Of a stretch of 64,000 bases of DNA, positions 1 to 64,000 are shown piece by piece (position 1 is the stretch's first letter; the number at the start of each line of letters is the position of its first letter). The stretch lies in the NCBI GenBank assembly GCA_022181065.1, contig BQMY01000119.1:1-64000 (forward strand), written 5' to 3'. The notes beneath the pieces are model-generated. The model had not been told where the DNA came from. It saw nothing but the letters and a program-made list of their open reading frames with translations, and made no database searches. Position numbers and translations under genes: made by a program. The stretch is from Melioribacteraceae bacterium (GTDB lineage: Bacteria > Bacteroidota > Ignavibacteria > Ignavibacteriales > Melioribacteraceae).

Positions 1-333
1 CAAAGATTTGAGATAATTAAGTGATGTTTTAATTACATCCTCGGTGAATATCATATCGTTGTTCAGCAGCAGGAGATATTCTCCAGTAGCGTGCTTGGCT
101 CCGGTATTGTTAGCTTTGGCAAAACCGTCATTTGATTTATTCTTGATTAACTTGAGATTTTCAATACCCTTTATTTCTTTTTCAACATCTCCCTTTGTGG
201 ACGCATTATCAATCAGAATTATTTCATAATCTAGATCTTTGGTGTATTGCTGCAGAGTTACAAGAGTATCCCTTAAAAGCTTACCGCCATTATAGTTAAC
301 AATGATGATTGAGAGTTCGGGATTGTTACTCAT
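1..333 (-). CDS. GT2 family glycosyltransferase, C-terminus cut by window edge
   Basis: The minus strand reads from an ATG at 331-333 off the left edge with no stop. The protein begins MSNNPELSIIIVNYNGG and carries LIDNAS about residue 40 and LLLLNNDM about residue 95, the nucleotide-sugar-binding and DxD-like motifs of GT-A fold family 2 glycosyltransferases, which transfer a sugar from an activated donor. The start overlaps the stop of the upstream GT4 gene (ATGAGTAA arrangement), so the two are translationally coupled and belong to the surface-polysaccharide operon. About 111 residues are visible; the acceptor region lies outside the window. The donor sugar cannot be told. The family call is firm. 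Confidence 0.85.
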   Translation of the reverse strand, partial: MSNNPELSIIIVNYNGGKLLRDTLVTLQQYTKDLDYEIILIDNASTKGDVEKEIKGIENLKLIKNKSNDGFAKANNTGAKHATGEYLLLLNNDMIFTEDVIKTSLNYLKSL

Positions 334-1585
334 CTATCTTACGTAAATTTAACGATTCAAAAAATTTCTTCCTGAGATAAGCAGATGAATATTTTTCAGG
401 AATGTTAGCTGAAATATATCTGTATGAGATATCTTCTAAAAATCGATTAACATCAGTATAATCAGTGATTTCGCCTAATATTTCAAATTTATAAAATGCT
501 TCTAACTCATCACACATTTGCCATGTTGAACTCTCTCTCATCGTAATAACGAGCACAGGCTTTTGTGTGACAATGTATTCAAAAGTTTTGCTTGGAATTG
601 CAGATTTTGATATTGAAGGCAATAATAATCCATCAGCCAGCATCATCTCTTTCAATAAAGATTCACGAGTAACCGGCTCTTTAAAAAGAAGTTGGATTCG
701 GGAATTATCGAACTTACTTTCATACTTTTTCAGGATAGTATTTTCACGTATTCCTTTAATACCGTAAAACTTTATTTTTATAACTTTATCCAGATAAATT
801 TTATCCGGATCCAACGCAATTAACATTGCCTCAAGTCTGCTAATCTGCTCATTACCTCTGAAATTACCAGCATAAAGTAAATCAATGCTATTTTTTTTTG
901 TCCCTTTTATTACTTCGGGTAGTTTTAATTCGGGATAGGCATTTGTGATGACAGTGATCTTATTCTTCATTTCCGGAATTCTGTTTTGAAGCAAAGTTTT
1001 CCAATTTTGGGAAGTGACTATTATATGAGCGGCGTTAGCAAGCATATTTCTTTCCAGCTTTTCTTCATATCGCTTGCGAATATTTTCTTTTACAAGATAT
1101 TTTCTCAATGGCTCATCAATCCACCCATCTCGCAAATCAACCAAATGATCAATCGTTAGTTTCTCGGCAAGATACATCCCTGCAAGATGAGCAGAATTAG
1201 GTGGACTGGTACTAATGATTAAATTTGCTTTTTTCGCGGCCTCTATAACTGCATCTGATTTGCTAACTTTTTTCGACCAACCACCCAGATCATCTGGAAT
1301 CGTGGTATAATAAACAAATTTGTTCCAGAGTAATTTCAGAATCCGTAAACTTAATTTATCCGCAATATTGAAGACTATCTTGTTAAGAATAGATATTGTG
1401 TGTTTAATCTGAATAACTTCTATTTGTCCTGAATTATACGTGTCGCTTTTCAAACCGGCACGAATAACTGTTACATCAAATCCCGCATCCAAAAACCAGT
1501 TAATATATCTTGAAGTTCTGTATATACCCACATGAGGAGGCTGATCCCAAAATGGCGCTATGAACAGCACTTTTTTATCAGGCAT
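326..1585 (-). CDS. GT4-like (GT-B fold) glycosyltransferase
   Basis: The 419-residue cytosolic protein has an N-terminal Rossmann half (VLFIAPFWDQPPHVGIYR, residues 6-23), a LIISTSPPNSAH strand-turn near 122-133 and a donor-binding C-terminal half with IPSKTFEYIVTQKPVLVI near 330-347. This resembles the E-x7-E region of GT-B enzymes of families 4/1. It probably adds one sugar to the lipid-linked repeat unit of the polysaccharide made by this operon. It overlaps the upstream polymerase gene by 8 bp (1578-1585) and the downstream GT2 gene by 8 bp. Its donor and linkage cannot be predicted from the sequence alone. Confidence 0.85.
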   Translation of the reverse strand: MPDKKVLFIAPFWDQPPHVGIYRTSRYINWFLDAGFDVTVIRAGLKSDTYNSGQIEVIQIKHTISILNKIVFNIADKLSLRILKLLWNKFVYYTTIPDDLGGWSKKVSKSDAVIEAAKKANLIISTSPPNSAHLAGMYLAEKLTIDHLVDLRDGWIDEPLRKYLVKENIRKRYEEKLERNMLANAAHIIVTSQNWKTLLQNRIPEMKNKITVITNAYPELKLPEVIKGTKKNSIDLLYAGNFRGNEQISRLEAMLIALDPDKIYLDKVIKIKFYGIKGIRENTILKKYESKFDNSRIQLLFKEPVTRESLLKEMMLADGLLLPSISKSAIPSKTFEYIVTQKPVLVITMRESSTWQMCDELEAFYKFEILGEITDYTDVNRFLEDISYRYISANIPEKYSSAYLRKKFFESLNLRKIDE

Positions 1586-2993
1586 TTAGCTCACCTTCAA
1601 GCTGCTTGTCGAGCATGCGATTCTCATATTCAATATAAGCCATTAAAAATGCGATTATTACGTTAGCTTTATATTTTATGAGCATCGGTTGAAGAAGAGA
1701 CAAAAGAGAAATACCAATAATTGCCCCTAAAAGTCCGAGGCATATCATCCGCGCTTTATAGTTATTGCTCAGCCTGTATATCCTGTATGCGTTTTTTGCA
1801 GAAATGTAGAAGAGGTATAGAAATAAAATTCCTCCAATAAGACCACCCTTCCAGAAAAATTGCAGCCATGAATTATCAAGATAGTACTGATTGAACGGAT
1901 TGCCTGGAAGTATTTTATATTTCACCCACGCGCCATTTCCCTGACCAATAAGCGGGCTGTCAATAAATTCCAGAATTGCGTAATAGTTCAACTCAATTCT
2001 CATTAGAAATGAGAGATCGGAAGAGGGGTTAAAGATTGAAGATACCCTGTAATCTACCTTATCATTTGTTTCAGCAGAAAGTTTCTGAGGTTTTATCTTT
2101 GTTACCGCAACCCCTAAAACTATCACTGATACAAATATGAGCAAACCTAACTTCCATTTCTTAAGTTTAAGTGTATCTTTCAAATAGAAGAAGAAGACAA
2201 CACCAAGAACAGCAAATAATGTAACCCATAATGAACGGGTAAGTGTTACTATACTTCCAAGTGAAACAATTCCAAACAGGGAAAAACTAAATAGTTTCAG
2301 GAGTAATTTTTTTTGTGTTAAGGAAAATGCAAGTAAGATACCGGCGGCAAATGGAAGGAAATTCATCTGGAAGGCAACAAATCGTAAACCGCCGCTCTTC
2401 AAAAAAAGCGCTATGTGACCAAGTGCTATAAGTAGAGATACTACTAATAGAGCCTTAAATACTCTATAATATTCTTCCCTTGAATTGAACAAATAGAGAA
2501 AAACAAAAACAAACGCATAATAAAATATTCGCATGGTTTCGATAAGAATATCTCCAGGTCCAAAACCGTTCAGATAGCCCCAGGCAGAACCGGCAAATGA
2601 GTAGAGCAGGAAGAAAAAAAGAATTTTTGTAAATCTGGTTTTGGGTAGAATATCGAGATTAGTTTTTCGAAGAAAATCCAATAAAGTTATAAGTAGAAGG
2701 AGGTAAATCGGTAAACTGGTTATTACCTCATTTCTCAAAACATAATTGAAAGAATTGGTAATAATTACGTATGGGAAAAGATAAATCCATACAAGAAATA
2801 TATCTATACGTTTAATGTAAAAGAGAAACCAGAGAAATCCGGCAAGACCGCCATTGATTACTGTCAGCAGAATCAAAGATTTGCTGGAGAACTTTTCACT
2901 TATATAAATCTGCGCGATCACGCTTACCATCAACATTAAAACAAGCATGAAAAAATCTTTACTCAGCCATATTTTAGGTTTAGATAATTTCAT
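1578..2993 (-). CDS. O-antigen ligase / Wzy-like polysaccharide polymerase
   Basis: The 471-residue polytopic inner-membrane protein has about a dozen hydrophobic segments. A short TRSLWVTL motif lies near residue 252. A long periplasmic loop follows (about 300-385), containing GQGNGAWVKYKILPG and NSWLQFFWKGG. This layout fits the Wzy_C / O-antigen ligase superfamily, which joins lipid-linked repeat units or ligates the chain to an acceptor. It sits between the flippase (4 bp overlap, ATGA) and the GT4 gene. Because Wzx, Wzz and Wza homologues flank it, a Wzy-dependent polymerase is the more likely role, but ligase and polymerase cannot be told apart by sequence style. Confidence 0.75.
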   Translation of the reverse strand: MKLSKPKIWLSKDFFMLVLMLMVSVIAQIYISEKFSSKSLILLTVINGGLAGFLWFLFYIKRIDIFLVWIYLFPYVIITNSFNYVLRNEVITSLPIYLLLLITLLDFLRKTNLDILPKTRFTKILFFFLLYSFAGSAWGYLNGFGPGDILIETMRIFYYAFVFVFLYLFNSREEYYRVFKALLVVSLLIALGHIALFLKSGGLRFVAFQMNFLPFAAGILLAFSLTQKKLLLKLFSFSLFGIVSLGSIVTLTRSLWVTLFAVLGVVFFFYLKDTLKLKKWKLGLLIFVSVIVLGVAVTKIKPQKLSAETNDKVDYRVSSIFNPSSDLSFLMRIELNYYAILEFIDSPLIGQGNGAWVKYKILPGNPFNQYYLDNSWLQFFWKGGLIGGILFLYLFYISAKNAYRIYRLSNNYKARMICLGLLGAIIGISLLSLLQPMLIKYKANVIIAFLMAYIEYENRMLDKQLEGELNA

Positions 2994-4432
2994 GAACGAG
3001 CACGCTGTAGTAAGCTATAAATCTTTTTCAAATTATGTTTATTAAAGATATACGACATTAGTATATAAAAACCGGCTCCCGATATTACCAGAATAATAAA
3101 TAAAACCAAATTACTTACTGCACCTACCAAAAGATATTTAATCAAAAATAAGAATATCATCATCCCGACGGACAGTAATATAGACTCTTTCAGATTTAAA
3201 AACAGTTCAGATACTTTACAATCGAAATATTTGAATGGAATTGCCAATCCGGGATAAATAATAACAATATTTGCAATCAAATATGCCAGCGCAACACCCA
3301 TAATACCCCAATTTAATCCAATGACATATGAGAGACCATAAGTACCAGCGGTGAACAAACCCCAACGAAACCAGATATTGGTTTTATCTTTCACCTGGAA
3401 TAATACGCCCGTTTGGGTAAATACCGATTGTATAAGTCCGATAACTGAAAATACCACGAGCAAACCTTTTAAAGGCTGCCATTTTTCGTTTAGAAATAAA
3501 TCAACAAACACATCACTTACACCCAGAATACCCAACATCAAAGGAAAGGTTATAATAGATAGCGCAAGGGTAGTTATGAGATATGCCTCTTTTAATTTCT
3601 CGTTGTCATCCTGTAACTTTGAAAAAATCGGGTACATTACTCTCATAAAAACCGAGGTAATATTGTTAAGGGGCAAGAGCAATATCCTGTAGGCAACCGA
3701 ATACAAACCAAAAGCTTCTTTACCGAGGTATTTACCGATTAGCAGCTTGTCAAGATTTCGTACAAGATAATTCAGCATATTGAAACCAACACTGTTCAAG
3801 CTGAATGCCATTACATCTTTTACTTCCTCCCAGCTGAATTCTATTGCGGGTTTCCATTTGCTGCCAAACCATAAAAAGAGTGATGTAAGAAAATTTGCGG
3901 TTAGATATTGTGCCACAATACTCCATACCCCATATCCCATAAAAGCCATTGAGATACCAACGACAGCACCACTAATAGCCGCTAAGATTTCATAGGTAGC
4001 AACATATTTAAAATTTAGCTCTTTCTCAAAAAGAGCCTGCTGAAGAATAGTTAAACTCGTTAAAAAAATACTGAGAGAAAGCACTCTAAGTACTAGCGTA
4101 AGTTCAGGCTCATTGTTGAAATCGGCAATTAGAGGGGCGGATAAATTCAATAAAGCAATAAGTAAAAGAGCAAATGAAATATTAAACCAGAAGGCGCTTG
4201 AAAATAGTTTATGTGAAATCTCTTTGCGCTGAATTAATGCAAAACTGATTCCCATATCCCGGAAAACTGTGAGAAATCCGGTCACTACCACTGCCATACC
4301 TATAAGCCCAAAAGCCCCCGGATCTAATAAGCTTGTCAGAATCAGATAATTGATAATCTGCACAAGTTGTCTTAATACCCGGGAGGAGGTATTCCAGCCT
4401 ATTCCGGAAATTCCGGCTTTAACCAAACTCAT
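2990..4432 (-). CDS. Wzx-like lipopolysaccharide/exopolysaccharide flippase
   Basis: The 480-residue membrane protein has about 12-14 transmembrane segments and the N-terminal pattern of the MOP superfamily polysaccharide transporters (WzxC type): GISGIGWNTSSRVLRQLVQ at 8-26 and ILTSLLDPGAFGLIGMA soon after. It should flip undecaprenyl-linked repeat units across the inner membrane. The start lies directly before the stop of the Wzz-like gene (adjacent, no gap), and its end overlaps the polymerase start by 4 bp. Operon position between chain-length and polymerase genes supports the Wzx role. Confidence 0.87.
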   Translation of the reverse strand: MSLVKAGISGIGWNTSSRVLRQLVQIINYLILTSLLDPGAFGLIGMAVVVTGFLTVFRDMGISFALIQRKEISHKLFSSAFWFNISFALLLIALLNLSAPLIADFNNEPELTLVLRVLSLSIFLTSLTILQQALFEKELNFKYVATYEILAAISGAVVGISMAFMGYGVWSIVAQYLTANFLTSLFLWFGSKWKPAIEFSWEEVKDVMAFSLNSVGFNMLNYLVRNLDKLLIGKYLGKEAFGLYSVAYRILLLPLNNITSVFMRVMYPIFSKLQDDNEKLKEAYLITTLALSIITFPLMLGILGVSDVFVDLFLNEKWQPLKGLLVVFSVIGLIQSVFTQTGVLFQVKDKTNIWFRWGLFTAGTYGLSYVIGLNWGIMGVALAYLIANIVIIYPGLAIPFKYFDCKVSELFLNLKESILLSVGMMIFLFLIKYLLVGAVSNLVLFIILVISGAGFYILMSYIFNKHNLKKIYSLLQRARS

Positions 4433-5638
4433 CTATTTTCCGGAGCTGTTATTTTCCGGTTTATATTCTACAGATTTGAAATTGAAAAGATTCTTTTTGA
4501 TAAAGCGTACTTTATCCGAACCATCAAGAACTTCATTCTCTTTGAAGAATATATAGAGCGTTAGAATAATGAAAATGCCGAAATTTATAATAAGTGTCAT
4601 TAAAGCACGTGGCGGAAAGCTTTTCTTTGGTGGCGCCTCGGCATAATCAATGATCTGCAGAATTGGTGTATCTTTCTGTTCTTCAAATTTTGCCTGCTCA
4701 TACAGCGGAAGGACGAATTGTAAAATCGACTGACCTATTTCCACTTCGCGCATCAATCTGAAATATGTCAATGCCTGTTCTGGTAACTTATCGGCAGAAA
4801 CCAGTAAACCGTCTTCATTTCCTTCATTTTTTAACTTATTATACTCTTTCGCAAGCGCTTCAACCTGTATCCGCAGTCTTCCAACTTCCGGCGCGTCTTT
4901 TGAAAGAACCTGCTCCATTATCTTGAGTTCAGTTTGTTTTGTGATGAGTTCAACTTCAAGATTGGAATATACGGTAAGTATGCTCCTCATTTGATCTTCG
5001 GCACTAAGAATTCCTGAAATTTCCTGAAATTGTCTTAGCGAATCTTCAGCGTTACTTAAACTTTCCCTTACTTCCGCGACTCTCTCACCAAGAAATTCAC
5101 GATTCAATTTCGATTTTTTAACGCGTAATTCAATGGTTCTGTCATTGAGCATGCCAATAATATAATTTGCCATATCAGCCGATAACTGTGCGTCAATTGT
5201 TCTTACAGTCACCGAAAACGCGCCTTCATCAGTTATTTCTGTTGTGATATTATCGCTCAACATCTCCATCGTTTTCTGCTTGAACTCTTCCCCGGTTGTA
5301 TCAACATCATATACCTTGTAAATATCAAACTTTTGAATAAGTTCTTCGAGGGATGTTCTGCTGTATATTATTGTGTTATATCTACCCATTTCCGGACTCG
5401 CAGCACCAAGACCAAGCGAAAATGGATCAAGACCTCCGAGTAAGCCGGCAAGACCTCCCATCGCGTCATCTTCCGATGGAATTATCAATGTTCCGGAATC
5501 GAATTGTTCGTCCATCCCGAATCTAATCCCCAAATAGGTGACTGCCATCGAACCAATCATGAATAGAATAATAAATCGTTTCCACTTTATCAGTATCAGC
5601 AGATAATCAAGCAAATCAATTTTTTTTTCTTCTTCCAT
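4433..5638 (-). CDS. Wzz-like chain-length determinant / polysaccharide co-polymerase
   Basis: The 401-residue protein shows the classic Wzz topology: a short cytosolic N-terminus (LLDYLLILIKWKRFI, residues 9-23), a first membrane segment about 22-40, a long periplasmic part with predicted coiled coil (about 170-290) and a second membrane segment about 345-365 preceded by the proline-rich APPKKSFPPRA. Such proteins set chain length and link the polymerase to the export channel. No C-terminal tyrosine-kinase (BY-kinase) domain is present. It lies 39 bp downstream of the Wza-like gene and directly abuts the flippase gene. Confidence 0.88.
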   Translation of the reverse strand: MEEEKKIDLLDYLLILIKWKRFIILFMIGSMAVTYLGIRFGMDEQFDSGTLIIPSEDDAMGGLAGLLGGLDPFSLGLGAASPEMGRYNTIIYSRTSLEELIQKFDIYKVYDVDTTGEEFKQKTMEMLSDNITTEITDEGAFSVTVRTIDAQLSADMANYIIGMLNDRTIELRVKKSKLNREFLGERVAEVRESLSNAEDSLRQFQEISGILSAEDQMRSILTVYSNLEVELITKQTELKIMEQVLSKDAPEVGRLRIQVEALAKEYNKLKNEGNEDGLLVSADKLPEQALTYFRLMREVEIGQSILQFVLPLYEQAKFEEQKDTPILQIIDYAEAPPKKSFPPRALMTLIINFGIFIILTLYIFFKENEVLDGSDKVRFIKKNLFNFKSVEYKPENNSSGK

Positions 5639-5677
5639 TTGTACTCAATATTTTATGCCAGAGGGCAATTATAAATT

Positions 5678-7483
5678 CTATTTTTGCAGAAGCAAGATAA
5701 CAGTAGCTACACCACCGAGAACGCTTACAACTCTGCTGAACCAGTTAAAGTAGTAAATGAAATCCCTGTCTTTTTCGCGCGGGATAAAGATTGTATCACC
5801 GGGCTCAATTGTGGTATCATCCGGATCGAACCATTGCTGCGTTCCGGCTTTAATTACCATAATATCGCCACATTCTGCCATAATCGTTGTACCACCCGCG
5901 CGATCAATGTATGATTCGTAATCTTCGCCTTCAATGAATTCTAGATATCCGGGCTGGGCAATCTGACCATATATATAAACCGCTTTGTCTTCCTGAGGTA
6001 TCAATATAAGATCGCCATGCTCAAGAAAAATATCAGCGTTTTCGTTTTCGTTTACAAATAAGTCAGAAAAATCAACTGAAAGAATATTGCGTTTGATAGT
6101 TGCTTCCATATTGAAATAAGCACGCTGTTCTTCATCAAGGTCGCTCAGGCGCATTTCAAGTAAACGCTGGTAATCAGGGTTATTTTTTGATTTGTCGAGT
6201 ACGTCACGGTACCTGATAACTTTCGCCTGATTAAGCGCGGCTAAATTTGTAAAACCACCCGCCTGTTTAATTATATCTTTAATTTTAGTACCATTTTTTA
6301 CGATCGGAAAGAGCCCGGGCTTTATTACTTCCCCTTTAACAGTGACACTTAAAGCTTTGTTACGCGGATATTTTTCCCTTATTACTACTCTGTCACCGGG
6401 TTGCAGATTAATATCATCAGCTGTTCCTTGCAGAATCGCCTGAAGATTTACTTTACGATAATTGTAGCCATCAACTGTAAGCGAATAAAGATCAACTGCC
6501 TGCAAATCTGCAAAAGCGGTTGTACCCTGAGCTATATCCAAAATTTGGGAAATTTTATCGTGTGGTGAATACTCATATGTTCCACTCAACCTCACGGCAC
6601 CCGAAACAGTTATCGAATTACCTTCAAGATTCAGGTTAGGTACAATGACTCTATCTCCGTCGCTGAGGTAAGGATTATGCTCAAGTGAACCGGTTGCGTA
6701 AAAGCTTACAAGATCGGCATAGAGTGTATCACCTGTTTTTCTGATAATCTTAATATTTCTAAGTGACATTTCAATTTGCGGATCAAATTGCGCATTATCG
6801 TTGAAATATTGCAACGCGTCAGGGGTTCTGGCTAATTCTTTCTCCTCCGCTTCAGCACGCGCGATATCGGCAAGTTCGGCTCCTGCGGACAAATTTGCAA
6901 GATAAACAGCCTGATCAACTCTCTGAACAGCCATCGCATACTGATTGCCGGGATTCTTGACAGCGCCACTCACATAAACGGTAAATAACCTTGGCTGTAA
7001 AAGCGTGGTTGAGATTTCAGCTCTTAAAAACTTTGAAGATAATTTTTCAGAAATTTCCTTTTTTGCCTCAGTTAAGGTTTTTCCGGCAATATTCACAGGA
7101 CCATATGATGGAATCAGAAGCATTCCCTCAGGTGTCACCGGTAGCGGCAGATTAAGCGGTATCTCACCCCAAACATCAATCTGTATAACATCCCCCGGTC
7201 CCACTATATATTTTTCCGGATCAACCGGACCGTCAAGAACAAGAATATTTCTCAACTGTTCGGCTATTTTTTGTTTATCAACGTCATATTCCGGCATGAA
7301 GGATTCGGCAAAATCCATCTGCTCAAAATTGTAAACTTTCTGATAATACGATAATGTACTTTTTGTGTCGTACTTTTTTTCAGAGCCAAACAGATTTGAT
7401 TGAGACTCTAATTGCCCTGTTTGTGAATGTAGTGCTGATGCCAGGAAAAAAATCAGCAATAAAACACTTTTGCAAATTTTCAT
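5678..7483 (-). CDS. Wza-like polysaccharide export protein with SLBB domains
   Basis: The 601-residue exported protein begins with a signal peptide (MKICKSVLLLIFFLASALHS). The Poly_export domain begins at KYIVGPGDVIQIDVWGE (91-107), and several SLBB (soluble ligand-binding beta-grasp) repeats follow, each with a pattern such as VSGAVRLSGTYEY or VKGEVIKPGLFP. The C-terminus has a hydrophobic helix (about 578-598), as in Wza-type outer-membrane channels where an amphipathic helix forms the pore. At 601 residues it is longer than E. coli Wza because of extra SLBB copies, which is common in this phylum. There is no lipobox cysteine. It probably forms the outer-membrane exit of the polymer built by this operon. 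Confidence 0.88.
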   Translation of the reverse strand: MKICKSVLLLIFFLASALHSQTGQLESQSNLFGSEKKYDTKSTLSYYQKVYNFEQMDFAESFMPEYDVDKQKIAEQLRNILVLDGPVDPEKYIVGPGDVIQIDVWGEIPLNLPLPVTPEGMLLIPSYGPVNIAGKTLTEAKKEISEKLSSKFLRAEISTTLLQPRLFTVYVSGAVKNPGNQYAMAVQRVDQAVYLANLSAGAELADIARAEAEEKELARTPDALQYFNDNAQFDPQIEMSLRNIKIIRKTGDTLYADLVSFYATGSLEHNPYLSDGDRVIVPNLNLEGNSITVSGAVRLSGTYEYSPHDKISQILDIAQGTTAFADLQAVDLYSLTVDGYNYRKVNLQAILQGTADDINLQPGDRVVIREKYPRNKALSVTVKGEVIKPGLFPIVKNGTKIKDIIKQAGGFTNLAALNQAKVIRYRDVLDKSKNNPDYQRLLEMRLSDLDEEQRAYFNMEATIKRNILSVDFSDLFVNENENADIFLEHGDLILIPQEDKAVYIYGQIAQPGYLEFIEGEDYESYIDRAGGTTIMAECGDIMVIKAGTQQWFDPDDTTIEPGDTIFIPREKDRDFIYYFNWFSRVVSVLGGVATVILLLQK

Positions 7484-7490
7484 AAATCCG

Positions 7491-8510
7491 TTAACCTTCT
7501 AAAGATTTTCCGTATTGTTCTTCGTAATAGGTGAGATATTCCTTGTTGAGAATTCTTTCCCACCATGTTTTATTTTCAAGGTACCAGTTTATGGTAGCCT
7601 TCATTCCTTCATCAAACGATATTTCCGGCTTCCAGCCCAGTTCTTTCTCTATTTTGGAAGAATCAATTGCGTAACGCCTGTCGTGTCCCGGGCGATCTTT
7701 TACGTACTCAATCAAATCTTCTGTTTTATCAAGATTGGAAAGAATTAGTTTTACAATTTCGATATTAGGTTTTTCACTATCGGCACCAACGTTGTAAATC
7801 TCGCCGAGCTTCCCTTTAAAAAGTACCAGTTCAATTGCTTTCGCGTGATCAAGTACGTAAATCCAGTCACGCACGTTCATACCATCACCGTAAACTGGAA
7901 GTTTTTTACCGTTTAATGCATTTATGATCATCAAAGGAATCAGTTTTTCCGGGAATTGATACGGACCGTAATTATTAGAGCATCTTGTAATTACCGCAGG
8001 GAATCCGTGAGTGTGATAAAAAGCCATTACAGCCATATCAGCGGCAGCTTTGCTTGCACTGTACGGACTATTAGGGCTTATTGGGGTTGTTTCACTAAAT
8101 TTTCCTGTTGCTCCAAGGCTTCCGTAAACTTCGTCAGTTGACACCTGGAGAAATCTTTCAACGCCAAACTTTTTGGCAACATCAAGTAAGGTAGTAGTAC
8201 CGATTACATTTGTCATGTAAAACGGTTCCGAGCTCAGGATACTCCTGTCAACATGCGATTCTGCGGCAAAATTGATTACGTGATCAAACTTGAATTTTTC
8301 GAATAACTCTTCGATAAGTTTTCTATCGAGAATTGAACCTTTCACAAATGTATAATTTTTCCTGCTTTCCGAATCTTTCAGGTTTTCCAGATTTCCTGCG
8401 TATGTGAGCAAATCAAGATTAACAACGTTAATTTTTTCATGTTTGGCAGTGAAATAGTTTATAAAATTACTGCCAATAAATCCTGCTCCGCCTGTTAAAA
8501 GAATATTCAT
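7491..8510 (-). CDS. rfbB: dTDP-glucose 4,6-dehydratase
   Basis: The 339-residue extended SDR enzyme converts dTDP-glucose to dTDP-4-keto-6-deoxyglucose, the branch point to L-rhamnose and other deoxysugars. The NAD-binding motif TGGAGFIG is at residues 6-13. The catalytic triad region STDEVYG is at 124-130 (Thr125, Asp126, Glu127) and the YxxxK pair is Tyr150/Lys154. NNYGPYQFPEKLIP and GDGMNVRDWIYV are typical of RfbB/RmlB. No rfbA, rfbC or rfbD is visible next to it, so the rest of the pathway must lie elsewhere or the product feeds another deoxysugar. It lies 7 bp upstream of the Wza-like gene, in the same operon. Confidence 0.95.
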   Translation of the reverse strand: MNILLTGGAGFIGSNFINYFTAKHEKINVVNLDLLTYAGNLENLKDSESRKNYTFVKGSILDRKLIEELFEKFKFDHVINFAAESHVDRSILSSEPFYMTNVIGTTTLLDVAKKFGVERFLQVSTDEVYGSLGATGKFSETTPISPNSPYSASKAAADMAVMAFYHTHGFPAVITRCSNNYGPYQFPEKLIPLMIINALNGKKLPVYGDGMNVRDWIYVLDHAKAIELVLFKGKLGEIYNVGADSEKPNIEIVKLILSNLDKTEDLIEYVKDRPGHDRRYAIDSSKIEKELGWKPEISFDEGMKATINWYLENKTWWERILNKEYLTYYEEQYGKSLEG

Positions 8511-8522
8511 ATAAATTCCCGA

Positions 8523-9251
8523 TTAAAAGGCAAAAAGTCCGATGTACAAACCGGTCTGGAAAAAGAACATACCCGAAGATAAGTCGTCCGGAACACCATT
8601 GAGATCACGCCCATTAGCCACAGTCCATTCATCCACGAAAGTGATTTGATATCCGGCACCTGCACGAAAAGCGATAAAACGTGTGAGAGGAATATCCACA
8701 TTTACCATAGGAGAAACTGTATAAAATGTATTTGTCATTTCACGAGCGCTATTTTGCTGTGATGGTCCAAGTTGAACCCACTGATCGCCATAATTATACT
8801 GAACGGCATTGTTGTAAAGATTAAGCTCAATACTTCCCATTCCCAGCATCGCGCCTGCGGATACGGCTACACCACGGATAAACGGCATTGTGTACTCAAC
8901 GGTTATACCACCACCCGAAACAGAATATTGCGCTGATCTGTGTACTGTACCCACAACACCCGAACTTTCGGTTGTACCGCTAAAACCATAACCGCCAAGT
9001 CGGAGGTTTTTAACAAACATTATATAGAGATAACCGGAGCCACCAAGAGCAAAAAAACCATTATCGGAAATTTCTTCCAATCCGAGTGCGGGAAGCATTT
9101 TATTAACTTCATCTGTGTTCGGCATTACCCACATAGGATTTACCCCGGCAGCCGCGCCAAATTTTGAAATCCAGCCCACCTGTGGTGCCTGTGCGAATGA
9201 AATTGAGGAAATTACAAGAAAAATTAAAACAAAAAGGTGATATTTTTTCAT
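8523..9251 (-). CDS. Outer-membrane beta-barrel protein, unknown function
   Basis: The ATG at 9249-9251 gives a clean signal peptide (MKKYHLFVLIFLVISSISFA) and a mature protein of about 222 residues. A longer in-frame reading starts upstream, but it would put 12 residues before the signal peptide, so it is less likely. The mature part alternates short hydrophobic strands with glycine turns (GGSGYLYIMF, LRLGGYGFSG, VAVSAGAMLGMG, FIAFRAGAGYQI) and ends in aromatic strand FFFQTGLYIGLFAF, as expected of a small outer-membrane barrel. It is the first gene of the polysaccharide operon (12 bp before rfbB), so it may help export or anchor the polymer. This is inference from position only. Confidence 0.65.
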   Translation of the reverse strand: MKKYHLFVLIFLVISSISFAQAPQVGWISKFGAAAGVNPMWVMPNTDEVNKMLPALGLEEISDNGFFALGGSGYLYIMFVKNLRLGGYGFSGTTESSGVVGTVHRSAQYSVSGGGITVEYTMPFIRGVAVSAGAMLGMGSIELNLYNNAVQYNYGDQWVQLGPSQQNSAREMTNTFYTVSPMVNVDIPLTRFIAFRAGAGYQITFVDEWTVANGRDLNGVPDDLSSGMFFFQTGLYIGLFAF

Positions 9252-9459
9252 AAGTTGCTTTATTTCGTAAATAATAAATATAATCAAAACACCTAAAATA
9301 TAAAATTTAAAAGCAGGGTTCTCATTTTATTCTTATCTTGAATATTAACAATTTGTTAAACAAATAAACACTCTTTGGAGGTCATAAATTTTGTACCTCT
9401 TATTCACTTAATTACGACATTGCAGTATTCTTATATTTTAAATTAACGGACAGGAAATC

Positions 9460-10815
9460 ATGATCGAAGAGAACAAACCGCAATCCGCCGAAACCTGGAG
9501 TTTCCCCAAAGAATTCTGGCTCGCAAACGTCATGGAGCTTTGCGAAAGAGCCGCCTATTACGGTTTTTTTATAGTTTTAACCCTCTATCTTACCGATGTG
9601 GTAGGGTTTACTGATATCGAAACTGGATACATAGCCGGTATCTTTTTTGCCGGTTTATACTTCCTTCCTCCTTTTGTAGGCGTTATTGGTGATAAAATAG
9701 GGTTTAAAAAAGGACTTATAATAGCATTCGGATTACTTTCAATAGGGTACTTTTTCCTTGGTATATATACCGGAAAATTTGCCGTGATATTTTTTCTGAT
9801 CATTGCGATGATCGGCGGATCGTTTATTAAGCCTTTAATTACCGGAACAGTCTCAAAAACGACAGATGAAGTTAACAGAGCCCGCGGTTTTTCACTCTTT
9901 TACTGGGTTGTAAATATCGGCGCGTTCACCGGAAAAACTTTTGTACCTTATATCAGACAAGGATTGGGACTTGAATATGTTAGTCTTTTTTCTGCCGGAA
10001 TGACATTACTGGCGATGCTCTTCGCCATATTTTTCTTTAAACCTCTGAACGAAACCAGAAGCACTAAATCACTCGATGATGTGTTTACGGCATTGAAAAA
10101 AATATTCACCGCGCCACGTTTGATAATCCTTACTCTAATCGTTACAGGATTCTGGATGATTCAGCATCAGCTATATGCATCCATGCCGAAATATGTTATC
10201 CGTCTTCTTGGTGAAGAAGCCAAACCGGAATGGCTCGCTAATGTAAACCCACTTGTTGTTGTTCTTTTTGTTGTGTTTGTAACACAAATGATGAAAAAAA
10301 CAAAAGCGGTAAGCTCTATGGCAGTAGGTATGTTTCTTATGCCTTTTTCAGCGTTGGCGATGGCTATGAGTCAGTCGCTTGAAAGTATAACTGGTACAGC
10401 GGTTTCTATACTCGGCATGTTCGTACTTCATCCGCTTACTGTTATGATGATCATAGGAATAGCTATTCAGGGATTGGCCGAGTGCTTTATTTCACCACGT
10501 TTTCTGGAGTATTTCTCAAAACAGGCGCCAAAAGGTGAGGAAGGACTCTATCTCGGATTTTCTCATCTTCACTCATTTATCTCAGCTATAGTCGGGTTTA
10601 TTTTCTCAGGATATCTGATAGATGCTTATGTACCCGATCCCTCTACATTACCTGCCGGTATCACTGAAGCGCAAAAAGCGGCATATTACGCGGATGCCCA
10701 CTATATATGGTATTATTTCCTCGCGATAGGAATGGTTTCAGCTATCGCATTGTTAATATTCAAGGTTGTTACTGACCGTGCTGATAAAAAATTGGAAGCA
10801 GAACAGGCAAGCTAA
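9460..10815 (+). CDS. POT/PTR-family MFS transporter (proton-coupled oligopeptide type)
   Basis: The 451-residue major-facilitator protein has about 12 membrane helices. The first helix carries MELCERAAYYGF (residues 25-36), matching the ExxER motif of proton-dependent oligopeptide transporters (Glu26, Glu29, Arg30), which bind protons and the peptide. A GDKIGFKKGLI loop follows helix 2. It should import di- or tripeptides with protons across the inner membrane. A secreted S9-type hydrolase lies directly downstream (1 bp between stop and next ATG), suggesting extracellular or periplasmic peptide cleavage followed by uptake. It is divergent from the polysaccharide operon; the 208-bp gap holds the promoters of both. 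Confidence 0.8.
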   Translation: MIEENKPQSAETWSFPKEFWLANVMELCERAAYYGFFIVLTLYLTDVVGFTDIETGYIAGIFFAGLYFLPPFVGVIGDKIGFKKGLIIAFGLLSIGYFFLGIYTGKFAVIFFLIIAMIGGSFIKPLITGTVSKTTDEVNRARGFSLFYWVVNIGAFTGKTFVPYIRQGLGLEYVSLFSAGMTLLAMLFAIFFFKPLNETRSTKSLDDVFTALKKIFTAPRLIILTLIVTGFWMIQHQLYASMPKYVIRLLGEEAKPEWLANVNPLVVVLFVVFVTQMMKKTKAVSSMAVGMFLMPFSALAMAMSQSLESITGTAVSILGMFVLHPLTVMMIIGIAIQGLAECFISPRFLEYFSKQAPKGEEGLYLGFSHLHSFISAIVGFIFSGYLIDAYVPDPSTLPAGITEAQKAAYYADAHYIWYYFLAIGMVSAIALLIFKVVTDRADKKLEAEQAS

Positions 10816-10816
10816 A

Positions 10817-11893
10817 ATGAAAACTTTATTGATTATTTTGATCTCGGCTTTTACAATCCTGGCTCAAAACGGTGAACAAAAATCTGATGAGCTAAAAAAA
10901 CTCGAGAGTATTAATGAAAATTTGCGCCACCGCCTTGATGAACTCGAAAAGGCGGTGGATGACCTGATCTGGTTTGAGCGGCTGGATGATGTCGCTTTTA
11001 TCGATAAGGTCTATATTTACGGTCCCCCGAAATGGAAAGAGAAAAACCCCAACGCGCAGGGAGCGGGTAATCCGGTAAAATTCTGGTCGTATGTATTTAT
11101 TCCAAAGGGAATCGATACCTCAAAGGAATATCCGCTTATTGTATTTCCTCACGGAGGTGTTCACAGCAATCTTTCCACTTATTACACTCACATCATAAAA
11201 GAACTGATGTATCAGGGATACATTGTAGTAGCCGCGGAATATCGTGGAAGCACCGGATACGGTCAATCACACTATCAGAAGATTGATTACGGCGGACTTG
11301 AAATCGAGGATGTCCATGCCAGCAGAAAATATATGATTGATAATTATCCCTTCATTGATGAATCAAGGATTGGTATTATGGGATGGAGTCATGGAGGATT
11401 GATTTCACTGATGAACATCTTTGAACATCCGGATGATTACAAGGTCGCTTTCGCGGGAGTGCCCGTTTCCGACCTTATTGCCAGAATGGGATATAAAACA
11501 CAAGGTTACCGGGATTTATACGAGGCTGATTATCATATTGGTGAATCGGCTTATGATAATGTTGAAGAATACAAAAGACGCTCCCCGGCCTGGCAGGCAC
11601 ATAAATTACAAACTCCTTTGCGAATCCACACCAACACTAATGACGCTGATGTAAATGTTCTCGAAGTTGAGCACCTCATCAAATCCCTCAAAGCAGAAGG
11701 GAAGAAGTTTGAGTATGAAATATTTGAGGATATCCCGGGCGGACATTCATTCGACAGAATGGATACAAAAATAGCGCGAGAAATACGATTGAAAATCTGG
11801 AAGTTTCTGGCAAAATATTTATTTCCGGTAAACCCGATTAAATCTGTTGATGATATTTACAAAGCGGCTTACCGCGATCCGGAAATAAAGTAG
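10817..11893 (+). CDS. Secreted S9-family (prolyl oligopeptidase-like) alpha/beta hydrolase
   Basis: The ATG at 10817, just after the transporter stop, gives a signal peptide (MKTLLIILISAFTILAQ). A longer reading from 10766 lies inside the previous gene and would bury the signal peptide. The 358-residue protein has an N-terminal coiled-coil-like stretch (about 22-50) and an S9-type hydrolase domain: oxyanion region VFPHGG (109-114), nucleophile elbow GWSHGG (Ser191), an acid in TNDAD (about Asp276/278) and His310 in GGHSFD. It lacks the beta-propeller of true prolyl oligopeptidases, so it is a stand-alone catalytic domain. Coupling with the POT transporter suggests a role in peptide scavenging. 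Confidence 0.8.
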   Translation: MKTLLIILISAFTILAQNGEQKSDELKKLESINENLRHRLDELEKAVDDLIWFERLDDVAFIDKVYIYGPPKWKEKNPNAQGAGNPVKFWSYVFIPKGIDTSKEYPLIVFPHGGVHSNLSTYYTHIIKELMYQGYIVVAAEYRGSTGYGQSHYQKIDYGGLEIEDVHASRKYMIDNYPFIDESRIGIMGWSHGGLISLMNIFEHPDDYKVAFAGVPVSDLIARMGYKTQGYRDLYEADYHIGESAYDNVEEYKRRSPAWQAHKLQTPLRIHTNTNDADVNVLEVEHLIKSLKAEGKKFEYEIFEDIPGGHSFDRMDTKIAREIRLKIWKFLAKYLFPVNPIKSVDDIYKAAYRDPEIK

Positions 11894-11969
11894 AAGCACG
11901 CTTAATTCTCACCCCTTTTGAACCAGCAGCAATTGTATTATTCTGATTGTTGCCGCAAAGAATTTTGAT

Positions 11970-12002
11970 GATGCCCTAATTATCAGGGCATCAAATTTTT
12001 TA
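11970..12002 (+). terminator. Intrinsic terminator after the transporter/hydrolase pair
   Basis: The stem GATGCCCT (11970-11977) pairs with AGGGCATC (11985-11992) over a 7-base loop and is followed by AAATTTTTT. It lies 77 bp after the S9 hydrolase stop and closes the two-gene operon. Confidence 0.85.
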
Positions 12003-12676
12003 AGTAAATTCACTTCATTCATCAATACAGGTCAATAATTTATGGATGTAAATATCCGGCATGAAAAAAGGCTATCTGAATTGCCTGTTCATGTATGCAG
12101 GGCATCCGGTTTTTTGTAATTAAAAGGGATGATCGGTGACCATCCCCTGCAAAATATTTATGTTTTTCTGTAGATGCGCACCATGCCTGGACGCTGACTA
12201 AAAAGTAGTCAGCCCCGAACAGAATAGTGATAAAACACTACCAAACCGTTTTAACGGTTTCGCATATCATAAAACGGTTAAAACCGTTCTGAATAAAACA
12301 CTTTCTTCTTGCCCCACGACTGAAGTCATGGGTTAATGGTCTGAAGAACTCTACCTCAGCTGACCTCTCCTGAATCACAGGAAAGGGCGCGACAAATACC
12401 TGGCTCCTGAGTCATAGTTTCCTGAACAGCATCTCCTGTAACGCAAAAACGGGAAGGGTCGGGCATTCTTTGAACTTCGCGCTAGCGGGGGTTCAATTGA
12501 GCTTACCCACCTTTGAGAGTCATAAGTAACAAGTTGTTAGTCTTTAGTCAAAAGATAAAGGATGCCCAATCAATTCGCCGGGGCGAAGAGCATGACAGAC
12601 TAACGAGGCCCCGAGCAGCCTAAGAGACTCTACATCTCCATCCATCGACTTTAGACTAAAGACATATGACCATCGA
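12003..12676. repeat. Non-coding, hairpin-rich interspersed-repeat region
   Basis: No credible gene is present in this gap of about 670 bp. It is a chain of separate inverted repeats: GGGATG/CATCCC (12126-12146), GCTGACTA/TAGTCAGC (12193-12213, perfect 8-bp arms), AAACCGTT/AACGGTTT (12243-12260), AACGGTT/AACCGTT (12273-12288) and CCCACGACT/AGTCATGGG (12313-12332, one mismatch). The right part holds a MITE-like unit described separately. None has a T-tract typical of a terminator for the flanking genes. The look is that of small interspersed repeats piled into a permissive gap. Confidence 0.7.
12508..12670. mobile_element. Possible MITE-like element with imperfect terminal inverted repeats
   Basis: A module running CACCTTT ... 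AGTCATAAG ... GTTAGTCTTTAGTCAAAA (12508-12553) returns in inverted orientation at 12647-12670, where the reverse complement reads GTCATATGTCTTTAGTC followed by TAAAGTC. The same module occurs as a single copy at 23103-23141, including the identical 18-mer at 23124-23141. Ends in opposite orientation around a 90-bp core with no coding capacity suggest a small non-autonomous element. No target duplication could be recognised. Confidence 0.4.
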
Positions 12677-14218
12677 CTATTTCACATACGCCATTTTGAT
12701 CATCTCACTGAACCAACCCATATCAAACCTCAAAAAATATGTTCCGGATGATAAACCAGCCGCGTTAAAAGAGAGGAAATAGATTCCCGGCTGTTTTTCC
12801 TCATCGAGAAGTGTGTCAATTTTCTGACCAAGCGAGTTGAAAACCTCAACTTTTATGGTCGATTCATGCTTCACAATATACTTGATATTGGTTGTACCGT
12901 TGAACGGATTGGGGTAATTATCAGAAATATAAAAATACTCTGTCTTTTCTTCTTCGTATGTGTCAATGGTTTGGGGCTCCAGCAGACTTCGGTAGCTATC
13001 CTTGAGCATTCCGGCGATATTGATAATATTCTGAATAGAGAGGTTGATATCATCTGTATCAATCAGCATTAATGCGTATAACAGTTTAATTGATTGCCGC
13101 GGGTAAATATCGAACGGACCACAGTTCATTTGCAGCTTGATATCTTCATCAAATGTTGAATCTACATAAGTGTAATTCCAGCCGGTACCTTTGTAGGGAT
13201 TGCCGTGAAACAGGAATTTTGTCGGCTCACCGGTTTGCGGATTGATGAAAGGAGAACCATCATCTTTTAATCCCCTGAAAAGGTTTTGCTTAATAGTGAT
13301 TATTTTTTCGAGCAAGGAAGAGTTTCTGTAGGAATATTCGGAATAAACCATTGAAGACAATTTTGAGCTTTCTCCATTTTTGTTTTGGGGAGCGTCAAGT
13401 AGCTGAATTCCCATAACAGGTGTATAATCTCCCCATTCAAAATCTTCGGATTTTTTATTATAAATAAAACCGAGGTTTAATGTTGAATCACACCCGAATG
13501 CATCATCGTATGGTCTTCCGAGATCAGGGTCAAATTTAAATGCCGGATAAAAATCGAGCATCGGGTCATCAGATTTATTCTCGAGGGTATATTCTATAAA
13601 AATCACATTTTTCAAAAAAGGATTATTTCCGAATCCAAAAATTTTGGTTTTTAACTCAATGGGTATTCCGGTAAAAGTACTTAAGTTGAAAAAATTATGT
13701 CTGGCAAACCAAAGCATCTTGTCACCATAAAAAACGGGTGAATCCAGTTCAGGATCGAAAACCCCGTTCTTATTCCGGTCACTCCAGGGCGCGCCTGCTT
13801 CAGTCGGGTAGTTTCTGATCTGTTCGAGGTATTCGTTGTATGATAAATTATGACCGTCATTACTGATTGCAAAGATTTTAGATTTCGGATCATCAGGTTC
13901 AACTATCTGACCGTATTCATCTATAAATCCCGGAATGTAATTTCGCACATAGAACTCACTTTCGCTTCTGTTGCCGTTGTGTTTTACCTCTTCACGATAA
14001 TTGGTTATCCAGTTCAGATCATAAGAGTATAAAAGTGTAGCTCCCGGCTCTTTGTTCATGCCAAATAAATTCCCGGGACTTCCCTCACCAAGATTACTTA
14101 CATTAAAATAGATATCGTTTACCGAATACATTGTGTAATCGATATCGAAGTTTTCATAATTCCACTGTGCGTTGAGTGATGATAAGCATCCCAAAAGAAA
14201 AAAAATATAAAGTTTCAT
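12677..14218 (-). CDS. Secreted protein of unknown function with T9SS C-terminal sorting domain
   Basis: The 513-residue protein starts with a signal peptide (MKLYIFFLLGCLSSLNAQ). The C-terminal 80-85 residues form a type A T9SS sorting domain: DNYPNPFNGTTNIKY, VEVFNSLGQKIDTLLDEE, and SGTYFLRFD near the end. Such domains direct export through PorU-type secretion and attachment to the surface or release. The large middle part (about 20-425) contains DRNKNGVFDPELDSP, a DxNxDG-like calcium-binding stretch, but matches no family that I recognise. It is monocistronic on the minus strand; its downstream gap is the repeat region. Confidence 0.8.
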   Translation of the reverse strand: MKLYIFFLLGCLSSLNAQWNYENFDIDYTMYSVNDIYFNVSNLGEGSPGNLFGMNKEPGATLLYSYDLNWITNYREEVKHNGNRSESEFYVRNYIPGFIDEYGQIVEPDDPKSKIFAISNDGHNLSYNEYLEQIRNYPTEAGAPWSDRNKNGVFDPELDSPVFYGDKMLWFARHNFFNLSTFTGIPIELKTKIFGFGNNPFLKNVIFIEYTLENKSDDPMLDFYPAFKFDPDLGRPYDDAFGCDSTLNLGFIYNKKSEDFEWGDYTPVMGIQLLDAPQNKNGESSKLSSMVYSEYSYRNSSLLEKIITIKQNLFRGLKDDGSPFINPQTGEPTKFLFHGNPYKGTGWNYTYVDSTFDEDIKLQMNCGPFDIYPRQSIKLLYALMLIDTDDINLSIQNIINIAGMLKDSYRSLLEPQTIDTYEEEKTEYFYISDNYPNPFNGTTNIKYIVKHESTIKVEVFNSLGQKIDTLLDEEKQPGIYFLSFNAAGLSSGTYFLRFDMGWFSEMIKMAYVK

Positions 14219-14377
14219 TATCGCCCGCTATTGTTACCTCTTTTCAGTATGCTATTTAACAATTGGATTGATTAGAAAAAAGGGACTAAAATTTGACCAA
14301 AACCGGAATGTGGCAATAACTCTAATATATTTTCTGAACTATGCGGAAGAGACTTCCTTCAGCGGGAAGTTTAACTG

Positions 14378-15484
14378 TTAACGTGCCTGGTTAAACTTCA
14401 TACCGAAAAGCGGACGTAAATATTTAATCCGCCGTAAAACAAATTCATAAAGTAAAAGTGATAGACAAAATGTGCAGCCAATCAAGAGTAGCAACTTCAT
14501 CTCTGCAGATAACTGAAGGGGTAGAATGTAGTATGATAGTGCAAACTGGATTGGCAGGTGCACAATATATACTGGATAAACCGCTTTACTAAAATATTCT
14601 AAAGTTTTCGATCGTTTATTAAGGTAGATTGAGCCAAACCCGAGGATGGTCAATATCCAGCAAATTGATTCAAACGCTATCAGAATATTGGGTGTACCTT
14701 CGAAATTAAAGATTACAAATCTTATAAGATATGAGATAAAAGCAATACTCAATGTTTCCCATCTGATTTTTCTGACAGACTTCCAGAATGTTTCTCCAAG
14801 GGAGACAAACAGGAAACCTGTAAAAAACGATATAAGTCCGAGCAACCAGCCATGAACCGAATCTACAAACATTGTAAAGAACTCGGGATTCACAAAAACC
14901 GCTTCTAAAATAAACGGCAAAGTAAATAACAATACGCCATAACGATAGTGGAGCATTTTTTCTAATAAACGGAACAAAGCGTTATTCGGATTATCTTTCA
15001 AGTAAATCAGAACTCCGATCAACCACAAAGTATAAAGATAAATGTTAAGTAAAAACCATAAATGCCCGAAGGTAATTTTTATAAATGCCAGCTCGAAATA
15101 TTCAAGAAGAATTGTAATCAGATACTCAAAAAGGATAATACCCGCGAGATAGGGAAGCAAAATTCTTAAAGAACGGTCAATTATTAATTCCTTCCAGTTT
15201 CTCCGTTCCATAGCAAAACAGACCCCCATTCCGGAAATTAAAAACAATATTGGTATTCGCCAGATATTAACTATAGCCATGAGAAACCAAATATCGGTCA
15301 AGGTCTGGTCATTTGCAGGGAAACCAATAAATTTCGCCCACGGTTGAAATGTTAAAACAATATGGTAGATAATTAGAAGAGCTATCGCAATGGTTCTCAA
15401 CCAATCAATATCATATCTGCGCTGCAGATTGGAGCTATTTGAGAGTATTGTTGAATCAGATTTAATTTTACTACTGAAATCCAT
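14378..15484 (-). CDS. Acyltransferase-3 (OafA-type) integral membrane protein
   Basis: The 368-residue protein has about ten membrane helices. The opening RRYDIDWLRTIAIALLIIYH (residues 22-41) is the diagnostic N-terminus of the acyltransferase-3 family, with the conserved Arg30 and His41. Members O-acylate sugars of surface polysaccharides or lipids using an acyl donor from the cytosol. The polysaccharide operon 5 kb away makes O-acetylation of its product a reasonable guess, but there is no direct link. There is no SGNH partner domain. Confidence 0.85.
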   Translation of the reverse strand: MDFSSKIKSDSTILSNSSNLQRRYDIDWLRTIAIALLIIYHIVLTFQPWAKFIGFPANDQTLTDIWFLMAIVNIWRIPILFLISGMGVCFAMERRNWKELIIDRSLRILLPYLAGIILFEYLITILLEYFELAFIKITFGHLWFLLNIYLYTLWLIGVLIYLKDNPNNALFRLLEKMLHYRYGVLLFTLPFILEAVFVNPEFFTMFVDSVHGWLLGLISFFTGFLFVSLGETFWKSVRKIRWETLSIAFISYLIRFVIFNFEGTPNILIAFESICWILTILGFGSIYLNKRSKTLEYFSKAVYPVYIVHLPIQFALSYYILPLQLSAEMKLLLLIGCTFCLSLLLYEFVLRRIKYLRPLFGMKFNQAR

Positions 15485-15562
15485 TACGGCCTTAATTTTT
15501 TGGAGAGTCGTTTACCTAAAATTGGCGACTAAGAATTATTGAACTTCTAACAGCAGCAAATA

Positions 15563-15679
15563 TCAATAACCTACCAGTTCAAAAATTTTGCCGAGTGTTT
15601 CGGGATGTTCCTTAATCATATAGCCTAATAATAGTAGAAGAATAATCAAAAAAGCGAACAAGCGCATAAATAATCTCAT
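15563..15679 (-). CDS. Putative 38-residue single-span membrane peptide
   Basis: On the minus strand an ATG at 15677-15679 opens a 38-codon frame ending in TGA at 15563-15565. The N-terminal half is a strong hydrophobic helix (MRLFMRLFAFLIILLLLLGY) with arginines on the cytosolic side, followed by a short charged tail (MIKEHPETLGKIFELVGY). An AGGGA ribosome-binding site lies 6 bases before the ATG. It lies between the doc toxin gene and the acyltransferase gene on the same strand. Function unknown; it could be a small membrane modulator or chance coding. Confidence 0.45.
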   Translation of the reverse strand: MRLFMRLFAFLIILLLLLGYMIKEHPETLGKIFELVGY

Positions 15680-15706
15680 AATGTTCCCTGTGGAGTTTGT
15701 GGATAA

Positions 15707-16084
15707 CTAAATATCTTTTATGATTTTATCAGATAACCAGTTAATTATTGTTTCATAAGTAAAAGTATGATCCTCAAGATTTTTTATGAAAAACTTATGA
15801 CCATCATCCGGTTTACAGTTAATTTTATACCCGTTGATTCTTAAAAAAATATCAGTTGCGAAAAATGCGATTCTTTTATTTCCATCAATAAAACAATGGT
15901 TTTTTGTAAGGCTTTCCATCAGAGCTGAAGCTTCTTCTATAATATCATCATAATATCCTGTTATGGGTCTGTTTACTGCCGCTTCCAGAGCAGCTTTATC
16001 CCGCAAGCCATTAATCCCGCCAAATTCTCTAATCAAATTTTCGTAAATAGTCAACACATCTTCAACATTCAGATAAGTTCTCAT
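15707..16084 (-). CDS. Doc-type (death-on-curing) Fic-domain toxin
   Basis: The 125-residue protein is the right size for Doc. The Fic core motif HCFIDGNKR lies at residues 63-71, with the catalytic histidine and the phosphate-binding GNKR loop that in Doc phosphorylates elongation factor Tu and stops translation. GGINGLRDKAALEAAVNRP (22-40) is the typical Doc N-terminus. Its start overlaps the upstream antitoxin stop by 4 bp (ATGA), the usual toxin-antitoxin arrangement. The partner is not a Phd-type antitoxin but looks like RelB/DinJ. Confidence 0.9.
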   Translation of the reverse strand: MRTYLNVEDVLTIYENLIREFGGINGLRDKAALEAAVNRPITGYYDDIIEEASALMESLTKNHCFIDGNKRIAFFATDIFLRINGYKINCKPDDGHKFFIKNLEDHTFTYETIINWLSDKIIKDI

Positions 16085-16344
16085 TTCGCCAAAAGTTCAC
16101 CGAGCTTACGATTTTCCCTGATACTTTTTTTTAGATGGCTAAGTAATTCCGGATTTATTTTCTTTTCTGAAATTGCACTTTCGGGTAATTTCAAATTAAA
16201 CGGAAGTCCTTTATATTCTTCAATCAAACTATAATATATATTAATTGCTTCAGAATGATTAATTCCAAGGCGCGATAATATTTTCGCAACCCTCTCTTTT
16301 TTCTCAGGGTCTATCATAGCTCTGACTGTAACTGTTCTACCCAT
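16081..16344 (-). CDS. RelB/DinJ-like ribbon-helix-helix antitoxin
   Basis: The 87-residue protein starts MGRTVTVRAMIDPEKKE, an N-terminal beta strand as in RelB/DinJ antitoxins, then AKILSRLGINHSEAINIYYS (about 20-39), the two helices of a ribbon-helix-helix. LPFNLKLPESAISEKK (about 52-67) corresponds to the LPFdl motif of DinJ. The C-terminal charged tail should wrap and neutralise the toxin. It comes first in the operon, as expected for an antitoxin, and is translationally coupled to doc. The N-terminal fold should bind the inverted repeat just upstream (16385-16450) and autoregulate. Confidence 0.82.
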   Translation of the reverse strand: MGRTVTVRAMIDPEKKERVAKILSRLGINHSEAINIYYSLIEEYKGLPFNLKLPESAISEKKINPELLSHLKKSIRENRKLGELLAK

Positions 16345-16384
16345 ATTTCGCCTTACGTTGACTTAATTGATAGCCTTATTATAG

Positions 16385-16450
16385 CTAATATAATTCAATT
16401 TTTCAATTCAGTTAATTAGCCATTTCATTGAATTATGATGCTTATATTAG
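16385..16450. promoter_or_regulatory. Nested inverted repeats upstream of the toxin-antitoxin pair
   Basis: ATAATTCAAT (16390-16399) pairs perfectly with ATTGAATTAT (16427-16436), and outside it CTAATATAA (16385-16393) pairs with TTATATTAG (16442-16450). The region lies 41-106 bp before the antitoxin ATG on the minus strand, where an autoregulating ribbon-helix-helix antitoxin would bind. A role as operator is inference. Confidence 0.5.
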
Positions 16451-16521
16451 AAAAAGTATAGATTAGATGTTTAGAATTGAGTATTTATGAAAACACATTC
16501 ATTAGAATTTAGTGGAATATA

Positions 16522-16551
16522 TTACATATGTAACATATATTATATATGTAA
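16522..16551 (+). promoter_or_regulatory. Tandem palindromes upstream of the N6-methyltransferase R-M operon
   Basis: TTACATATGTAA (16522-16533) is a perfect 12-bp palindrome. TTATATATGTAA (16540-16551) is a near copy, 18 bp away centre to centre. Both lie 33-62 bp before the small regulator-like gene at 16584. Two sites on the same DNA face fit cooperative binding by a dimeric repressor, most simply the product of that gene. Confidence 0.5.
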
Positions 16552-16583
16552 TATATGTTTTATTTAAAAGGATCTAAACTAGT

Positions 16584-16790
16584 ATGCCTAGAGGTAAATC
16601 GGGTAGAATTGTCTTAGAAATAGATACTGAATTAAAAAGGAAACTGTACTTGACGCTCGAAAAAGACCAAAAAACGCTACGTGAATGGTTTATTGAGAAT
16701 GCAGTTAACTATATTTCCGAAGATAACATTTCGCTTTTTTTGGCCGCTGAACCAAAAGCTAAATATGAGGCAAAAAAGCATGAACTTTAA
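16584..16790 (+). CDS. Small possible ribbon-helix-helix protein leading the R-M operon
   Basis: The 68-residue protein starts MPRGKSGRIVLEIDTELKRK, a beta strand with alternating hydrophobics followed by a helix (LYLTLEKDQKTLREWFIENAV), which resembles a ribbon-helix-helix or Arc/CopG-like fold. An AAGGA ribosome-binding site lies 11 bases before the ATG. Its last 11 bp overlap the methyltransferase start (ATG at 16780), so the two are coupled. Many R-M systems have a small controller gene here; classic C proteins are helix-turn-helix, so this would be a different type. Assignment as a regulator is inference. Confidence 0.6.
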   Translation: MPRGKSGRIVLEIDTELKRKLYLTLEKDQKTLREWFIENAVNYISEDNISLFLAAEPKAKYEAKKHEL

Positions 16791-18411
16791 GATCCTAGAA
16801 ACTGAGCAAAAGCTTCGGGGTGGTTATTACACACCTGAAATATTAGCGGATTTCATTAATCGATGGGTGCTTGAAAGTAATCCCAAACAGATTTTAGAAC
16901 CAAGTTGTGGTGATGGGGTTTTTTTTGAATCCTTTTTCAATACCTTTAGGGATTCAATCATGTTGACAGCGTTCGAAATTAATGAATCGGAGTCCCGTAA
17001 AGCCGAGCAACGTTTTTATCAGAACAATTATAATAACTTTAAAATCTTCAATAAAGATTTTCTTAAATGGACCGTTCAAAATTTTAACACAGACGCAAAA
17101 TTCGATGCCGTTGTAGGAAACCCACCTTTCATTCGATATCAATATCTCGAAGATGATACTCAAAGTTTAATTGAAATGATTTTCAAGTTATTGAGGTTAA
17201 AATTCACAAAGCATACTAACCTCTGGGTTCCTTTTGTATTAGCATCAATACATTTTTTAAAACCTCAAGGCAGATTGGGAATGGTTCTTCCTGCAGAAAT
17301 ACTTCACGTGATGCATGCTCAATCTTTGAGAACTTATTTAGGTCAGAATTGTGAGCGTCTGCTGATATTCGATCCTGAAGACCTTTGGTTTACTGATACA
17401 TTGCAAGGAGCAGTAGTGTTATTTGCTGAAAAAAAGAAAGAAATAGAAAGTGAGACCAAAGGACTAAGTATTATTAAAACCAAAGGGTATAAATTTACAG
17501 AAGAATCACCATCTAAATATATTAGTAGTGCAAAATATATTAATGGTAAAACTATCGAAGGTAAGTGGACATATGCATTATTAACAGACGTGGAGTACGA
17601 TCTACTTCTTTCTTTGAGAAGAAATAAATACATTCATCAATTTAAGAATATAGCAGATGTAGATGTTGGGATTGTAACTGGAGCAAATAAATATTTCTTG
17701 GTCAATGATGAAGTTATTAAAAAATTCGATCTAGAAAAGTATTCTCATCCAATGTTTGGCCGGAGTGAACATTGCCAAGGCGTTATTTATGATGAAATTC
17801 AACACCAGAAAAATATTTCTAATGGGGCGCCAACCAATTTTATCTGGTTCGATATAGATTCAGAAGAAGAGTTGAATTTATTACAAAAAGACTATTTAAA
17901 AGTGGGAAAAGCTGAATCTATCCATTTAAGGTATAAATGTAGAATCAGAAATCCCTGGTTCAGAGTCCCCTCAGTTTATACTACCAAAATTGGAATGCTC
18001 AAACGAGCACACGAATTCCCAAAACTCATTTTGAATGACATTCAGGCTTATACCACTGACACATCATATCGAATTAAGTCAAAGTATTTGGATGAATCCT
18101 CTATTGTATATTCCTTCATAAATTCATTGACGGCATTGACTGCTGAATTAGAAGGTCGACATTACGGTGGTGGAGTGCTCGAATTGGTTCCATCTGAAAT
18201 TGAGAAATTGCTAATACCTATTCCACAAAATCTTAATTTTGTGAGTGGTCTCAAAAAATTGAATGAAGAATTCACTCACAAAATTAATGCTCAAGAAATA
18301 CTAGGTAAGCAAGATCAAATAATACTATCTGCAATTGGTTTATCCAAAGAAGAAATCCGGGTTATACAATCCGCTAGAAAGAGATTATCTGCAAGAAGAC
18401 GAAGAATCTAA
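16780..18411 (+). CDS. Gamma-class N6-adenine DNA methyltransferase (TaqI-like), type II R-M
   Basis: The ATG at 16780 is chosen because it overlaps the preceding stop; an upstream in-frame ATG at 16681 lies wholly inside the small gene. The 543-residue protein shows motif X at RGGYYTPE (about 13-20), the SAM-binding motif I at ILEPSCGDGVF (38-48) and the catalytic motif IV NPPF (114-117), in the X-I-IV order of gamma-type methyltransferases such as M.TaqI. The remaining 350 residues should hold the target-recognition domain (LEGRHYGGGVLELVPSEIEKL near the end is typical of these). It methylates adenine in the site cut by the neighbouring nuclease. It ends 5 bp from the convergent nuclease gene. 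Confidence 0.88.
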   Translation: MNFKILETEQKLRGGYYTPEILADFINRWVLESNPKQILEPSCGDGVFFESFFNTFRDSIMLTAFEINESESRKAEQRFYQNNYNNFKIFNKDFLKWTVQNFNTDAKFDAVVGNPPFIRYQYLEDDTQSLIEMIFKLLRLKFTKHTNLWVPFVLASIHFLKPQGRLGMVLPAEILHVMHAQSLRTYLGQNCERLLIFDPEDLWFTDTLQGAVVLFAEKKKEIESETKGLSIIKTKGYKFTEESPSKYISSAKYINGKTIEGKWTYALLTDVEYDLLLSLRRNKYIHQFKNIADVDVGIVTGANKYFLVNDEVIKKFDLEKYSHPMFGRSEHCQGVIYDEIQHQKNISNGAPTNFIWFDIDSEEELNLLQKDYLKVGKAESIHLRYKCRIRNPWFRVPSVYTTKIGMLKRAHEFPKLILNDIQAYTTDTSYRIKSKYLDESSIVYSFINSLTALTAELEGRHYGGGVLELVPSEIEKLLIPIPQNLNFVSGLKKLNEEFTHKINAQEILGKQDQIILSAIGLSKEEIRVIQSARKRLSARRRRI

Positions 18412-18416
18412 ATAAA

Positions 18417-19577
18417 TTACTCTATACTAATCGTAAAATAATCTAAATTAAATACTGGAGCATATAAGCGCAGAGTGCAACCGAGTAAATGACTTTGTGC
18501 AATCACACTTTTGGCATCACCCCAATGTAATTGTGTCATGGCATTTTTCTGTTGATAAGAAATTGTATTCTTTTTAGTATTATGACTTATTTGTAGTTCA
18601 TATGTACCTCTTAGAATTCCTTTGATAATAATCCTAAATGTTGTACTCGCTCTTTCGATATGAGCTTTCTTTGATCTCCTATCCAATTGCCAATTTAAAT
18701 CCTTAAATACAGACTCACGAAAATAGCTTCTATGGTCAATATTAAGAGTTTTACCCTTTTTAAGTAATATTGAACCCGTTGCATGAGTGTTAGAACCAGA
18801 AGGTATGTTAAGATCACGCTCTGTTAGCGGTTTACTTATCCATATCAATGAGCTTTCGGTTTCCTTAGAAACTATCTTTGTACTTGTTTTTTTTCCGGTT
18901 TCTTTTTCTTTTTGCTGCTCACCAATTATATGATAACGAGTTTTTAATTTGATTTTTCGAATTTCTTTGGCATTGTTTTTTAAGCTATTTCCAATTACTT
19001 TAGGCAATAAATGCACATTCTCATCTACTAAGCGTCCTTCTTTATGGAGATTCTCTAATTGATCTAGTGTTTTTATTCTATAAACATTTCTTGGATGATT
19101 AGTCTCTAATTTTTCAAATGCTAATAAGATTTCTTCTAAATAATTTTTATCCATTATAGTATTCAGGTCAAGAAGAAGAATTGAACTTGCCTCTATATTG
19201 CGAACTAGTCCACCAAAGGTTAAATTTGCACTTCCAATTATAATTTTCGCCTCAGTTTTTGAGTAAGACAAATATACTTTTGGATGAAATATTATGTCTG
19301 TTGAAGCGGTATCAACAATTATAATTTCAACATCAAGCATTTTTAGTTCCTTAAGGGCCTGAATAGAAGTAATGCCATTCCTAATACCCAAAATGACTTT
19401 AGCTTTTTTCTTGTATTTTTGAAGGAATTTCTTTATTAGTTTTACTCCATATAAACGACAATACCCTACACTTATTAAAACGCCTTCGATTTCTCTTAAC
19501 TCAAATAGTTGTTCAATTTGAGAAAGATGATCTTTCACATCACTTTCACCTTGAAGAATAAAATCAATTTTTACCAC
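18417..19577 (-). CDS. Phospholipase-D-fold nuclease, probable restriction endonuclease of the N6-MTase system
   Basis: The 386-residue protein has a single HKD-type motif: HPKVYLSYSK starts at His98 (HxK = His98/Lys100) and continues to IIIGSANLTFGG (112-123). One HKD motif per chain means an active dimer, as in BfiI and NgoFVII, metal-independent restriction enzymes of this fold. The C-terminal 200 residues are basic and probably bind DNA. It starts with GTG at 19575-19577, with a strong GAGGAGG site just after the GT4 stop, so it may be transcribed with the genes to its right. It converges on the methyltransferase gene with a 5-bp gap. Confidence 0.8.
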   Translation of the reverse strand: MVKIDFILQGESDVKDHLSQIEQLFELREIEGVLISVGYCRLYGVKLIKKFLQKYKKKAKVILGIRNGITSIQALKELKMLDVEIIIVDTASTDIIFHPKVYLSYSKTEAKIIIGSANLTFGGLVRNIEASSILLLDLNTIMDKNYLEEILLAFEKLETNHPRNVYRIKTLDQLENLHKEGRLVDENVHLLPKVIGNSLKNNAKEIRKIKLKTRYHIIGEQQKEKETGKKTSTKIVSKETESSLIWISKPLTERDLNIPSGSNTHATGSILLKKGKTLNIDHRSYFRESVFKDLNWQLDRRSKKAHIERASTTFRIIIKGILRGTYELQISHNTKKNTISYQQKNAMTQLHWGDAKSVIAQSHLLGCTLRLYAPVFNLDYFTISIE

Positions 19578-19587
19578 AAAGCCTCCT

Positions 19588-20688
19588 CTAATCCGTCACT
19601 TCCCGATAGATATTAATCATATCGGAAAGGTTTTTCTCGAAATTATATTTTTCGAATACCCTTTTTCGTCCTGCTTCCCCCATCGATTTTCTCAGCGCGG
19701 GATCGTCAATCAATTTTTTAAGCTCGAGTGTCACCGCTTCCATATCCTCTTTTGGCACTACAATTCCGGTTTTGTTATTATCCACAACTTCCGGTAATCC
19801 GCCAACGTTTGATACAACAACAGGTATTCCGCAAGATTGCGCCTCAACAATTGAAACACCAAAACTTTCACTATCAAACCGTGACGGGTAAACTTCGATA
19901 TCCATTTTTCCATGATATTCGGGAATTTGGAAATAATCAATCTTTCCGGCGAATTCAGTTTTGTCACTTATTTCAAGTGATTCTGCCAGTTCTTTATAGC
20001 GTTTTTCTTCAGGTCCGCCACCTACAATGAGCAGTCTGATATTTTCGTATTTGTGTTTTTGCACCAGACTCGCAAACGCCATCAGCAAAATATCCTGACC
20101 ATATTTCAGGTTAAGGGCTTTTATTGAGCCGATTGTAATGGTTCCGGAATCTGTTTTTTCTATCGGCGCGAATTTTTCTACATCTGTTCCAAAGGGGGTA
20201 ACTGTTATCGATTTACCGGTATAAAGTGAGGTAACCTCTTTCATCACCTCGCTCGTGGAAAGCACCTTGTCAGCCTTCGCGAGATTATATTTTATGATAA
20301 ACTTGTGAAGCGGAGATTTCAGCGGGAAATCGTAAATATCTTTTCCCCAAACAGAAATGATAAAAGGATGAAAACCTGTGAGCGCGCCTATAAGTCCGTA
20401 ACTCGAAGCAAAATGGGCATGAAGTATATCGGGTTGGAATTCATTTATCAGCTTTTTGAGTTTGGAAACGGCAGTGAGATAAACAAGTTTGCCAAAGCTC
20501 CCCGATTCTTTCCCGGTCAGGTTATCTGCAATCCCGATTCCGTAAACAGGTATATTATTCTTTTTATAAAACTCATTTTTAACCGTAGACAGACTCCAGA
20601 CGGCAACTTCTATATCCCTCGATTTTATTCCCGAAACCCATTTGAGGGTATGCGGATTTTCGGCTTCGGATAAAATTAGTATTTTCAT
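19588..20688 (-). CDS. GT4 family glycosyltransferase
   Basis: The 366-residue GT-B enzyme has an N-terminal acceptor domain (ILSEAENPHTLKWVSGIKSR, residues 4-23; DILHAHFASSYG about 90-101) and a C-terminal donor domain with SESFGVSIVEAQSCGIPVVV, the E-x7-E motif of family 4 retaining transferases (about 278-297). GSIKALNLKYGQDILL is the usual domain linker. It transfers a sugar from a nucleotide donor to a lipid or glycan at the inner face of the membrane. It abuts the SRPBCC gene upstream (stop followed directly by ATG). The sugar is unknown. Confidence 0.9.
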   Translation of the reverse strand: MKILILSEAENPHTLKWVSGIKSRDIEVAVWSLSTVKNEFYKKNNIPVYGIGIADNLTGKESGSFGKLVYLTAVSKLKKLINEFQPDILHAHFASSYGLIGALTGFHPFIISVWGKDIYDFPLKSPLHKFIIKYNLAKADKVLSTSEVMKEVTSLYTGKSITVTPFGTDVEKFAPIEKTDSGTITIGSIKALNLKYGQDILLMAFASLVQKHKYENIRLLIVGGGPEEKRYKELAESLEISDKTEFAGKIDYFQIPEYHGKMDIEVYPSRFDSESFGVSIVEAQSCGIPVVVSNVGGLPEVVDNNKTGIVVPKEDMEAVTLELKKLIDDPALRKSMGEAGRKRVFEKYNFEKNLSDMINIYREVTD

Positions 20689-21129
20689 TTATGTTATTAT
20701 TTGTCCTGACCTGATGTTCAGCCCTGAGTAAAGATACGCTTTCATTGAGCAAATAAAATCTGTCCAGCCCTGAGTTTGTCTCATTGCCATTTTTACTTCT
20801 TTTTCGGTGTACTCAAAATCGGATTCTATAATTTTAATTTCTGTGAGATTATCCTTTTTAGCAGTAAGCATTATATCAACAACAGTTTTTTTACCGGATG
20901 CAGCCCATTCGAGAGATATTAGTTCATTTTTTTTAACTATTAGCACTTTTACATCAATTATTGCCTGCACGTCTTCGAAACACCAGGTAAGATTTTCGCC
21001 TGTGGTTATAATATCGCTCGCTTTGGAGGTAAAAAAACCGGAAAGTTTGTGAGGTTCAACAATAGCAGAAAAAACTTCCGTAACCGGTTTGCGGATTTTG
21101 TCGTAAACTTCTACTTTTAAGCTGCTCAA
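20689..21129 (-). CDS. SRPBCC / AHSA1-like START-fold protein
   Basis: The 146-residue protein has the order of a helix-grip fold: an N-terminal strand (LKVEVYDKIRKPVTEVFSAI, residues 4-23), acidic and aromatic strands ending LISLEWAAS, and a long C-terminal helix containing QTQGWTDFICSMKAYL. The GW plus helix pattern is the signature of AHSA1-domain (Aha1-like) proteins, which bind hydrophobic ligands or act in stress responses. No catalytic residues can be assigned. It is the first gene of a minus-strand unit that continues into the glycosyltransferase. Confidence 0.75.
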   Translation of the reverse strand: MSSLKVEVYDKIRKPVTEVFSAIVEPHKLSGFFTSKASDIITTGENLTWCFEDVQAIIDVKVLIVKKNELISLEWAASGKKTVVDIMLTAKKDNLTEIKIIESDFEYTEKEVKMAMRQTQGWTDFICSMKAYLYSGLNIRSGQIIT

Positions 21130-21180
21130 TTTATCATCCGTTATTTATATATTATATTCCTTCAATAAATTAAGGAAAAG

Positions 21181-21999
21181 ATGAGAAAAATTTCAGATAA
21201 ACTTGGTGTTCTGGTTCTTTTTTTAGCGGTAACAAATTCCATTTTTAGCCAATCTGTGATGGAAAAACTCACCGATGACGCAATTATTTTCGGGGAGGAT
21301 TTTTATACATTCTTTACCGCGCCCGCTCGATTTGATGGAACCGACTGGCTATATACCGCCGGGCTGGCAGCCGGTACACTTCTGATGTTTCAGGCGGATC
21401 AGACCATACAGGATAATCTCGCCTTTCAGGGAAGGAGAACATTAAATAACGATTTCTGGGATATCCCCACGGTTTACGGACTTGTACAATATGGTAATAT
21501 CGCTGCATTAGGCGGTTACGGTATCGGATTGGCAACCGGCAATGATGAGTTGAGAGCCGCGAGCAGAGTTTTGTTTGAAAGTTTATCATATTCAGGTTTG
21601 ACAGTTATGGCTGTGAGAATTCTTGCTGGAAGGCACCGTCCTTATCTTAATAACGGGCCCCACGAGTTTGTAGGATATACTCTTGATGATGATATGCAAT
21701 CGTTTCCATCAGGTCACACCACAGTCGCGTTTGCAATTTCTACAGCAATGGCTGAGTATTTCGATAATAACTGGGTGAGAATTCCCCTTTACACACTCGC
21801 GGGTATGACAGGTTACGCAAGAATCAGGAACAATATGCACTGGTTTGGTGATGTTGTGATCGGTGCTATGATTGGTGTCGCCGGTGGTTTGCATGTTGTT
21901 CACAATGAAAGGGAAAGGCAAAGCGGGAAAGCAACCCCGTCGAAACTTTCAATTTTTCCTTCCTTCAACGGGGTGAATCTGGTTTACCGACTAAATTAA
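21181..21999 (+). CDS. Secreted PAP2-superfamily phosphatase
   Basis: The 272-residue protein has a signal peptide (cleavage near IFSQS, residue 24) and the three PAP2 motifs: R-x6-RP at 146-154 (RILAGRHRP, with Arg in place of the usual first Lys), PSGH at 176-179 and R-x5-H-x3-D at 214-224 (RIRNNMHWFGD). His179 and His220 are the catalytic pair. These enzymes dephosphorylate undecaprenyl pyrophosphate, phosphatidic acid or related lipids, or act as acid phosphatases. Hydrophobic stretches in the core suggest membrane contact. It diverges from the SRPBCC gene with only 51 bp between the starts and converges on the next gene with a 3-bp gap. Confidence 0.85.
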   Translation: MRKISDKLGVLVLFLAVTNSIFSQSVMEKLTDDAIIFGEDFYTFFTAPARFDGTDWLYTAGLAAGTLLMFQADQTIQDNLAFQGRRTLNNDFWDIPTVYGLVQYGNIAALGGYGIGLATGNDELRAASRVLFESLSYSGLTVMAVRILAGRHRPYLNNGPHEFVGYTLDDDMQSFPSGHTTVAFAISTAMAEYFDNNWVRIPLYTLAGMTGYARIRNNMHWFGDVVIGAMIGVAGGLHVVHNERERQSGKATPSKLSIFPSFNGVNLVYRLN

Positions 22000-22002
22000 G
22001 TT

Positions 22003-22716
22003 TTATTCTGGAAATTGATTTAATCTCTTGAATTTATAGACTTTCCCTTTGTTTGAATCGGAAATGCCCGTTAGCACCAGCTTTGACATTGAATTCTCAA
22101 CTCTCCAGCTTTCAGGTTGTTTATCCGGGTTATGGGGTAGCAATGTGATTTCGGGGCGGTGACCATGCATATGCCAATATCCTGTTTCCCGATTACCTTC
22201 AGGAGTGCGCTCCACATAAATTCTGTCCCACCTTATAAAGATGTAATATTTATTCTCAGGATCGAATGAATTTGTTATATCTTTTTCACCATCAGTTGCT
22301 GAAACAAGATCCCACAAACCTTGCGACATATCGGCGGGCGCTTGAGGAATAGTTTCTATTTTCTGGAGGATAACCGTAACATTCATACCCTCCTCAACGC
22401 GTTCCCAGATCATATTGTCATCCGCAAAAGATACATTAAACGCGCCAAACTCGTCAATCAGACCGATAGTCTCTGTATTTGTTAACTCCTTTTTGTCTTC
22501 ATCATAGTTCCATGTGCCTTGGGAGTTTTGCAGCCACCCGTTTCCTGATGTATATGTACCATCGGGTTTGATGTTAGTCCATTTAGCGATGGGAGTCATA
22601 CTTTCTTCGCCAACAGTAACATTTTTGATCTCCCACAGACCAATAATGCCTTGCGCTGAAAATAATGTTGTAAGCAAAAGAACAATTAAAAGTGTTCGAT
22701 ATAATAATTGAGACAT
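22003..22716 (-). CDS. Secreted protein of unknown function with two lipocalin-like repeats
   Basis: The 237-residue protein has a signal peptide ending near LFSAQG (residue 22). Two halves begin alike: GIIGLWEIKNVTVGEESMTP (about 24-43) and SQGLWDLVSATDGEKDITN (about 130-148). Each continues into a beta-rich unit with a WxNxxxDGTY or WDRIYVERTPEGN type turn. Internal duplication and the GLW start resemble lipocalin-like domains, which bind small hydrophobic molecules. No family could be named with confidence. It stands alone on the minus strand, next to a repeat-filled gap. Confidence 0.65.
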   Translation of the reverse strand: MSQLLYRTLLIVLLLTTLFSAQGIIGLWEIKNVTVGEESMTPIAKWTNIKPDGTYTSGNGWLQNSQGTWNYDEDKKELTNTETIGLIDEFGAFNVSFADDNMIWERVEEGMNVTVILQKIETIPQAPADMSQGLWDLVSATDGEKDITNSFDPENKYYIFIRWDRIYVERTPEGNRETGYWHMHGHRPEITLLPHNPDKQPESWRVENSMSKLVLTGISDSNKGKVYKFKRLNQFPE

Positions 22717-23398
22717 ATATTACCTTTTAATGAGATGTGAAGTGTTAATATAACTCTGAAGAGAAAAGGATTCATGAGAAAAATTAGTCTCCGGAAGAAT
22801 CTGAATCAGCAATTTGTCATTCCTGTTTAGCCGCCTTATGAGGGCGCAGGCAGGAATCCCAATAAATAGTTATGTCGTGATATAACAATCAGAACCCACC
22901 CCAACCCCTCCCTTTGGTAAATGGAGGGGCTAAAAACATCATAATATGCACTTGAACATGTCATTTCCGTGAAATTTACCCACCTTAGGTGGGGCGAAAT
23001 CTATCACATAACCCAGATGCCCTCTGCATGTGGTGGATTCAAGGGCATGACAAAACAAGGTTCCTGAGGTTCGCCTGTCCTGAGCTTATCGAAGAGCTCA
23101 GACACCTTTTATAGTCATATGTCGTTAGTCTTTAGTCAAAAACGAAAAAATAAAAAGTGGCTATCTCTCGATTTTATCGGGAAGTACGACAAAGCAGTTT
23201 TACTCCCCTTCTCCAGTGCGCCATGGCGTGAAGGGTGCGAAGCGTCGCAGGGCGTTGAGAAAACTAAATGTTCTTCGACTTACGCAGGAACCTATATTCC
23301 AAATCTGCAAAATGCAACCACCCCTTGTTTATGGTGAAGGAAGTGCTGGGGTCTGATTTTGTAGCGTCTTGAATAATTCCTGGTGGTAAACTATTCGA
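22717..23398. repeat. Non-coding gap filled with interspersed repeats
   Basis: No credible gene is seen. The gap holds a hairpin with ATTCCTG/CAGGAAT arms (22819-22857), a CCCCTCC/GGAGGGG hairpin (22905-22929), a block starting GTCATTTCCGTGAA (22960-23060) that recurs at 24050-24144, and one copy of the GTTAGTCTTTAGTCAAAA module (23103-23141) also found near 12540. A 72-codon frame at 23119-23337 runs through this material and looks spurious. Confidence 0.7.
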
Positions 23399-23596
23399 CT
23401 ATTTATTATCAATATACCAGATAGAGACAACCGTAATACTAGGCTCTAAACTACCACCACAGCAAGACTGTTTTATTTCTTTGATTTCAATTTCCTTGTT
23501 TTTCTCCAGCCAATAATTTATTTCACTTTCGAGTTCTATGGTGAGGTAAGTTTTTTTAAAGCTTTTACCTGCGTGTTTGAAAAATTTTACTTTCAT
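23399..23596 (-). CDS. Small conserved-looking hypothetical protein (possibly Cse60-like)
   Basis: The 65-residue protein MKVKFFKHAGKSFKKTYLTI... has an N-terminal strand, an amphipathic helix (LESEINYWLEKNKEIEIKEI, about 22-41), a CCGG turn and a final strand ITVVSIWYI. This alpha/beta order is reminiscent of the small Cse60 family, whose role is poorly known. The paired cysteines at about 45-46 are unusual and could bind metal or form a disulfide. It is an isolated gene between two repeat-filled gaps. Identification is tentative. Confidence 0.5.
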   Translation of the reverse strand: MKVKFFKHAGKSFKKTYLTIELESEINYWLEKNKEIEIKEIKQSCCGGSLEPSITVVSIWYIDNK

Positions 23597-24281
23597 GTTT
23601 CCTCATTTCTCTTAAAATATTTAATCATTTGATTCTTATGAATAAACCAGTACATGTTAACCTTTGAACAAAATATACATGATATAATTATGAAGTATTG
23701 TAATAAGTTGTAATAAAATGTAATGATCTATTGTCGGCTAAAGTTAGTTAGAGAGAGCAGTTATACAAATATTCGATGGATAACACAAAGGGGAATGACG
23801 AACCAGAAACCTGTTATCCCTGCGAAGTTTACACTCCTCGAGTGGGGCAGGTATCCAGCAGGTTTTTTCAATACGGTAATTTTTCTACCTCACCTAACCT
23901 CTCCCATGCCAGAGGCAGGCGGGCTTAACAAAGGAGAGGAACAAAAATGAGCGGATTCTTATTTGCTCCTGTTCATAGGAGAAGGGGTTGGGGGTTGAGG
24001 TCAGAGAATTTGGATATCCACCCTTAAGGGTATGACAAACTTGGGGAAGTGTCATTTCCGTGAATCCGCATGGGGCGGAGAAAATCTATCATATAAAACA
24101 AGGCGCCCTTTGCATTTGGCGGATTCTCCGGCACGACAAAAACCGGGGTGCCGGAGCTTTATCGAATGCTCCGCATATACGAGGGTGCACCTCAGCAGTA
24201 ACTTCCAAATTATTTAAAGAAAAGGAGGATCAAAGACCCTCCTATGTAAAAGTTGGAATATTTTGTGCTTTTTACTCGGCA
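23597..24281. repeat. Non-coding gap with interspersed repeats, second copy block
   Basis: No credible gene. A hairpin-forming stretch starting CCTGTTATCCCTGCGAAG lies near 23810-23863. The block 24050-24144 (GTCATTTCCGTGAATCCGC ... ATCTATCATATAAAAC ... GGCGGATT ... CACGACAAAA) is clearly alignable with 22960-23060. A related fragment sits at 24020-24040 (CACCCTTAAGGGTATGACAAA). Two overlapping 61- and 82-codon frames here are by-products of the repeats. The terminator of the sugar dehydrogenase gene lies at the right end. Confidence 0.65.
24216..24243 (-). terminator. Intrinsic terminator of the sugar dehydrogenase gene
   Basis: On the minus strand AGGAGG (24238-24243) pairs with CCTCCT (24223-24228) over a 9-base loop and is followed by TTTCTTT. 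It lies about 40 bp after the stop of the T9SS-sorted dehydrogenase. Confidence 0.8.
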
Positions 24282-25703
24282 CTATTTGATAAGAACCATC
24301 TTCTTTGAAAAGTTATGGTAATCGGTTAAAAGACGGTACATATATACACCTGAACTGTAATTTTCACCGTTCCAGGTAAAATCGAATGAACCACCGGGCA
24401 ACTCGGAATTTACCAGAGTTGATATTTTACTCCCTGTGCTATCGAAAACTTCCAGTTTGGCGTGACTTTTTTTCGCTAAAGAAAAACTGATTGTTGTTGT
24501 CGGATTGAACGGATTTGGATAATTCTGATTAAGCTGGAATTCTAATGGTGGAGTTATGGAGCCCGTTCTGGTAACCGGTGTTCCTGTGATTTTATAAATA
24601 CGACCATTACTGTATGAAGCGAAATATAAACTACCTGCAAGATCGACACCAAATGTTGATATAGAATAATTGGTGTTGAAAATTCTTTCATTTACAACTT
24701 CACCATCATTGTAAAATAAAGCCCAAATATTTCCAGTTACAAAGTCTCCATAAACATACTTACCCGTTAACTCGTCAGCATCTGAACCATAATAAACATA
24801 TCCGCCGGTAATTGAATACCCGCCTTCGTCGCTATGGTCATACTCATGTATGGGCAATTCAAGTCCGGTTTGATCGCAACCTATTTGAGGATTAAAGCAG
24901 TGAGTTCCTTCCATAATCCTCCAGCCGTAATTTTTGCCGTTATTTATTATGCTTATCTCTTCCCATGCGTTTTGTCCAACATCAGCCGCGTATAATAGTC
25001 CGGTCTGGGCATCAAAAGAAAATTTCCAGACATTTCTCAGACCGTAGGCATATATCTCTTCTTTATAACCTGAACTATTTCCCACGAAAGGATTATCATC
25101 AGGAATACCGTAATTGCTGCCAGGTGGTACATTATCAACATCGATTCTTACCATCGAGCCAAGTAGCGTAGATCTGTTTTGTCCATGATTTAACGGATCA
25201 CCTCCTGAACCACCATCTCCAAACGATATGTAGAGATAGCCGTCGGGTCCAAAATCGATAACGCCCCCATTATGATTGGAATACGGCTGCTCAACCTCCA
25301 TCAATATAACCTCACTTTCGGGTACAGCAACATTTGGATCGTTTGCGCTAACTTTTAGCTTGGAAATTACAGTCCTTCTCGGGTTGTTACGTGTATAGTT
25401 TATGAAGAACAATCCGTTTTCCTCGTAGTCGGGATGAAACGCGAGTCCGAGTAAACCTTGCTCACCCCCGAAAAGCACTTTTGAGGATATATCTAAAAAA
25501 ACATCAGCCTCTTCTACATTTTTGTCATTTTCGAAAACAAATATTTTCCCGGGTTGTGAGATCACAAAAAGTCTGTTGGTACCATCACCCGGATGTTTAA
25601 TTTCAGTAATGTGGTCAAAGGAAAGATTGGGAAAAGCTTCTTCAATCTTAAGCTGAGCGGATAGTGTTACGGTAAGAAGTAAAAATATTGGAACATATTT
25701 CAT
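24282..25703 (-). CDS. Secreted PQQ-type sugar dehydrogenase (GSDH family) with T9SS sorting domain
   Basis: The 473-residue protein has a signal peptide (MKYVPIFLLLTVTLSAQ) and a six-bladed propeller of the glucose/sorbosone dehydrogenase family: RLFVISQPGKIFVFE (about 44-58), GEQGLLGLAFHPDY, NHNGGVIDFGPDGYLYISFG and AYGLRNVWKFSFD are diagnostic. Related enzymes oxidise aldose sugars with PQQ at the cell surface, but many propellers of this type have no proven activity. The last 80 residues form a type A T9SS domain (NQNYPNPFNPTTTISFSLA, then SSGVYMYRL), so it is exported across the outer membrane. Single gene with its own terminator. Confidence 0.88.
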   Translation of the reverse strand: MKYVPIFLLLTVTLSAQLKIEEAFPNLSFDHITEIKHPGDGTNRLFVISQPGKIFVFENDKNVEEADVFLDISSKVLFGGEQGLLGLAFHPDYEENGLFFINYTRNNPRRTVISKLKVSANDPNVAVPESEVILMEVEQPYSNHNGGVIDFGPDGYLYISFGDGGSGGDPLNHGQNRSTLLGSMVRIDVDNVPPGSNYGIPDDNPFVGNSSGYKEEIYAYGLRNVWKFSFDAQTGLLYAADVGQNAWEEISIINNGKNYGWRIMEGTHCFNPQIGCDQTGLELPIHEYDHSDEGGYSITGGYVYYGSDADELTGKYVYGDFVTGNIWALFYNDGEVVNERIFNTNYSISTFGVDLAGSLYFASYSNGRIYKITGTPVTRTGSITPPLEFQLNQNYPNPFNPTTTISFSLAKKSHAKLEVFDSTGSKISTLVNSELPGGSFDFTWNGENYSSGVYMYRLLTDYHNFSKKMVLIK

Positions 25704-25828
25704 CGGTTCTCCTTATTTTCTTTACTTAACGTTAAAGATAACTGGATTGTTTCTTACAAGATATTATCTTATTATTAGAAAATTGAATACAGGATAAATA
25801 TTCCGGGAACTATTGACCGGTGGAAAGC

Positions 25829-26353
25829 ATGAGCTTACGTGAAAAAGTAATAAAAAAAATTGAATGTTTCATGTTCAACATTGAGGAGCGTAATGACATT
25901 GATATCTATACACTTCTTAAAAACCTTGAAATAATACTTATAGACCTCTATGCTTACGTTGAAGAATTACCCGAAGAGGAGATACCGGATGCGGATCTTG
26001 AGTCGATAAATTATCACTCACGAAGTATTGAATTAATTGTTGCCAAACTTGATGACCAGAGCAATTCAGCAGATGTTGAAAGATGGAAGGTAGTTTATGA
26101 TGAATTTATAGATATATTTAATTCTATGCTCTCGGTAAAAGAAAATAGTGAAGATGAAGAAAAGTTATTAAATATCTGCGATATACTCGCCACTATTTAC
26201 ACAAAATTTTCTATAATAAAAACCGAGTTCACAGATTTGGAAAAAAAATTCTGGACCATAAAATATGGTTATGAAACCGACTGGGGTGAAGATATTGAAT
26301 ATTTATTATCAATTTTACCCGGCATCAGGAATTTGATAACAGAACGAAGTTAA
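25829..26353 (+). CDS. Acidic, all-helical hypothetical protein
   Basis: The ATG at 25829 has a GGTGG site six bases upstream; a GTG at 25820 is possible but overlaps that site. The 174-residue protein is strongly acidic (EELPEEEIPDADLES, VKENSEDEEKLL), appears entirely helical, has no signal peptide and ends YLLSILPGIRNLITERS. No family was recognised. It is a single gene converging on the S9 peptidase gene with a 5-bp gap. Composition hints at a soluble protein-binding adaptor, which is only a guess. Confidence 0.65.
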   Translation: MSLREKVIKKIECFMFNIEERNDIDIYTLLKNLEIILIDLYAYVEELPEEEIPDADLESINYHSRSIELIVAKLDDQSNSADVERWKVVYDEFIDIFNSMLSVKENSEDEEKLLNICDILATIYTKFSIIKTEFTDLEKKFWTIKYGYETDWGEDIEYLLSILPGIRNLITERS

Positions 26354-26358
26354 CATTA

Positions 26359-28254
26359 TTAATTATAAACTTTCCCTCCAAGATTTTTAGCCAAAAACTT
26401 TTCCATTGTTGAATAAAACTCAAGCCGGTTTTCTTCTTTTCTATATCCATGCCCTTCATCTCCCTTTACCATGTATATAACTTCCAGTCCTCTTTTTTTA
26501 AGTTTTGCCGTAAGAATATCCATATCCTTTTGGGAAACACGCGGGTCATTTGCACCCATTGCGACGAAGAGTGGGTCATCAATCTGTGACTGATAAAAAA
26601 TTGGTGAATGTTGATGAATCAAAAGGCTGTCGGATGCAGGGTCTCCGACCATTTTATACATCATATCTTTATAAGATTGCCATTTAGGTGGTATCCCATC
26701 AAGATAGCTGAAAATATCTACCAATCCGGCATAACTTACACCACATCTGTAAAGCTCGGGAGTGAATGCAAGTCCGGCAATTGCGGCATATCCTCCGAAA
26801 GAGAAACCATAGATGCCAATCCTGTTGGAGTCGGCAATTTCCTGATTTATTAACCAATGAACACCATCGGATATATCATCTATAATTTTCCCACCCCATT
26901 CTTTGTAACCTGCTTGATGGAACGCTTTGCCAAATCCGGTAGAACCTCTAAAATTTATTTGTAAAACAGCATAACCTCTGTTAGCGAGAAACTGAACGTC
27001 CGGATCAAAGCCCCAGTAATCACGTAGCCATGGTCCGCCATGAGGTAAAACCACAACAGGAAGATTATGAGGTTTTCTTCCTTTGGGAACGGTTAGATAT
27101 CCATTAATTTTTAGTCCATCTCGTGATATATAACTGACCGGTTTCATATCCGCCATTTCATCAGGATTTATCCATGGTTCGGGATTCGCGAGTTTTTCCA
27201 TTTTATTGGTTGAAACTTCGTACAAATAGTATTCACCCGGTGATTTATCACTGTAGGCTTTTAATAGCGCCTTTTGTTCATTCCGGTCAAGGTCGGTGAC
27301 ATAAAACTCCATTCCCGGAAGTTTGGCGGCTATATCATCATAAATATTTTTATGATAATCTGTAAATAGTTCGTAATTGAGATGAGAAGTGTTATATTTT
27401 ACTCCAACCACTTCGTTTGTTTTACGAGAAATGAGAACATGGTTTACATCAGCTTCCTTGCTGGAATAAACCGTTTCTATCTCTTTTTTATTATCAGGGT
27501 CATATTTTATAATTGCGGTTTTGTCTCTGCCAATACTTGAAGCGACATACATGTATTTGTTGTCGGGAGTAAAACGAAGCGGATAAAAACTATCTGTGAA
27601 GGAAGTATATTTAATAAGACTGAATTCCTCTGTACTGTTTTTACGATAGAGCATACCCATATTGGCAACATCAGATGAAATCGCGACCCTTACCTCACCT
27701 GAGTTATCCGCGATCCAGCTAATTACTGAACCTGGATTTTTAACCAAAAGATCAATCTCACCCGTATAAACATTCAGTTTATATACGTCGAACAGAGTTT
27801 CTGTGTTGATATTGAATGAAGCCAGGATATGCTCATCATCATCACGAAGTAAACTGATCAGCTTTATGGCAACTCCATCTGCAGGAGTTATATCAATGGC
27901 AGATGAACCGTCACAATTAATCGCGTAAAGCCGATATTCTTCGTTGCCTCCTTCATCCATTATGTATATCAGCCGATCGTCATTAACCCAGAAATATTTA
28001 TCAATATCACTATCGGTTATTGATGTGATTCTAACCGCGGCTGAATCATCTTCCTTTATGATAAAAAGATTCATCCTCGATTCATAGGGCGCAAGATATG
28101 AAATATACTTTCCGCCCGGGGAGAGATGAAATGCTGTTTTTTCGGGATTCTTAAAAAAGTCCTCTACCGGCAGCAGGGGCGCAGATGTTCTTATTGAATC
28201 ACATGCTGAAACTATCAGCAATAACACCGGTAATATATATCTGAGATAACGCAT
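26359..28254 (-). CDS. Lipoprotein S9-family prolyl oligopeptidase-like peptidase
   Basis: The 631-residue protein has a lipobox (LLLIVSAC, Cys18), so it is lipid-anchored. An N-terminal beta-propeller (about 35-360; FHLSPGGKYISYLAPYES is a typical blade) is followed by the catalytic domain: VLPHGGPWLRDYWGFDP, the nucleophile motif GFSFGGYAA, the acid in MGANDPRVS and the histidine in DEGHGY. It should cleave short peptides near the cell surface. It is the second S9-type enzyme in the window and, unlike the one at 10817, has a full propeller gate. Single gene on the minus strand. Confidence 0.88.
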   Translation of the reverse strand: MRYLRYILPVLLLIVSACDSIRTSAPLLPVEDFFKNPEKTAFHLSPGGKYISYLAPYESRMNLFIIKEDDSAAVRITSITDSDIDKYFWVNDDRLIYIMDEGGNEEYRLYAINCDGSSAIDITPADGVAIKLISLLRDDDEHILASFNINTETLFDVYKLNVYTGEIDLLVKNPGSVISWIADNSGEVRVAISSDVANMGMLYRKNSTEEFSLIKYTSFTDSFYPLRFTPDNKYMYVASSIGRDKTAIIKYDPDNKKEIETVYSSKEADVNHVLISRKTNEVVGVKYNTSHLNYELFTDYHKNIYDDIAAKLPGMEFYVTDLDRNEQKALLKAYSDKSPGEYYLYEVSTNKMEKLANPEPWINPDEMADMKPVSYISRDGLKINGYLTVPKGRKPHNLPVVVLPHGGPWLRDYWGFDPDVQFLANRGYAVLQINFRGSTGFGKAFHQAGYKEWGGKIIDDISDGVHWLINQEIADSNRIGIYGFSFGGYAAIAGLAFTPELYRCGVSYAGLVDIFSYLDGIPPKWQSYKDMMYKMVGDPASDSLLIHQHSPIFYQSQIDDPLFVAMGANDPRVSQKDMDILTAKLKKRGLEVIYMVKGDEGHGYRKEENRLEFYSTMEKFLAKNLGGKVYN

Positions 28255-28326
28255 AAACTAACCTGTAAGTCTAATACTCCGAAAAGTTAGACGCGTTATA
28301 TTATAAAAGGTTCAATTAAAAATATA

Positions 28327-29208
28327 TTATTCCTTATCCACCCTGGTCGGGAGCGGTACAGTAGAACGCACATGCAGATCCCTTTGAGGGAAGGGGATTT
28401 CTATATTATTTTCCCTGAATTTCTTTACAATCGCGCAGTTGATATCCGAGCGTAGATAGTAATATCTTTTGGGGTTGTCAGTCCAGACGCGCAACCGCAT
28501 ATCCCAGGATGAATCGCCAAAACTTACAAAGTGAACTTCGGGTTCAGGGGTTTTAAGAACTTCCTTATTTTCAAGAGCCACTTCCTTTAGGGAGCGAAGA
28601 ACAACCTCGAGATTTGAGTTGTAAGAAACACCAACATCAAGGTCAACGCGTATGCGGGTATCGCCATGCGACCAGTTGATAACAGGAGAAGATATAAACT
28701 CTGAATTGGGTACGATTATGGAGATGTTATTAAGTGAACGAATGGTGGTAGAGCGGATATTTATATTCATTACATCTCCTTCTTTGTCACTGACAGTAAC
28801 ACGATCACCAACTCTGATGGGACGTTCAAAAAGAAGTATCAAACCCGATATAAAATTTGACGCGATATTCTGCAGACCAAAACCAATACCCACAGACAAA
28901 AAACCGAAAATCACAGCGAGTGCGCTTAAATCAACACCAATAAACTGGAAAGCGACAATAAAACCGATTGAAATAATTATATACTGAGAAATCCTTATCA
29001 AAGTAAATTGAAGTCCTTCCTCAATATGAAATCGGTTCAATAAATTTTTTAAGAACCGCTTTTTTAACATTCTGCTGAAAAGAAGGAAAACGCTAAGTAT
29101 AACCATAAATTTGAATAATTCAGCAATGGAAATAGCGTTGGTGTTAATGTTAAAAAGTGTAAAATTTAACATTTCATCAGCATAATTCAATATCTCTTTG
29201 TACGTCAT
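28327..29208 (-). CDS. MscS-family mechanosensitive ion channel
   Basis: The 293-residue protein has three or four N-terminal helices, the last being the glycine/alanine-rich pore helix (LAVIFGFLSVGIGFGLQNIASNFISG, split about 95-120). The MscS beta domain follows (LLFERPIRVGDRVTV, then GDVMNINIRSTTIRSLNN) and then an alpha/beta cytoplasmic cage (PEVHFVSFGDSSWDMRLRV). Such channels open under membrane tension and release solutes on osmotic downshift. The size is that of the minimal MscS type. It diverges from the TetR gene; the shared 160-bp gap holds the TetR operator candidate. Confidence 0.92.
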   Translation of the reverse strand: MTYKEILNYADEMLNFTLFNINTNAISIAELFKFMVILSVFLLFSRMLKKRFLKNLLNRFHIEEGLQFTLIRISQYIIISIGFIVAFQFIGVDLSALAVIFGFLSVGIGFGLQNIASNFISGLILLFERPIRVGDRVTVSDKEGDVMNINIRSTTIRSLNNISIIVPNSEFISSPVINWSHGDTRIRVDLDVGVSYNSNLEVVLRSLKEVALENKEVLKTPEPEVHFVSFGDSSWDMRLRVWTDNPKRYYYLRSDINCAIVKKFRENNIEIPFPQRDLHVRSTVPLPTRVDKE

Positions 29209-29293
29209 CTCTTTTCCCGTTATTTCAATGGTAAGATAATGAAAAATGTAATAACAGATTAAAGCAAAATAATCAGGAGTTTATGTTAAAATT

Positions 29294-29336
29294 ATGGAAA
29301 CTTTAACTTGACTTTTAAGTTTCCATAAATTAAATT
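29294..29336 (+). promoter_or_regulatory. Promoter with palindromic operator for the TetR-led efflux operon
   Basis: ATGGAAACTT (29294-29303) and AAGTTTCCAT (29317-29326) form a perfect 10-bp inverted repeat with a 13-bp spacer; a third half-site GGAAACT starts at 29337. A promoter TTGACT (29308-29313), 17 bp, TAAATT (29331-29336) overlaps it, so a bound TetR dimer would block RNA polymerase. The start codon is at 29369. The link to the TetR protein is inference from position. Confidence 0.65.
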
Positions 29337-29368
29337 GGAAACTACAATCAATAACAATAGTTTCTGCG

Positions 29369-29974
29369 ATGGATGATAAAGAACGTATTCTCGAACATGT
29401 AATCACAAAATTTTTGAGCGAAGGTTTTCAAAAAACCTCGATGGACGAAATTGCACGTGAACTGAAAATGAGCAAAAAAACCATATACAAGCATTTCAGT
29501 TCAAAGGATGAGCTTATTTTTGCCACAGTTAATAACTTTCTCAACTCAACAAGTAAAACCATAGGGGAATTGGTTGATTCGAAAGCTGATTCGTTAGTTA
29601 AAATCCAAAAAATTACTCTAACAATGTTGAGATTATCACTGAAGCTGAGTCAGAGATTTATCTCTGATGTGAAGGTTTACAAGCCTGATTTATGGAGAAA
29701 GATTGATGAGTTCAGGAGTGAAAAGTTTATGGAAAATTTTGGTAAGCTGTTCGACCAGTGCAAAAAAGAAAAAATTATGGTTGACTACCCGAATATTATA
29801 ATACTTACCATAATGCTTTCTTCGATACAGGGTGTGATAAATCCAAAATTTCTTACAGAGAACAACTATTCAGCAAGGGAAGCGGGAGCTGTAGTATTTG
29901 AAATAATTATGAGCGGTCTCCTTACAAAAAAAGGGAAAAAATTGTTAAAAAATATAAATCGGGATAAAGAATGA
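29369..29974 (+). CDS. TetR-family transcriptional regulator
   Basis: The 201-residue protein has the TetR N-terminal helix-turn-helix: ILEHVITKFLSEGFQKTSMDEIA (split about 6-28) then LKMSKKTIYKHFSSKDELI (32-50), in which KTIYKHF is the recognition helix. The C-terminal two thirds bind a ligand and form the dimer. Its stop overlaps the HlyD gene start by 4 bp (ATGA), so it is the first gene of the export operon and probably represses it through the palindrome at 29294-29326. E. coli CecR, which precedes the ybhGFSR export operon, is the closest arrangement I know. Confidence 0.92.
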   Translation: MDDKERILEHVITKFLSEGFQKTSMDEIARELKMSKKTIYKHFSSKDELIFATVNNFLNSTSKTIGELVDSKADSLVKIQKITLTMLRLSLKLSQRFISDVKVYKPDLWRKIDEFRSEKFMENFGKLFDQCKKEKIMVDYPNIIILTIMLSSIQGVINPKFLTENNYSAREAGAVVFEIIMSGLLTKKGKKLLKNINRDKE

Positions 29975-30951
29975 TCAGGTTAGTTTATGTTTTATTGCCG
30001 TTGATGATTTTATTGGCGGCTTGTGAAAGCGGCGAAAACGCTTTTTTTATTGATGAGTCGGGAACTTTAGAAACCCGAAATATAATAATCAGTTCCCGTA
30101 CCGGTGGTGAAGTTATCAGACTTAACGCTGATGAAGGTACTATCGTAAATGCTGGTGATCTTCTTGCCGTAATAGACACATCAATATACTCACTGCAGGC
30201 TGCCCAGTCAAAAGCGTTAATGGATGTGGCACACGCAACAGTGAAACTAGTCAGGGAAGGCGCCAGAAAAGAAGATAAAATCCAGGCCGAGGAAATGCTT
30301 ACTCAAGCTGAAGCTGATTTTAATCTCGCCGAGGCAGATAAAAACAGATTCGAGAAGCTTTACGAGCAGAAAGCGGTAACAAAAAAGCAACTTGACGAAA
30401 TCAAAACCCGCTTTAATATTTCCCAAAGCCGATTAAACTCTGCAAGAGCTAATCTGAAAAAGGTTAGTAATATTTCGCGTCCGGCTGAAATAAAACAAGC
30501 GACCGCAAATTACGAAAGAGCTACCGCCGCATATAAATTAGCTAAAAAAAATCTTCAGGATTGTTTTATAACTGCACCGATCAACGGTATTGTGGCAAAC
30601 AATTTCGTTGAAAAAAACGAAACGGTCGCTCCTCTAAGTTCTTTATTCAAAATAAATGATTTGTCGGTTGCCGAACTTTCCATTTATATACCGGAAACTG
30701 CTTTACCCAGAGTTAAACAAGGTCAAAAAGCTGAAGTATCAATTGATGCTTTTCCGGATAAAAAATACGAAGGTAAAGTAACTTACATTTCACCCGAAGC
30801 AGAGTTTACTCCCAAAAATATCCAAACCAAAGATGAACGCACCAAATTGGTTTTTGAAGTTAAAATTTCTGTCCCAAATCCGGAAAACGAGTTGAAACCG
30901 GGTCTTCCGGCGGACGCCAGAATAATATTGAATGACGACCAAAATGAATGA
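29971..30951 (+). CDS. HlyD-type periplasmic adaptor (membrane fusion) lipoprotein
   Basis: The 326-residue protein has a lipobox (LMILLAAC, Cys18). A split biotinyl-lipoyl domain (SRTGGEVIRLNADEGTIVN, about 42-60; and FITAPINGIVANNFVEKNE later) flanks a long coiled-coil hairpin (about 70-185), followed by a beta-barrel domain (VKQGQKAEVSIDAFPDKKY). This is the YbhG/HlyD layout that connects an inner-membrane ABC exporter to a TolC duct. It is coupled to the TetR gene before it and overlaps the ABC gene after it. Confidence 0.92.
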   Translation: MIRLVYVLLPLMILLAACESGENAFFIDESGTLETRNIIISSRTGGEVIRLNADEGTIVNAGDLLAVIDTSIYSLQAAQSKALMDVAHATVKLVREGARKEDKIQAEEMLTQAEADFNLAEADKNRFEKLYEQKAVTKKQLDEIKTRFNISQSRLNSARANLKKVSNISRPAEIKQATANYERATAAYKLAKKNLQDCFITAPINGIVANNFVEKNETVAPLSSLFKINDLSVAELSIYIPETALPRVKQGQKAEVSIDAFPDKKYEGKVTYISPEAEFTPKNIQTKDERTKLVFEVKISVPNPENELKPGLPADARIILNDDQNE

Positions 30952-31858
30952 AGTAATTAAAATATCATCATTGGTGAAAAGTTACGGCACTACAGAAGCA
31001 GTCAAAGGTATTGACCTTTCAGTATTTCGCGGTGAGATGTTCGGGCTGGTTGGTCCTGATGGTGCAGGTAAAACTACAACTATCAGAATATTGTGCGGAC
31101 TTATTGGTTGTGATTTGGGCGATGCTTCTTTACTTGGGTTCAATATCAGGGAAAACAGGAAAAAAGTGCAGAAATCGGTTGGATATCTTTCCCAGAAATT
31201 CAGCTTGTACGGCGACCTTTCCATTGACGAAAACATCGAATTTTTCGCTGAAATACATAACGTGAAGGATTATGAAGCCCGCAGAAATGAACTTCTCGAA
31301 TTTACCCGGCTAAAACCATTTCGTGACAGACTCGCGGGAAAACTTTCCGGGGGAATGAAACAAAAACTCGCGCTGGCTTGCAGCCTGATCCATAAACCGG
31401 AGATACTTTTTCTTGATGAGCCAACTACCGGTGTTGACCCTGTTTCACGAAGAGATTTCTGGAAAATTCTCTCCGGACTCACAAAAGAAGGGATGACCAT
31501 ATTCATGACAACTCCCTACCTCGATGAGGCTGAGCGATGTTCAAGAGTCGCGATGATGGATAACGGTAAAATTATTGCTTGCGATACTCCCGGGAAGATA
31601 AAAGCCGGAACCGGAAAAAAAATTCTGGAAATTGTTTGCGAACCCCTTAGACCTGCAGCGGAAATTTTACGCAATAACAATATCTCCGATATACAAATGT
31701 TCGGCGACAGGCTGCATATACCTGTAACTCCCGACAGCAATGAAAGAAACAACATTGTAATGTTCTTACGGCAGAAGGATATCAAAATTGATTCAGTTCG
31801 TATAATATCACAATCTCTCGAAAATGTATTTATGCAACTTATTAAAGAAGCATCATAA
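30932..31858 (+). CDS. ABC exporter ATPase 1, H-loop histidine missing
   Basis: The 308-residue ATPase has Walker A GPDGAGKTT (41-49), signature LSGGMKQ (137-143) and Walker B ILFLDEPT (157-164). The H-loop reads MTTPYLDEAE, so the switch histidine is replaced by Pro194. Together with the second ATPase this predicts one weak and one active ATP site. A second in-frame ATG at 30944 is equally possible; neither has a good ribosome-binding site because the start overlaps the HlyD stop. It corresponds to the N-terminal half of YbhF, which is a fused double ATPase. Confidence 0.92.
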   Translation: MTTKMNEVIKISSLVKSYGTTEAVKGIDLSVFRGEMFGLVGPDGAGKTTTIRILCGLIGCDLGDASLLGFNIRENRKKVQKSVGYLSQKFSLYGDLSIDENIEFFAEIHNVKDYEARRNELLEFTRLKPFRDRLAGKLSGGMKQKLALACSLIHKPEILFLDEPTTGVDPVSRRDFWKILSGLTKEGMTIFMTTPYLDEAERCSRVAMMDNGKIIACDTPGKIKAGTGKKILEIVCEPLRPAAEILRNNNISDIQMFGDRLHIPVTPDSNERNNIVMFLRQKDIKIDSVRIISQSLENVFMQLIKEAS

Positions 31859-31874
31859 AATTTTAAGGTACAAA

Positions 31875-33200
31875 ATGTTCAGGAAAATTTTAATCCTAAT
31901 ATCTTTGATCACTTTAACACTTTCGGCTCAATCGCGGGTGACGCTGGAAGATTGTATCGGATACGCGTTAAAACTAAACCCCAATGTGAAGGCTTTAAAA
32001 TTAAAAGTTGACAAAGCCGAAACATATGTAAATGAAATTTCTTCGATGTTTTATCCCAAAATTGGTTTTAACGCATCATATACAAGACTCTCGGATGTAC
32101 CCGATTTTCAGATAAGTGTACCGATTTTCCCTACTCCCATTACAGTTCAGGAATCTGTACTTAACAATTTCAACTTAAAATTGGGATTTACTCAACCCCT
32201 CTTTACCGGATTTAAGCTATCTTCGATGAAGAATGCCTCGAAATATAAGGTAGAATCAGAAGATTATAACTCGAAGGCAGAAACGAATAAAATAGTATTT
32301 CAGGTTATTGACGCGTTTTACTCTGCGCTCAAGGCAGGGGATATCTACTCACTCCTTCGTAAATATAGTGAAGCACTTGAGGCACATCTTGCCGATACGA
32401 AAGCTTTCCTCGATAACGGACTTGTAACCTATAACGATTATCTTAAAATTGAGTTGGAGCTTGCCAGACTTGAGCAGAAGAAGATAGATGCCGGATATAA
32501 TTACAACCTTGCGCGCAACAGGCTTGGATTGCTGACAGGAATGGGTGTTATGCCGCATATTCGTCTCGTTGAAGAAGAATACCAGGATACATTGGAAATT
32601 AAACTGATACCCGCGCAACTTATTCGTCATGCGAAAGAGAACAGATACGAATTGCTTGGGCTCCAGCAAGCCGGATTTGCTGCTGATGAGATGATCGAGG
32701 CGGGAAAATCGGAGTATTATCCTTCAGTGTACCTCTTTGGAAATTTGCACTACAATAATCCCAATCAGAGATACATGCCTGTCGAAGATAAATTTAATGA
32801 AAGCTGGGATGCAGGTGTATCATTTCAATGGGAGATTTGGAATTGGGGTGGAACCTCATCTCGTGTAAAACAGGCGGCTTTCGACAAAGAGATATTGAAT
32901 CAGAATAAAAAATATCTCACCGAAGTTATTGAAAATGAAATTTACGCCGCTTTTATAAGCCATCAAAGTAAAGCTGATATTGTAAAGTTGAATAAAGAGG
33001 CCGTCAAATCCGCGACAGAAAACTATAGACTGATGAAAGTACGCTATAGCCAACAATTAGCCACAAGCGCGGAATTGATAGATGCCGAAACTATGTTGCT
33101 TGATGCCGAAATAAACCTCAGTATCGCGCGGAAAGAAGTAATTGTTGCCGAAAGAAAACTGAAATTGGCTGCCGGTTACAAATTATATAAAGGTGAATAA
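31875..33200 (+). CDS. TolC-family outer-membrane efflux protein
   Basis: The ATG at 31875 has AAGG nine bases upstream and opens a clear signal peptide (MFRKILILISLITLTLSAQS); a longer frame from 31824 lies inside the ATPase gene. The 441-residue protein has the two-fold TolC repeat of long helices and beta strands: GYALKLNPNVKALKLKV, LGFTQPLFTGFKLSSM, VSFQWEIWNWGGTSSRVKQA, and YSQQLATSAELIDAETMLL. It forms the trimeric duct across the outer membrane. It sits between the two ATPase genes, an unusual place compared with ybhGFSR operons, which carry no tolC. Confidence 0.92.
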   Translation: MFRKILILISLITLTLSAQSRVTLEDCIGYALKLNPNVKALKLKVDKAETYVNEISSMFYPKIGFNASYTRLSDVPDFQISVPIFPTPITVQESVLNNFNLKLGFTQPLFTGFKLSSMKNASKYKVESEDYNSKAETNKIVFQVIDAFYSALKAGDIYSLLRKYSEALEAHLADTKAFLDNGLVTYNDYLKIELELARLEQKKIDAGYNYNLARNRLGLLTGMGVMPHIRLVEEEYQDTLEIKLIPAQLIRHAKENRYELLGLQQAGFAADEMIEAGKSEYYPSVYLFGNLHYNNPNQRYMPVEDKFNESWDAGVSFQWEIWNWGGTSSRVKQAAFDKEILNQNKKYLTEVIENEIYAAFISHQSKADIVKLNKEAVKSATENYRLMKVRYSQQLATSAELIDAETMLLDAEINLSIARKEVIVAERKLKLAAGYKLYKGE

Positions 33201-33201
33201 T

Positions 33202-34125
33202 TTGAATTCGATAGAAGTCCAAAATCTTACAAAAAAGTTTGGTGATTTCACATCGGTTGACAATATATCGTTTGCCGTAGAACAGGGTGAGATATTCGGT
33301 TTTCTCGGTTCAAACGGCGCGGGTAAATCGACAACTATCAAGATGCTTTGCGGTATCCTCGAGCCAACTTCGGGTGATGCTTTGGTTGGCGGGCACAGTG
33401 TGGTTAAAGCACCTGACAAGGTAAAATCGAATATCGGGTATATGTCGCAGCGGTTCTCACTCTATGATGATCTGACTGTCGGTGAAAATATCGATTTTTT
33501 CGGAGGAGTTTACGGACTTGAGGGAAAACTCTTCAGGGAAAGAAAATCATGGGTACTCAATATTTCCAATCTTGGTGGAAAAGAAAAACTTCTTACCGGA
33601 GATCTTCCGGGCGGTGTCAAACAAAGACTCGCGCTGGGAACCGCAGTGATCCACCGACCATCGATTGTATTCCTCGATGAACCCACAAGCGGAGTTGATC
33701 CCCTCTCCCGAAGAAATTTCTGGGAGTTGATCCATGATCTTTCATCTGACGGCACAACTATATTTGTTACAACCCATTATCTTGAGGAGGCCGAGTTCTG
33801 TAACAATATCATCCTTATAAACGCGGGTAAACTTATCGCTGAAGGTGACTCAAAAACCTTAAAATCAAAGTATATCGATGGAGACATCTACGAACTCGAA
33901 TGTGATAAACCTGTTGCCGCAATGGAACTTCTTGAATCTGCTGATTTTATCTCCGATAGCTCAATTTTTGGCAATAAACTCCATATCTCGGTAGAAAAAA
34001 ATTGCCATCCCGAAAGCAAAATTAAATCTCTCCTCGAAAAAGAACAGATTAAACTTATTGCCATTGATCCGATATCCCCAACTCTCGAAGATGTGTTTAT
34101 CAATCTGGTTGAGGGGAAAAATTAA
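33202..34125 (+). CDS. ABC exporter ATPase 2, altered signature motif
   Basis: TTG at 33202 is preferred over the GTG at 33193 because AAAGG sits at proper distance from the TTG, while the GTG lies within it and inside the tolC stop region. The 307-residue ATPase has Walker A GSNGAGKSTT (36-45), Walker B IVFLDEPT and a normal H-loop histidine (THYLEEAE, His192), but its signature is LPGGVKQ (135-141) instead of LSGGxxQ. It therefore complements ATPase 1, which has the normal signature but no H-loop histidine. It corresponds to the C-terminal half of YbhF. Confidence 0.9.
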   Translation: MNSIEVQNLTKKFGDFTSVDNISFAVEQGEIFGFLGSNGAGKSTTIKMLCGILEPTSGDALVGGHSVVKAPDKVKSNIGYMSQRFSLYDDLTVGENIDFFGGVYGLEGKLFRERKSWVLNISNLGGKEKLLTGDLPGGVKQRLALGTAVIHRPSIVFLDEPTSGVDPLSRRNFWELIHDLSSDGTTIFVTTHYLEEAEFCNNIILINAGKLIAEGDSKTLKSKYIDGDIYELECDKPVAAMELLESADFISDSSIFGNKLHISVEKNCHPESKIKSLLEKEQIKLIAIDPISPTLEDVFINLVEGKN

Positions 34126-34126
34126 T

Positions 34127-35260
34127 ATGGGATCAAGAATTAAAGCTGTCGCTAAAAAGGAAGTAAAACAGCTCCTGCGCGATAAACGTATGTTGTTTGT
34201 GATCTTTTTCTTTCCTGTATTCCTGCTCGGTGTTTTTGGATATGCTGTAAACTTTGATGTTAAACATATCCAAATGGGTGTGCTGGATTTATCACGCTCG
34301 CAAGAAAGCAGGGAGATAATTAACTCACTCACTTCTTCGGAATATTTCGATTACAAAATAACATTCCGCAATGATAGAGAAATCAGGGATGCACTTGATA
34401 AAAAAGATGTTCAATGTGTAATTGTTTTTCCGCGCGACCTTACTGAAAAATTATATACACCCGGTGCGGAAGTAAAATTGCAGGTTCTCATTGATGGTGT
34501 GGATGGAAATACGGCAACCATAATTATGAACTATGTTAAAGGCGCTACTTTAGCCTTCGATATGCAGTTCAAAGAGAATATACTCGCCCGACTTGGAAGA
34601 ACAATCGAACTTCCCCTCGGATTTGAACCGATTTTCTGGTTCAACCCTGATCTGAAATCAACCTGGTTTCTCATTCCCGGACTTATAGCAATGATTCTCA
34701 TTGTTACCGCTGTGGTGAGCGTTTCCCTTACACTCGTCAGAGAAAAAGAACGGGGCACGATTGAACAGATAAATGTATCATCAATCAATACCATTGAATT
34801 ATTGATCGGCAAATCGCTGCCATACATTTTTATTGCTCTGATTAACGCAATCTTTATCCTGACCGCCGGATATTTACTGTTCGGACTTGAAATACAGGGG
34901 AGTTATGTTCTGCTTTTTATCAGCACCTTAATTTTTATCATCGCCTCTGTTAGTATGGGTATTTTTGTTTCTGTTGTCGCTGACTCACAGCAGGTTGCAT
35001 TCACAATAGCGACATTTCTTTCGTTACTCCCTTCGGTAATACTATCCGGATTTATTTTCCCGATCGACAGCATGCCCTGGGTGGTACAGATAATAACCAA
35101 TGTAACACCGGCAAAGTTTTTCCTTCAGGCACTAAGGGCGATAATATTGCGTGGGGCAGGATTACCCGCGTTCTGGCAGGATCTCATTTATCTTGGAGTA
35201 TTCATTTTCGTTTTTCTTACCGCAGCAACACTTATTAGCAAAAGGAAAAGCGCAATTTAA
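34127..35260 (+). CDS. ABC-2 type permease 1 (YbhS/YbhR-like)
   Basis: The ATG at 34127, just after the ATPase stop with GAGGGG upstream, is chosen over an in-frame start inside the previous gene. The 377-residue protein has one N-terminal helix (MLFVIFFFPVFLLGVFGYA), a large extracytoplasmic domain (about 45-175) and five C-terminal helices. The motif EKERGTIEQINVSSINTIEL precedes the second of these, as in ABC2_membrane_3 proteins. It forms the membrane channel with permease 2. The substrate is unknown; relatives export drugs or maintain the envelope. Confidence 0.9.
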   Translation: MGSRIKAVAKKEVKQLLRDKRMLFVIFFFPVFLLGVFGYAVNFDVKHIQMGVLDLSRSQESREIINSLTSSEYFDYKITFRNDREIRDALDKKDVQCVIVFPRDLTEKLYTPGAEVKLQVLIDGVDGNTATIIMNYVKGATLAFDMQFKENILARLGRTIELPLGFEPIFWFNPDLKSTWFLIPGLIAMILIVTAVVSVSLTLVREKERGTIEQINVSSINTIELLIGKSLPYIFIALINAIFILTAGYLLFGLEIQGSYVLLFISTLIFIIASVSMGIFVSVVADSQQVAFTIATFLSLLPSVILSGFIFPIDSMPWVVQIITNVTPAKFFLQALRAIILRGAGLPAFWQDLIYLGVFIFVFLTAATLISKRKSAI

Positions 35261-35269
35261 GTTGGATAT

Positions 35270-36400
35270 ATGAAAATAATATTACACATAATCAGAAAAG
35301 AGTTTTTACAGTTCAAACGTGATCCCAAAATGTTTGTGATAGTGTTATTCGCGCCGGTTATACAACTGGTCTTTTTGGGGTACGCTGCCACATTTGATGT
35401 CAACACTGTACATACCGCTGTTTATGATATTGATAAAACCAATGAAAGCAGAACATTTGTTGAACGCCTTGAAAAGAGTGGATATTTCCGGATAGATCAT
35501 TATATCAACAGTTATGATGAACTTGAGGAGCATATAAACAACGGAGAAGTGATTGCGGGAGTAGTTATTCCGGCTAATTTCGAAAGTGATCTATATGGCG
35601 GAAAACACCCGAAACTACAGGCGATATTTGATGGTTCGGATGGTAATACAGCTTCTATCGCGGCGGGGTATATACAGTCCATTATCTCCACATACTCAAC
35701 CGAAATTTTATATGAACTCTATTCGAACAAAGGAAATTTTGTTATTCCCGCGGGAACACTCGACTCAGAGACAAGGGTTTGGTACAATCCCGAACTGAAA
35801 ACCAGAAAATTTATGGTTCCCGGTATTGTCGGATTACTGTTAATGTTGATCACATTAATTCTTACATCACTCGCAATCGTTAAAGAAAAGGAAATTGGTA
35901 CTTTTGAGCAGCTCATCGTAACGCCAATCAAACCTTATCAGCTCATTATCGGAAAGCTGGTACCATTCACGATAGTCGGACTCATAGCCACTGTTGTGGT
36001 TTTAACCGCAATGCGAGTGATATTCGATATTCCTGTAAGGGGAAGTGTAACCTTCCTGTTTGTCGCAACAACTATTTATGTGTTGTCTCTCCTTGGATTC
36101 GGATTATTTGTCTCTACAATTTCCAAAACCCAGCAGCAGGCTATGATGCTCGCGATTTTCATTATTATGCTTCCCATGGTCTATTTATCAGGATTTGCTT
36201 TTCCGATTGAGAACATGCCGAAATCTATTCAGTACGTTACCTACATTGTGCCCCTGCGTTATTTTATTACAATCATACGGGGTGTTATACTTAAAGGAAT
36301 CGGATTTTCGCAACTCTGGCTGGAGACATCCATTCTTCTCGTAATGGGGATCGCAATACTATTCCTCAGCTCACTTCGCTTTAAACGTAAACTGGATTGA
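35270..36400 (+). CDS. ABC-2 type permease 2 (YbhR/YbhS-like)
   Basis: The 376-residue protein is a paralogue of the preceding permease with the same plan: N-terminal helix (KMFVIVLFAPVIQLVFLGYA), extracytoplasmic domain, EKEIGTFEQLIVTPIKPYQL motif and five helices ending near residue 370. It starts 9 bp after permease 1 and is the last gene of the seven-gene export operon. A weak GAATC/GATTC hairpin with T-rich surroundings follows at 36413-36455 and may terminate transcription. Confidence 0.9.
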   Translation: MKIILHIIRKEFLQFKRDPKMFVIVLFAPVIQLVFLGYAATFDVNTVHTAVYDIDKTNESRTFVERLEKSGYFRIDHYINSYDELEEHINNGEVIAGVVIPANFESDLYGGKHPKLQAIFDGSDGNTASIAAGYIQSIISTYSTEILYELYSNKGNFVIPAGTLDSETRVWYNPELKTRKFMVPGIVGLLLMLITLILTSLAIVKEKEIGTFEQLIVTPIKPYQLIIGKLVPFTIVGLIATVVVLTAMRVIFDIPVRGSVTFLFVATTIYVLSLLGFGLFVSTISKTQQQAMMLAIFIIMLPMVYLSGFAFPIENMPKSIQYVTYIVPLRYFITIIRGVILKGIGFSQLWLETSILLVMGIAILFLSSLRFKRKLD

Positions 36401-36474
36401 TATCGCAGAATTGAATCTTTTTTATTTTTAGATTCTATTTTCTATATTACAATATAATACTGCCGGAAAACCGC

Positions 36475-36753
36475 GTGAAAGAGCTTTTGAAATTAAAAAA
36501 TATTGGTGAAGTATCAGCCAAAATGCTTGTGGAAATAGATGTCCACAACCGCGGGGATATAGAAAAACTTGGTCCGGCTACAATATATCATATCCTCAAA
36601 GCTCAAGGCTACAACGTCAATATCATGATGGTGTACGCGCTCTACGGTGCGTTGAAAAACAAACATTACATTGAAATATCGGAAGCAGAAAAGGATGAGC
36701 TTCAAAAACAGATAAAAAATCAGCCTTTCGACAGTCTCGAAGGAACCTTATGA
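36475..36753 (+). CDS. TfoX C-terminal-domain-like protein (helix-hairpin-helix)
   Basis: The 92-residue protein, starting with GTG, matches the TfoX/Sxy C-terminal domain: LLKLKNIGEVSAKMLVEIDV (4-23) is a helix-hairpin-helix, followed by LGPATIYHILKAQGYNVN and MMVYALYGALKNKHYIEIS. There is no N-terminal TfoX domain, so it is the stand-alone version. Related domains act in competence regulation; the role of the short form is unclear. Its TGA stop overlaps an ATG (ATGA at 36750-36753) that once probably opened the gene now starting at 38914, before the R-M cassette was inserted. Confidence 0.8.
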   Translation: MKELLKLKNIGEVSAKMLVEIDVHNRGDIEKLGPATIYHILKAQGYNVNIMMVYALYGALKNKHYIEISEAEKDELQKQIKNQPFDSLEGTL

Positions 36754-36766
36754 GCGAACCAACATT
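36748..36766 (+). repeat. Left copy of 19-bp direct repeat flanking the C5 R-M cassette
   Basis: TTATGAGCGAACCAACATT here matches 38912-38930 at 18 of 19 positions. It contains the same start codon and first five codons (MSEPT) as the membrane-protein gene at 38914, then runs into a stop at 36784-36786 after 11 codons. It is a relic start and marks the left insertion boundary. Confidence 0.8.
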
Positions 36767-36832
36767 ACAAATCATTTTTTATTAAAACTTGCCCATATTT
36801 TAATAGGATTATTTTAAATAATTAACTAATTT

Positions 36833-36866
36833 ATAACCATTGTATAATGTTGTGTAAAGTGGTTAT
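36833..36866 (+). promoter_or_regulatory. Inverted repeat around the C5-methyltransferase promoter
   Basis: ATAACCA (36833-36839) and TGGTTAT (36860-36866) form a perfect 7-bp inverted repeat enclosing TGTATAAT, an extended -10 element (36841-36848). The start codon is at 36869, so the leader is very short and has no clear ribosome-binding site. The HTH domain at the start of the methyltransferase could bind here and repress its own gene. Confidence 0.45.
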
Positions 36867-36868
36867 TT

Positions 36869-38098
36869 ATGAATAAATTTTATTCTTTATCCGAAGCAGC
36901 TGAATTATTTGGAAAAAGCAAGGAAACTTTGAGGAGATGGGATAAGAAGGGAATTTTAACAGCAGTAAGAGAACCTATTTCAAATTATAGAGTTTTTAGA
37001 AAGGAAGATGTACAATTATTATTAGGTGACTTTTACACTGAGTCTAGCAAAGATGATATTTCCAACTTTGTTATACCTGATAATGAGTACACTGTTTTGG
37101 AGCTTTTTGCGGGAGCGGGTGGTTTAGCTCTCGGGCTAGAAAAAGCTGGTTTAAAATGTGTTGGACTGAATGAAATTGATAAATTTGCCTGTGCTACATT
37201 ACGTAAAAACAGACCAAGTTGGAATATTTTGGAAGGCGATATTAAAGAGTTAGACTTTTCAGAATTTAAAAACAGTGTTGATGTTGTTACCGGTGGTTTT
37301 CCTTGTCAAGCGTTTAGTTATGCGGGTAAAAAATTGGGATTAGAAGACACCCGAGGTACCTTGTTTTACGAATTTGCAAGAGTGGTTAAGGAAGTTAATC
37401 CTTTAATGTGTATTGGAGAAAACGTTCGAGGGCTTCTCAGTCACGATGGTGGTAAAACTATTCAAGGCATGATTTCGGTATTGGATGAAATTGGCTACAA
37501 GGTTGTTCCGGTAAATGTTTTGAAAGCAGTTAATTTTAAAGTTCCTCAAAAAAGAGAACGACTTATTTTAGTTGGAATCAGGAAAGATATAAATATTAAA
37601 TATGATTATCCCAAACCGCATAGAAAAATTTATACTTTAAAAGACGCCTTAAAAAAAGGTGAACTTTTTAATACCGATGTACCTGTTTCAGAAGGAGTTA
37701 AGTACCCACCTGGAAAAAGGCAAATTCTGGATTTAGTTCCTCCTAAAGGATATTGGAGAGATTTACCCGTTGATATTCAAAAAAAATATATGGGAGGTAG
37801 TTTCTATCTTGGTGGTGGAAAAACCGGTATGGCCAGGAGAATTGGTTGGGATGAACCTTCATTAACGCTAACATGCAGTCCCGCACAGAAGCAAACTGAA
37901 AGATGTCACCCGGATGAAACCCGACCTTTTACTGTCAGGGAATATGCAAGAATACAAACATTTCCCGATGAATGGCAATTTGCGGGTTCAACTGCTCAAA
38001 AATATAAACAAATTGGAAACGCAGTACCTGTAAATCTTGCTCTGGAACTAGGGTATTCAATAATAAAATTTTTAAATGCGTACTATAAATCTACTTAA
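36869..38098 (+). CDS. C5-cytosine DNA methyltransferase with N-terminal MerR-like HTH, type II R-M
   Basis: The 409-residue protein begins with a MerR/excisionase-like winged HTH (YSLSEAAELFGKSKETLRRW, 5-24; GILTAVREPISNYRVFRKED, 28-47). The methyltransferase domain follows: motif I TVLELFAGAGG (75-85), catalytic motif IV GGFPCQAFS with Cys146, motif VI GENVRG, motif VIII QKRERLILVG and motif X KQIGNAVPVNLA at the end. It transfers a methyl group to C5 of cytosine in the site cut by the neighbouring EcoO109I-like enzyme. HTH-extended C5 methyltransferases such as M.SsoII and M.EcoRII regulate their own genes. It overlaps the convergent nuclease gene by 8 bp. Confidence 0.92.
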   Translation: MNKFYSLSEAAELFGKSKETLRRWDKKGILTAVREPISNYRVFRKEDVQLLLGDFYTESSKDDISNFVIPDNEYTVLELFAGAGGLALGLEKAGLKCVGLNEIDKFACATLRKNRPSWNILEGDIKELDFSEFKNSVDVVTGGFPCQAFSYAGKKLGLEDTRGTLFYEFARVVKEVNPLMCIGENVRGLLSHDGGKTIQGMISVLDEIGYKVVPVNVLKAVNFKVPQKRERLILVGIRKDINIKYDYPKPHRKIYTLKDALKKGELFNTDVPVSEGVKYPPGKRQILDLVPPKGYWRDLPVDIQKKYMGGSFYLGGGKTGMARRIGWDEPSLTLTCSPAQKQTERCHPDETRPFTVREYARIQTFPDEWQFAGSTAQKYKQIGNAVPVNLALELGYSIIKFLNAYYKST

Positions 38099-38801
38099 AA
38101 TAATTTCTTTTAATATCCTCCGCTAAAGACTTAATTGTATTTTTGATTACATTTTGTCCATCCATTTCGAGAGCGACTTCCCCGAATGCATCGATGAGTT
38201 CATAATAAAATTCTGTTATTCCGGTTAATCGATACCAAAACTCTTGTCCAACGTAAACAGGAAATGTTTGATTCAATTTCTTGTAATGTGAACTTAAACC
38301 GGAAGACTCACCATATATTACTCCGACAATTAAATCGTCTAATTCGATTCGCAAATTATTTGTGCGAGCCCTGTTTCTGATGTCAGAAAAATGATTCACT
38401 ATGGTGGTAACATCATCATAGTTTATTGTATTTGGTCCAGCTTTAAGTTGACAATACTTTTTTCTATTATCAGTTGAGTCAATAAACTCAATATCGATAC
38501 CCGGCGTAGTTGACCCCAAACCCTCAAACAGTACACTTATGAGGTCCTGAATTCTCATACCAAAAGTTGTTGCAATCGAAGATCCAAGAATTCTTGGTAA
38601 TATGAGTGCCTCTGCAATACTTTCCGGTTCATCGTTTCCTTTTAAAAAGTTTGCCAAATACTTAAAGAGAAATGGATTTACGTTATACTCTTTTAACTTA
38701 CCAGCTTTCTTGCAAGATTTTTCAATATGCGTTTGAACTATTTCAGTTCTAAAAAATTCTTTAGCTCTTTTAAGTAAAATTTCTCTTTGTTCAACATTCA
38801 T
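38091..38801 (-). CDS. EcoO109I-like type II restriction endonuclease
   Basis: The 236-residue protein resembles EcoO109I (RGGNCCY) in order and wording: ALILPRILGSSIATTFG (about 65-81), GIDIEF then KKYCQLKAGPNTINYDD (catalytic D...xLK core, about 100-128), DLIVGVIYGESSGLSSHYKKL and VYVGQEFWYRLTGI. The core fits a PD-(D/E)xK fold in which the second acidic residue is replaced by Gln or displaced, as in LSLKAG of EcoO109I. By homology the site may be a GGNCC-type sequence, which is inference. A -10-like TATAAT (38817-38822) lies only 16 bp before the start, so the leader is very short. It converges on the methyltransferase with an 8-bp overlap. Confidence 0.85.
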   Translation of the reverse strand: MNVEQREILLKRAKEFFRTEIVQTHIEKSCKKAGKLKEYNVNPFLFKYLANFLKGNDEPESIAEALILPRILGSSIATTFGMRIQDLISVLFEGLGSTTPGIDIEFIDSTDNRKKYCQLKAGPNTINYDDVTTIVNHFSDIRNRARTNNLRIELDDLIVGVIYGESSGLSSHYKKLNQTFPVYVGQEFWYRLTGITEFYYELIDAFGEVALEMDGQNVIKNTIKSLAEDIKRNYFK

Positions 38802-38911
38802 AGTATATTATAACCGGAATAACTTTGAAAATAATCTGTAAATACAATATAATATTCTTAAACGAAATTTGATTTAAGTTGTTTGTCAACTTTAATTTTT
38901 TTGATGGAGTT

Positions 38912-38930
38912 TTATGAGCGAGCCAACATT
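38912..38930 (+). repeat. Right copy of the 19-bp direct repeat flanking the C5 R-M cassette
   Basis: TTATGAGCGAGCCAACATT matches 36748-36766 with one transition. Here it opens the intact membrane-protein gene. Over a wider 25-bp window (from GGA upstream) 21 positions agree, all four differences being transitions, as expected of an old duplication under drift. Confidence 0.8.
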
Positions 38931-39513
38931 TTCCTGGAAAAGTGTAATATTCGAATCTCTTTTCGTGGTGATGGGTGTGGTACTCGCGTTTATTGGTAAT
39001 GAATACAGATCGTCTCTTCAGGAGGAACAAAAGGCCAGGAAAGCAATAAAAAGTATTCTGTTTGAAATTGAAAACAATAAAAGCGCTATCGAGGTATCTC
39101 TGAAGTATCACGAATATCTGAGAGATACACTTTTCAGCTTCATGCGAAATAATCCATCAGCCAATTCCGCACCGGAAATACAGGTTTTTGAAAAAGGTTT
39201 TATATCACCGGCTGAACTCCTTTCAACCGCGTATCAGACCGCGCTCGCCACAGATGTTCTAAATAACTACAAATATGAACTCGTGCTCGAAATAGGTAAT
39301 CTTTACGCCAAACAACAGAGTTATGACCATCAGAAAGCGAGGGTTGGTGATATTATATATAAGGCTTTATACACCGAAGGCAGAATAAAAATGCTTGCTA
39401 ACTACAGGAATCTTTTAAGTGTGATTTTGACTTTCACATATAAGGAGCGGGAATTAATAAAAGCTTATGAAGCTACTATAGAAGACCTGACGGAGTATCG
39501 TACAATTGAATAA
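38914..39513 (+). CDS. Single-span membrane protein of unknown function
   Basis: The 199-residue protein has one N-terminal hydrophobic segment (VIFESLFVVMGVVLAFIGNEY, split about 11-31) and a long helical, charged remainder (EEQKARKAIKSILFEIENNK and on). Related short proteins with an N-terminal anchor and a predicted helical bundle are common in this phylum but have no known function. It was probably once coupled to the TfoX-like gene. It overlaps the diacylglycerol kinase start by 8 bp, so the pair is coupled. Confidence 0.7.
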   Translation: MSEPTFSWKSVIFESLFVVMGVVLAFIGNEYRSSLQEEQKARKAIKSILFEIENNKSAIEVSLKYHEYLRDTLFSFMRNNPSANSAPEIQVFEKGFISPAELLSTAYQTALATDVLNNYKYELVLEIGNLYAKQQSYDHQKARVGDIIYKALYTEGRIKMLANYRNLLSVILTFTYKERELIKAYEATIEDLTEYRTIE

Positions 39514-39889
39514 ATATTTACGTAAAGAAATAAAAAGTTTCGGGCACGCGTTCCGGGGTATTTACATATTAGTTAGCACCCAGCCTCACGCAAAAATTCA
39601 TTTGGTCGCATCAATTGTAGTTCTTTTAAGCGGGATAATTCTTGACTATTCGTCAATTGAGTGGGCGATATTGGTTGTGATGATTGGTGTTGTAATTGCT
39701 GCCGAAGGTATCAACTCCGCGATAGAATTTCTCGCTGATCGTGTATCAAATGAATATCATGAATTAATAAAAAACGCTAAAGATGTGGCGGCGGGTTCGG
39801 TTCTTTTACTCGCGATAAGCTCCGTAATAGTCGCTTCAATAATTATCCTCCCCAAATTTATAAAGTATTTACAGACTTGCCTCATATAA
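39506..39889 (+). CDS. dgkA: Diacylglycerol/undecaprenol kinase
   Basis: The 127-residue integral membrane kinase starts with TTG inside the previous gene. It has three helices and the DgkA signatures: SFGHAFRGIYILVSTQPHAKIH (split about 11-32), AEGINSAIEFLADRVS (about 66-81) with the catalytic glutamate, and KNAKDVAAGSVLL. It phosphorylates diacylglycerol or undecaprenol with ATP, recycling lipid carrier for cell-wall and polysaccharide synthesis. Gram-negative DgkA uses diacylglycerol; sequences with this EGxNSAIE motif from many phyla prefer undecaprenol, so the substrate is open. Confidence 0.92.
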   Translation: MNKYLRKEIKSFGHAFRGIYILVSTQPHAKIHLVASIVVLLSGIILDYSSIEWAILVVMIGVVIAAEGINSAIEFLADRVSNEYHELIKNAKDVAAGSVLLLAISSVIVASIIILPKFIKYLQTCLI

Positions 39890-39957
39890 AGAAGTATCTC
39901 CTTTTATTCTTCGAAACTACAAATTTTAGCTAATGCCAGAGATAAAAATCTCTATTA

Positions 39958-40035
39958 ACGACACTTTGTCGTATAATTAATTTGCATTCATGGATAATCT
40001 GTCTTATATTTAATCAGAATAAATTATCTGATTAA
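39958..40035 (+). promoter_or_regulatory. Promoter and two palindromes before the NO-defence operon
   Basis: ACGACA-CTT-TGTCGT (39958-39972) is a perfect palindrome. A promoter TTGCAT (39982-39987), 17 bp, TATATT (40005-40010) follows. TTAATCAGA (40010-40018) and TCTGATTAA (40027-40035) form a perfect 9-bp inverted repeat at the expected transcription start, the usual place for a repressor. The gene start is 40049, with AAGGAGA as ribosome-binding site. A further palindrome AGAGAT-AAAA-ATCTCT lies at 39938-39953. An NO-sensing regulator is expected, but none is encoded next to it. Confidence 0.6.
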
Positions 40036-40048
40036 GGAGAATTCGAAA

Positions 40049-41281
40049 ATGAGCGAAATTATCAACAACAACAGGTTGAAGATCGAGAAGTTGAAAGACA
40101 CAATAAAAGATATTCACAACGGAATATCTGTAGAAAAATCAAACGAGAAACTTAAAAACCTTTTTTCCGAGTTACCGCACGGTGCCGTTGTTACAGCCGA
40201 ACAGGAACTGATCGCTGAAGGTTTGCCCGAAGAAGAGATAATCAAGTATTGTGATCTTCATTCGGCTGCGCTTAAAGGTGTACTGCAGGATGAAGAGTCG
40301 ATAGACCTTCCCGAGGCACACCCTGTTGATACCTTCAGGAAGGAGAATGCTTTCCTCACCCGACGCATTGAAGAGTATGCTGTAATTATTAAATCACTAA
40401 CAGAATTACCAAAAGATCTGGTTCTCGAAGATGAGCTAAATAAAATAAAATCAATTTTCAATGATCTTGGTGAAGTTGAAAAACATTATGCCCGAAAAGA
40501 GAATCTGCTATTTCCCTATCTGGAAAAAAACGACATTACAGGGCCACCAATGGTTATGTGGGCAAAAGATGATGAAATAAGATCGTTTCTCAAATCTTCA
40601 TTCGAGGTTTTGAAGGATTTGAAAACCGCTACCCCGGCCCAATTAATACAACTTGACGAGATGTTGCTTTCAATAGCTGTGAATGGCATTTCGGAGATGA
40701 TATACAAAGAGGAAAAAATACTCTTCCCGATGTGTATGGATACTCTGGCGGAAACCGACTGGTACCAAATTTATCTGGAAAGTGACGATACAGGATACAC
40801 ACTTTACGCGCCAGCAAATAAATGGAAACCGGAAAACATAACAGAGGATGAAATAGAATCACGTTTCGAAAATGACCTCGTGAAATTTTCAACCGGATCA
40901 TTTTCAATGAGCGAAATCGAAGCGATTTTCAAACTTTTACCGATAGACCTTACATTTGTTGATGCTGATGACCGTGTAAAATTTTTCTCCGAGGGACCAA
41001 AAAGAATTTTCCAGCGGAACAAATCAATTATCGGCAGACTTGTACAGCATTGTCATCCACCTTCAAGCGTGCATATTGTTGAAAAAATTCTGGAGGATTT
41101 TAAAGCCGGCAAGCAGGATAAAGCAGCTTTCTGGATCAGGATGCATGGAATGTTTGTACATATAGCTTACTATGCCGTAAGCGAAAATGGAAAATACCTC
41201 GGTACCCTCGAAGTAACACAGGAAGTTGGTCAATATGCTAAACTTGAAGGCGAAAGGAGAATTTTGAACTATGAAGACTGA
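40049..41281 (+). CDS. DUF438 / hemerythrin-like / PAS domain protein
   Basis: The 410-residue cytosolic protein has three parts: DUF438 (about 12-75, including ELPHGAVVTAEQELIAEGLP and CDLHSAALKGVL), a hemerythrin-like helical bundle with EKHYARKENLLFPYLE and YKEEKILFPMCMD (about 90-235), and a PAS domain (about 290-395; LTFVDADDRVKFFSEGP to HGMFVHIAYYAV). Proteins of this layout sit with NO reductase and RIC genes and are thought to handle iron or sense NO or redox state. It is first in the operon and overlaps the next gene by 11 bp. Confidence 0.85.
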   Translation: MSEIINNNRLKIEKLKDTIKDIHNGISVEKSNEKLKNLFSELPHGAVVTAEQELIAEGLPEEEIIKYCDLHSAALKGVLQDEESIDLPEAHPVDTFRKENAFLTRRIEEYAVIIKSLTELPKDLVLEDELNKIKSIFNDLGEVEKHYARKENLLFPYLEKNDITGPPMVMWAKDDEIRSFLKSSFEVLKDLKTATPAQLIQLDEMLLSIAVNGISEMIYKEEKILFPMCMDTLAETDWYQIYLESDDTGYTLYAPANKWKPENITEDEIESRFENDLVKFSTGSFSMSEIEAIFKLLPIDLTFVDADDRVKFFSEGPKRIFQRNKSIIGRLVQHCHPPSSVHIVEKILEDFKAGKQDKAAFWIRMHGMFVHIAYYAVSENGKYLGTLEVTQEVGQYAKLEGERRILNYED

Positions 41282-41801
41282 AATTGAAAAAGGAATACTT
41301 ATCACTCCTGATACCATAGTATCGGTGTTGCTGGATAGCTTCCCCCAAATAAAGGATGCGTTTGTCGAAATATTACCTCGCCTTAGAAAGTTTACAGAAC
41401 CATTCCCTGGTGAAACAGTCGCGAAAGTTACCACAATACGTCAGGCCGCCATTATCGGAGAGGTTAACCTTTCCGATTTACTAAATAAACTACGAAAAGT
41501 AACCGGACAGGAGGAAATAATAATGCAAGAGATTGAAAACGAAGTAAATTCGAAAAAACCTGATTGGCTGGATATGGATAAAGTTGTTGTCGATTATGAT
41601 GCTGAACCTGATCTTCAGGCAGGAATTCATCCTGTCGCCAAGGTCACAGCGGAAATGGAACAACTCCAAAACGGGGATATTTACCTGCTCAGAACCAGTT
41701 TCATTCCGGCTCCCCTTATCGATATGATGAAAAACAAAAATTACACGGTTTTTTCAGAACGAAACCAATCAGGTGAAGTAAAAACCTTCATCCGTAAATA
41801 A
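41271..41801 (+). CDS. DUF1858 - DUF2249 fusion protein
   Basis: The 176-residue protein joins an N-terminal DUF1858-like helical domain (ITPDTIVSVLLDSFPQIKD, about 11-29, also found at the start of ScdA-type proteins) to a C-terminal DUF2249 domain (about 115-176; LQNGDIYLLRTSFIPAPLID and VFSERNQSGEVKTFI), a SirA/TusA-like small alpha/beta fold. The DUF2249 part may deliver sulfur or bind metal. Genes of this type recur in NO-stress operons of anaerobes, so it likely assists Fe-S repair or NO removal. It lies between the DUF438 and RIC genes. Confidence 0.82.
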   Translation: MKTEIEKGILITPDTIVSVLLDSFPQIKDAFVEILPRLRKFTEPFPGETVAKVTTIRQAAIIGEVNLSDLLNKLRKVTGQEEIIMQEIENEVNSKKPDWLDMDKVVVDYDAEPDLQAGIHPVAKVTAEMEQLQNGDIYLLRTSFIPAPLIDMMKNKNYTVFSERNQSGEVKTFIRK

Positions 41802-41850
41802 AATAATTTACCGAATAAAATGACATACAGACTAAAAATATGAGGAACAC

Positions 41851-42627
41851 ATGAATTCCAATTCAAATTTGGCGGATGCGATCAGTAACGGTGATATAAC
41901 CGTCGCAAAACTGGTGTCTATGAATTATAAATATGCCGGGGTTTTTACCAAATACGGGATAGATTTCTGTTGCGGTGGAAATATTGCTCTAAACAAAATA
42001 ATAGAGAAGAAAAGTCTCGTTTCAGCAGAGGTGAAAGATTCACTCTTGTCTCTTACTGAACACCTGGAAACCGATTTTACGAAGATGTCGCTCAGCATAC
42101 TGATAGATTATATAATACATGAGCACCATGACTATCTTCGGGAAAATATACCCGTAATCAAGGCGCATCTAGAAAAGGTAGCAACCGTTCATGGCAAAAA
42201 CCATTCGTTTCTACCGAAATTAAAAGATATATTTGACGATTTATCCAATGATTTGATAGGTCATCTCAATAAGGAAGAAACAATTCTGTTCAGAGTGATA
42301 AAATACATCGAGAGCTGTGACAGATTTGATGAAAAACCAAGAACCAACGGATATAAATCTTTGGACCACCTGCTGGGAAATTATATAAAAGAACATGAAA
42401 CTGCCGGCAACCTGCTCGCAAAAATAAGAGAATTGACTTCAGGTTATAATCCTCCAGCCGATGCATGCACTACATTCAGGGTCTGCTACAAGGAACTTGA
42501 GGATTTTGAAGCTAATACACACAAACATGTACATCTCGAAAACAATATCCTGTTCCCGAAAGCTTCCGAACTGGAATTAAAACTCGGGTTGATCAATGAT
42601 CAAAAAGAGAAAGAGAGGAATAAATGA
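41851..42627 (+). CDS. ric: Iron-sulfur cluster repair di-iron protein (RIC/ScdA/YtfE)
   Basis: The 258-residue protein has the ScdA N-terminal domain with YGIDFCCGGN (about 35-44), a pair of cysteines typical of the family, then a hemerythrin-like four-helix bundle carrying the di-iron ligands: HEHHDYLRENIPVI (about 90-103), HLNKEETILF (about 140-149), LGNYIKEHETAG and HKHVHLENNILFPKA. It repairs Fe-S clusters damaged by nitric oxide or peroxide. It overlaps the NO reductase start by 4 bp. Confidence 0.95.
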   Translation: MNSNSNLADAISNGDITVAKLVSMNYKYAGVFTKYGIDFCCGGNIALNKIIEKKSLVSAEVKDSLLSLTEHLETDFTKMSLSILIDYIIHEHHDYLRENIPVIKAHLEKVATVHGKNHSFLPKLKDIFDDLSNDLIGHLNKEETILFRVIKYIESCDRFDEKPRTNGYKSLDHLLGNYIKEHETAGNLLAKIRELTSGYNPPADACTTFRVCYKELEDFEANTHKHVHLENNILFPKASELELKLGLINDQKEKERNK

Positions 42628-44837
42628 GAAAATACTGGATATATTTTGGTGCTGTTATTCTTGTTTCATTTACAGTATTAGGACTGGTTGGTTATGGTAT
42701 CTACCAGGAAAAACCTCCGCTTCCATCGAGGGTAGTCACTGAAGACGGACTTATCGTCTATGAGGGTGATGATATTAAAAATGGTCAGAATGTCTGGCAG
42801 GCTATGGGTGGTATGGAAACCGGCTCTATCTGGGGTCATGGCAGTTATGTTGCTCCCGACTGGACAGCGGACTGGCTGCACCGGGAATCAATTTACATTT
42901 TGGACAGATGGGGAATGAGAGAATTCGGAGCGAAGTATCATTCCCTGAAAAATGAAAACCAGGCAAAATTGCAAAGCCGACTTGCCGAAATGATGAGAAA
43001 AAATACTTACAATCAATCTACCGGCGAAATTGTGGTTAGTGATATCAGGGCTGAGGCAATGGTTGAAGTGGCAAAACATTACCACGATATATTCATTAAC
43101 GGAAATGAAGACTACGCCATCAGAAAAAATGCTCTTACAGATCAGTCCAAACTGGACAAACTTACTGCTTTTTTCTGGTGGAGTTCATGGGCGGCATCTA
43201 CGAACCGACCGGGTGAAGATTTAACTTACACAAGCAACTGGCCTCATGAAGAGTTGGTAAATAATCGTCCGACAGGAGATACGATCGTCTGGACAGGTGT
43301 CAGTATTATTTTGCTGCTGGCAGGTATTGGCGGGATGGCGTGGTGGTATGCTTCAAGAAGAGAAGAGCACGAAGAATTTACTGCTCCCGATAACGATCCA
43401 CTCCTTTCATCAGCATCTACCCCTTCGCAACGAGCTGTTTTGAAATATTTCTGGACAGTCGCCGGATTGTTTCTGTTCCAGATTATTATGGGTGTAATTA
43501 CTGCTCATTACGGCGTTGAAGGAAATGGCTTTTACGGATTTCCTCTTGCCGATTATCTGCCATATACAGTTACCCGTACATGGCACACTCAACTGGGCAT
43601 TTTCTGGATCGCTACCGCCTGGCTTGCCGCAGGTTTGTACATAGCTCCGGCGGTCAGCGGATATGAACCCAAAGGTCAGGTGCTGGGAGTGAATGTTCTT
43701 TTTGGCGCGTTACTCGTGGTAGTTCTTGGTTCGATGACAGGTGAATATCTCAGTGTTATGAACATGATGCCTGATCACCTCTGGTTTTTGTTTGGTCATA
43801 GCGGCTATGAATATATCGATTTGGGCAGGATGTTTCAGATTGCTTTATTGATCGGACTATTATTATGGTTGTACCTGATGGTACGCGCTCTTAAACCGGC
43901 TCTCGCCAAAAAGGATGATCAAAAAACAATTCTTACACTTTTTGTGATTTCCTCAATCGCAATTGCCCTGTTTTACGCTGCTGCACTTATGTACGGCAAA
44001 CATACTAATCTCGCCGTTGCCGAATTCTGGAGATGGTGGGTTGTTCACCTTTGGGTAGAAGGCTTTTTCGAGGTTTTCGCAACCGTTGTAATTGCTTTTC
44101 TATTTGCGAGGTTAAAACTTGTTCACCTCAAAACAGCCGGACAGGCAGCGGTTCTCGCATCAACAATCTTTCTTTCGGGTGGAATCATCGGAACGCTTCA
44201 TCATCTCTATTTTTCAGGAACATCAACTTATGTTCTCGCGCTCGGTTCTGTCTTCTCGGCACTTGAAGTTGTACCGCTACTCTTTGTGGGATACGAAGCT
44301 GTGGAAAATTATCGCCTGTCGAAGAAGAAAGAATGGGTCGCAAACTACAAATGGCCAATTTATTTCTTTATATCTGTGGCTTTCTGGAATCTAGTAGGTG
44401 CCGGACTGTTCGGATTTATGATAAATCCACCAATAGCATTGTACTATATGCAAGGCTTAAATACTACCCCGGTTCACGGACATTCGGCATTATTCGGTGT
44501 TTATGGAATGCTTGGTCTTGGTTTGACACTTTTTGCGCTGAGAGGTATGACCAAAAACACCTGGGATACCAAATTATTAAAACATTCTTTTTGGTGGATC
44601 AACATCGGACTTTTCGCAATGGTAGTAATCAGTTTACTTCCGGTCGGGTTAATGCAAACCTGGGCTTCGGTCAAGTATGGATACTGGTACGCGAGGAGCG
44701 CGGAATTTCTGCAAACAGATGTGATGGAAGTACTTCGCTGGTTGAGAGCACCGGGTGATACAATCTTCGCGATAGGTGCTGTTATGTTTGTACTATTTGT
44801 AATCAAAAATACATTGGGGAAAGGCAAAACATCATAA
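42624..44837 (+). CDS. norB: Quinol-dependent nitric oxide reductase (qNOR)
   Basis: The 737-residue inner-membrane enzyme reduces 2 NO to N2O with quinol. The N-terminal 200 residues form the NorC-like extension (SRVVTEDGLIVYEGDDIKNG, WGHGSYVAPDWTADWLHRE) fused to a 14-helix NorB part, which is the single-subunit qNOR layout. Haem and FeB ligands are in TWHTQLGIFWIA, WVVHLWVEGFFEVFA (His and the conserved Glu) and GTLHHLYFSG. There are no norD/norQ genes and no denitrification genes nearby, so detoxification rather than respiration is likely. Last gene of the four-gene operon. Confidence 0.96.
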   Translation: MRKYWIYFGAVILVSFTVLGLVGYGIYQEKPPLPSRVVTEDGLIVYEGDDIKNGQNVWQAMGGMETGSIWGHGSYVAPDWTADWLHRESIYILDRWGMREFGAKYHSLKNENQAKLQSRLAEMMRKNTYNQSTGEIVVSDIRAEAMVEVAKHYHDIFINGNEDYAIRKNALTDQSKLDKLTAFFWWSSWAASTNRPGEDLTYTSNWPHEELVNNRPTGDTIVWTGVSIILLLAGIGGMAWWYASRREEHEEFTAPDNDPLLSSASTPSQRAVLKYFWTVAGLFLFQIIMGVITAHYGVEGNGFYGFPLADYLPYTVTRTWHTQLGIFWIATAWLAAGLYIAPAVSGYEPKGQVLGVNVLFGALLVVVLGSMTGEYLSVMNMMPDHLWFLFGHSGYEYIDLGRMFQIALLIGLLLWLYLMVRALKPALAKKDDQKTILTLFVISSIAIALFYAAALMYGKHTNLAVAEFWRWWVVHLWVEGFFEVFATVVIAFLFARLKLVHLKTAGQAAVLASTIFLSGGIIGTLHHLYFSGTSTYVLALGSVFSALEVVPLLFVGYEAVENYRLSKKKEWVANYKWPIYFFISVAFWNLVGAGLFGFMINPPIALYYMQGLNTTPVHGHSALFGVYGMLGLGLTLFALRGMTKNTWDTKLLKHSFWWINIGLFAMVVISLLPVGLMQTWASVKYGYWYARSAEFLQTDVMEVLRWLRAPGDTIFAIGAVMFVLFVIKNTLGKGKTS

Positions 44838-44864
44838 GGTTAACCCCAAATAATATTGTACAAA

Positions 44865-44889
44865 AAAGGCGGGTACAAAACCCGCCTTT
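44865..44889. terminator. Bidirectional intrinsic terminator
   Basis: AAAGGCGGGT (44865-44874) pairs perfectly with ACCCGCCTTT (44880-44889) over the loop ACAAA. A-rich and T-containing flanks let it work for norB (plus) and for the UPF0210 gene (minus). Confidence 0.85.
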
Positions 44890-44910
44890 AATAACATCTC
44901 GTAATATTAT

Positions 44911-46272
44911 TTAATTAGTCAAACTACGCATCGGGGCAGGAATTTTCCCTCCGCGAGTTACGAAATTCGCGCTGCACAGATTTCTTACACTCATCACAGG
45001 AGCCTTACCCAAGAGTCCACCGTAATCAACAGAGTCACCCACATTTTTACCGTAAGCGGGGATGATTCTCACAGCGGTTGTTTTATCGTTGATCATTCCA
45101 ATTGCGCTTTCATCCGCAATCACTCCGGCAATTGTGGTCGCCGGTGTATCGCCTGGGATTGCTATCATATCAAGCCCTACAGAGCAAACAGAAGTCATCG
45201 CTTCAAGTTTTTCAAGTGAAAGATTTCCTTTCTCAACTGCTTCTATCATGGCCTGGTCTTCACTAACGGGTATAAAAGCGCCACTCATACCACCGACAGA
45301 AGATGAAGCCATGAGTCCGGCTTTTTTAACGGAATCATTCAGCATAGCCAATGCAGCGGTAGTACCGGGAGCTCCTACATCCTCAACCCCCATAGCTTTT
45401 AGAATATCACCGATACTATCCCCTTCGGCAGGTGTAGGCGCAAGCGAAATATCAACAATACCAAATGGGACACCATGTTTTTGCGCAACATTTCTTCCCA
45501 TAAGTTCACCGGCGCGTGTAATACGAAAGATCGTTTTTTTGATAACTTCACTAAGCGTATTCATATCCACTCTGCCGGCTTCCTTGATCGCGTCAAGTAC
45601 TACACCCGGTCCGGATATCCCAACATTCAGGACAACTTCCGGTTCGGTAACACCATGAAACGCTCCGGCAACAAATGGATTATCTTCCGGTACGTTGCAG
45701 AAGACAACCAGTTTGGCGCAGCCAATAGAATCATTATCTTTTGTTTTCTCAGCGGTATCTTTGATAACATTAGCCATCATCATAACGGCATCCATGTTGA
45801 TACCTGCTTTGGTACTGCCGACATTCACACTGGAGCATACCCGCTTTGTGCTGCTTAATGTGTATGGGATTGACTTTATCAGTTCACGTTCACCATTGGT
45901 AAAACCTTTTTGTACGAGTGCGGAATAACCGGCAAGGTAGTCAATACCAATCTCTTCGGCTGCTTTATCGAGAGTTTCAGCGAGCTCCACAAACTGTTCC
46001 CAGTTAAAAGCGTCGAAGGGAATTGACAACGGTGTAATTGAAACACGTTTGTTGGCAATTGAGATACCATACTGGCGTTCAACTTCGCGGGCATATTTAA
46101 CATGATTCTGACCATATTTCAATATTTTATCGTAAACGTTTTTCTTTGCCTGCTTGAGGTCTGGATGGTAACAATCTCTGAGAGATATTCCGAGAGTAAC
46201 GGTACGGATATCGAAATGTTCGATTTCCGTCATTTTTATCGTTTCGAGGATTTCATCAAATTCGTAATGCAT
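44911..46272 (-). CDS. UPF0210 (PFL-like) family protein
   Basis: ATG at 46270-46272 with GGAGA nine bases upstream is chosen over a TTG at 46296, which overlaps the ACT gene. The 453-residue protein matches the UPF0210 family: [20 protein letters not shown] near the start, [20 protein letters not shown] (split about 156-175), [20 protein letters not shown] and [19 protein letters not shown]. Members share the glycyl-radical-enzyme-like barrel but lack the radical glycine; the function is unknown. As in many bacteria it is paired with an ACT-domain gene (20 bp gap), suggesting amino-acid-regulated activity. Confidence 0.88.
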
Positions 46273-46292
46273 TCTTATTGTCTCCGGATATA

Positions 46293-46715
46293 TCAAACTC
46301 TGTGCATTGCACGGAAGATATCTTCATGCTGCAAGTAAATTTTAATATTCATTTCTTCTGCAAGTCTGGACATATTCTCCTGGATCTGCATAAAATCGAG
46401 GTTGGAAGAATTTATATCCAGAATCATTATCATAGTAAAAAAGTCATCCATCAGTTTCTGCGTTAAATCCTGAATGTCGCAGTTGCATTTTCCGATTTCT
46501 GATGTAATGGCGGCAACAATTCCGGGTTTATTCATCCCGAACGAGGTCAAAATCGCTCTTCCCTCTGTAGCGGATGCGGTAGTTTGGGAAGGTGTGGTTT
46601 GTGTCGCCACAGCCCTGCTGATAACTTTTTTTACAAGATCAGGGGATGCCTTGTCACCCAGTTCTTCGATAGCATTCAGCGTAATCTTTCTTAATTCTTC
46701 TTCTGAAAATCTCAA
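46293..46715 (-). CDS. ACT-domain protein (UPF0237 type) with N-terminal extension
   Basis: The 140-residue protein has an N-terminal helical part (about 1-50; [20 protein letters not shown]) and a UPF0237-type ACT domain (about 52-138; [19 protein letters not shown], then [19 protein letters not shown]). ACT domains bind amino acids and control partner enzymes. Typical UPF0237 proteins have about 90 residues, so the 50-residue extension is unusual. It overlaps the upstream TPR gene by 4 bp and precedes the UPF0210 gene. Confidence 0.88.
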
Positions 46716-47533
46716 GGTTTTATTCCTTCAAAATTGTTTTGCAGATATAATAGTGCTTCTCTGTAAATTTCATTATTCCGTTCAAGAGCGAACTTTTCAG
46801 CATTCTGGACGTTACCTCTGTAGAACCGGAACCATAACAGGTTACCAACAGCGAATCCGTCAAAAACCCGTTCCGAGGCAAACGCATCAACAGTTACATA
46901 ACCCCACAATACTGTCCAGCCCAAAGACATAATACCTGATACATATTCGCCGGCATAGACCTGTCCTGAACCCGGTAAAATATAAGAAATTAGTTTAGCA
47001 AAAGTAACATCATATTTCTTATTGTGGATATCGGAAGCGTATTTTTTTAACGGATGATCAACATCTATCCTCGAAAAGCTGGCTGATGCTTCCTTCCACC
47101 TGTCGGAAAACATCAGAGCCCAACCCCGCCAGTAATATAAGTCTTCTGTCAAATTGGTGAAATCACCATTTTCAATCGCCCTGTTTATCATGCTGATACC
47201 ATTTTCGGGCGTACCCCTGAGGATGTTACATCTGATCATCTCAACAAACGAAGAAAATTTCCGTTCATCGGTATCACTGTTTTTAAGGGACGCGCCAAAA
47301 TACTCGATCGCGTTTTCAAAAAAACCACCCGCTTTATACGCTAGTCCGATTCTGTAATTCGATTCATAAGCAAACATCTTACCACTATCATAAAAGTTTA
47401 CTCTTTTGTATTCCGTGATTGCGTCAAAATAGTTTTCACTTATAAAGAGTGAGTCGGCAACTCTGAATAATTTATCCGATTGTGCCGAAAGTATCAGAGA
47501 AAACGCAACTGATATTAATAATATTCTTACCAT
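46712..47533 (-). CDS. TPR-repeat protein with C-terminal membrane hairpin, paralogue 1
   Basis: The 273-residue protein has a signal peptide (MVRILLISVAFSLILSAQ), TPR-like helical repeats (FRVADSLFISENYFDAITEYKRV, split about 22-44; YRIGLAYKAGGFFENAIEYF) and a C-terminal membrane part with ISYILPGSGQVYAGEYVSGIM. The PGSGQ-Y-G-Y motif is shared with the next upstream gene, so the two are tandem paralogues. Function unknown; linkage to YidD points to membrane-protein assembly. Overlaps both neighbours by a few bases. Confidence 0.75.
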   Translation of the reverse strand: MVRILLISVAFSLILSAQSDKLFRVADSLFISENYFDAITEYKRVNFYDSGKMFAYESNYRIGLAYKAGGFFENAIEYFGASLKNSDTDERKFSSFVEMIRCNILRGTPENGISMINRAIENGDFTNLTEDLYYWRGWALMFSDRWKEASASFSRIDVDHPLKKYASDIHNKKYDVTFAKLISYILPGSGQVYAGEYVSGIMSLGWTVLWGYVTVDAFASERVFDGFAVGNLLWFRFYRGNVQNAEKFALERNNEIYREALLYLQNNFEGIKP

Positions 47534-48354
47534 AGGTCGGGCTGAAAATAGTTAACAGATTCTAAAAATTTTTTTATATCGTTATCGATACTTGTACGAT
47601 ATTTCATGTTGAAAATTTGGGCAGATGAATATGAGCCATAAATATTTCCGGCGTAAAAATACGCAGATAGCGCCGAAAAGAGGTAACCCCTGAAATCGTG
47701 ATCAGCATTAAAATTATCAACCGCAAGGTAGGTTAGCACTCCCACGAATAGAAAGGCGGTAATGCCATCGCCGTAATCCTCAGTGTAAATCTTCCCGGCA
47801 CCGGGTATAATTGTTGAAAGCCAGGCCGCCTTTACAGGGTTTTTCGCTTTTGGATATACCACGGAATTGTAAAAACCGCGTATTGTATCCTTGTAGTTTT
47901 TGGCAAAGGGAGTTAAAAATTTTTCGCTATCAGACAGGTTTTTTCTTCGAAGCAGGTTATACATATTCGCGAGCGATTGAACACTATCGGAGTAAGTTTT
48001 GGGGAAATATAAAGTGCTCCTGTTGTTTTGCAGAAAATAATTATCATCCGAAAACCAGGCGTTTTTATAAAGCATAAATCGTGATATTTGGCTCAAATCA
48101 GAATTGAATGAGAGCGATCTCAACCTGTCGTTTGATTCACTAAATCTGCCAAGTTCAGAAAGTGAAACAGCCGCGAGTAAACGTGCGGTATCATTTGTAG
48201 AATAATAATTCAGCTCTTCATAAGCTCTGAGGAAATCACCCGAATCAAATAGATATTTGCCGAACCTGAAACGCTCCTGTAGTGAATAGGGATCAGATTG
48301 GGAATAGAGAAATGTATTGAACAATATCAGACTAAAAATGAATATATTTTTCAT
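47527..48354 (-). CDS. TPR-repeat protein with C-terminal membrane hairpin, paralogue 2
   Basis: The 275-residue protein has a signal peptide (ending FLYSQS, about 20), a helical TPR-like N-terminal part (RFGKYLFDSGDFLRAYEELN) and the motif LSTIIPGAGKIYTEDYGDGIT followed by hydrophobic segments. The motif aligns with ISYILPGSGQVYAGEYVSGIM of the downstream gene. It overlaps the YidD gene by 23 bp, so the order YidD, paralogue 2, paralogue 1 is tightly coupled. Confidence 0.75.
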   Translation of the reverse strand: MKNIFIFSLILFNTFLYSQSDPYSLQERFRFGKYLFDSGDFLRAYEELNYYSTNDTARLLAAVSLSELGRFSESNDRLRSLSFNSDLSQISRFMLYKNAWFSDDNYFLQNNRSTLYFPKTYSDSVQSLANMYNLLRRKNLSDSEKFLTPFAKNYKDTIRGFYNSVVYPKAKNPVKAAWLSTIIPGAGKIYTEDYGDGITAFLFVGVLTYLAVDNFNADHDFRGYLFSALSAYFYAGNIYGSYSSAQIFNMKYRTSIDNDIKKFLESVNYFQPDLW

Positions 48355-48727
48355 AATGGAGGTGGTTATCTACAGGATCATAAAACTTCCCTGTATGATG
48401 ATGAGGATAATGGTTTTTCCCCTTAAATAAATTAGTGTCGCGAGTGAATCTATCCGCAAACATCAGCATCGATCTGAAAAACCCTGCCTTTTGATTTGCC
48501 TGGACGAGGAATGCTGAACAGGAAGGATAAAACGGACAATTATCTCCATCCAGATCAGAAATAGTAAATTTGTAAACTTTTTGTATTCCGGTGAGAAACC
48601 CGCCTGATTTGGCTTCGGTTTCTTCAGATAAAGGCAGATAATTCACTTTTTTCTTCTCCCACCTTTCCGTTTCCCGCTGGGCGAATAAAAGACCTGAAAG
48701 AAAAATAAGTAAGATAATTACCCTCAT
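48332..48727 (-). CDS. YidD-domain protein with signal peptide
   Basis: The 131-residue protein carries the YidD core YKFTISDLDGDNCPFYPSCSAF (split about 52-73) with Cys64 and Cys70. YidD helps YidC insert proteins into the inner membrane. Normal YidD has about 75-85 residues and a cytosolic amphipathic start; here a signal peptide (MRVIILLIFLSGLLFAQ) and about 35 extra residues precede the core, and a histidine-rich tail (HYPHHHTGKFYDPVDNH) follows. It is therefore probably periplasmic, with a changed role. It overlaps the DUF2442 gene by 4 bp. Confidence 0.82.
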   Translation of the reverse strand: MRVIILLIFLSGLLFAQRETERWEKKKVNYLPLSEETEAKSGGFLTGIQKVYKFTISDLDGDNCPFYPSCSAFLVQANQKAGFFRSMLMFADRFTRDTNLFKGKNHYPHHHTGKFYDPVDNHLHYEKYIHF

Positions 48728-49002
48728 AATAATTCATCAGATATTTTTAATCGCTTCATCATATTTTTTAATTCGAACTGTCGATAAAGGGCGTTTTTAC
48801 AAAGAGGTTCCATTCCTTCCCAAACAATATCTCCCGATTTTGAATCGACAGTAAAAGATTCCAGATATTCCTGATCGTTCAATTTTGAATATTGTGGTTT
48901 GTTCGCGAGTTTTTTCAAATCAAGTTCACCGGTAATACCGTCATTGTATTCTACATAAAGTATTTTATCCGGCAACAGGTGTGTTGATACAATTTTTGCC
49001 AT
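48724..49002 (-). CDS. DUF2442 domain protein
   Basis: The 92-residue protein fits DUF2442: HLLPDKILYVEYNDGITGELDLKKLA (split about 8-33), then a YLESFTVDSKSGDIVWEGM strand pair. Such proteins are often encoded beside toxin-like DUF4160 genes, but no such partner is here. Function unknown. First gene of the tightly overlapping minus-strand operon that runs to the UPF0210 gene. Confidence 0.8.
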   Translation of the reverse strand: MAKIVSTHLLPDKILYVEYNDGITGELDLKKLANKPQYSKLNDQEYLESFTVDSKSGDIVWEGMEPLCKNALYRQFELKNMMKRLKISDELL

Positions 49003-49044
49003 GACATTTTATCCTTTTTCCGTAAAATATACATGAACAAAGAA

Positions 49045-49983
49045 TTATACAAACAAAGACCACGAATCTCCCACTTTTTCGAGTCCTAATGTTACATCTG
49101 AACTTTGTATAGCGGTTTTGAGTCGGCTGATCGGCTCATTAAACGGTTCATCACTTTGTTTGAATGTCATGGTGTGTATTGGAATAATTACATCGGCGTT
49201 CACATCTTCCGCCATTTTTAACGCCTGCTCGGGATTGCAGTGAACCCGTATCCATGGATCGTATGCGCCAATGGGCATAAGGGCAACATTAATTTTTTCC
49301 TTCACCTGTTCCCTGAATTTATCTGTAATTGCGGTATCGCCCCCGAATAGAATCCGGTAGCCGTTTTTCTCCAAAACATACGCGTTATAACTTCTTCCGT
49401 CCTCCATAAATCCTTTTGAACGATCTTTTTCCCAGGGGAAACGCCATCCAAAATGTTTTACTTCAAGCGCGTTAATGTGAATATCTCTCACGGAAGCGTC
49501 CTCTCTCCAATCGAGGACAGTCAAATCTTTCCATTCAAGGTCATCAATAACATCTGAAGTTAAATATGCCGTAACTGCCGAAATCTCGCCCGGATATTTA
49601 TTCGTGAGATGCTTGAGAGTGGGATAATCCATATGATCCATGTGCGCGTGCGAAAGAAGTACAATATCAGGTTTGGGAATTTCATTGATATTTACGGCCG
49701 GAGGAAGCATACGTGCCGGTCCAAAACTTGAGCCAAACATGTAAACCCCGACTCGTTCGAAGAAGACCGGGTCTGTTAAAATGATCGTGCCATAAAAATT
49801 AATAAGTACGGTAGCGTGACCTATCCACAAGACATTTACATTTTTATTTGTCCAGCTTTCAAAACTGAAATTCTGGTGGATTTTATCTTCATAACGCCTG
49901 AAATTGGCAAATACTTTACCCGGAAAAAGAGCTAGAGCACCTCCAAGCAGCGCGGCGGATTTAATAAAGTTTTTTCTATTCAT
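49045..49983 (-). CDS. Exported MBL-fold metallo-hydrolase (UlaG/NAPE-PLD-like)
   Basis: The 312-residue protein has an N-terminal signal (MNRKNFIKSAALLGGALALF) that resembles a Tat signal with RK in place of RR. The metallo-beta-lactamase motif is SHAHMDHMD (111-119; HxHxDH 112-117), with IGHATVLI, FGGDTAIT and PIHTMTF supplying further ligands. The IGHATVLI opening is shared with UlaG and NAPE-PLD-type hydrolases, which cleave phosphodiester or lactone bonds. It is a single gene; the substrate is not known. Confidence 0.85.
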   Translation of the reverse strand: MNRKNFIKSAALLGGALALFPGKVFANFRRYEDKIHQNFSFESWTNKNVNVLWIGHATVLINFYGTIILTDPVFFERVGVYMFGSSFGPARMLPPAVNINEIPKPDIVLLSHAHMDHMDYPTLKHLTNKYPGEISAVTAYLTSDVIDDLEWKDLTVLDWREDASVRDIHINALEVKHFGWRFPWEKDRSKGFMEDGRSYNAYVLEKNGYRILFGGDTAITDKFREQVKEKINVALMPIGAYDPWIRVHCNPEQALKMAEDVNADVIIPIHTMTFKQSDEPFNEPISRLKTAIQSSDVTLGLEKVGDSWSLFV

Positions 49984-50120
49984 GGTTATTAAACAGATTA
50001 AGCTTAAAAAAGATTCAATACGATATTATATCATGCAAAAACTGATTTGTGGTTTATTTTGCGACACACATATTCTATTTTTTTTATTATATTTATGCAG
50101 AATTAAATGGAATTAGTACT

Positions 50121-51251
50121 GTGGATAATCAGGTTAATATTAAAGACTCCAATATTCTGATAGTTGATGACAATCCGTCTAACCTGGCCATGCTGTTCAA
50201 CTATCTTACTCGCAGGGGTTACAAAGTGCTGGTTGCCGATAGTGGTAAAACCGCGCTTACTATGGCAAATGAAGTTGAACCGGATCTAATCCTCCTCGAC
50301 GTTATTATGCCTGAAATGGATGGTTATACTGTTTGTAGTGAAATAAAAAACAACGATAAAATTAAAGATGTACCTGTAATCTTCCTTAGCGCTGTTTCAT
50401 CATCCGAAGATAAAATAAAGGCATTCAAATCCGGTGGTGTTGATTACATTACCAAACCATTCAATTACGAAGAACTTGCCGCCAGAGTTTCTGCCCAGCT
50501 CACAATAAAACATCAGAAAGCCAAGCTTGAACAATTTAATCAAGACCTTGCAATAGTTAATGCTCGTAAGGACAGACTCTTCTCTATTATATCTCATGAT
50601 ATACGCAGCCCGCTATCAACAATTCTCGGTTATTCGGAAATTATCCTTGAAGATTTGGATGAACTCTCTAAAGATGAAATCAGGGAATACAGTTATTATA
50701 TCAATAATGTTGCGAAAGAGATAAATGGCCTGATGTCGAATCTTCTCGACTGGTCCAGAATACAGCTCGACAGAATTGATTTCGCACCTGAAGAAATCGC
50801 GCTTGATAAAGTGGTTAATAAGGTAATAGGACTCTTCAAACAATCAGCCGAATTAAAACAGATATCATTAAACTCAAGTATCAATGGCGCGTCACAGGTA
50901 TATGCTGACAGCAATATGCTCAATACTATCCTGCGAAACCTTGTTTCAAACGCGATCAAGTTTACCGATACCGATGGAACAGTTTCAATCAGCGCAACCA
51001 TTAAGGGCCATAAAACTTTAATCACTGTAAGAGATAATGGTATTGGAATCACATCTCACGAACTGAAGAACCTGTTCAGGGTCGAAAATCATAAACCTAA
51101 AGTTGGTACCAACAACGAAAAGGGTACGGGCCTTGGTTTATTACTCTGCAAAGAATTTGTTGAACAGCATGGCGGGGCGTTAAAAGTTGAAAGTTCACCG
51201 GGTGAGGGAAGCAGTTTTACATTTGATCTCGGTAACAAACCACATTCCTGA
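50121..51251 (+). CDS. Response regulator - histidine kinase hybrid, no sensor domain
   Basis: GTG at 50121 places the receiver domain properly near the start; a GTG at 50049 would add 24 hydrophobic residues of doubtful meaning. The 376-residue protein has a receiver (NILIVDDNPSN, Asp16/17; phosphoacceptor Asp60 in LLLDVIMP; Lys112 in TKPF), then a HisKA dimerisation helix (ISHDIRSPLSTILG, His159) and an HATPase domain (LRNLVSNAIKF, DNGIGI, GTGLGL). Phosphorylation of the receiver probably controls the kinase. No cognate output regulator lies next to it. Confidence 0.88.
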   Translation: MDNQVNIKDSNILIVDDNPSNLAMLFNYLTRRGYKVLVADSGKTALTMANEVEPDLILLDVIMPEMDGYTVCSEIKNNDKIKDVPVIFLSAVSSSEDKIKAFKSGGVDYITKPFNYEELAARVSAQLTIKHQKAKLEQFNQDLAIVNARKDRLFSIISHDIRSPLSTILGYSEIILEDLDELSKDEIREYSYYINNVAKEINGLMSNLLDWSRIQLDRIDFAPEEIALDKVVNKVIGLFKQSAELKQISLNSSINGASQVYADSNMLNTILRNLVSNAIKFTDTDGTVSISATIKGHKTLITVRDNGIGITSHELKNLFRVENHKPKVGTNNEKGTGLGLLLCKEFVEQHGGALKVESSPGEGSSFTFDLGNKPHS

Positions 51252-51262
51252 AATTAGTTATG

Positions 51263-51290
51263 TTTGTAACTTGGCTATTGGTTATATTTG
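51263..51290 (+). promoter_or_regulatory. Bacteroidota-type promoter candidate for the GlmU-like gene
   Basis: TTTG (51263-51266) and TATATTTG (51283-51290) match the -33 and -7 (TAnnTTTG) elements of the phylum's main sigma factor, though the 16-bp spacing is shorter than usual. The gene starts at 51352. Confidence 0.4.
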
Positions 51291-51351
51291 GATAACTTAT
51301 CCATGGTTCCTTCATATGTAAAAAGTAAAATTTCTAATAAACTCAGGTGTA

Positions 51352-52866
51352 ATGATGAGCGAAAAGAACAACGTTCACGAAATTTCCAATCTTATTAAGA
51401 TGTACTCTTCCAACTTTGACAAATCCTGCGGTGAAACCGCAATTATTCTCGCTGCCGGACATGGCAAAAGAATAAAATCCCATACTTCAAAAATGCTTCA
51501 TAAAATCTGGGGTGTACCTACCGTCGAGAGAGTATATGACGCTTGCAGAAAAGGTATGCAGAATGTCAATACCATTGTTGTTGTAGGAATAAAAGCCGAA
51601 GATGTTATACAGGTTATTGGTAATAGAAAAAATACTATTTTCGCTCATCAGGCGGAACAACACGGAACCGGTCACGCGGTGCAGGTTGGTCTTGAAACTT
51701 TTGATAACTCTGATTATGAAGGCGTTATTTACGTACTTCCCGGCGATATGGGACTTATTGACGAAGCCACAATCGCGATGTTCAAGGACGCTTTTAAAAA
51801 TTCAAACAACGATATGATGGTTCTTACCGGTCTGTACGAAGGAGACCCGCTGGAAAACAGCTATGGTCGCATTGTACGCGTAAAGGATACTGATAAAAAT
51901 GGGAATCCCGCGGGTGACGACTTAAACAAAGTAATTGAAATTATAGAATACAAAGATATCCTCGCAATAGGTGAGAACGAAAAATATACATTAAAATTTA
52001 ATGGCAGAGATTATGAATACTCACGCGAAGAACTACTTAATAACAATGAGTTCAATTCCGGTGTATATGCCTTTAAATCAAACTATCTTGTAGATCTTGT
52101 ACACAAACTGAGCAGCGACAACGCTCAGAAAGAAATCTACATCACCGATCTGATCCTTCTTTTTAACGAGGCGGGGCTTAATGTTGGCGCGGTTTATCCG
52201 GAGCAGCAGCATGTTATTATGGGCTTCAACAATAAGTCGGTATTAAAAGAAATGGGGAGTATCGCACGTCATCTGGTTTATGAGAAAATAAAAGATTTAA
52301 TTGAAATTGAAGACCCCGATGATTTTTATATTGATGAAACAGTAATCGACTCTATTATCGCGCTGGATAAAAAAGGAATTCCGCTCGATATCAAGCTTGG
52401 TAAAGGTGTTTATATCGGTAAGGGAGTTAAACTTAACTATAACCTCACCATAAACAAAAATGTTTATATAAATGGTAATGTTCATTTTGGTAAAAATGTA
52501 TCCATTTCACAGAACGCTTACCTTTCAACTTTCCCTGAGCAGACACTCAAAATAGAAGATAACGTACAGATCCTTTGGGGTGATATAATAAAGGGAAATA
52601 TTGAAATTGGTGAAGGTTCAAAAATTGAATCGAGCGTTAATATGACAGGTAGCGATGAGTTCCCTTTACGCATTGGTAAAAATGTTCAGATCAAAGGCAC
52701 GAGCTATATTTTCGGTTCAATCATCGATGATGATATAATTATAGAACATAGTGTTATAATTAAAAAGCGTGTTGATAAACTTGTGAAGAAAAACGGTATG
52801 GTTCAGAATATAAAATACTTCTTGCCAATGCCGGAAGGAATTGACACAATTTCAGATTTACAGTAG
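51352..52866 (+). CDS. GlmU-like nucleotidyltransferase with left-handed helix, acetyltransferase motifs missing
   Basis: The 504-residue protein has a GlmU-type uridylyltransferase domain: ILAAGHGKRIKSHTSKMLHK (32-51) with the pyrophosphorylase motif and Lys47, QAEQHGTGHAVQVGLE and VLPGDMGLID. The C-terminal part has hexapeptide repeats (LGKGVYIGKGVKLNYN, FGKNVSISQNA, IGKNVQIKGTSYIFGS), but the GlmU acetyltransferase signatures (a GHxxYxGD and a CNYDG-type motif) are absent. It probably makes UDP-GlcNAc or a related nucleotide sugar, with the helix serving trimerisation or another acyl transfer. ATG at 51352 and 51355 are both possible. Confidence 0.8.
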   Translation: MMSEKNNVHEISNLIKMYSSNFDKSCGETAIILAAGHGKRIKSHTSKMLHKIWGVPTVERVYDACRKGMQNVNTIVVVGIKAEDVIQVIGNRKNTIFAHQAEQHGTGHAVQVGLETFDNSDYEGVIYVLPGDMGLIDEATIAMFKDAFKNSNNDMMVLTGLYEGDPLENSYGRIVRVKDTDKNGNPAGDDLNKVIEIIEYKDILAIGENEKYTLKFNGRDYEYSREELLNNNEFNSGVYAFKSNYLVDLVHKLSSDNAQKEIYITDLILLFNEAGLNVGAVYPEQQHVIMGFNNKSVLKEMGSIARHLVYEKIKDLIEIEDPDDFYIDETVIDSIIALDKKGIPLDIKLGKGVYIGKGVKLNYNLTINKNVYINGNVHFGKNVSISQNAYLSTFPEQTLKIEDNVQILWGDIIKGNIEIGEGSKIESSVNMTGSDEFPLRIGKNVQIKGTSYIFGSIIDDDIIIEHSVIIKKRVDKLVKKNGMVQNIKYFLPMPEGIDTISDLQ

Positions 52867-52873
52867 CAAAAAA

Positions 52874-52901
52874 AAGGGAATGCGAACTATCGCATTCCCT
52901 T
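52874..52901. terminator. Bidirectional intrinsic terminator between the GlmU-like gene and rpsT
   Basis: AAGGGAATGCGA (52874-52885) and TCGCATTCCCTT (52890-52901) form a perfect 12-bp stem over a 4-base loop, with a run of A on the left and TAATAAAA on the right. It can end transcription from both convergent genes. Confidence 0.88.
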
Positions 52902-52921
52902 AATAAAAACTTTATGCAGGA

Positions 52922-53188
52922 TTACTCGGCAGATGTACCAAGACTGTTTACATAACGAGTAAGTTTTGATTTTTTGCGGGCAACATTATTTTTGTGAATT
53001 TTGCCTTTTGCCGCAACTCTATCAAGATATGAAACTGCTTCTTTCAAATAAACTTCAGCTTCCTGTTTTTCTTTTGCAGTCTGAACTTTTTTAATCAAAG
53101 TTTTAACCTTGGACATCGATGCTTTATTTCTTTCCTGACGCTTTGCGCTTGTTCTTATTCTTTTCTTAGCCGACTTGTGATGAGCCAT
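52922..53188 (-). CDS. rpsT: 30S ribosomal protein S20
   Basis: The 88-residue, very basic protein starts MAHHKSAKKRIRTSAKRQER and contains VKTLIKKVQTA and AAKGKIHKNNVARKKSKLTR, the standard S20 sequence. It binds 16S rRNA in the 30S subunit. A strong promoter (TTGACA, 17 bp, TATATTTG) lies 42-72 bp upstream, and the gene ends at a bidirectional terminator, so it is monocistronic as in most bacteria. Confidence 0.98.
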   Translation of the reverse strand: MAHHKSAKKRIRTSAKRQERNKASMSKVKTLIKKVQTAKEKQEAEVYLKEAVSYLDRVAAKGKIHKNNVARKKSKLTRYVNSLGTSAE

Positions 53189-53229
53189 CTCTTTTCCTTA
53201 ACTTTGCTTTGTTAATTCATTACAAAAAA

Positions 53230-53260
53230 CAAATATAACATTAATCTTTTTTGATGTCAA
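53230..53260 (-). promoter_or_regulatory. rpsT promoter
   Basis: On the minus strand TTGACA (53255-53260) is separated by 17 bp from TATATTTG (53230-53237). The first is a perfect -35 of the general sigma-70 type and the second also fits TAnnTTTG of the Bacteroidota type, so one sequence serves both descriptions. The rpsT ATG follows 42 bp downstream. Confidence 0.75.
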
Positions 53261-53321
53261 TTTAAAATTATTTTCTTATCATGAACTGTTTCGTACATTC
53301 TATACCGATTGGGACAATATA

Positions 53322-54062
53322 ATGCTTCGTATTTATACAATTATCCTTCTGGCTCTTCTTACCGTAAGCTGTTACTCGGGTAATGAAAAAAAATCAAACG
53401 CGCCACTTGAACTGATTGCAAGATTTAACATCGATGTACCTGAACCTTCCGGTCTTACACTCGATTATGATGGCACTTTATGGTGCGTAAGTGACAAGAA
53501 TGGACATGTATATCATCTTGATACAACCGGCGCAGTTTTGGACAAATTTGATCTCAACCTGAAAGACCTTGAAGGTATTACGGTCATCGATTCGTTCCGA
53601 CTCGCGGTAGTTTCTGAAAGCAAAAATCTGCTGGCGTTTATTAACAGGAATGGCGATATCCTTGCCGAGGAAAAAATAAAGTATAAAAATAAAAGCAACT
53701 CCGGCTTTGAGGGAATTACTTACAGTATTAAAGAAGGATTAATATTTATTCTTAACGAAAAAAAGCCGGGAGCATTACTTGGCATAAACGAAAATTTTGT
53801 ATTAACTGAAGAGGTTGAGCTGGGTTTTCTTAAAGACTATTCGGGCATTTATTATAGCGATCTAAAAAAAGAATTCTGGATACTCAGCCACGAAAGTAAA
53901 ACGTTGCTGCTTCTTAACAGGGATTATGAAAAATTACGCGAATTCAAATTTAACACACCGCAGATGGAAGGTATCGCGGTGGATTTCACTAATTCCAGGC
54001 TATATATAGTTTCTGACCCTGAAGAGAAATTATTTGTTTACAAAATCAATAAATATTTGTGA
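53322..54062 (+). CDS. SdiA-regulated (YjiK-like) lipoprotein, beta-propeller
   Basis: The 246-residue protein has a lipobox (LALLTVSC, Cys17) and the SdiA-regulated/YjiK propeller signatures: VPEPSGLTLDYDGTLWCVSDKNGHV (split about 37-61), DLEGITVIDSFRLAVVSESK and GFEGITYSIKEGLIFILNEK. Repeated (P/L)EG(I/L) blades are typical of this five- to six-bladed fold, which may bind a phosphodiester or phytase-like substrate. No enzymatic residues can be assigned. It converges on the next gene with no gap. Confidence 0.82.
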   Translation: MLRIYTIILLALLTVSCYSGNEKKSNAPLELIARFNIDVPEPSGLTLDYDGTLWCVSDKNGHVYHLDTTGAVLDKFDLNLKDLEGITVIDSFRLAVVSESKNLLAFINRNGDILAEEKIKYKNKSNSGFEGITYSIKEGLIFILNEKKPGALLGINENFVLTEEVELGFLKDYSGIYYSDLKKEFWILSHESKTLLLLNRDYEKLREFKFNTPQMEGIAVDFTNSRLYIVSDPEEKLFVYKINKYL

Positions 54063-54581
54063 TTACTTTAGCTTTGTAAGTCTGTTCGTACCGAAGCATG
54101 CATATTCTTTTCCCGGAAATGAAACATCAAATATTGTTTCAAGAGAAGTGTCGGATAGCTTCTTGATAGTGTAACGTGCCTTTCCTCCGGGAACAAAATT
54201 TTCAATATTTTCCGTTTCAAAGACAAAAGTATTCTGATTTGAAAGAGATTCGTTCAATAAATATTGATTTACATAACCTTCAATATTAAACTGACGATAA
54301 ACAATTTTGCCTCTCGCGTTATCAAAGCTTATAAATCCCCGGTCGATATGATGTTCGCCATCAGGATTTTTTTCGGTAGGTTCAAAATGTGATTCATTAA
54401 TCACTTCAATAAATTTATCGTTCATTGTTGATGAATATGTGGAGCTGATTACAGATTTACTGTTTCCAAATCCCTCGCCATTACCTTTCCAGTTACCAAT
54501 CAGAAAATTCAACCTCTCCAGATCTTCCGATTGAGCCAGTAAAATTCCGGCACTATATAGAAGAACAAACAATAGTTTCAT
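54063..54581 (-). CDS. Secreted DUF1579 / nitrobindin-like beta-barrel protein
   Basis: The 172-residue protein has a signal peptide (MKLLFVLLYSAGILLAQ), then LERLNFLIGNWKGNGEGFGN (22-41), the opening common to DUF1579 and THAP4/nitrobindin-like barrels, which bind haem or fatty-acid-like ligands. HHIDRGFISFDNARGKIVYRQ and the C-terminal strand FPGKEYACFGTNRL complete a ten-strand barrel pattern. A proximal haem histidine cannot be assigned. It overlaps the NYN gene upstream by 4 bp. Confidence 0.7.
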   Translation of the reverse strand: MKLLFVLLYSAGILLAQSEDLERLNFLIGNWKGNGEGFGNSKSVISSTYSSTMNDKFIEVINESHFEPTEKNPDGEHHIDRGFISFDNARGKIVYRQFNIEGYVNQYLLNESLSNQNTFVFETENIENFVPGGKARYTIKKLSDTSLETIFDVSFPGKEYACFGTNRLTKLK

Positions 54582-55327
54582 TTTTTAATTCTCACATAAA
54601 TATGTTTAATGGGAGTTTTTTCTACATCTCTAACATCTACTTCAAAATGATCTGTAAGCGATTTAATAAAAGGTGTCAGCTTTGCAAAACCATAATTTCG
54701 AGGATCAAAATCGGGCTTCTTTTTAATTATGAGTGAACCTACTTCAGCAAGAAATGCCCAACCATCATCATCCGCAAGATCATCGATAGTAGTTTTAATC
54801 AGCTTAATAAAACGTTTATCTACTTTATCATACTGCTTTTTGGATTTGGTCTGTTTCTCACTAGGCGCGGGATCTGAAATTTCCTCAGATTCAATAATTT
54901 CTATATAAATAAACTTGTCACACGCAACGATAAACGGATTTGGTGTTTTCTTTTCACCAAGCCCGATAACCAGCATACCCGATTCTCTCAATCGGGTAGC
55001 CAGTCGGGTAAAATCACTGTCGCTCGTAACGAGACAGAATCCATCAACTTTTTCTGAATGTAAAATATCCATCGCGTCGATGATCATAGCCGAATCGGTA
55101 GAATTTTTTCCGGTTGTGTAGCTGTACTGCTGCACAGGTGTTATAGCATGTTGAAGTAATGCCGGTTTCCATCCCGAAACTGTTGGCTTGGTCCAATCGC
55201 CGTAAATCCTTTTAATGGTCGGAACTCCATACTTGGCAATTTCGTCGAGCATCCCCTTAATGTTGGAATAGGGGATATTATCCGCATCAATTAAAACCGC
55301 AAGTTTCAGTTCTTTTTTTACATTCAT
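54578..55327 (-). CDS. NYN-domain RNase-like protein with OST-HTH (LOTUS) domain
   Basis: The 249-residue protein has an N-terminal NYN (LabA/PIN-like) domain: AVLIDADNIPYSNIKGML (10-27; Asp14, Asp16), GKNSTDSAMIIDAMDIL (73-89; Asp78) and VTSDSDFTRLATRLRESG (100-117; Asp103, Asp105). These acidic residues bind metal and cut RNA. The C-terminal part (about 165-245; KLIKTTIDDLADDDGWAFLAEVG, YGFAKLTPFIKSL) is a LOTUS/OST-HTH domain that binds RNA. The gene follows the DEAD-box helicase (17 bp gap), a fitting RNA-processing neighbour. Confidence 0.88.
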   Translation of the reverse strand: MNVKKELKLAVLIDADNIPYSNIKGMLDEIAKYGVPTIKRIYGDWTKPTVSGWKPALLQHAITPVQQYSYTTGKNSTDSAMIIDAMDILHSEKVDGFCLVTSDSDFTRLATRLRESGMLVIGLGEKKTPNPFIVACDKFIYIEIIESEEISDPAPSEKQTKSKKQYDKVDKRFIKLIKTTIDDLADDDGWAFLAEVGSLIIKKKPDFDPRNYGFAKLTPFIKSLTDHFEVDVRDVEKTPIKHIYVRIKK

Positions 55328-55344
55328 TTTATGACTTTTCTACT

Positions 55345-57027
55345 CTAAAATTTACGTTTACTTTTTCTTTTTTTCTTGTTGCTGCCGGGAACATCACCCG
55401 AAAATTCAACACGGAGTGCTCTTCCCTTGTAGCTTTTTCCTTCGAGCGATTTGATTACTTTATCGCCGTGCTGTTCTCCAATCTCAAAGAAGGAAAAACT
55501 ATCTTTAATTTCAATTTCACCAACATTTATATCACGGTCACCTGTGCTGTCATTTATCAAGCCAATGATATTTTTTGGCTGCAGCTTGTCTTTTTTACCG
55601 ATGTTAATGAAAACCCTGGAAAATTTACCTGAACTTCTGCGTGGTTTTCTGTCCCGTGGTTGAGATTCTGATTTACGCTTCCTTTTTTCTCTTGAAGGCG
55701 CTGTATCATTAATATCTTCAGCGTTCTTATAATATTCAACAAAACGGTTAAATTCAAGTGATACGAAACGTTTTATTATCTCTTCCTTGCTGAGCAAGTC
55801 GAGTTTTTTATTAACTCTTTCCATGAAAGGTTCAATTTGATCTTCATCAACAGTAACTTTTTCCATTCTGTCTATGAGACTAAACAGCTGACGAGTACAA
55901 ATTTCACCACCGGAAGGTACAGGTTTTTTGTCGAATTTTTTACCCATACTCCGCTCAATCAGCGGTATTCGGCTCTTTTCGCGGTAGTTAACAATAGCAA
56001 TTGATACACCGGATTTATCCGCTCTGCCTGTTCGACCACTACGGTGGGTGTAAACTTCAATATCCTCCGGAAGATTGTAGTTAACTACGTGCGAAATATT
56101 GTTTACATCGAGACCACGCGCGGCAACATCTGTGGCAACTAGCATCTGTAGCGAACGCTCTCTGAATCGTTTCATAACCTGATCACGAGCCGGCTGAGAC
56201 AAATCACCATGAATGGCATCGGCATTATATCCATCCTTGATCAGTTTTTCCGCGACATCTTTGGTTTCTTCGCGAGTACGACAGAAAACGATACCATATA
56301 TATCAGGATTAAAATCTGCAATACGTTTAAGAGCGAGGTATCTGTCTTTCGCGTGCACCTGATAATAAATATGTTTTACATTATCCGCACCCGAGTTCTG
56401 TTTACCAACGGTCAGTTCAACCGGTTTATTCATATAGCTACCGGCAATGCGGGCAACTTCTTTTGACATTGTCGCGGAAAACAGGAGAGTTCTTTTTTCT
56501 TTCGGAGTACGCTCCAAAATCGCGTCAAGTTCATCACGGAAACCCATGTTGAGCATTTCATCGGCTTCATCGAGTACCACGGTATTCACGTTTGATACAT
56601 CCGCTACTCCACGGTTAAGGAGATCATTTATCCTTCCCGGAGTAGCAACAATAATATTAACACCTTTTCGAAGCGCTTTCATCTGTGTATCTATCCTTGC
56701 ACCACCATAAACAGCTACTATGTCAATATTTTTAGCATATTTTGCGAAGTTCTGCATATCACGGGTGATCTGGATACAAAGTTCGCGGGTTGGTGAAAGT
56801 ACAAGAGCTGAAACTACTTTTTCAGATGTGTCAATTCTCTCAATTATCGGTAAACCGAAAGCAGCGGTTTTTCCGGTTCCTGTCTGAGCCAGACCTATAA
56901 TATCTTTGTTAGATTCGAGTAGGACGGGTATTACTTTTTCCTGTACAGGTGTGGGCGTAACAAACCCTAATTCTTCGATACCTTTCAGTACCTGGGACGA
57001 TAATCCCAAATTTTCAAAGTTATTCAT
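55345..57027 (-). CDS. deaD: DEAD-box ATP-dependent RNA helicase (DeaD/CsdA-like)
   Basis: The 560-residue protein has all helicase motifs: Q motif GFVTPTPVQEKVIP (21-34), Walker A AQTGTGKTA (47-55), LVLSPTRELCIQ, DEAD in VVLDEADEMLNMGF, SAT in LLFSATMS, then ATDVAARGLDV and YTHRSGRTGR. A C-terminal DbpA-like RNA-binding domain (about 470-545; VFINIGKKDKLQPKNIIGLI, INVGEIEIKDSFSFFEI) and a basic tail KKKRKSKRKF follow. It unwinds structured RNA in ribosome assembly and mRNA decay. A hairpin in its 5' leader (57095-57153) may play a regulatory role. Confidence 0.93.
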   Translation of the reverse strand: MNNFENLGLSSQVLKGIEELGFVTPTPVQEKVIPVLLESNKDIIGLAQTGTGKTAAFGLPIIERIDTSEKVVSALVLSPTRELCIQITRDMQNFAKYAKNIDIVAVYGGARIDTQMKALRKGVNIIVATPGRINDLLNRGVADVSNVNTVVLDEADEMLNMGFRDELDAILERTPKEKRTLLFSATMSKEVARIAGSYMNKPVELTVGKQNSGADNVKHIYYQVHAKDRYLALKRIADFNPDIYGIVFCRTREETKDVAEKLIKDGYNADAIHGDLSQPARDQVMKRFRERSLQMLVATDVAARGLDVNNISHVVNYNLPEDIEVYTHRSGRTGRADKSGVSIAIVNYREKSRIPLIERSMGKKFDKKPVPSGGEICTRQLFSLIDRMEKVTVDEDQIEPFMERVNKKLDLLSKEEIIKRFVSLEFNRFVEYYKNAEDINDTAPSREKRKRKSESQPRDRKPRRSSGKFSRVFINIGKKDKLQPKNIIGLINDSTGDRDINVGEIEIKDSFSFFEIGEQHGDKVIKSLEGKSYKGRALRVEFSGDVPGSNKKKRKSKRKF

Positions 57028-57094
57028 AATTATATAAAATATAAGATTTACTGCAAAATCGCAGATTAGTAATTAAGAGGCAAGTTATATCCCC

Positions 57095-57153
57095 GAATCA
57101 GGAATCTGGCGTCACCCTGCCGTTCCCCGATGCTGATATTTCTTTCCTGATTC
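57095..57153 (-). promoter_or_regulatory. Long hairpin in the leader of the DEAD-box helicase gene
   Basis: GAATCAGGAA (57095-57104) and TTCCTGATTC (57144-57153) form a perfect 10-bp stem around a 39-base interior. It lies 68-126 bp before the helicase ATG and has no T-tract. Long structured leaders are known for cold-shock helicase mRNAs, but it could also be a decayed interspersed repeat. Confidence 0.4.
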
Positions 57154-57272
57154 AGAAGCTATTTAAAAGTTGTGATTGGAAAAATAGAAAAGTCGTAAAG
57201 TTTTAAATACTTCTTAAAGTTTAACTTTACAAACATACGCAAAAATAAACACGTAACATAGTTTTATTTTAT

Positions 57273-58478
57273 TTACCCACCTATTCCAAACAATTCCTTG
57301 TATTTACCCGGTATGTAATCGGATACAAATTTGTAGAAATCGGTGGCGCCGTTTTTATCAAACCCGGTTTCACGCCACCGGTTTATAAGTCCGCGAGCCT
57401 TTGTTATAATTGTGTTTTCAACCGGAGCAAGTTTCTGAATAATTCCGGTGTTCTCTTCATTGACCAAAGCCTTCGCGTTAATGTATCGTTTGCCCGAACC
57501 TTGCTTGATCGGGAAACAGGATTGTTTGAGCGCAAGCGCCATATCGCACAAAGGAGCGTTACCTGATTCATCAGCCAGTACAATATTTGGTAAATCTTTT
57601 CCCGCAGAAACCCACATGGGAATAGCAACCGAGGTAAGTTGGAATCCTAATACTGACCAAATTGTGGTTAGTTCAACAGGCTCACCTTCTTTTACTCCTT
57701 CGACAACAACAGTTGATACTGAAGAATAACGTGGAATAAAATCTTCGAAATGAACGAATTCTTTTTCTGCTTTAGCGAGATCGGCACCTGTGAGTGAGTG
57801 TTTAAGCGAGCGGCTAACAGATTGAATGATAAATTCCGATGTTAAAGCAGCTCCCTGCTCAGCATAGTCAAACAGTTCTTCAGCGTTTTTGTATCGAATA
57901 TATCCGTAACCGTCACCATCTGATCCCGAGACGGAGTAATTAGTCCTGATTATATAGCCGTAAGGGGCAGTTTCGTTATTTGTCGCGTCGTATTTTTTCC
58001 ACGCGTAGTTGGATGTTTCATAATAAGCGGCGCCACCAAACGCGTCAATCACTCCAAAGTTTGCTTCAACTCCCATCGGTTTCTCCCATTCGTCAAGGAG
58101 TTTTTCAAAATCGGCAAGAGTAGCGCACTCCTGGAGTGCTTTTTTCATAACAACCCCTTCACGATCTTTGAGTTTAACACCGTCGTTCATATTGAGGTTG
58201 TAGCTCGCGGAGTTCATGATCGCGAAACCGGCGCTGTTAGATCCTGCCCAGACTTCATCACCAACTTTATCCGCCGAGTTTATCAAACCAATGTAGCTAT
58301 ATTTGCCATCCTCAAAATACATCATTTTGTTCTGGAAAAATCCGGAATCCCTGTGTTTAAAAAGCAAGGGTCTGCCATCTTTAGTGTATTTCCCCGAAAC
58401 TATCGCGGTAGTACAAGGGAAAACATAAGAAAATGAAATAAGCAGCAAAATAACAACATATATCTTTGAGGATTTCAT
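57273..58478 (-). CDS. Secreted Ntn-type cysteine hydrolase (C45 / linear-amide hydrolase-like)
   Basis: The 401-residue protein has a signal peptide (MKSSKIYVVILLLISFSYVFP), so that cleavage leaves Cys22 as the new N-terminus, followed by TTAIVSGKYTKDGRPLLFKHRDSG. An N-terminal nucleophile cysteine with GRPLLFKHRD is the hallmark of Ntn hydrolases such as C45 acyltransferases and choloylglycine hydrolases. EVWAGSNSAGFAIMNSASYN and MGVEANFGVIDAFGGAAYYETSN (split) are further family motifs. It should cleave linear amides (peptides, N-acyl amino acids) in the periplasm. Single gene. Confidence 0.82.
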   Translation of the reverse strand: MKSSKIYVVILLLISFSYVFPCTTAIVSGKYTKDGRPLLFKHRDSGFFQNKMMYFEDGKYSYIGLINSADKVGDEVWAGSNSAGFAIMNSASYNLNMNDGVKLKDREGVVMKKALQECATLADFEKLLDEWEKPMGVEANFGVIDAFGGAAYYETSNYAWKKYDATNNETAPYGYIIRTNYSVSGSDGDGYGYIRYKNAEELFDYAEQGAALTSEFIIQSVSRSLKHSLTGADLAKAEKEFVHFEDFIPRYSSVSTVVVEGVKEGEPVELTTIWSVLGFQLTSVAIPMWVSAGKDLPNIVLADESGNAPLCDMALALKQSCFPIKQGSGKRYINAKALVNEENTGIIQKLAPVENTIITKARGLINRWRETGFDKNGATDFYKFVSDYIPGKYKELFGIGG

Positions 58479-58508
58479 GATTACCTATCATTTATTGGTC
58501 GAACCAAT

Positions 58509-60494
58509 TTAAGTATTAACAGCGAATATTTCATTTAATTTGGCAATTTTTTCATGTTTTGCCATAATAAATATTATGTCGTCTTGTTGAAGCTTGAAAT
58601 CAGCTCCCGGATTGGACATCACTTCTTTTTCACGTTTAATTGCGAGTACGGTAGCGCCACATTTATTACGGAAATCAATTTCTTTGAGAGATTTATCAGT
58701 CAATCCGCACGCGTCGTTAACATTGTAAGTTAATATTTCAATATCCGGGAAATGTATTTTAAATCCGCGGAACGGGGAAATATCTTTCGGAACACTTCTG
58801 AGCATTTTGTAGTTTTCCGCCCGAATGTTATCAATAAACTGGAAAATCTCATTTTGTGGTACCATGTATTTGGTCATCACCCTCGCGAAAATCTCAACAG
58901 CTGTTTCAAATTCTTCAGGTATAACCTCATGAGCACCGAGCTGTTTTAGTTGAGGAATTTCTTTTACAAATCTTGTACGAACGATAGTATATACATCGGG
59001 ATTCAAGAGTTTTATATTTGTTACAATTCTGCGGGTTGCCGCGGGATCGTTTATCGCAATAACAACTATTCTTGCGTGATGTATATTAGTCTGCTCCACA
59101 ACTTCAGGAGAAGTGGCGTCACCATAATAAATCGGTTCCCCTTTTGCTTTTTCACTACGTACCCGATCGGGATTCATATCTATGATCACATACGGTATTT
59201 TCGCTGCGCGGGAAGCGTGAGCCAAATTTGTACCATTCATGCCAAATCCTACAATAACAAGGTGGTCTTCCAACTTTTCGCAGAACGCCTGAACCGGTGT
59301 AACACCCTCCTTCTTCAATTTCTGCGGAAGGGGAAGTTTATTTAACAAATTGGCTATATGAGGCGCGCCGGAGATGAGGAATGGTGTCGCAGCCATTGTG
59401 ATAATTGAAACTGACAGGAATGCCTGGTAAAGTTCACCACTGATAAATCCGTATGTCTGTCCGGTTTTGGCAAGAATAAATGAAAATTCACCCACTTGTC
59501 CAAGTCCGATACCGGTTATTAGAGCTGTCCTTAACGGAAACCCGAGAATGCTCACGGCACCGGTTGCCAGTACAGATTTAATTATTATCACACTCAATGA
59601 AAGTACTGCAACGAGCACAAGGTTATCAGCGACATACTCAAGATTAAGCAGCATACCGATTGAGACAAAAAAGAAAGAAGTAAATACATCACGGAATGGA
59701 AGAATATTCGCAAGCGCCTGATGACTATACTCTGATTCGGAGATTATTAATCCGGCAAGAAACGCGCCCAAGGCTAATGAAAGTCCGATTGATGATGTCA
59801 ACCAAACAATTCCGAAGCAAATAACTATAATGGAGATCAGAAAAAGTTCACGGCTTCGTGTTCGCGCGATCTGCAGCAAAGCATTGGGAACAATATATTT
59901 AGCGCCGACAAAAACTGCAACTACTACGAGAATCGCTTTACCGAGAAGAAGCAGGATTTCTGTCATTAAATTTCCGCCAGCACCCGCAAGAAGTGGGGTA
60001 ACAAGCATCATCGGAACAACAATTATATCCTGAAAAATCAGTATTGCCAGTGCCGTTCTGCCATGCGGAGTATCTATCTCAGCCTTCTCAACATATAATT
60101 TCAGAATAATGGCGGTACTGGAAAGAGCGGTAAGAAATCCGAAAAATATCAGCTCACCGGTTGAAGACGCGAAATTACCCGCAATCAGATACACAACCCC
60201 TATAGTAAGGAGAACCTGAAGCGAACCACCAATCAATACGGGTTTTTTGAGAGAAAGCAGATCTTTGATGGAAAACTCAATGCCAATTGTGAACAAGAGA
60301 AGGAGAATTCCTACTTCGGCAAGGATTTCAACCTCATGCACTGATTTTACTAATCCTAATCCATACGGACCTGCAAAGATACCTGTTATAAGAAATCCTA
60401 TAATGGGCGGGATTTTAATTTTGTGGAAAATGAAAATTACAGCAATTGACAAACCGAATATAATAACTATATCGTTGAGCAGTTTAATTTCCAT
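58509..60494 (-). CDS. Kef-type monovalent cation:proton antiporter with RCK domains
   Basis: The 661-residue protein has an N-terminal CPA2 transporter domain of about 12 helices (PPIIGFLITGIFAGPYGLGL, about 29-48; LLLFTIGIEFSIKDLL; ALGAFLAGLIISES), a TrkA-N nucleotide-binding domain (HLVIVGFGMNGTNLAHASRA, about 412-431, with GxGxxG-like GFGMNG) and a C-terminal TrkA-C domain. It exchanges K+ or Na+ for protons under NAD(H) or nucleotide control. This three-part layout is the KefB/KefC/RosB type. Its single-gene context gives no clue to the ion. Confidence 0.92.
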   Translation of the reverse strand: MEIKLLNDIVIIFGLSIAVIFIFHKIKIPPIIGFLITGIFAGPYGLGLVKSVHEVEILAEVGILLLLFTIGIEFSIKDLLSLKKPVLIGGSLQVLLTIGVVYLIAGNFASSTGELIFFGFLTALSSTAIILKLYVEKAEIDTPHGRTALAILIFQDIIVVPMMLVTPLLAGAGGNLMTEILLLLGKAILVVVAVFVGAKYIVPNALLQIARTRSRELFLISIIVICFGIVWLTSSIGLSLALGAFLAGLIISESEYSHQALANILPFRDVFTSFFFVSIGMLLNLEYVADNLVLVAVLSLSVIIIKSVLATGAVSILGFPLRTALITGIGLGQVGEFSFILAKTGQTYGFISGELYQAFLSVSIITMAATPFLISGAPHIANLLNKLPLPQKLKKEGVTPVQAFCEKLEDHLVIVGFGMNGTNLAHASRAAKIPYVIIDMNPDRVRSEKAKGEPIYYGDATSPEVVEQTNIHHARIVVIAINDPAATRRIVTNIKLLNPDVYTIVRTRFVKEIPQLKQLGAHEVIPEEFETAVEIFARVMTKYMVPQNEIFQFIDNIRAENYKMLRSVPKDISPFRGFKIHFPDIEILTYNVNDACGLTDKSLKEIDFRNKCGATVLAIKREKEVMSNPGADFKLQQDDIIFIMAKHEKIAKLNEIFAVNT

Positions 60495-60568
60495 CAGGTA
60501 CCTTTCACATTATTCTTATCTGCAAAAATGCGCTATTGCTTTGTGAAGTTCAACAATAATTGCGATTG

Positions 60569-63500
60569 CTAAAATTTTCTTGCTGAAACTACAACCTTCT
60601 TGTAGGTTTCTTTCCTGCTGCTATTTGAATCATGAGCCTCAAGCAGCACAATATACATTCCTGTTCGTAAAGGTGTCCCGGCGTCATCCCTGCCGTCAAA
60701 AAATATATTTCCTGTTTGCGGTAAGGCTTGTTGGTCAAGTAAAGTTCTAACAAGTCTGCCATGATCATCAAATATTCTTACTTTGATAATTGGCGCGGTT
60801 GAATGAAGCGAATATTTGATATATGTAATATCCTCAAATCCGTCATTATCGGGTGAAAAAGGATTTGGTTCAAGTTTGATACCGATAAATCCTTCCTTTT
60901 TGAGAGCAAAGAGGGAATTTTTTTCACCCGGAGTAGCACCTGTTAAATCGACTGAAGATGACCAGGTACTCGCGCTGTTTGTTAACTCCGGATTAATCTT
61001 TTCCAAAGAAATATTTTTTGTGTTCGGTATAAAATTGTTGTGCCATTCGGGAGAATAGGTCAGAGAGTCGATCACTTCACCAAATAGTCCTTGCAGTTTT
61101 ACCGATCCACCGGAATTGAGAAGATATAATCCTGTAACACTGCAATTTTCAGGTGCAACAACACCGGAGTTGATGAAAGAAGAATCGGTGCTGATCAGAA
61201 AATATCCATCCGGGTTAAAGCTGTAGTTGTTATTTAGCAGCAGAGTAACAGAGCTGTTAACCTCTATTGTAAATCCGGTCAGGTTGATGTTCTTTTCACT
61301 GTAAAGCTCAATAAATTCCGGTCTCTCTATCCCCGGTTCGTACATAATTTCATTTATTACAATGTCGTTCCAGTCCACAGGGATATAGGTATTGGCACTA
61401 TTCAGTCTGCCCGGAGTAGCACCGTTTTTGTCGGCGCTGATAATAAGTCTGTCATCATCAAAATAGAGCCTTTCATATGAATAACCCTTACGGGAACCGA
61501 TATATTCCACAGAATCGATGATAAGCCCGATATTATCGTACAGTTTTATTGCATCCTCGTTGTTATTAAGTGTAATGGAATTCAATTGGAGAGCTTCAAA
61601 CCCGTATGTCGCTCTGAACGCTGTTGTATCCACCGCCAGAACAATATATTCTTCAGGTTTAATAGTTAGGTTATTTCCATTATTGAGCGGTGTTACATAG
61701 CTGGTAGATTTGCTATCCTTGAGACGCCAATAATCTAAACTAATACTTTCTTTTCCGGGATTATATAATTCAATCCATTCACTCTCTCCATCTTCGGGGT
61801 TGGGATAAAATTCGGTAATAAGAACAGAACGTTCATCCGCGCCCGGAGAAATATAGCCCGACCGTTGGTTGTTGTATATATCATCGTCGTCAGAAATTTC
61901 AGCGTAAACATAGATTTCGTTTAATAGTACCTGATCTTCGGCAACTACAAATGTTTTGTTCTCTCCCGGTGAGGGGAGATTGTTGATATTAACATTCCTG
62001 ATCTCACCATCAATAGTTATCTTACAATTTATTGGGGTGGAGTACGACTTGTCCCCCCTGTTTTCTACCCGGATATAAACATCAAAAATTTCGTTTAATC
62101 TTAATTTTGGAGGGGTAAACCCGATTCCCGTAATCGCGTAATCAAAATTTTTCGGGGTTACCGAATTTATATATCCCGGTGAACCGAGTGTACCATTCTG
62201 ATTGCGTCCCCAATTGGTTATATCGAAGCCGGTTTTGTCAGCGCTAATTCTTTCAATACCGATATATCCACCAAGTGAACCGTCATAAAGCACGGAGTCT
62301 AATACTACACCTACAGAGTCAATCAGATATAACACATCTCCGTCATTATTTATTGCGGGAGGTTTCTGGTAAATTTGCTCAAAATTATACTTTGGATATT
62401 TTGTTGTAAGGAGCGTGTCATCACAAACTACAACGAATGAATCAGCTTGAAGCAGATATTCTTCTTCGATAGCTAGTGAATTACCAGCGGCGTCAACTAT
62501 CCTTACTTTCTTCAGATTTATTGTTTTATCGGAATTATTGTATAACTCAATCCACTCATGTCTGTAGTCGTCGCTAAAGGGGAAAAACTCATTTATCACC
62601 AGCGCGTTTTTTTCTATCCCCGAGCTAACAGTTTTCCTGAGAGTATCGTTAAATGTGTATTGGTCAAAATCATTTGTGAGGCGAGCTTCGAGCAAAACAG
62701 TTCCGTCAGTCATTTTAGCTGCATTGTAAATAGTTTTTGAAAAAGATTCCCCCGATTGCAGATCACCATAATTATGCTGCAATGTTCCAAGACCATCTCG
62801 GTAAAAGTCGAGTTTAACCGGCATTGCTACAGTGCCATTATTGGTAACTGTAATTTTTACATCAAACATTCTGCCTGACGTTGGAAACTCGGGCATAGCA
62901 ACTATATCTGTTACTTCCAGATCATATGCCTTCACCGAAACCGAATTGATTTTATTTGGAGTTCCGCCGTAAATATTTCTGCATATTTGCCAGTTGGCTG
63001 AATCAGCGTAAATAATTTGACTTGTGACTCTCTCAATTGAACGTCCGTATTGATACGCATAGCCGTTATAATCAACAGAATCGATTATCCTGCCGAGCGA
63101 ATCCTGCAAGAAAACCTTGTCACCATTGTTGTTCAGAGTCGGTAATTTTTTGATGTTGATACCGCCAACTATAGAAAAATAGTCAAAGATAAGTGAATCA
63201 GAGGCGAGGAGATAGTAGTTCTCTGGAGGCAGTATAAAATCCTCAATTCCGAGGTTCACAAAATCTTTTTCATCACCAAGGCGATATCCTCGCAAATTAA
63301 TTTCCTTATCGCTACGATTGTAGAGTTCTACCCATTCGGGCATTTCTCCACCCGGTGAGTGCATTATCTCATTGATCACTAAATCGCCCGGCATCTCATT
63401 AACTATTACCGGGATAATTGATAATGAAACTGTATCATTCCAGTTATATTCATCTTCGTTGGAGATCAGATATGCTTTGAGCAAGTTTTCTCCTGTGAGA

Positions 63501-64000
63501 ATTCTACCGTATTGATGATTGAGTATAAGAGAATCCCCCGGATTGAGGTTGCTTAAATTGAAAGATTCTTCGACCGCACCATCTTTGGAGTAAACTATTT
63601 CGGCGGATGAGATAACCCGATTGCCAAGATTTTTTAGTGTAAAACTTATCTCCGGTTTATCATTCCTCGCATAGTATGTTTGGTTCAGGTAATAATTTGT
63701 GATGGCAAGATCAAATTCTTTAGGTGATACCGAATTTATTGACGCGGGGGTCGCCCTTTCCGGAGAAGTGCTTTCAGAATAGTTATCCTCACTAAATTGA
63801 TGGTTTCCCGGTATTATTCTCTCAAGCGATTTATTGTTAGTGCCACCCATATCGGGGTCATATTTAATATAATCGATGGCGCGGAATAGTGAATCGCGCA
63901 AATATATCCAATCTCCGGAATTATTCAGACTTGGGAGTTGGGTGATTTTAGTTTCAAACTCATTTTTGTAAAATTCATTCAAACTCTCTTCTGCAAAAAC
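60569..64000 (-). CDS. Giant secreted protein with repeated lamin-tail and CARDB-like domains, N-terminus cut by window edge
   Basis: The frame stays open to the right edge (64000); the visible residues just before the TTG at 63982 read VFAEES, the likely end of a signal peptide, so the true start lies outside. At least 1143 residues are present. Lamin-tail domains recur: a partial first copy (LPSLNNSGDWIYLRDSL), then GDLVINEIMHSPGGEMPEWV, ALVINEFFPFSDDYRHEWIE, SVLITEFYPNPEDGESEWIE and DIVINEIMYEPGIERPEFIE. They alternate with CARDB-like Ig domains. The C-terminus (LEPNPFSPDNDGFEDITYIK, then SRKETYKKVVVSARKF) is a FlgD-like/T9SS-type tail. It probably acts in adhesion or the cell surface. Confidence 0.88.
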   Translation of the reverse strand, partial: VFAEESLNEFYKNEFETKITQLPSLNNSGDWIYLRDSLFRAIDYIKYDPDMGGTNNKSLERIIPGNHQFSEDNYSESTSPERATPASINSVSPKEFDLAITNYYLNQTYYARNDKPEISFTLKNLGNRVISSAEIVYSKDGAVEESFNLSNLNPGDSLILNHQYGRILTGENLLKAYLISNEDEYNWNDTVSLSIIPVIVNEMPGDLVINEIMHSPGGEMPEWVELYNRSDKEINLRGYRLGDEKDFVNLGIEDFILPPENYYLLASDSLIFDYFSIVGGINIKKLPTLNNNGDKVFLQDSLGRIIDSVDYNGYAYQYGRSIERVTSQIIYADSANWQICRNIYGGTPNKINSVSVKAYDLEVTDIVAMPEFPTSGRMFDVKITVTNNGTVAMPVKLDFYRDGLGTLQHNYGDLQSGESFSKTIYNAAKMTDGTVLLEARLTNDFDQYTFNDTLRKTVSSGIEKNALVINEFFPFSDDYRHEWIELYNNSDKTINLKKVRIVDAAGNSLAIEEEYLLQADSFVVVCDDTLLTTKYPKYNFEQIYQKPPAINNDGDVLYLIDSVGVVLDSVLYDGSLGGYIGIERISADKTGFDITNWGRNQNGTLGSPGYINSVTPKNFDYAITGIGFTPPKLRLNEIFDVYIRVENRGDKSYSTPINCKITIDGEIRNVNINNLPSPGENKTFVVAEDQVLLNEIYVYAEISDDDDIYNNQRSGYISPGADERSVLITEFYPNPEDGESEWIELYNPGKESISLDYWRLKDSKSTSYVTPLNNGNNLTIKPEEYIVLAVDTTAFRATYGFEALQLNSITLNNNEDAIKLYDNIGLIIDSVEYIGSRKGYSYERLYFDDDRLIISADKNGATPGRLNSANTYIPVDWNDIVINEIMYEPGIERPEFIELYSEKNINLTGFTIEVNSSVTLLLNNNYSFNPDGYFLISTDSSFINSGVVAPENCSVTGLYLLNSGGSVKLQGLFGEVIDSLTYSPEWHNNFIPNTKNISLEKINPELTNSASTWSSSVDLTGATPGEKNSLFALKKEGFIGIKLEPNPFSPDNDGFEDITYIKYSLHSTAPIIKVRIFDDHGRLVRTLLDQQALPQTGNIFFDGRDDAGTPLRTGMYIVLLEAHDSNSSRKETYKKVVVSARKF

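Follow-up and report, generated by a model that had tools for sequence, protein, structure and literature searches.

How did a restriction–modification (R-M) cassette come to lie between two genes that now carry the two copies of a short direct repeat? The question is raised by a window of 64,000 nucleotides, the whole stretch of DNA that was analysed, from a Melioribacteraceae bacterium. Here an R-M pair separates a TfoX-like gene from a gene whose product begins MSEPTF. The original prediction held that the pair had been inserted into a coupled gene junction with duplication of its target, and that the repeat comprises 19 bp with one mismatch. Both copies were confirmed in the sequence. The left copy, TTATGAGCGAACCAACATT (positions 36748–36766, forward strand), sits on the stop of the TfoX-like gene, and the right copy, TTATGAGCGAGCCAACATT (38912–38930, forward strand), holds the start codon of the downstream gene; they are identical at 18 of 19 positions, with a single-base difference. 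As claimed, both copies contain the same ATG. The right one is the start of the MSEPT gene. The left one overlaps the TGA stop of the TfoX-like gene as ATGA and opens an orphan reading frame of 11 codons followed by TAA (36750–36785, forward strand), a putative remnant of a duplicated gene start.

The insert between the repeats is 2,145 bp long and contains two genes, bordered on either side by an AT-rich stretch of about 100 bp. The first gene (36869–38098, forward strand) encodes a C5-cytosine DNA methyltransferase (MTase) of 409 aa with an N-terminal MerR-type helix-turn-helix (HTH) domain (Pfam DNA_methylase, 4.8e-84; MerR_1, 1.4e-7), whose relatives in the PDB include M.HaeIII and M.HhaI. 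The second (38091–38801, reverse strand) encodes a type II restriction endonuclease of 236 aa from the EcoO109I/PmeII family (Pfam RE_EcoO109I, 1.2e-33; PDB 1wtd, 3.4e-6), and three of its four plasmid relatives are annotated as PmeII family. The two genes lie tail-to-tail with an overlap of 8 bp. They are the sole two frames of at least 50 aa wholly between the copies, which agrees with the prediction of exactly one methyltransferase and one nuclease there. No recombinase or transposase was found among the frames of this size, and the cassette thus lacks one of its own.

With a nuclease of this family paired with a DNA methyltransferase, the locus falls among the EcoO109I/PmeII-family type II R-M systems and, judged by its protein families, should act as an ordinary type II R-M system. 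It shares with them the nuclease family and the paired C5 MTase, but differs in having no separate controller gene between the repeats, the MTase itself carrying the MerR-type domain. By composition the cassette appears foreign: its insert has a GC content of 33.5%, compared with about 40% on each side, and the GC content at third codon positions (GC3) is 23% and 27% in the two cassette genes, compared with 37–42% in the five other genes measured. Terminal inverted repeats above shuffles were not detected, since the score was reached by 417 of 500 shuffles for 40-bp ends and by 157 of 500 for 100-bp ends.

The genes on both sides of the cassette are oriented in the same direction. The TfoX-like gene (36475–36753, forward strand, GTG start as listed) encodes 92 aa matching the TfoX C-terminal domain (Pfam TfoX_C, 2.8e-16); its TGA stop falls within the left repeat copy, and the gene is not truncated in comparison with three homologues. 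It follows a forward-strand run of genes for a TetR-like protein, an HlyD-like membrane fusion protein, two ABC ATPases, an outer-membrane efflux protein and two ABC-2 permeases. The downstream MSEPT gene (38914–39513, forward strand, 199 aa) is membrane-protein-like by eye and matches no Pfam family. It is followed by a diacylglycerol kinase gene (DAGK; 39506–39889, forward strand, TTG start as listed; Pfam DAGK_prokar, 1.4e-31), with which it overlaps by 8 bp (39506–39513), provided that the listed TTG start is right.

The significance of the repeat depends on how often such a sequence arises by chance. The original prediction would have fared badly if the 19-mer were a common repeat of the genome. 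We searched the genome for it by pattern (4,901,315 bp, 164 contigs), allowing up to three mismatches and writing the variable base as R. At up to two mismatches, 36748–36766 and 38912–38930 are the only matches in the 4.9-Mb genome. The other two genomic matches differ at three positions and fall within opposite-strand open reading frames, so the 19-mer is not a dispersed repeat. The repeat scores 16.5, compared with maxima of 14.5 and 13 in Markov-sampled shuffles of the flanks (n = 60 and n = 100, respectively). When 300-bp segments separated by 2.15 kb were paired at random within the window, 3 of 150 pairs scored at least 16.5. With tiled window pairs, 4 of 246 did so: the flanking repeat itself and three pairs between two ABC-transporter ATPase genes, both of which match Pfam ABC_tran. 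A direct repeat flanks the R-M unit immediately, as in R-M insertion with target duplication.

When viral contigs were scanned for exact matches to the 19-mer TTATGAGCGARCCAACATT, four contained it, in two distinct sequences, the three displayed stretches around the 19-mer in contigs L099–L101 being identical. In L098 (1292–1310), TTATGAGCGARCCAACATT forms the start of a 78-aa frame, and in L099 (4701–4719) it lies 11 codons inside a 242-aa frame whose true start may be there. The two viral genes that carry it at or just inside their apparent starts are unrelated; gene starts of the MSEPT type can thus coincide at the DNA level.

The length of the repeat is secure only in its core. Over the 25-bp span originally proposed, 21 of 25 positions match and all four differences are transitions, as claimed, but a duplication extending over 25 bp is not secure. 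The left copy may extend leftwards over 36726–36747 (forward strand), with 38890–38911 as the partner stretch, but this is uncertain. The differences are unevenly distributed, affecting 12 of the 22 positions upstream of the core and 1 of the 19 within it (Fisher P = 0.0008); for the nearest 9 bp upstream, 4 positions differ, again compared with 1 of 19 (P = 0.026). A single duplication longer than 19 bp fits this pattern badly, because the left core, which is now non-coding, should have diverged about equally and has not. Scored by identity alone, the upstream extension is chance-like (P about 0.27–0.38); scored with tolerance of transitions it is suggestive (P about 0.003–0.007), but this scoring was post hoc. 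In view of these P values and the uneven divergence, we did not accept a longer duplication of 25, 28 or 41 bp as secure, and we take the 19-bp core as the repeat, its extension to 25 bp or more being uncertain. A ribosome-binding-like GGA lies at equal distance from the ATG in both copies, a spacing that selection alone could explain. The proposal to date the duplication by its substitutions fails, as one difference in 19 positions is not datable. A 12-mer shared by the regions upstream of the TfoX-like and MSEPT genes, TACAATATAATA, was considered as a second duplication and rejected, being at chance level (20/100 and 266/1000 shuffles).

The most direct support for insertion would come from a relative in which the junction is uninterrupted. 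We searched sets of 38, 391 (class) and 79 (family) genomes, which overlap, and a genome collection. Among the 38 relatives, the MSEPT protein has a match in its own genome only. Homologues occur in four other genomes of the 391 and two others of the 79, all at 22–34% identity and with G313 counted in both, and no match was found in the genome collection. TfoX relatives are present in 6 of the 79 family genomes, including its own, and at five loci in the genome collection; the order TfoX then MSEPT was not seen in the three relatives with neighbours listed (L004, L012 and L013). A relative with an intact single junction and no R-M genes was thus not found in the three sets or the genome collection, so that the target duplication is something we infer.

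Related cassettes are found elsewhere. In the class sample, the nuclease matched 38 other genomes, of which 37 regions were fetched (G269 was left out). A matching C5 MTase (E 1e-5) is present in one of these 37, L061 of genome G321, and the other 36 were excluded from the survey of flanks. Of the 394 other genomes in the phylum sample, five have a nuclease match at E 1e-25 or better, and all five carry an MTase, 70–76% identical, tail-to-tail with the nuclease. The same type of cassette, in this arrangement and with MTases 70–76% identical, therefore occurs at other sites in G321, G502, G509, G432/G436 and G482. A related pair on an Aerococcus plasmid is also tail-to-tail, its MTase being 51% identical, and no nuclease relatives were found in phage records or viral contigs. 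The neighbours, named by eye, differ from site to site: an isocitrate dehydrogenase-like gene at L061, a metal ABC permease-like and a YraN-like gene at L187, a STAS-like and a response-regulator-like gene at L189 and L190, and a ClpB-like and a Vsr-like gene at L191 (the latter at L191:7436–7903, beside the related cassette in G482).

As G432 and G436 are congeners with the cassette at the same site, the seven other loci represent six sites. A flanking repeat comparable to that of the window is absent from them: within the 300-bp flanks surveyed, beyond which a repeat would be missed, the best repeat of none of the seven loci exceeds the best of 100 shuffles, whereas that of the window does. 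At one of these sites a state without the cassette is available, since in G428, a congener of G432 and G436, the STAS-like gene and a gene designated MTRRKV are adjacent and the cassette is absent. Comparison with this uninterrupted site revealed no duplication in G432/G436, although the left edge is not sharp. In G432/G436 the insert includes the response-regulator-like gene as well, and in the congener some 70 bp between the genes fail to align; this is thus not a pure cassette insertion. With no comparable repeat at seven loci and none at the site compared with G428, duplication is not the rule for this type of cassette, though old insertions may have lost theirs.

Taken together, the best explanation, and in our judgement a probable one, is that the cassette was inserted at an ATGA-coupled junction with a 19-bp target duplication. 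This reading is supported by the unique repeat that exceeds shuffles, the low GC and GC3, the order and overlaps of the genes, and the presence of the cassette type at other sites, as well as by G428, which has the G432/G436 site without the cassette. It is weakened by the failure to find an empty junction, by the seven loci without a comparable repeat, by the divergence upstream of the core and by the recurrence of the 19-mer in viral contigs, since MSEPT-type gene starts can become alike through convergence. The predicted insertion with target duplication has gained from the foreign composition, the direction and overlap of the genes, the untruncated TfoX-like gene and the other sites, while the empty junction by which it was to be confirmed did not turn up. 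In the proposed course of events, the ancestral TfoX-like and MSEPT genes would have overlapped at ATGA within one operon, and a compact R-M cassette, now 2,145 bp between the repeats, would have entered at this overlap. Both sides would have been left with some 19 bp of target, or perhaps a little more; the left would have retained the TfoX stop and the right the complete MSEPT start, so that neither gene would have been broken. The likeliest route, which is our own suggestion and not drawn from a paper, would be that the cassette was captured while a staggered break was being repaired, or through template switching.

Three other origins of the repeat have to be weighed against this insertion, and the viral 19-mers bear on two of them. 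Given that the sequence recurs where unrelated viral genes appear to start, or just inside them, the left copy could be the relic start of a separate gene, either a tandem MSEPT paralogue or an unrelated gene with an MSEPT start, whose body was deleted when the cassette entered. MSEPT homologues are few and distant, so that the loss of a paralogue could go without further trace. However, the in-register similarity ends after the 19-mer, the 102-bp stretch between that point and the MTase is AT-rich (18.6% GC) and holds no 50-aa reading frame, and the bacterium's own genome contains no second MSEPT homologue at E 0.001. As this account also requires an extra gene and an extra deletion, we consider it unlikely. 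The same recurrence near viral gene starts, together with the similar composition of start regions in general, might instead mean that two ribosome-binding and start regions came to resemble each other by chance or convergence and that nothing was duplicated. We find this very improbable: the repeat, identical at 18/19 positions, scores above all flank shuffles, no other pair among the 246 tiled comparisons reaches the score outside the two ABC ATPase genes, and the left copy begins no surviving gene.

Site-specific integration would account for the repeat in another way, as the common core of an attachment site, with a recombinase acting in trans or since lost and the element restoring the gene start. 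A short direct repeat flanking a compact element and a rebuilt gene start are typical of such integration. The insert contains no recombinase, though, the related cassettes elsewhere lack a comparable flanking repeat, and the 19-mer is found nowhere else in the genome at up to two mismatches, all of which makes this origin quite improbable. A bolder version of the insertion reading is that a self-contained mobile unit without its own recombinase landed at the coupled stop/start overlap, rebuilt the downstream start and brought in a promoter at its own end, allowing the operon to survive. A sigma-70-like promoter match of 11/12 (38825–38853, forward strand) points outward from the cassette, in the direction of the downstream gene; it is weak, given that the region contains 12 promoter-like sites compared with 9.5 in shuffles. 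We hold this version to be doubtful; if true, it would represent a transposase-free mode of integration that differs from the two kinds of R-M insertion described so far.

The two described kinds differ in the length of the duplicated target. In the long-duplication insertions of Nobusato et al., as cited in PMC3031569, PMC3874152 and PMC4978471, the duplication is long and variable and, according to PMC3874152, of the order of 100 bp. Like the present locus, these insertions, in the cited accounts, have a direct repeat of the target flanking an R-M unit, with no known mobile element linked to it. The window's repeat is not of the order of 100 bp, however: 19 bp are secure, and a possible extension reaches only to about 41 bp. 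In the summary that PMC3874152 gives of Furuta et al. (2010), R-M units with a short target duplication carry imperfect terminal inverted repeats. The present locus resembles them in the short duplication around a bare R-M unit, but has no such inverted repeats above shuffles. It therefore matches neither class of duplication exactly. Insertions of this general kind have nonetheless been described, and the window case belongs among them. With a short duplication situated where two genes overlap, in an organism other than Helicobacter, it offers a usable case for testing cassette capture; to our knowledge, the means by which R-M genes move when no transposase is involved are unsettled.

The cassette also carries a candidate control element. 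A dyad, TAACCA-N20-TGGTTA (36834–36865, forward strand), lies just upstream of the MTase start and is proposed as an operator. In the window alone it is unremarkable for DNA this rich in AT, since arms of at least 7 occur in 183 of 300 shuffles. The evidence for it is its conservation across loci: TAACC-N21/22-GGTTA is present at the MTase start in 8 of the 10 upstream regions examined, namely those of the window, L061, L187, L188, L189, L190, L191 and the viral contig L107, with L189 and L190 representing one site in congeners; it is absent from the viral L108 and L109. Of 80 viral loci, six (L107–L112) were read and three (L107–L109) examined for the dyad. The N-terminal MerR_1 match is found in the MTases of the window (1.4e-7) and of L061 (5.7e-5). 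A plasmid relative outside the dyad set, L055, has a weak HTH_3 match (21.7 bits, below the curated threshold of 23) instead of MerR, and its 15-bp palindrome is a different one, as though the domain had been swapped along with its operator.

This arrangement suggests that the MTase probably represses its own gene, with the MerR-type domain binding the dyad at the start. Repression of an MTase gene through the enzyme's own N-terminal HTH is known from the systems covered in PMC3874152. Like these, as they are presented there, the cassette has a DNA-binding domain at the N terminus of its MTase and a dyad at the promoter or start of the MTase gene, but its domain is of the MerR type, its dyad is long-spaced and its repression is a prediction. 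The conserved dyad provides a concrete hypothesis for how the MTase may be controlled when the cassette enters a new host.

The window contains a further convergent R-M pair at 16681–19577, consisting of an Eco57I-type methyltransferase and a PLD-type, NgoFVII-like nuclease. No direct repeat above background flanks it, the best having 13 of 15 matches and a score of 10.0, compared with a background mean of 9.5. A short gene of the Fic/DOC family (125 aa, 15707–16084) lies nearby. Among short words in the window (1–64000), GATC (191 found, 285.1 expected) and CTNAG (87 found, 137.2 expected) are less under-represented than GGCC, which is strongly depleted with 26 occurrences compared with 92.3 expected from shorter words.
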